NCBI GenBank assembly: GCA_029779375.1
Contig: JAKPAR010000231.1
Span: forward strand, 1-21,537
Reading direction: 5' to 3'
DNA length: 21,537 nucleotides
Origin: Bacillota bacterium
Lineage (GTDB): Bacteria > Bacillota > Clostridia > Tissierellales > Sporanaerobacteraceae
Below, in pieces: positions 1 through 21,537 of this stretch. The translations under genes were made by a program, and so were the position numbers. The notes below the pieces were generated by a model, which was not told the origin of the DNA, did no database searches, and saw nothing but the letters and a program-made list of their open reading frames with translations. Numbering within the stretch: the first letter of the stretch is position 1; each line of letters opens with the position of its first letter.

Positions 1-410
1 CTAATTTTTTTCTAGATAACAAAGCACAATTGTACAATATTTATGATGAACAATTTCCCCAAGTTAAGAATATGTCTTTAACCGAAATCATAAATAGCGA
101 AGATATTCATCCACTATTTAAAATAGATCCTATATCTTATGCGCATTTGCTAAATATGTCTGATGTAACTTTTGTAGATGCACTATTTGATTTTACACTT
201 CCAATAGACTCAAGAAAAACTCTTTACAATGAAATGGAAGGAGCAAAAAGACGAGTATTGCCTATAAGTCATGTAAATTGGTTACCTTTTGAATATATCT
301 TGGCAAAATATATATTACATAAAACCAATATCAATGACAAAAAAGCTAAAAAAGCTTTGCTTACTCGTGAAAAATTTGAGGAACCTTTAAAAATCATGCC
401 TTTAAAATAA
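1..410 (+). CDS. C-terminal part of a probable alpha/beta-hydrolase (5' end outside window)
   Basis: The frame is open to the left edge (reading from base 3) and ends with TAA at 408-410, so this is the 3' part of a longer gene; the TTG at base 30 is an internal codon, not a convincing start. The visible ~135 residues look like the end of an alpha/beta-hydrolase: a helical stretch followed by DPISYAHLL, then a strand ending in ALFDFTLPID, where the Asp fits the acid of the triad, and VLPISHVNW about 30 residues later, where the His fits the catalytic base. These assignments rest on spacing and pattern only, because the nucleophile region is missing. The following esterase-like gene starts 24 bases downstream on the same strand, so the two are probably co-transcribed. 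No exact family can be named. Confidence 0.55.
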   Translation, partial: NFFLDNKAQLYNIYDEQFPQVKNMSLTEIINSEDIHPLFKIDPISYAHLLNMSDVTFVDALFDFTLPIDSRKTLYNEMEGAKRRVLPISHVNWLPFEYILAKYILHKTNINDKKAKKALLTREKFEEPLKIMPLK

Positions 411-434
411 TTTATCTACATTAGGAGAAAATTT

Positions 435-1426
435 ATGAGCAAATTAAAGGAAAATTTTAAAAAATCTTTTTTTATCGTGAACAAAATATATTTATATATA
501 ATATTTATTTTACTTTCCTTTGTAGATTTTACTTTAGCATTTTATTATTTCATTATTTCTATAATAATATTTCTTGGGAAATTGCTGACATCTAAACTTC
601 CTCTAGAACCAAAAAAGAATTTTAATTATGAAACCTATTCTTACAAAAAATCAAATGAAAAAGATTTAAAAATGGATATATGGTATCCAAATAGCCCTCC
701 CCAAAAATCATATCCATTAGTTTTCTTTTGTCATGGTGGTGGCTGGATATCAGGTTTTAGAAATCAAAAAAATAATGTTTCATGGTGCAAGTATTTAGCT
801 TCAAAGGGTTTTTGCGCGTGTAGTATAGATTATAGATATGGAATAAAAAATAGTATGGATGATATATTATCTGATTATACTGATGCATTAAATTATATAA
901 AGAAAAATAGTGAAAAACTGAATATAGATAAAAATAATATTGTGCTTATGGGATTATCTGCAGGTGGACATCTTTCCCTATTGTATTCAACTTATAATTC
1001 TTTTATTAAGGATGACAAAAAATGGAAGGTATAAAAGGAGTAGTTGCTTACTATGCTCCATCTGATTTAAATGATATATTTATTACGGAAAATAAGTCTT
1101 TATTTGCTAGATTCTCCGCTAAAAAAACTCTAAAAGCTAATCCCTTGGAGAAAAAAGAAATCTATGATTATTATTCTCCAATAAACTGGATAAGCGAAAA
1201 CATGGTTCCATGTCTAGTTGTACATGGAAAACAAGATACTACTGTACCTTTTTATTCATCAGTAAAATTAATAAAAGAACTAAAAACTCACAATGTAAAA
1301 TGTGAATTTTTAGTTCATAGAAATGGTGGACATTCTTTTGACACTAGATTAAATGATTTGGCAACTGTAAATATACTAGAAAAAACCGCTAGATTTATAA
1401 AAAAAGCTTTTGCTATTCATCTATGA
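435..1426 (+). pseudogene. Alpha/beta-hydrolase (esterase/lipase-like), split by a frameshift
   Basis: Two adjoining frames make one complete alpha/beta-hydrolase of about 330 residues. The first (435-1034) has a good ribosome binding site (AGGAG), a hydrophobic N-terminal segment at about residues 15-50 that should anchor it in the membrane, the oxyanion motif HGGGW and the nucleophile elbow GLSAGGH. The second (from about 1017 to 1426) has the acid in HGKQDTTVP and the catalytic His in RNGGHSFD. The frames join at an A6 run (1017-1022). One extra A would read through as DDKKMEGIKG, so a single-base loss is the simplest explanation: a real pseudogene or a sequencing error. Without the shift the product stops at residue 199 and lacks the acid and His. 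The fold resembles the carboxylesterase/BD-FAE group; the substrate is unknown. The 3' end overlaps the convergent lipoprotein gene. Confidence 0.85.
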
Positions 1427-2912
1427 TAGAAACCATATTCTTTAAGAATTCTTCTTCCCAAATATAAATATATTTTCCTGTTGCCCATTCATTCATAACT
1501 ACTTTTTCACCGCTATTGAGTTTTATCTTCTTTATTGGCTCTTGGGACAATTCACCATTCTCAATAGCATATACCATCAAACTATTATGAGTCAATACTA
1601 CTGCTATATCTCCATTGGGTGATGTATAAACATCTGTTGCTTGTGGAACTCTCATCTTGACCGCATTCCACGATATAGCCAATTCATCATAATTAACCAA
1701 TTCTTTTGGAGTTATAGTCTTTATATTAAAATCCACATAGGATTTTTCATTTTCTTCATTTAAATTAATTCTTCCTTTCATAACCCAATGTCCATTTCTC
1801 CTGACAATTCCAAAATTTTCTTCTGTTGGTTTCAAATCTATATATTTGTTTTGAAATTTAGAATCTGTAGAAAAATACCTTGTTGCCCCTTCATAGAAAG
1901 CATTTTTACCACTTTCTCCTGCGATATCTGATATTTTTATTGGATTTGCATTTTTTATATTGTCTATAGGAAGTACCTGTAAAGTTGATTTTGCTCTGTT
2001 TTGTCCTTCAGTTATTTCTACAACCATATAATTATTACCAACATAATTGATTTGCTTTTTTGTATTGTAATTATCTTCATAAGGTATTTCTTCAAATCCC
2101 ATTTCATCTGACTTCTTATTTGCTGGATATGCATATATAATATCTTTTATATTTTCTTCTATAGATATTCTATCCACTCCAATTTTCCAAAACCCTGATT
2201 TTCTAGGAACAAATAAGTTTTCTGTTTCATATATTTTATCTACAGTCTTGTTTTTACTACAAATCCAAATAGTCCTATATTTATATTCACCTTCTTCATT
2301 TTGAGATTCTCCTTCTTCATAATATCTTAGTCCTAATATAATACCTGATCTCAATATTTCATCTTCTTTAGTACTTAAGGCTTTAGTTTTTCCTGCTATT
2401 TTTTCTATATAGCTATTTATCTCTTTATCATCTAATTCGTCTGATATTTTAGTTAAATGGAAAAATACACCATCAATATTTACTATCATTTCATCATCAG
2501 TTTCCCTTATAAATTCATAGTAAAATTGTTCTTCACTAGACATAGATATTACTTGCATTTTCTTATTTCTAATGCCTAAAAAATCTGGATTTACTTTATA
2601 CTGATACAATAAATAATCTAAAGAATTTACATTTTTCAATTTATATGAAGGACTTAAATATATATCATCTCCTATGACTACAACTTTCTTATGAAAAAGC
2701 GCTTTTTTATCTATTATTTTATTTGCCTCTTCGTCAGAAAGACCTTTTGAACTAGCCCTTTTATATTTATCTATTTTCCATTGTCCAGATATAGGAGGAA
2801 TATTGTTGTTTGGAGATATAATTTTTTCATTAGTGTCAATATCTTTAAAACCACAAGATGTGAGAATTAGAATTAAAACAATTAGTACAGCAATTAAATT
2901 TAATTTTCTCAT
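1413..2912 (-). CDS. Lipoprotein encoded with a two-component system
   Basis: The 499-residue product begins with a short basic end, a hydrophobic stretch and a lipobox (LTSC, Cys20), so it should be lipid-anchored on the outer face of the membrane. The rest is hydrophilic, with no further membrane segment. The C-terminal 100 residues contain short strand-rich units (DVYTSPNGDIAVVL, KYIYIWEE) that recall a beta-propeller blade, but I recognise no family. The start ATG overlaps the histidine kinase stop codon (ATGA, 2909-2912), so translation is probably coupled and the protein is likely made in proportion to the kinase. By analogy with other kinase-linked exported proteins it may modulate the kinase or be a co-regulated envelope component; this is inference from position only. 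No terminator is visible after it, and its last 14 bases overlap the convergent hydrolase. Confidence 0.85.
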   Translation of the reverse strand: MRKLNLIAVLIVLILILTSCGFKDIDTNEKIISPNNNIPPISGQWKIDKYKRASSKGLSDEEANKIIDKKALFHKKVVVIGDDIYLSPSYKLKNVNSLDYLLYQYKVNPDFLGIRNKKMQVISMSSEEQFYYEFIRETDDEMIVNIDGVFFHLTKISDELDDKEINSYIEKIAGKTKALSTKEDEILRSGIILGLRYYEEGESQNEEGEYKYRTIWICSKNKTVDKIYETENLFVPRKSGFWKIGVDRISIEENIKDIIYAYPANKKSDEMGFEEIPYEDNYNTKKQINYVGNNYMVVEITEGQNRAKSTLQVLPIDNIKNANPIKISDIAGESGKNAFYEGATRYFSTDSKFQNKYIDLKPTEENFGIVRRNGHWVMKGRINLNEENEKSYVDFNIKTITPKELVNYDELAISWNAVKMRVPQATDVYTSPNGDIAVVLTHNSLMVYAIENGELSQEPIKKIKLNSGEKVVMNEWATGKYIYIWEEEFLKNMVSIIDE

Positions 2913-4306
2913 ATTACTTCCTCCCCAACAGGTAAAAATACAGATACCTTTGTTCCTACATCTACTTCACTTTCTATTTTTATATATCCTCCATGCAATT
3001 TAACTATTTCATCACTTATTGATAAACCCAATCCACTATGGGATTTGGCATTTTTACCCTTGTAAAATTTCTCCATTACATAAGGTAAATCTTCTTTGGG
3101 AATACCACAGCCATTGTCCTCTACACAAATCAATATCATATTATCTTTACTTTTCCCAGAGAAAATTATTTTCCCTCCTTCAGGAGTAAATTTAAGTGAA
3201 TTGTCTATTAAATTTATAAATACTTGCTTTATCCTATTTTCATCTCCAATAATATGAGGTAATTCTTCATTTATATGCAATTCAATATTTATATCTTTTA
3301 AACTTGCTCTAGGAGTAAGCTGTTTAGTTATTTGACTCATTATTTTCCCTATATCTATTTCTTCTTTGTTTAGCTTTATTCTGCCAGAAACAAATCTTGA
3401 AAAATCCAACAATTCTTCAACCATAGAAGTAAGTCTGTCGCTTTCCTTTTCAATAATATCTAATCCATCTTTTATCAATGGATTATCTAACTCTTCTGAT
3501 TTCAAAGTTATGGCCCAACCTTTAATTGAAGTCAAAGGTGTTCTAAGTTCGTGAGATATAGAAGATATAAAATCATTTTTTAATTCTTCTTTTTTTATGA
3601 GCTCTTCTGCCATGAAATTCAAAGTATCTGAAAGTTTTCCTATTTCATCGTCAAATTTTTTCTCGCTTCTTACCTTTAATTGTCCACTAGCCATCTTTTG
3701 AGCTACATATGTCACTTCTTTTAGAGGCCTAACAATAGTATTTGCCAAAAAAACACTCACAAGTCCAGAAATAAATATAACTATAACCCCAATCCAAATA
3801 AAAATTATAGCTATGCTTTTAATAGTTCTGTTAGTTTCTCTAAGAGAAGTTATGAACCGTATGATACCTATTATCTTTCCTTCCGACATAAGTGGATATG
3901 ATACAGCCATTACGGGAGAAGTGTCATAATCTACATTCCCAATCCAAGTTCCCTTTTCTCCTTTTAAAGACTTTGCAACGTCATCTGACATTACAACATT
4001 TGGAAAAGACACTCCAATGGAATCCATAAGAATATTCCCTTTAAGATCTAATATCTGTACTTCTGCATCCGTTTGTTGCCAAAAAACATCTACATCATCA
4101 ATGATTAAATCCTCTATTGAAGTCGAAGAAAAATATCTGGAATAAAAATCAGAAGAAAACATGATTTGATTAGACAAAAGTGCTTCTACACTTTCATAAT
4201 AATAATGCTTAACCGCATTTATCAAAAATATCTCCAATATAACAACAGTAATAAAAATTACGAGCATAAAATTTCCTACAAGTCTGGTTCTAATACTCTT
4301 TTTCAT
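2909..4306 (-). CDS. Membrane sensor histidine kinase
   Basis: A 465-residue class I sensor kinase. Transmembrane helix 1 lies at about residues 12-32 and helix 2 at about 164-188, enclosing an extracytoplasmic domain of about 130 residues. That domain has a PAS/Cache-like pattern (VQILDLKGNILMDS, then VSYPLMSEGKIIGIIRF). A HAMP linker follows (about 189-241). The HisKA domain has the phospho-acceptor His252 in SHELRTP. The ATPase domain has the N box (N365, N369), the G1 box DNGCGIP (397-403) and the G2 box GLGLS (425-429), so all catalytic elements are present. The start has a good ribosome binding site (AGAGG) and lies 6 bases after the response regulator stop; the stop overlaps the lipoprotein start. 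The partner is almost certainly the adjacent OmpR-type regulator. The signal is unknown; the genes around it suggest an envelope cue. Confidence 0.96.
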   Translation of the reverse strand: MKKSIRTRLVGNFMLVIFITVVILEIFLINAVKHYYYESVEALLSNQIMFSSDFYSRYFSSTSIEDLIIDDVDVFWQQTDAEVQILDLKGNILMDSIGVSFPNVVMSDDVAKSLKGEKGTWIGNVDYDTSPVMAVSYPLMSEGKIIGIIRFITSLRETNRTIKSIAIIFIWIGVIVIFISGLVSVFLANTIVRPLKEVTYVAQKMASGQLKVRSEKKFDDEIGKLSDTLNFMAEELIKKEELKNDFISSISHELRTPLTSIKGWAITLKSEELDNPLIKDGLDIIEKESDRLTSMVEELLDFSRFVSGRIKLNKEEIDIGKIMSQITKQLTPRASLKDINIELHINEELPHIIGDENRIKQVFINLIDNSLKFTPEGGKIIFSGKSKDNMILICVEDNGCGIPKEDLPYVMEKFYKGKNAKSHSGLGLSISDEIVKLHGGYIKIESEVDVGTKVSVFLPVGEEVI

Positions 4307-4312
4307 AATCCT

Positions 4313-5026
4313 CTATTCCTCATCCTCCCTATTTCTCCATCTATATCCAATTCCCCAAACAGTCTCAACATATTGAGGATCACTAGGGTTGTCTTCTATT
4401 TTGGCCCTCAATCTTCTAATATTCACATCAACTATTTTGGAATCTCCAAAAAAATCATATCCCCATACCCAATTGAGTATTTCATCACGTTTAAATGCCT
4501 TCCCGGGATTTTCCATGAAAATTTTTATAATAGAGTATTCTGTAGGTGTCAATTCAATTTCTTTCTCATTTTTATAAAATATTCTTGAATATGTGTCTAT
4601 TTTAAACGGTCCATCTACTATGAATTCTTCATCATTAGTTGCACTTGCCAAATCTATTCTTCTAATTAAAGATTTGACTCTCAATACCAACTCAGTGGGA
4701 TTAAAAGGCTTCACCATATAGTCATCTGTTCCATATTCTAGCCCTGTGATTTTATCTATGTCTTGACTTTTAGCAGTTAGCATTATTATACCTATAGTGG
4801 GAAATTCTTTTCTAAGTACTTTGCATACTTCATATCCATCTATCCCTGGCAACATTATATCTAGAACTACTACATCTATTTCTTCATTTCTGGCATTTGC
4901 TATCCCTTCTTCTCCAGTAGGAGCCTCTATGACATAATATCCTTGCCTCTCTAAATTTATTTTTATAAATTTTCTTATAGAATCTTCGTCTTCAACAACT
5001 AATATAGTGTGCTTTTTTTCTTCCAT
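4313..5026 (-). CDS. OmpR/PhoB-family response regulator
   Basis: A 237-residue response regulator. The receiver domain (residues about 6-120) has the acidic pair E12/D13, phospho-acceptor Asp56 (LDIMLPGIDG), Thr84 (MLTAK) and Lys106 (VKPF). The C-terminal half is a winged-helix DNA-binding domain ending in VDVNIRRLRAKIEDNP and VETVWGIGYRW, typical of the OmpR/PhoB/WalR class. I chose the ATG at 5026 because a strong AGAGGTGA lies 7 bases upstream; the 20 extra residues possible from further upstream cover this ribosome binding site and would not be translated. It is the first gene of an operon with the kinase and lipoprotein. Its promoter carries a TGTAAT-N5-TGTAAC direct repeat of the sort bound by WalR and PhoP, so it probably controls its own expression. 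Whether it is orthologous to WalR or PhoP cannot be settled from the sequence alone. Confidence 0.96.
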   Translation of the reverse strand: MEEKKHTILVVEDEDSIRKFIKINLERQGYYVIEAPTGEEGIANARNEEIDVVVLDIMLPGIDGYEVCKVLRKEFPTIGIIMLTAKSQDIDKITGLEYGTDDYMVKPFNPTELVLRVKSLIRRIDLASATNDEEFIVDGPFKIDTYSRIFYKNEKEIELTPTEYSIIKIFMENPGKAFKRDEILNWVWGYDFFGDSKIVDVNIRRLRAKIEDNPSDPQYVETVWGIGYRWRNREDEE

Positions 5027-5062
5027 CAAAAATTCACCTCTTGTTACTTTTTCATATATTAA

Positions 5063-5105
5063 ATTATACCATTTATATCTCTTCATTAGTTACAAATTTA
5101 TTACA
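5063..5105 (-). promoter_or_regulatory. Promoter with tandem TGTAAY direct repeat upstream of the response regulator
   Basis: Read on the minus strand: TGTAAT (5105-5100), five bases, TGTAAC (5094-5089), twenty bases, then TATAAT (5068-5063), about 37 bases before the response regulator start. No good -35 hexamer sits 16-18 bases before the -10, which is usual for activated promoters. The repeat matches the TGTWAH-N5-TGTWAH pattern known for WalR, which is close to the PhoP box. The same arrangement occurs before the YcdB/SLH gene. That the neighbouring regulator binds here is inference. Confidence 0.7.
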
Positions 5106-5134
5106 AAAGAAAAAAGAAGGCTAATTTCACCTTC
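5106..5134 (-). terminator. Rho-independent terminator after the YcdB/SLH gene
   Basis: On the minus strand GAAGG and CCTTC (5134-5130 and 5120-5116) form a stem, extended by a T-G wobble pair, with a 7-base loop. It is followed by a T run broken by one C (5115-5106). The stem is short, so strength may be moderate. It separates the YcdB/SLH gene from the response regulator operon, whose operator begins at the next base. Confidence 0.75.
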
Positions 5135-5150
5135 CCTTCTCCTATATATA

Positions 5151-7250
5151 TTAATTGCTGAACAAGAAATTGTAAATTAAATTTGCTCCATCTTCTCTTT
5201 TGAGTTCTGCCTTTGGCCTTAGATATCCATTATTTCCTTCTACAATTTTTAGTCCATAGGCAATTGATACATATCCTTTTAGTTCTGGATTTATATCCTT
5301 TGTATCTTTAAATAAATCTTTATATATGCTATTCAAATCTGCAACCTTGTCATATTTCAATGCTCTAATTATATACTTTATAGCCTCTTCTTTAGTAATT
5401 ATCTTTTTTGGTGCCTTTTCATCATCCTTTACAATACCTGTATTCATCAAGTAGGAATACAACTTTTCATCATTATTTAAAATATCTGAACCTAAATAGG
5501 AATTGTTGGCTTTTGCAAGTAAAAATAAGAAATCTCTTTGAGTCAATTTTTCACTAGGTTTAAATTCATCTCCAGGAAATCCAATCCCATATTGAGTTAA
5601 AATATTTATTTTATCCTTTGCATAACTTTTATCTATATCTTTATAGCTAATCTTTTCTCTTTTCACATATGGCATTCCTTGATAATCTAAAATTTCCCCT
5701 GTATTTGCATCTATATCATTTGGTCTATCTTTCTTTAAAGCATAAACCAATATAGCTTCTAATTTCTTGTTATCTATTTTGTCATATCTACTTGGCACTG
5801 TATATCTAACTTCCATTCCTATTTTATCAAACAATATATCATAAGCTTCATCTATAGATATAACTTTGTCTTTTGATGGGAGTTTCCCATTGTACCAATC
5901 TATCTCATATTCAATAATCTTTCCTTCTGTCAAATCTACAGAAACCCTTATGGCATCATCTAATACATAAGCACCATCTTCTATTCTCATGAAATTTAAA
6001 TATACTATCTTTTGAGGGTCTCCCTCAACTCTACTAGAATCAGAAATTGACTCTATAAATTCAATATTATTTACCTTTTCAGGATTTGTTTTAGCTATAA
6101 AATTCTTTGCAATATCTAAAGCCTGTTTTTCACTATATTTAATTTCTTTATTTGAATTTACATCAGCCCATCTATAAAAAGAAATAAGCTCTTTACTTTT
6201 TGCATTTATAGCTACATTTGAATACTTTTCTACACCATTTACATTTTTCACAAAACCTAAATACCATTTATATTCTCCCTTGTTCTTCCAGTTTTTGTAT
6301 AAATTTGCCGACTCCAATTTATAATCTTTATCTATCTCTAAATACTTTCTACCAAGTTTTTCTGCTTCTTCCTCTGATATAAGTCCAGACACGCTTTCCA
6401 CAGCCTTTTGTTCATCTGGACTCAAATCTTCAGCATTTTCTTCTCCTTTAGCTCCCATATGCATATCCATGCCCTCATAGTATGGACCATAATAGTCAAT
6501 TTGAACAACTTCTCCATTCTTTGCATCTATACCTACATCATTTCTAAGAGATGCATAAGTTAAATATAATCTAGGTTCTGTTTCCATGTAAGAAGTCTTA
6601 TAAATTAATTTCAATCCAATCTTTTCTTTGTATAGTTCTTGAGCTTTCTCGTTTGAAATTACATCTTTTGCTTCAGAAAATACTATATCTTTATCCCAAT
6701 TTGTATAATAATCTCTTACCTCACCAGTTATATTGTCCACAGTTATATTGATATTGTTCTCACTATAAGGTATTCCATTTACAGTTCTTGTAAAGAAATA
6801 ATTGTATGAATCTGAATAAATATCCAATTGTTCATCTCTATCAACATATTCCATATTCTTTGCAATATCTGGGCTTACTTTCCCAATAAAATCTTTTGCA
6901 ATCTTTAATCCCTGATCTTTTGATACCTTTGGCAATTTAGGTCTATTTTCTCCATAATATGGTTTATATTTTGAATAACTTAAAATTTCTCCATCTACTG
7001 TTACGGAAACATTTATACTGCCAAGCTTTTCCTTGCTGTCTGACCAATTTAAATGAAAAGCTGTTTTCCCGTCATAAGAGCTTACATCAGAACTAAACTT
7101 GTCATACTCTTTTCCAATATTGAACAATTCTTTACTCTTTGTAATAGCTTCTTTCAACTGTTTATCGAAATTTTGTTGTGCAAAGGAACCTATTGGAATC
7201 AATGTCAAAATCATAACAATTGCTAACACTGCTGAAACTCTCTTCTTCAT
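5151..7250 (-). CDS. Secreted protein with two YcdB-like modules and three SLH motifs
   Basis: The start at 7250 is fixed by a strong AGGGGG 9 bases upstream; a longer frame to 7346 would cover that site. The 699-residue product has a signal peptide ending near SFA (residue 24). Residues about 110-250 and 375-525 are two copies of a YcdB/YcdC (PepSY-like) module: compare LKIAKDFIGKVSPD with LDIAKNFIAKTNPE, and ISNEKAQELYKEKIGLKLIY with ISIDEAYDILFDKIGMEVRY. Both end in a D(A/I)(K/N)xGE(V/I) signature. The C-terminal 165 residues hold three SLH-like motifs (about 534-580, 596-633, 643-697), which usually anchor proteins to secondary cell-wall polymers. It is probably a cell-surface protein, perhaps a protease inhibitor or regulator like other PepSY-type domains, but its activity is not known. 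It has its own promoter with a WalR-like box and its own terminator. Confidence 0.92.
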   Translation of the reverse strand: MKKRVSAVLAIVMILTLIPIGSFAQQNFDKQLKEAITKSKELFNIGKEYDKFSSDVSSYDGKTAFHLNWSDSKEKLGSINVSVTVDGEILSYSKYKPYYGENRPKLPKVSKDQGLKIAKDFIGKVSPDIAKNMEYVDRDEQLDIYSDSYNYFFTRTVNGIPYSENNINITVDNITGEVRDYYTNWDKDIVFSEAKDVISNEKAQELYKEKIGLKLIYKTSYMETEPRLYLTYASLRNDVGIDAKNGEVVQIDYYGPYYEGMDMHMGAKGEENAEDLSPDEQKAVESVSGLISEEEAEKLGRKYLEIDKDYKLESANLYKNWKNKGEYKWYLGFVKNVNGVEKYSNVAINAKSKELISFYRWADVNSNKEIKYSEKQALDIAKNFIAKTNPEKVNNIEFIESISDSSRVEGDPQKIVYLNFMRIEDGAYVLDDAIRVSVDLTEGKIIEYEIDWYNGKLPSKDKVISIDEAYDILFDKIGMEVRYTVPSRYDKIDNKKLEAILVYALKKDRPNDIDANTGEILDYQGMPYVKREKISYKDIDKSYAKDKINILTQYGIGFPGDEFKPSEKLTQRDFLFLLAKANNSYLGSDILNNDEKLYSYLMNTGIVKDDEKAPKKIITKEEAIKYIIRALKYDKVADLNSIYKDLFKDTKDINPELKGYVSIAYGLKIVEGNNGYLRPKAELKREDGANLIYNFLFSN

Positions 7251-7334
7251 AACAAAGCCCCCTCGTTTTAAAATTTTGAATTTTTTAAAAAAATAATCAA
7301 GTATACCACTTTTAGAATATTTCTCTATGTTTAT

Positions 7335-7378
7335 ATTATACTTCATGTAGAGGAAATATTAGTTACAAATTAGTTACA
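7335..7378 (-). promoter_or_regulatory. Promoter with tandem TGTAAC direct repeat upstream of the YcdB/SLH gene
   Basis: On the minus strand: TGTAAC (7378-7373), TAATT, TGTAAC (7367-7362), twenty-one bases, then TATAAT (7340-7335). This leaves a leader of about 80 bases before the start at 7250. The two hexamers are identical and 11 bases apart, one helical turn, as in WalR and PhoP boxes. There is no clear -35 at the usual distance, which suggests activation. The geometry matches the promoter of the downstream response regulator operon to within one base. Confidence 0.72.
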
Positions 7379-7386
7379 TTGAAAGC

Positions 7387-7412
7387 AAAAAAATAAGCCC
7401 TAAGGCTTATTT
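7387..7412 (-). terminator. Rho-independent terminator after the Gly/Tyr-tailed protein
   Basis: On the minus strand AAATAAGCC (7412-7404) pairs with GGCTTATTT (7399-7391) around a 4-base loop. The T run continues past the 3' arm, giving seven T in all (7393-7387), and the stem begins 4 bases after the stop codon. It separates this gene from the YcdB/SLH promoter, which starts 9 bases further on. Confidence 0.88.
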
Positions 7413-7416
7413 CATA

Positions 7417-7803
7417 TTAGTCCCAAGGTTCATATCCATACCCTGGACCATATCCGTACCCTGAACCATATCCATAGTAGTTGTAGGGATACCTCCTTCT
7501 AAGTAGTTCTGATATAAGTATGATGCTTATTATGTCTCTTACAATTCTTCCCCTGCCATAATAAGGTCGTTGCATAGCTTTGTACCTAGAATAGCGTTGT
7601 CGTCTTTCCATGGGATCTTCACCTATTTCTGGACACTCAGCTAACATTTGTTCATAGACTTCATCTACCATCTTGTCTACCTCATCTTCCGAAACATTTC
7701 CGGCAACTGATAGATTATCTACATTTTTGCTGATTGTACTCATTACTTTTGGATATATACGATAATATAGTTCTGGATATGAAATATCAAAGCTATAATC
7801 CAT
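7417..7803 (-). CDS. Small hypothetical protein with a Gly/Tyr-rich tail
   Basis: A 128-residue protein I cannot assign. The first 75 residues are acidic and mostly helical (VSEDEVDKMVDEVYEQML); a basic region follows (RRQRYSRYKAMQRPYYGRGR), then a short hydrophobic patch (IVRDIISIILISELL) and a tail made of repeated GYG/YGY units (about residues 107-128) ending in EPWD. Gly/Tyr-rich tails of this kind occur in spore-coat and other surface or assembly proteins of Firmicutes, but that comparison is weak. The start is well supported by GGGGAGG 7 bases upstream, although that site lies in the arm of a possible hairpin. It lies 70 bases after the ABC exporter on the same strand, with no obvious promoter in between, so it may be co-transcribed. 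A strong terminator follows. Confidence 0.8.
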   Translation of the reverse strand: MDYSFDISYPELYYRIYPKVMSTISKNVDNLSVAGNVSEDEVDKMVDEVYEQMLAECPEIGEDPMERRQRYSRYKAMQRPYYGRGRIVRDIISIILISELLRRRYPYNYYGYGSGYGYGPGYGYEPWD

Positions 7804-7804
7804 A

Positions 7805-7858
7805 AAAAAACCTCCCCAAATATATTACAATATCATCCTATGAGTAGAGAGGTTTTTT
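7805..7858 (-). repeat. Inverted repeat that could hide the ribosome binding site of the Gly/Tyr-tailed protein gene
   Basis: On the minus strand the 10-base arm AAAAAACCTC (7858-7849) is perfectly complementary to GAGGTTTTTT (7814-7805), with a 34-base loop. The second arm contains most of the GGGGAGG ribosome binding site and ends one base before the ATG. Folding would therefore block translation. A role in terminating ABC transporter transcription is less likely, because the T run is part of the stem rather than after it. Confidence 0.5.
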
Positions 7859-7873
7859 GGGAACTTGTCTATG

Positions 7874-9595
7874 CTATAATTCTTTAAATTGTGACTTATA
7901 AAGATTTGCATATACTCCTTTCTTTTCAAGAAGTTCCTCATGTTTTCCTTTTTCTTCTATCCCTTTATTGGTCAATACAACTATTTCATCAGCATTTTTT
8001 ATAGTAGATAACCTATGAGCTATAACTAAAACAGTCCTACCATGAGAAAGTTCTTCTAAAGATTTTTGAATAGCTATTTCAGTTTCATTGTCTAAAGCAG
8101 AAGTTGCTTCATCAAGAATTAATATAGGAGGATTTTTAAGAAATAATCTGGCAATAGATATCCTCTGTTTTTGTCCTCCTGAAAGCATAACACCCTTTTC
8201 TCCAATATATGTGTCATACCCATTTGGAAGAGTCATTATGAAATCATGAATACTGGCCTTTTTAGCTGCTTCAACTATTTCTTCATCACTGGCTTCTGGA
8301 TTTCCATATAATATATTGTCTTTTATAGTTCCTGTAAACAAAAATACATCTTGCTGTACCAATCCTATATTTTGTCTTAATGATCTTAATTTTATATCCC
8401 TAATGTCTACTCCATCAATAAGTATTTGTCCTTCATCTATTTCATAAAATCTTGGTATCAAATGACATAGAGTAGTTTTCCCTGCACCTGATGGGCCAAC
8501 TATGGCAACAGTTTTGCCTTGTTTTATATCTAAATTTATACCTGAAAAAACTGTCTTTTTTCCATTGCTATAACTAAAAGATACATCTTTAAATTCAATT
8601 TCTCCCTTTACATCTTTAAGCTCTATAGCATCTTCTTTATCTTTAATATCTGGTTCAATATTCATTATTTCTATAAATCTTTCAAAACCTGTCATACCAT
8701 CTTGATATTGTTGAGCAAATTCCGTTAGCCTTCTAATAGGCTGTAAAAAGTAATTTACAAACAACAAATATGCAACCAATTCTCCATAGTCAATATATTT
8801 CTTATATACAAATATTCCTCCAAGGCTTAGTACAATTAAATTTAGCATATTAGACATAAAGTTTATTCCTGACATAAACTCAGCCATTACCTTATAGGAA
8901 GCTTCTCTAGCCTCTCTAAATTCCATATTGTTCTCAGCAAACTTTTCTATCTCATAATCTTCATTTGTAAAAGATTTAGCAACACGAATACCAGAAATAC
9001 TATTTTCAAGTTGAGAATTTACATTGGCTATTCGTTTTCTAACTTGTCTAAAAGACTCAGACATTTTATTTCTCTTAGAAATAGCAAACCATATCATCAG
9101 TGGAACAAAGGCAAATATAATTAAAGTAAGTCTCCACTCAATTCTCAAAAGTATAATAAAAGATCCTATTAGCATGACTAGTGATATAAATAAGTCTTCA
9201 GGACCATGATGAGCAAGTTCTGTTATTTCCCTCAAATCATTAACTATTCTTGACATTATATGTCCAGTTTTGTTGTTGTCAAAATAAGTAAAAGATAAAG
9301 TCTGTAAATGAGCAAATACATCTTTTCTCATATCATGTTCTATTCTAACTCCCACAACATGACCATAATAGTTTACAATGTATTGACTTATGTATCTCAA
9401 TACAAACAGTATAGCCAAATAAATGGTCCATTTGTATAGTAGATCTATATTCCCATTTGGAATATAGTCATTTATGAAATTTTTCGTCACTACAGGGAAT
9501 ACCAAATCTAAAACAGATATGAAAAAAGCACATACCATATCTAATATAAACAACTTCATATGTGGTTTATAATAAGATGTAAATTTTTTAAGCAA
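7874..9595 (-). CDS. ABC exporter, fused membrane and ATPase domains
   Basis: A 573-residue half-transporter that should work as a dimer (MsbA/LmrA/BmrA type). Residues 1-310 are the six-helix export domain, with the usual coupling-helix sequence SFTYFDNNKTGHIMSRIVND. The ATPase domain has Walker A GPSGAGKTT (367-375), Q-loop Q414/Q415, signature LSGGQ (471-475), Walker B ILILDE (491-496) and H-loop His527, all intact. The start is TTG at 9595, supported by AAGGGGG with 8 bases of spacing; the next Met (residue 13) has no comparable site. A good promoter lies about 40 bases upstream. It is divergent from an MFS transporter, so the pair may share control. The substrate cannot be told from the sequence; lipids, peptides or drugs are typical of the family. 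Confidence 0.95.
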   Translation of the reverse strand: MLKKFTSYYKPHMKLFILDMVCAFFISVLDLVFPVVTKNFINDYIPNGNIDLLYKWTIYLAILFVLRYISQYIVNYYGHVVGVRIEHDMRKDVFAHLQTLSFTYFDNNKTGHIMSRIVNDLREITELAHHGPEDLFISLVMLIGSFIILLRIEWRLTLIIFAFVPLMIWFAISKRNKMSESFRQVRKRIANVNSQLENSISGIRVAKSFTNEDYEIEKFAENNMEFREAREASYKVMAEFMSGINFMSNMLNLIVLSLGGIFVYKKYIDYGELVAYLLFVNYFLQPIRRLTEFAQQYQDGMTGFERFIEIMNIEPDIKDKEDAIELKDVKGEIEFKDVSFSYSNGKKTVFSGINLDIKQGKTVAIVGPSGAGKTTLCHLIPRFYEIDEGQILIDGVDIRDIKLRSLRQNIGLVQQDVFLFTGTIKDNILYGNPEASDEEIVEAAKKASIHDFIMTLPNGYDTYIGEKGVMLSGGQKQRISIARLFLKNPPILILDEATSALDNETEIAIQKSLEELSHGRTVLVIAHRLSTIKNADEIVVLTNKGIEEKGKHEELLEKKGVYANLYKSQFKEL

Positions 9596-9633
9596 TATCT
9601 ATTCCCCCTTAAAATATATTTCGACTCACGAAT

Positions 9634-9662
9634 ATTATATTCTTTTTTTGATACAAATTCAA
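9634..9662 (-). promoter_or_regulatory. Promoter of the ABC exporter gene
   Basis: On the minus strand TTGAAT (9662-9657), a 17-base spacer and TATAAT (9639-9634) make a near-consensus SigA promoter. The -10 box is about 38 bases upstream of the TTG start. It lies back to back with the MFS promoter region. Confidence 0.75.
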
Positions 9663-9696
9663 CTGACAATATTGTATAATTGTATTTAGTACAGTT
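9661..9696 (+). promoter_or_regulatory. Likely MFS promoter and operator region
   Basis: TATAAT at 9675-9680 is a perfect -10 box, 32 bases before the MFS ATG. No good -35 lies 16-18 bases upstream (9652-9657 is TACAAA). The palindrome ACAATATTGT (9666-9675) touches the -10 box, and ATTGTAT occurs twice, 8 bases apart (9671 and 9679). Outer arms AACTG (9661-9665) and CAGTT (9692-9696) are also complementary. A regulator bound here would block the -10 box and would partly overlap the -35 box of the divergent ABC gene. The regulator is unknown and is not encoded next to it. Confidence 0.5.
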
Positions 9697-9712
9697 AAAG
9701 GGAGGTCAATTT

Positions 9713-10858
9713 ATGGATTTATTTTTAATATTCTTAACTGGTTTTCTAATTCACATAATAATTTCTATGGAATTCAATTTGATCAGTGCCATAGCTCCAT
9801 ATCTAGCAAGTTTCTTTAATATAAAAGCCAGTTCTGTAATCACATTGAACTTAGGTTTTTCTATAGTAGGGCTTTTGATACCCCTCTTGGGAACATGGGC
9901 CGATAAATATGGAAAAAAGAAATACATATTTACCTCATTAATTTTCTTTGTATTGGGTGCTTTTATCAGTGGAATTTCACATTCCCCATCCTTATTTGCC
10001 ATAGGTAGAACTTTTATAGGAATTGGATACTTTTCCTTAAATGCCTCAGTCATATCTTATATAAGTGATTTTGTTCCCTATGAAAAGCGAGGAAAAGCTT
10101 CTGGAATACTTCGAATAGCTTTTGGACTAGCTCTACTTACCAGTCCTCTATATGCCACCTTTATGATTAAGTCCTTTGACAATTTAAAAGGAATATATAT
10201 TCCTTTTGCAATAGTGGGAATAATATGTTTGTTTTTGCTTATAAAACTTCCAGAATCTGAGAAAGTTAATAATGAAAAAATAGATTCTAATGATGTATTA
10301 AATATATTGAAAGATCCCGTTGGACTTAAACTTTTAATCATTCAGTTTTTAACTGTAACTGCTCCTTTTACTATCTACAGCTATTTAGGTATTTGGCTCA
10401 GCAAAGATTTTAGTTTAAACCAGCTTCAAATTGGATATGTCTATACGGCTGCAGCCTGTGGCACTGTTTTAGGAATCACTATGTCTACTTTTGCAGCTGA
10501 CAAAATTGGAAAACAAAAGTTTACAAAAATATTTTATACTATAATGATTTTAGCTCTATCACTTATGCCCTATTCAAAATCTTTATATTTAACAATTGCT
10601 CTTATATTCACCTTTGCTTTTGGATTAGATGGCGGGTGGACTGCCTATCAAGCCATATGTACAGAAATATATCCAGAAAAGAGGACTACCTTTATGACTC
10701 TTTTATTTTTCACCAATGCAATGATGATAACCCTATTCACCCTCATTGGACCACTTTTGTATAATCTTGGAGGATATAAATTGATTGCTTCTATTGCTTC
10801 TGTATCAAGTATTGTAGCTCTATTTTTGTTTTTTAATGTAAGCAAAAGCCTTGATTAA
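9713..10858 (+). CDS. MFS transporter (drug/metabolite efflux type)
   Basis: A 381-residue, very hydrophobic protein with about 12 transmembrane helices. The loop after helix 2 has the major facilitator motif A (GTWADKYGKKKY, about residues 60-71), and a degenerate copy, ADKIGKQKF, lies in the second half, as expected of the two-fold MFS repeat. The size and motif fit the DHA1-type proton-driven exporters and their sugar/drug relatives; the substrate is not predictable. The ATG at 9713 is preceded by AAAGGGAGG; an upstream TTG at 9680 falls in the -10 box and is not the start. It is divergent from the ABC exporter. The last codons and the TAA form part of the terminator hairpin. Confidence 0.93.
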   Translation: MDLFLIFLTGFLIHIIISMEFNLISAIAPYLASFFNIKASSVITLNLGFSIVGLLIPLLGTWADKYGKKKYIFTSLIFFVLGAFISGISHSPSLFAIGRTFIGIGYFSLNASVISYISDFVPYEKRGKASGILRIAFGLALLTSPLYATFMIKSFDNLKGIYIPFAIVGIICLFLLIKLPESEKVNNEKIDSNDVLNILKDPVGLKLLIIQFLTVTAPFTIYSYLGIWLSKDFSLNQLQIGYVYTAAACGTVLGITMSTFAADKIGKQKFTKIFYTIMILALSLMPYSKSLYLTIALIFTFAFGLDGGWTAYQAICTEIYPEKRTTFMTLLFFTNAMMITLFTLIGPLLYNLGGYKLIASIASVSSIVALFLFFNVSKSLD

Positions 10859-10874
10859 ATATCAAGGCTTTTTT
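10844..10874 (+). terminator. Terminator between the MFS gene and tldE, probably bidirectional
   Basis: AAAAGCCTTGAT (10844-10855) pairs perfectly with ATCAAGGCTTTT (10861-10872) around a 5-base loop, followed by more T on the plus strand. The 12-base stem overlaps the last four MFS codons and the MFS stop codon (10856-10858) lies in the loop. On the minus strand it follows the tldE stop by 4 bases and has four T in the distal arm, so it can also end the convergent tldE transcript. Confidence 0.9.
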
Positions 10875-10878
10875 ACTT

Positions 10879-12183
10879 TTATTCAATTCCTGCCAAGGAT
10901 ACATTGGATAATTTTATAGTTTTAGGTCCTAAAAAGTTGTTTAGCTTTTGTGATTCTCTAGAAAAATACATTTCTTTTTCTACTTCATTTATATTCCCAG
11001 AAATAGAACCGCCAGTTATAGGTAGCGTATTTTCTCCGTCAAAATACCAACCAAGTCTTATTTCTCCTCCAAAATCACCAGTCATTGGATCCATTTGAAA
11101 ATCCGAAAAACTTATAAGTTCAATATATGGAGATGCTTTCATTTCTTCTATACTTTTGCTTCCACTTTTAACTATGAAATTTCTAATATTTCCAGTTGGT
11201 TCAATACCTAGATAATAAGAATGCCTCATATCTCCCCAATATCTTTTAAGTACTCCATCCTCAATGATTTGAGTTTTCTCAAGGAATACTCCATCCTCAT
11301 CATAAGGAGCACTATAAGTAGAATTTTCTAGCTTTGGATCCAATAAAAGATTTACTTTATCTCCTATGACCTCTTGCCCTTGTACGCACTCACCCACCTT
11401 ATAGGTAGAAATCCCATCATATATCTGTTTGCCATTAGCATTTATATAATAATATTTTAAAAACTCCTTTACAGGCTCTCCACTTAAAATAATAGTAGAA
11501 GTTTTCAAATCTGGAGTAGGCTTAGCAATTGCTTTTTCCTTGCTCAATTTAAGCATATCTCTTATTTCATTCTTTATCATTTCATCATCATATTCTGTAA
11601 ATTCAATATTCCTAGAAATCTCTATTTCTTCACTTTCTTCTTTCCAGTTTGTAACGAGATCAAGCATACCAGAATAGCCACTATAAGAAACATCTAATCC
11701 TTTAGAATTAACAATTCTAATATACACTTTATTTAAGAACAATTCAGATGAATTTATATAACCATTTTCATATACATCTTCTTCAAAGAGACATTTAGAT
11801 ATTTTGGGCAAATAATTAGACACAGTATCATTGTCAAAATTGCTTTCCATTTTTACTTCTTCTAAATACTCTCCTTCATTTATAGGATAGTATTCATTCT
11901 TAACAAAACTTGCAGCAAAAACAGCTCCTTCTATACTGTTTTTTATTTCTTCTTTAGTCATAGTTGGATGAATTTGAACAGTGGAAGAACCTCTGTATTT
12001 CTTCCCATCTTCTTCAAAATCTTTGTATACAGTAACTGTATATTTTGCCACTTCTTTTCCCCTGTTCATATCAAGTTCTTGCCTTATAAAAAACAGTTCT
12101 CTAGAAGATGTTTTGTTTTCAACAATCTTCCACTCATCTAATTCTTTAATATTTGATAAAATGTTTTTTATATTCTCTATCAT
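10879..12183 (-). CDS. tldE: TldE/PmbA, inactive partner subunit of the TldD metalloprotease
   Basis: A 434-residue member of the TldD/PmbA family. It lacks the HExxxH zinc site: the corresponding stretch after TIILSGEPV reads KEFLKYYYINANG. That marks it as the E (PmbA) subunit rather than TldD. Typical C-terminal family features are present, such as DEDGVFLEKTQIIEDGVL, EPTGNIRNFIVKSGS and DFGGEIRLGWYFDGE. In the known complex TldD and TldE form a heterodimer that degrades unfolded peptides and, in some bacteria, matures or removes specific substrates such as microcin B17 precursor or the CcdA antitoxin. The ATG overlaps the tldD stop by one base (TAATG), so translation is probably coupled. 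No peptide substrate gene is seen nearby. It is the last gene of the run before the terminator. Confidence 0.93.
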   Translation of the reverse strand: MIENIKNILSNIKELDEWKIVENKTSSRELFFIRQELDMNRGKEVAKYTVTVYKDFEEDGKKYRGSSTVQIHPTMTKEEIKNSIEGAVFAASFVKNEYYPINEGEYLEEVKMESNFDNDTVSNYLPKISKCLFEEDVYENGYINSSELFLNKVYIRIVNSKGLDVSYSGYSGMLDLVTNWKEESEEIEISRNIEFTEYDDEMIKNEIRDMLKLSKEKAIAKPTPDLKTSTIILSGEPVKEFLKYYYINANGKQIYDGISTYKVGECVQGQEVIGDKVNLLLDPKLENSTYSAPYDEDGVFLEKTQIIEDGVLKRYWGDMRHSYYLGIEPTGNIRNFIVKSGSKSIEEMKASPYIELISFSDFQMDPMTGDFGGEIRLGWYFDGENTLPITGGSISGNINEVEKEMYFSRESQKLNNFLGPKTIKLSNVSLAGIE

Positions 12184-13613
12184 TATCCTAACCTCGCTTT
12201 TGCTTTGATATATGGACCACCATCAGAAACCTTGACCCACTCTTTATATCCCTTTCCACAAGCACCAGAACCAAAAAGTACCACCCTATCTGAAACCATG
12301 CTTATAGATTTAAGCAAATCTGGAACATAGCCAGTCATGACAACAGGAGACACTATCTTTCCAGTAAGCTTTCCATTTTTTATTTCCTTTCCCATCAGGA
12401 GCATACATTGAATACCCCAATTCTTTGGATCTTCCATACCACTCATTGAGCCATCTAGTAAATATCCATATTCAATAGAAGCTATCATATCTTCAAGTTT
12501 TGAATTTCCTTCTTCAAAGAAAGTATTTGTCATTCTAGTATAAGCCTTTCTCTCAAAAGATTCTCTTTTTCCATTTCCAGTTGGCTCTATATCTAATCTC
12601 AAAGCTGAAATAGTATCACATATTCCAGTCTTTAAAACACCCTTATCTATAATTTTAGTATCAGTCCCAAGAACTCCTTCATCATCAAATAGATAAGAAG
12701 AAACATCTACAGCACTAGCTGCTCCATCATGCATAACAACCAAATCTGAAGCTACTTCTTTACCTATATATTCTACTGCTTTAGCTCTATTCTTTACAAA
12801 CATATCCATCTCTACTCCATGACCAAAAGCCTCATGAGCAATAAGTCCTGCAATTTCTGGAGTACATATAACATCATATTCTCCTGGAACTATTCTTTCA
12901 GCATCTAATAGAGAGATAACTTCATCAATAGCTTTTTTGTATCCAGCATCCATTTCATCTAATAATTCAACACCCTTCAATCCTGAAAAACTATTGAAAT
13001 TCACCTTTACATTTTCACCTTTTCTCACTATAGGTACAAGATATCCTTGACTCCAAATATATGATTGCTCTAATTTTTTGTTTAAAGATATGAAAATTTT
13101 AGATACATGAACTTCTTCATAAAATGTCCTAAAATCTATCAATACTTGAGAGTATTTAAAAGCTTTTTTTTGTATATTGAGTAGTCTCTCCACTTTTTCC
13201 TTTGATGTAATGTTTTCAGGTAGTATCTCTACTTCACCAATAAAACTTTTTTCTATTACATCTTCTTTTATGATTGGAAATTTAGTTATACCAACAGAAG
13301 ATTCTCTTAATTTTTTTATATCTTCTATTGCAATGCTATTTATCTTACTTTTCAATACCTCTACATCTTCTGGCAATTCATTGAAAGAAAACTCCGAGTA
13401 GCATATACCATTATATACTCTAAGTACAAATCCTCTTTCTGTCCAATCACTATCACTTATACTTATTCCACTTTTTTGTACTGAGTATCTTTTTCCCACT
13501 ACATCTGCCCCTAATATAGACACATACTTATAGTCTTTAGAGAGAACGTTTACAATTTGCACTAGCTTGTCTTTATTTTTTGATAGATAATTAGACATCT
13601 CCGTTTTTGCCAT
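12183..13613 (-). CDS. tldD: TldD metalloprotease, catalytic subunit
   Basis: A 476-residue TldD. The zinc site HEAFGH is at residues 260-265 (followed by GVE), and the third ligand expected in the family, a Cys near the C-terminus, is present in GSGACGKG (about Cys452), so the enzyme should be active. It would work with the overlapping TldE to cleave unstructured peptides threaded into the dimer. The ATG at 13613 has a strong GGGAGGTG site that lies in the last codons of the preceding gene; only 2 bases separate the two genes. It therefore sits within the same transcript as the phosphatase-like membrane protein and, further up, addAB. The first 60 residues are ordinary TldD N-terminal sequence and there is no signal peptide, so it is cytoplasmic. 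Confidence 0.95.
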   Translation of the reverse strand: MAKTEMSNYLSKNKDKLVQIVNVLSKDYKYVSILGADVVGKRYSVQKSGISISDSDWTERGFVLRVYNGICYSEFSFNELPEDVEVLKSKINSIAIEDIKKLRESSVGITKFPIIKEDVIEKSFIGEVEILPENITSKEKVERLLNIQKKAFKYSQVLIDFRTFYEEVHVSKIFISLNKKLEQSYIWSQGYLVPIVRKGENVKVNFNSFSGLKGVELLDEMDAGYKKAIDEVISLLDAERIVPGEYDVICTPEIAGLIAHEAFGHGVEMDMFVKNRAKAVEYIGKEVASDLVVMHDGAASAVDVSSYLFDDEGVLGTDTKIIDKGVLKTGICDTISALRLDIEPTGNGKRESFERKAYTRMTNTFFEEGNSKLEDMIASIEYGYLLDGSMSGMEDPKNWGIQCMLLMGKEIKNGKLTGKIVSPVVMTGYVPDLLKSISMVSDRVVLFGSGACGKGYKEWVKVSDGGPYIKAKARLG

Positions 13614-13615
13614 AT

Positions 13616-15550
13616 TTACACCTCCCTGGTAATAGAAATATTTACAAACAACACTAAAAGATATTGTATCATATATATAAATGCAATAACCCCTGTGTCA
13701 TTTACAATAAACGCAACAATACTAGTTATTAGTAAGACCATATACTCTCTATGAATTTCTGGCCTTTCTTCCAATATATAAGGCAATTTGGTCTTAAATT
13801 TATCCCAAAAACTTTTAATAAAAAGAATTTGACTAAAAAGCACTATGCACCATGGTGGAGATATTGTATAAATTAAAAGTTCTTTAACCTTAACTTTTAC
13901 AATATCATATACCTCTTTCTTGCCCAATATTTTTGCCCTATAAATTAAACTTCCAGCATGGCTTTTATCTAAACTATTTAAATCCATATACAAATTGACA
14001 AATAAAATCAATACGCCTAAACATATGAGAAAAATTAAATTCTTAAATGTAAAATTCTTGTCAAGAAAAACTACATATATCACCATCAAAAATAACACAA
14101 TAGAAGTAAAAAACCCTCCTGTATTTGCTCCATATCTAGCTGACAATACTATCACATTTAACACAAAGTATAATATTGCTAAAATTTTCTCCATTGTATC
14201 ATTTGGCAAATATTTTTTAATTGTAAAATAGCTGATAATGGAAGTAGCTAAAAGTACTCCCATAGCACCGTTGTTGAACCCATAATATCTACTACCTGCA
14301 ATTAAATTGTCATATCCAATATAAGAATTATAAATAAATTCTGGATAAAATAACATTCCCAATGTCAAAAATATATAGGTTAGAGTAGAAAAAATTCCAG
14401 CTCCATTTAACTTCCTATTAGTTACAATATATGAAATACTATAGCTTAACATTATACAAATAATTAGATATGCAAAAACATTTCTATGAATATCTAAAAA
14501 TCCCATCAAAATAGAAATAAATATTGTTATTATTATGAAATTGTAATAAAAAGCTATATCCCAGTATTTATCCCTTCTATTTCGTACAAAAAAATAAGTA
14601 AAATAAATTTGTATGAAATAAACAATACCGTGGAAAATATATGTTATCCACGTCATATTTATTACTTCATTATAAATAACTTTTATTTCTTCAATAGTAT
14701 TTTTGCTAGGTAATACTTTGAATTTCTTTCCAATTACAACATTGCTTTTTATTCCATAAGAATTAAGAACTTCTGGCAATATATCTAAATTCGTTATGAT
14801 ACCTTTTCTTTTCGTAGAATCACTAGTCAAAATTCCACTCTTCGCCTTAAGTTTATTGTACATTATTGGAACTAGAGAATTGTTAACTATCTTTTTCATA
14901 TTAGTCGGAACTTTTCTAGGAAAAATAAGAATATTATATTTGTCCAAATTTTTTAAATAGCCTTTTAGCACTTCTAATCTATCTTCATTTTCTTCCAACT
15001 CATAAGATAAAACCAAAATATTTGAATCTCTCAAATACTCATTTGTCTTTTCTTTTAGCCATCTTTCATCATAAACAACTTTCGTTTCTCCGTTTTCTAT
15101 GAGCCCATTTTTATCACAAGCTATCAATGACGAAGAATCTTCTCCTATAAAAGCTATTCCTTCACTTTTGAGTTTCTCACCAAAAAAATCGATTTTATTT
15201 GTAAATTCAGGATACTTTCTATTTAAATCTCTTATTATATTGTCATAGCCTTTTACCTGTATACTTCCATCATTCCGTTTTATAAGTCCTTCAAATTCTC
15301 CCTCTTTTATTTTTACCTTTCTACCCGTAGCAATTGTCATAAAATAACTTTCAGTATTATTAATTCCTCTCACCTTTGTATTCATAAGTCCCATCGAAAA
15401 GGAATCTTTTCCTATTTCTTCGGCCAATTGGAAATCAAGCTCATCTAATACTATTATTATAGTTTTCTTCTCTAAACTCCCATAGGCAAAACTGTTTATG
15501 AAAACCATCAATGTAACTAAAAGAATCATTAGACAAGTATTTTTTTTCAT
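13616..15550 (-). CDS. Polytopic membrane protein with an extracytoplasmic phosphatase-like domain
   Basis: The 644-residue product starts with a signal peptide or anchor (residues 1-23), then an extracytoplasmic domain of about 275 residues and about ten transmembrane helices (about 300-640). The outer domain resembles the alkaline phosphatase/phosphoglycerate mutase fold: a first strand with Asp (IIIVLDELDF), GLMNTKVRG and SYFMTIATGRKV in the order seen in that superfamily, and ITNLDILPEVLNSYGI near its end. I cannot see a full set of metal ligands, so it may be non-catalytic. The membrane part has conserved-looking loops, GSRYYGFNNGAMG and SARYGANTGG. A similar two-part layout is known to me from uncharacterised clostridial proteins; the function is unknown. 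The ATG has AAAAGGGTG upstream, 12 bases after the small membrane protein gene. Confidence 0.85.
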   Translation of the reverse strand: MKKNTCLMILLVTLMVFINSFAYGSLEKKTIIIVLDELDFQLAEEIGKDSFSMGLMNTKVRGINNTESYFMTIATGRKVKIKEGEFEGLIKRNDGSIQVKGYDNIIRDLNRKYPEFTNKIDFFGEKLKSEGIAFIGEDSSSLIACDKNGLIENGETKVVYDERWLKEKTNEYLRDSNILVLSYELEENEDRLEVLKGYLKNLDKYNILIFPRKVPTNMKKIVNNSLVPIMYNKLKAKSGILTSDSTKRKGIITNLDILPEVLNSYGIKSNVVIGKKFKVLPSKNTIEEIKVIYNEVINMTWITYIFHGIVYFIQIYFTYFFVRNRRDKYWDIAFYYNFIIITIFISILMGFLDIHRNVFAYLIICIMLSYSISYIVTNRKLNGAGIFSTLTYIFLTLGMLFYPEFIYNSYIGYDNLIAGSRYYGFNNGAMGVLLATSIISYFTIKKYLPNDTMEKILAILYFVLNVIVLSARYGANTGGFFTSIVLFLMVIYVVFLDKNFTFKNLIFLICLGVLILFVNLYMDLNSLDKSHAGSLIYRAKILGKKEVYDIVKVKVKELLIYTISPPWCIVLFSQILFIKSFWDKFKTKLPYILEERPEIHREYMVLLITSIVAFIVNDTGVIAFIYMIQYLLVLFVNISITREV

Positions 15551-15562
15551 AGAAACACCCTT

Positions 15563-15823
15563 TTAATATATAATATAGTTAAGAATGCTAAAGGAACCTA
15601 AAACAATAGACAATATTCCTATTGCTATTTTATATTTATAAAGTCTATCTTTTTGAAAATCTTGTTTTTTAACTATTTCTCTGTAGTTGTTGTTGTAAAC
15701 AATTCTGTATTTATCACTAATTATAACATATATACCTATCAAGATAAATAATATACCAAAGATAAGCAAATTAAGCACCTCATTTTCCATATTAAATTTC
15801 TTCTTTTTGTTTTTAACAATCAT
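15563..15823 (-). CDS. Small membrane protein, two transmembrane helices
   Basis: An 86-residue protein with two hydrophobic helices (about residues 17-34 and 66-84) joined by a basic, Tyr-rich loop (KYRIVYNNNYREIVKKQ). Family unknown. The ATG at 15823 overlaps the addA stop (ATGA), suggesting coupled translation, but it has no clear ribosome binding site. An alternative start is the ATG at 15790 (MENEVLN), which would remove the 11 basic residues at the N-terminus and has only a weak AAGAAG upstream. It is followed after 12 bases by the phosphatase-like membrane protein gene and may assist it. Confidence 0.72.
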   Translation of the reverse strand: MIVKNKKKKFNMENEVLNLLIFGILFILIGIYVIISDKYRIVYNNNYREIVKKQDFQKDRLYKYKIAIGILSIVLGSFSILNYIIY

Positions 15824-18800
15824 TCATTGCAAATCACATTAAAATTGCAATATGAATTGCATATTTTCCCTCTTTCATATTGTTTAATATCACTGTTAAG
15901 ACAAACAAACTTCATAAAATTTTCTATATCTTTAAGATTTTCATTTAAAACTTCATCAGATATATCTATATCTACTATTTCGCCAGTCTCTAAAAGAAAA
16001 AGTGAAGCCCTATTTACCTTTAAGCCATATAAATTCTCACATACTTTCGTATATAATTGAATTTGAGGAGAATATTTTTTTATCAACAAATTTTTATCTT
16101 TGACTTTATTTGTTTTAAAATCCATTATTTCAATATTGTTCCCACTTATATATATTCTATCGACAATTCCATATACAATACCACTATGCAAATTGTAATA
16201 AAATTTTTTCTCACTATAAATTTTATCATAATTTTCACTATAATTTTCAATATAATTGTGGATATATGGTGATAATTCTTGAGCTAATTCTTCTGTAGGC
16301 ATTATCCCAAAAGATTGTACTATGTTTTTTAAAAGTTTCTCACTATTTACTCCAGTTCTATATAATTCACAAAATTTATGCACTATTTCACCACGAACTG
16401 CCGGATTTATAGCTTTGGTACTAGTAGACTGAAAATCTTCGTATTCATCTATGGGAAGTCTCCTATAATAAGTCATGAAAAACTTTCTTTTACATTCTTT
16501 AAATGTTAAAAATTGCGATATAGAATAAATATTAAATTGCCTTTGATTGAAACCTTTTATTTCTCCCAATATAGGAAATATATTTTCTTTGAAGGGTTTA
16601 GACTCTCTTGTAAATCCTTCCAATGTCCTTATCTCTTCTACTTCCTCTTTCTTTACATCTAAATCCTCAATCAATTCATATTTGGCAAAATCTAAGAAAT
16701 CACTTATGAATTTTTTAAATCCACTTTTCTTCCCCTGATTTCCCAAAATCAATCTTTCTTCTGCCCTAGTCATTGCCACATATAATATTCTCTTGTTTTC
16801 TTCTTCCTCTTTTTCTTTTACTATGGCTTTTATTTCATCATACAATGGTGAAATCCCATTGTACTTTATACCTAATCCTATATTTTTATCAAACAATATT
16901 TGAGATTTATCCGTATTGAAACTTTTAGCCATCTGGGGAACTATGACAACTTTGAATTCTAGCCCTTTTGATTTATGTATAGTCATCAACTTCACACTAT
17001 CTCCATCTTCTAATTCTATTTTAGCCTGAGATTCATCTATTTCCTTTAGTTTCAATTCTTCAATATAATTTATAAAATCAGAAATAGTTCCATTGTTCTC
17101 TTCAGTATAAGTTCTAGCCATCTCTAGAAATTTATAGACATTGGCTACTCTTTGTTTTCCTCCATACATTAGCATGAGTACTTCATTGTAATAAGTTTTC
17201 TCCAACAATTCATTCAACAAATCATAAACATTTAATAAATCTCTTTTTATAATCATTAAATCCAATATTTTTTTGGTTCTTTGAATCTTCTTAATTTCTC
17301 TATCTTCAATATATGGAATATTGGAATTCAAAGCATATAGCATAGACTCTTCTTTTTCTCTCAAAAGCCAATAAATTGACTTATCTGAAAGGCCAAACAT
17401 GGGGCTTCTAAGTACTCCTACCAATGAAATATTGTCATAGATATTACTTATCCCCTTTAGTCCATTAAGTAAATCCACTATCTCTTCTTGGCTAAAAAAT
17501 CCCTTCCCTCCAAAATTGTAATATGGAATGCCATATTCCCTTAAGGCTTCCTCATAAATATAATCTTCTGTACTAGATCTAAAAAGCAAAGCAAAATCTC
17601 CATATTTATAATCTCCACTATCTACTAAAGATTTTATTCGCTTAGCTATCAATCTACTTTCATAGTATTTGTTGAATTCACCAGTACTTTCTCCATCAGG
17701 AACTTCTAAATTCTCATTTTCAAGTATTTCTACATCTACATCATTGGGAGATTTAATCTTTGCATCTAATGGTTCATACCTTTCCTTCATTACTTTTTCA
17801 AATATACAGTTTACAAATTCAAGAACTGTATTCATACTTCTATAATTGTCTTTAAGACTTATGGCTTCTATTTTAGATACTTCTACTATATCCTCAATAA
17901 CATCATTGAAAACCTCTACATCTGCTCCCCTAAAAGCATAAATAGATTGTTTGGGATCTCCTACAATAAATAAATTTTGTCTATCTAATTTTGAATTCTC
18001 ACTTGCCAATTTATACACTATTTGCCTTTGCAATTCATTCGTATCTTGAAATTCATCTATCATTATATATTTATACTTTCTTTGATATTCTTTTCTTACT
18101 TCATCTATATCCAATAGATGAAGCACTTTTATCTGAAGATCTTCATAATCTAAATATCCTAAACTGCTCTTAGCTTTAGAAAACTCCAAATCTATTTGAA
18201 CAAGCAATTCTATAAGAGTTTCATACAATTCTATTTTATCTTTTTCAGCTACTTTCAAAACCTTATCAATAGTCTCTATCAATGCAGAAATTCTATCTTC
18301 TTCTGAACTCATAGTTCCTATATTGTCTTTTAAATATAAAAGTGCATCTAAAACATTTTCATCATAACTATCTCTTTGACTAAAATCTATCCATATTGGA
18401 TCTTCTTTTAATTTATACAACTTTGAGTTCTTTCTACTCTTTGACATCAGATATTTAAATTCATCTAATATGTAAAAAATATCTTTTTCATTGAACTCAA
18501 CCCCTTGTATATTGTTCAATGTGATTTCTCTTACCTTTTCAAAACTCATTCCAGTACTTCTTATTTTTTTATACAAATTCATCATAGTATAGATAGGATT
18601 GTCCAAATTGTACACATTGAAATTTTTCATAAGTTCATAGACTTTTTCGCAAGAATTTATTCCTTTCAATATGATTTCTTTGACTACTTCGTATAATATT
18701 TCATCTGATTCATGATCTTCTAATACCTTAAATTGTGGATCTATATTGGCTTCTATGGGATTTTCCTTAAGTATCTTTGAACAAAAGCTGTGTATAGTAG

Positions 18801-19092
18801 ATATATTTCCCTTCTCTAAATCTCTATACATTCTCCTCCATTTTGGATCTAGAAAAAACTTTTCTTTTATATTTTTCCTTATTCTCTCTTTCATTTCCTG
18901 ACTAGCTTTTTTAGTAAAAGTAATAGCTAAAATTGATTCAATTTCACTTCCCTCATCTAAATCTCCATTTTCAAGTATATATAAATACCTTTCAACCAAT
19001 ACTCTGGTTTTCCCTGAACCAGCTCCTGCATTTACTGCCACATTTTTGTTTATAGTTTCAACAGCTTTTTTTTGATTTTTATTTAACTCCAT
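15820..19092 (-). CDS. addA: AddA-type helicase-nuclease subunit
   Basis: A 1090-residue UvrD-type helicase with a C-terminal nuclease, shorter than the roughly 1230 residues of Bacillus AddA. Helicase motifs are intact: AGAGSGKT (22-29), AITFTKKASQEM, IDEFQDTNE, VGDPKQSIYAFRG, LKDNYRS, TIHKSKGLEF and VAMTRAEER. The PD-(D/E)XK nuclease has His905, Asp978 (GIVDRIY), Asp991 and Lys993 (MDFKT) and QIQLY. With AddB it resects double-strand breaks for RecA-dependent repair. Unusually, it also has Cys867 (ECKRKFF) and Cys1078, Cys1082 and Cys1088 at the extreme C-terminus, the pattern of an Fe-S nuclease domain, usually seen in AddB. The ATG at 19092 has a GAAGAGGAA site, 13 bases after addB. A longer frame to 19155 overlaps addB and lacks such a site. 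The stop overlaps the next gene. Confidence 0.94.
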   Translation of the reverse strand: MELNKNQKKAVETINKNVAVNAGAGSGKTRVLVERYLYILENGDLDEGSEIESILAITFTKKASQEMKERIRKNIKEKFFLDPKWRRMYRDLEKGNISTIHSFCSKILKENPIEANIDPQFKVLEDHESDEILYEVVKEIILKGINSCEKVYELMKNFNVYNLDNPIYTMMNLYKKIRSTGMSFEKVREITLNNIQGVEFNEKDIFYILDEFKYLMSKSRKNSKLYKLKEDPIWIDFSQRDSYDENVLDALLYLKDNIGTMSSEEDRISALIETIDKVLKVAEKDKIELYETLIELLVQIDLEFSKAKSSLGYLDYEDLQIKVLHLLDIDEVRKEYQRKYKYIMIDEFQDTNELQRQIVYKLASENSKLDRQNLFIVGDPKQSIYAFRGADVEVFNDVIEDIVEVSKIEAISLKDNYRSMNTVLEFVNCIFEKVMKERYEPLDAKIKSPNDVDVEILENENLEVPDGESTGEFNKYYESRLIAKRIKSLVDSGDYKYGDFALLFRSSTEDYIYEEALREYGIPYYNFGGKGFFSQEEIVDLLNGLKGISNIYDNISLVGVLRSPMFGLSDKSIYWLLREKEESMLYALNSNIPYIEDREIKKIQRTKKILDLMIIKRDLLNVYDLLNELLEKTYYNEVLMLMYGGKQRVANVYKFLEMARTYTEENNGTISDFINYIEELKLKEIDESQAKIELEDGDSVKLMTIHKSKGLEFKVVIVPQMAKSFNTDKSQILFDKNIGLGIKYNGISPLYDEIKAIVKEKEEEENKRILYVAMTRAEERLILGNQGKKSGFKKFISDFLDFAKYELIEDLDVKKEEVEEIRTLEGFTRESKPFKENIFPILGEIKGFNQRQFNIYSISQFLTFKECKRKFFMTYYRRLPIDEYEDFQSTSTKAINPAVRGEIVHKFCELYRTGVNSEKLLKNIVQSFGIMPTEELAQELSPYIHNYIENYSENYDKIYSEKKFYYNLHSGIVYGIVDRIYISGNNIEIMDFKTNKVKDKNLLIKKYSPQIQLYTKVCENLYGLKVNRASLFLLETGEIVDIDISDEVLNENLKDIENFMKFVCLNSDIKQYERGKICNSYCNFNVICNE

Positions 19093-19105
19093 TTTCCTCT
19101 TCCCC

Positions 19106-21537
19106 CTATCTACCTCTATATCTACAAATTTCACCATAAGGGCAATACAAATCACATTCTTTGGGATTTATAGAAAAGTCCCCATCATATATCTTCTGAA
19201 TATATTCTTTCATTTCTCCTTTTATATGTTCCATCAAGCCATTCCACTCTTCATCATTTAAAATGTATTTCCCAGTTTTCTTCTTAAATACAGCTTTTTC
19301 ATCCTCTTTCAATAGTTCTATACTTACTTCTGCCTTGGATATATTTATATATCCTCCAGCAATAATATTTTTATCTCCTTCAGCCATTATATATACAGGC
19401 AATTGAAATGAAACTCCATTCATCATATCTGAAATTTTTCTTATTCCATAGGAAGAAGTCTTATAGTCATAGAGTACATATTTATCCTCATCTATCAATT
19501 TATCTATTCTGTCTATTTTCCCCAACAAACTTATTTTTTCACCATCAATATCTATTGAAAAATCCTCTTTAAATCCAAATTCTACTTCAAATTCATAAGG
19601 CAACATTTTGTATTTTGAATTAGACATTCTATCTAAATCCACTCTAACTAATTTTAAAATTGTATCTGCCATATTATCTATTCGAAGTCTCCACAATTTA
19701 TCTGCAATATCTATTCCACTTTTATCTAATATATTTTCTATTCTATCAACTATTTCACCTAGTGTATCTTCCACTTGAAATTCACCTAGCCCTTTCGTAG
19801 CTTCCATAAAATCATTTTTATGAAATTCATAATAACTTTTGAGTACACTATGATAGATATTGCCTCTATCAAGTGGTGAAAAGTCTTCCATAAATCTTTC
19901 CATTCCTTCTAGTTCTAATATATATTCCATAAGAAATTTGTAAGGGCACTTCCCATAGTTTTCAAAATAAGTTATAGAACAAATTCTATTTTTCTCCCTT
20001 TGTATCAAATCTTTTTTTATATTCTCATCATTTATAAATCCCGAATACTCATTGTATTCTTTAGAATTTCTCAAAATTTCACACTCTATTTTTTCATTTA
20101 TTTCTTCCAGTAAACCATCTTTTCGGCTATTTAACATACTAAAATAATCCTTTAAATCTTCTCCATTATAGTATCTATATAATAGATGAGCTACAAGTTC
20201 TCTGTCGGTAGTTATCTCGTCAAAATCTTCTTTTACTATATAGTTCATATCTAGTTTTATCACATCAACTTTTTCTTCTTCCCTCTCTCCCTCAAAAATA
20301 TTTAAAACTTCATCTAAAAACATAGAAGGAATATTTACCTCATCACCTATTGAACTCTCGGGAAAACTCAAATACAATATCTTTTTACATCTAGTCACTC
20401 CTATGGCAAACAGTAGACATTCTTTGTCTAATTTTTCATAGTAACTATTCCTGTCCAATCCCATATTTTTAAATATAGAGAGATTGTCTTCTTTAAAGAA
20501 AAAATTAGTTCCTTTTAAATTTGGATACTTTCCTTCAACCAATCCAGTCAGAAATACCACATCATAGCTTGTACCTTGGGTTGTTGCAGAAGTGAGTATA
20601 TTCACACCTTCACTATTCCCAAAACTTATAACTACAGTTTCTTTTTCTAAATATTTAAGTAATATTTCATAAAAATCTTTCAAATGAATTTTCTTGTATA
20701 TTATAGAAATATCTCTACTCATATTCACGAAAACTTCTTTAATCCTCGCAAGTGCAGAAATGTCTCTATAAAAAATATCATAATCTTCCGTTTTTTTGTA
20801 ATTGTCAAGTATTTTCTGTCTCAAATTATAGCTTTCAATGATATCTAATATAGATAAACTTATTTTTTCTGGAGAAGTAAATTCAGGAATAGAACTTCCT
20901 TCTATATAAATTTTTTCAATGGAATTTTCAAGATGAACTACTTCTTCATATTTTTCTATGAAATCTTCTTCTCCACTTTCTATTCTCTTTAAAAACTTTT
21001 TCTTTTCTTCTTCAAGGAAAAGCTTCAATTCTTCAATTTGGCTATAATTTAATTTATACAAAATAAACTCTACTTTGTCCTTATCCTCATCAAAATAAAT
21101 ATTGAAATAGCTATTTTTGACTCTATTTATAGTGGATTTCTTGTCAAAATTGTTTATTTTTATATCTATTATACTGAGTAATTCTTTAACCAATGGAATA
21201 TCAATGAGTCTTATTTCCTCATTTGATGAACTAGGTATCTTTTCTTCTCTAAAAACCCTATACAATGTATCTAAATACTCATTGGGAGAAGTAAGTACAA
21301 TTGCCATACGATTTAATGGAATACCTTTTTTATTTAAACATTTTATCTCTTGAGAAATTCTTTTCAACTCCAAATACTTATTTGGAGTTTTTATCAATTT
21401 TATATTCTCATTTTTTGATAACAATTCGCTATTTTCAGTAAATAACCTATCTCCAAGTATTTCAAAAGTATTCTTTTCACTCTTATCTACATGAACTATT
21501 TTAAAATTCATTTCACTTAGAATGTTCAATATGTCCT
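19106..21537 (-). CDS. addB: AddB-type helicase-nuclease subunit (5' end outside window)
   Basis: The frame is open to the right edge, so the N-terminal part with the Walker A site is missing; at least 809 residues remain of a protein normally around 1150. The TTG at 21529 is only the first start-like codon in view. Helicase-fold remnants include NILTSATTQGTSYDVVFLTGL and FAIGVTRCKK. The C-terminal nuclease domain has RGNIYHSVL (His), LGKIDRID (Asp), LYDYKTSS (Asp and Lys) and FQLPVYIMA. Four cysteines fit an Fe-S cluster: one in GKCPYKF and three in CDLYCPYGEIC at the end, spaced C-x3-C-x5-C rather than the usual C-x2-C-x5-C. AddB pairs with AddA to degrade broken DNA ends and recognise Chi-type sites. 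It heads the run of six genes; its promoter lies outside the window. Confidence 0.94.
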   Translation of the reverse strand, partial: DILNILSEMNFKIVHVDKSEKNTFEILGDRLFTENSELLSKNENIKLIKTPNKYLELKRISQEIKCLNKKGIPLNRMAIVLTSPNEYLDTLYRVFREEKIPSSSNEEIRLIDIPLVKELLSIIDIKINNFDKKSTINRVKNSYFNIYFDEDKDKVEFILYKLNYSQIEELKLFLEEEKKKFLKRIESGEEDFIEKYEEVVHLENSIEKIYIEGSSIPEFTSPEKISLSILDIIESYNLRQKILDNYKKTEDYDIFYRDISALARIKEVFVNMSRDISIIYKKIHLKDFYEILLKYLEKETVVISFGNSEGVNILTSATTQGTSYDVVFLTGLVEGKYPNLKGTNFFFKEDNLSIFKNMGLDRNSYYEKLDKECLLFAIGVTRCKKILYLSFPESSIGDEVNIPSMFLDEVLNIFEGEREEEKVDVIKLDMNYIVKEDFDEITTDRELVAHLLYRYYNGEDLKDYFSMLNSRKDGLLEEINEKIECEILRNSKEYNEYSGFINDENIKKDLIQREKNRICSITYFENYGKCPYKFLMEYILELEGMERFMEDFSPLDRGNIYHSVLKSYYEFHKNDFMEATKGLGEFQVEDTLGEIVDRIENILDKSGIDIADKLWRLRIDNMADTILKLVRVDLDRMSNSKYKMLPYEFEVEFGFKEDFSIDIDGEKISLLGKIDRIDKLIDEDKYVLYDYKTSSYGIRKISDMMNGVSFQLPVYIMAEGDKNIIAGGYINISKAEVSIELLKEDEKAVFKKKTGKYILNDEEWNGLMEHIKGEMKEYIQKIYDGDFSINPKECDLYCPYGEICRYRGR

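Follow-up and report, generated by a model that had tools for sequence, protein, structure and literature searches.

Tandem TGTAAY boxes at -10-only promoters as putative sites of an adjacent, non-canonical Wal-type response regulator

Our analysis of the window (the whole stretch of 21,537 nucleotides under study) suggests that its response regulator probably belongs to a second, non-canonical Wal-type system, which would activate its own operon and a surface-protein regulon through tandem boxes. The two boxes in the window, one upstream of the regulator operon and the other upstream of a ycdB-like gene (Table 1), are very probably docking sites of the adjacent regulator. We computed the boxes, their spacing from the -10 element, their conservation, their co-occurrence with the regulator and the types of genes that follow them; judged from these sequence comparisons, the putative regulon is larger than two promoters and the regulator is best classed as a non-canonical WalR of the Clostridioides type.

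Tandem boxes at two promoters of the window

Direct reading and pattern matching place both boxes, and the TATAAT hexamers that follow them, where the original prediction had put them on the minus strand. Both match the WalR-type consensus TGTWAH-N5-TGTWAH to which they had been likened, a consensus ascribed to WalR in excerpts of two reports (PMC4168254, PMC9210968), and the window contains exactly two matches to this pattern, so that the claim of no third tandem copy stands. The proposed lack of a proper -35 element is also borne out: the best match found by eye at either promoter is about 2/6, at 16–18 nt from the -10, and neither promoter is among the matches listed in a sigma-70 scan of the window.

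The start codon of the regulator lies at 5026, 36 nt past its -10; ycdB starts at 7250, as read from the sequence and from ortholog comparison. Longer open reading frame starts overlap the promoters and are unlikely. As a terminator-like hairpin directly precedes each box, ycdB is probably transcribed separately from the regulator operon; the hairpin at the regulator promoter (-11.7 kcal/mol) has a z of only -2.16, with 7 of 200 shuffles equal or better. Setting the -10 element at positions -12 to -7 puts the box at about -34 to -50, with its centre near -41, the position of class II activators among OmpR-family proteins; the location of the box fits a class II activator promoter.

Table 1. 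Features of the window and their positions
Feature	Coordinates	Strand	Remarks
Lipoprotein, gene 3 of regulator operon	1413..2912	-	Cys19 invariant in 23 aligned homologs
Sensor histidine kinase, HAMP-HisKA-HATPase	2909..4306	-	Pfam
OmpR/PhoB-family response regulator, Clostridioides-type WalR clade	4313..5026	-	Pfam, tree
-10 TATAAT of regulator operon	5063..5068	-	20 nt 3' of box; without -35
Tandem box TGTAATAAATTTGTAAC (TGTAAT-N5-TGTAAC)	5089..5105	-	Upstream of regulator operon; direct reading and pattern match
Terminator-like hairpin closing ycdB unit	5111..5139	-	Adjoins regulator-operon box on upstream side
ycdB-like surface protein, YcdB/YcdC repeats (DUF4901) and SLH domain	5151..7250	-	Pfam
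-10 TATAAT of ycdB	7335..7340	-	21 nt 3' of box; without -35
Tandem box TGTAACTAATTTGTAAC (TGTAAC-N5-TGTAAC)	7362..7378	-	Upstream of ycdB; direct reading and pattern match
Terminator-like hairpin of gene preceding ycdB	7390..7413	-	Adjoins ycdB box upstream; z -3.41
Small YPELYYRIYPKV protein gene	7417-7803		No Pfam family found
ABC exporter	7874-9595		

The regulator and the distribution of the box

The window regulator carries Response_reg and Trans_reg_C domains (100.7 and 99.6 bits, both above the Pfam gathering score). We considered whether it is the canonical WalR/YycF itself and ruled this out: it scores about 216 bits (216.1–216.7) against the YycF equivalog model NF040534 (cut-off 340 bits), whereas a paralog on contig C45 of the same genome reaches 340.8 bits. 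It also remains below the cut-off of the MtrA equivalog model NF040689 (217 vs. 300 bits). In a maximum-likelihood tree, built without C. difficile's own protein, the window regulator groups with proteins of Tissierella, Clostridium, Tepidibacter and Clostridioides/Paraclostridium (20 rows, support 99/96), several of which are named WalR by their sources, and canonical WalR falls outside this clade; two clade members, P0091 and P0054, likewise stay below the YycF cut-off (214.4 and 205.7 bits). Pfam finds neither PAS (at E 0.001) nor Cache in the window kinase, and the canonical kinase of the same-genus genome G001 carries PAS and Cache_WalK. No Pfam family was found in the lipoprotein encoded by the third gene; its predicted model is beta-rich and weakly propeller-like (a beta-propeller is predicted for WalA), and a lipoprotein-like gene follows the kinase in most of the 34 relatives listed. 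The small YPELYYRIYPKV gene and the ABC exporter adjoin the regulator operon in the window, and one or both also lie beside it in several relatives.

Regulator orthologs are found across the order. We scanned 1.5 kb upstream of 39 orthologous loci (regulator identity at least 58%) for matches to 11–12 of the 12 box positions, and found the box upstream of the regulator operon in 28, compared with none on the opposite strand, two in reversed sequence and one in the kinase region; three of the 11 loci without a box have less than 1 kb of upstream sequence. Among more distant regulators (identity at most 49%) the box is absent from all 35 loci, many of them richer in G+C; since this paralog control comes largely from G+C-richer genomes, the same-locus controls are the ones to be trusted. 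At 53–54% identity one locus in six has the box, and several, inspected by eye, keep a single TGTAAC 21 nt ahead of a -10. The regulator is preceded, in 25 of 34 relatives, by a gene carrying a polysaccharide-deacetylase motif, and where this is so, the box lies about 1 kb further up, before the deacetylase gene. Sixteen of the 28 boxed loci have a further TGTAAY-like half-site at +33, followed 16 nt later by a -10-like hexamer in 12 of these; when 56 sites are taken together, additional TGTAA motifs lie mostly at -11, +22 and +33, i.e. in an 11-bp phase.

The regulator-operon box is identical in G001, and the three closest ycdB orthologs keep 11 of the 12 positions of the ycdB box (G001, 89% identical; G003, 63%; G011, 56%). 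In G011 ycdB lies about 1.2 Mb away from the regulator and the box is still before ycdB; nine other ycdB homologs have no box within 400 nt. The ycdB box has no exact match in G001, but we could rule out that it is not conserved there, as only its first base differs (C for T). Comparison of the intergenic regions thus supports conservation in relatives at both promoters.

What is remarkable is the box at a fixed distance from the -10 element, not the box alone. The bare pattern occurs twice in the window (0.37 expected), a count that 6 of 100 shuffles equalled or exceeded, and its 25 matches in the whole genome, against 25 for the reversed pattern, are at chance level and rule out the bare WalR consensus as a regulon marker in this genome. 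When up to three mismatches were allowed, box plus TATAAT gave 13 matches vs. 7 in the control with N21 and 4 vs. 8 with N20; with exact matches to TGTAAH-N5-TGTAAH-N19-22-TANNAT, the counts were 31 vs. 1 in six family genomes together and 9 vs. 0 in the window's genome. An earlier spacing profile was partly circular, as some of its loci had been picked with a -10; we therefore counted loci picked by the box only, with enough downstream sequence and with no -10 demanded. A -10-like hexamer lies at 20–22 nt after eight of the nine distinct TGTAAY boxes of the window's genome (at 12–14 nt after two, at 28–30 nt after none), and the signal is weaker in relatives, where the counts at 20–22, 12–14 and 28–30 nt are 6, 4 and 2 for 28 boxes. 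The worry attached to the original prediction, that such pairs are frequent at random positions in an AT-rich genome, is thus justified for the bare box and mistaken for the box with its -10; given also the conservation in relatives, we consider it hardly credible that the two boxes arose by chance.

The box also tracks the regulator. In a survey of 150 genomes, in which a match at E 1.6e-79 or better counted as an ortholog (the borderline genome G049, at 49% identity, being placed among those without), the motif TGTAAYNNNTTTGTAAC has 183 sites in the 96 genomes with an ortholog (control 6) and 20 sites in the 54 genomes without (control 9). The latter comprise 27 genomes of family f19, with 6 sites vs. 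9 in the control, and 27 others, still with 14 vs. 0. The motif persists where the ortholog is present but nothing matches the YycF model above 245 bits, with 43 sites vs. 1 in these 17 genomes; five genomes with best matches of 272–280 bits were excluded from this count as ambiguous, and their inclusion gives 46 sites vs. 1 in 22 genomes. The per-genome probability of the co-occurrence (p ~2e-10) overstates independence, given the borderline value at the family level (p 0.053), and families f2, f11, f13 and f18 lack TGTAAYNNNTTTGTAAC sites although the ortholog is present. Because the box tracks the regulator and persists without a recognisable canonical WalR, the central proposal, that the two promoters belong to a regulon of the adjacent regulator, gains support; the window regulator does not account for every such box, since related ones are found in genomes that lack it. 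One sub-type of the box, TGTAACACAACTGTAATGGTA followed by TATAAT after 22 nt, recurs in several genomes, e.g. at L083 and L082, which are secreted SLH-like genes by eye; as it is also present in genomes without the window regulator (e.g. G013, G014, G016), another regulator may use it. In the f19 genomes another promoter element, TGTAATGTTAATGTAATACTA, recurs ahead of TATAAT.

These distributions bear on which protein reads the boxes. That they are sites of canonical WalR (YycF, contig C45), with the window system as one WalR target, seems unlikely to us: the consensus is indeed that of WalR, canonical WalR is present in the genome, and outside f19 the genomes with WalR but without the window regulator show a weak motif excess; yet the motif is kept in the 17 genomes with no YycF match above 245 bits, two of which share the same lipoprotein target, and is not in excess in the f19 genomes, nearly all of which match WalR at E 1e-85 or better. 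The window regulator and canonical WalR have similar recognition helices (VDVNIRR and VDVTVRR, respectively), so that helix sequence alone cannot decide which regulator binds, and both proteins could bind some sites. Many OmpR-family regulators exist per genome, and one of them, such as the PhoP-like protein on contig C346 (47% identical, with the similar helix VDVHIRR), might bind the boxes instead; we regard this as improbable, as the box precedes the window regulator's own operon in most orthologous loci and no other regulator was seen travelling with it.

Candidate targets and proposed mechanism

The window's genome has eight box-plus-10 promoters, including those of the regulator and ycdB. 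Of the other six, three precede lipoprotein genes (one with DUF4349), one a gene for a secreted protein and two genes for enzymes that are apparently cytosolic, signal peptides being judged by eye; the enzymes, which we take to be a TtcA-like ATPase and an acetyltransferase, count against the reading that we prefer. In G001 such promoters also lie upstream of genes for a PdaC/DUF3298 protein, for a subtilase and for a secreted protein, SLH-like by eye (Pfam found nothing in its fragment). Away from the regulator, boxes precede polysaccharide-deacetylase genes in G001 (about 70 kb distant; identity confirmed by Pfam) and in G003 (on another contig); none was seen before a deacetylase gene, as a test for a pgdA-like target, in the window's 89%-complete genome. 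Nine genomes share, by eye, one lipoprotein target; G027 and G073 are among them, both without a YycF match above 245 bits. Of other genomes that lack such a match, G099 has a box ahead of an ftsE-like gene, with ftsX and a PcsB/M23 gene further downstream, and in G099, G126 and G071 genes for CWB2 and 3D-domain proteins have a box before or beside them. Several of the boxes in relatives are oriented away from the adjacent wall gene, and some lie reversed, 47–79 nt upstream of M23/LysM/G5 and peptidoglycan-binding genes; the reversed boxes may be repression sites.

Two further arrangements were observed. A secreted-protein gene shortly downstream of the canonical walRK locus has a TGTAAC-type box in G001, G063 and G051 (L204:2233-2754, L222, L225), a possible link between both Wal-type systems. 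At L209, L212, L226 and L261 the box lies beside a divergent M23/LysM-type gene, and at three of these four loci its other flank is a gene for what we assume to be the YyaC-like spore protease.

We propose the following mechanism, in which binding, its dependence on phosphorylation, activation rather than repression and the envelope signal are inferred: an envelope signal would act on the PAS-less kinase (HAMP-HisKA-HATPase), perhaps tuned by the lipoprotein, and lead to phosphorylation of the regulator; a dimer of the phosphorylated regulator would occupy the tandem TGTAAY-N5-TGTAAC half-sites, one helical turn apart; and polymerase would be recruited to the -10-only promoter, yielding more regulator and more surface protein. 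Predicted targets are the regulator's own operon, ycdB and probably most of the six further promoters, four of which lie upstream of genes encoding exported proteins; genes for peptidoglycan deacetylases and murein hydrolases would also be activated in relatives.

Among the papers listed in the open-access literature, we found none that describes a box of this kind upstream of a non-canonical wal operon. A wider reading, to which we give even chances, is that the WalRK of Clostridioides forms an orthologous group separate from YycF/YycG, that many relatives carry both, that some lineages have lost YycF, with the wall-hydrolase regulon (ftsEX-pcsB and genes for 3D-domain, deacetylase and surface proteins) passing to this group, and that the group, in contrast to the Wal systems described to date, activates its own operon through TGTAAC arrays in 11-bp phase. 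Our comparison suggests that the "WalR" of Clostridioides and that of Bacillus are different lineages reading similar DNA; the opposite phenotypes reported for them, as described in part of one article (PMC9210968), may therefore compare non-orthologs. A hunch drawn from two sites can now be tested as a putative regulon for which the box, its spacing and the genes concerned are specified, and genomes with both systems or only one allow the carrier of the wall-hydrolase regulon to be asked about directly. A self-activating wall regulator, if confirmed, would be predicted to behave like a switch.

Comparison with known Wal-type and related systems

The window system shares the order regulator-kinase-lipoprotein with what we take to be the gene order of MtrAB-LpqB of Actinobacteria, and MtrA is among the closest PDB sequences to the window regulator (2gwr). 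It differs from MtrAB-LpqB in the score of its regulator against the MtrA model and in its lipoprotein, which has no Pfam family.

With canonical WalR/YycF of Bacilli (VicR) the window system shares, according to excerpts of PMC4168254, two TGTWAH half-sites 11 bp apart and cell-wall targets; it departs from it in its YycF-model score and in the lack of PAS in its kinase. The box enriched here is TGTAAY-NNNTT-TGTAAC, whereas that of S. mutans VicR is given in the same excerpts as TGTWAHA-N4-TGTWAHA (PMC4168254).

Another close counterpart is C. difficile WalRK (walA-walR-walK-truA2), with which, judging from portions of its description (PMC9210968), the window system has in common a kinase without PAS, a lipoprotein gene in the operon and an envelope regulon; Clostridioides/Paraclostridium proteins named WalR also share the clade of the window regulator. 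Those portions report that overproduction of C. difficile WalR induced pgdA 16-fold, changed S-layer genes and repressed an NlpC/P60 hydrolase gene, for which two sites are predicted (PMC9210968); the induction of pgdA may have its parallel in the boxed deacetylase genes of the window's relatives. The lipoprotein gene, in contrast, lies downstream of the kinase gene in the window and upstream of the regulator gene in the C. difficile wal operon (PMC9210968, in part). The main departure is the conserved box before the window operon: the C. difficile wal operon is reported, in the portions cited, not to be autoregulated (PMC9210968), and the same is stated in excerpts on S. aureus walRK, in whose promoter no WalR site was identified (PMC4801191). 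A second departure, judged from model scores and the tree, is that two Wal-type regulators coexist in one genome: unlike in the C. difficile comparison, the window's genome also has canonical WalR.
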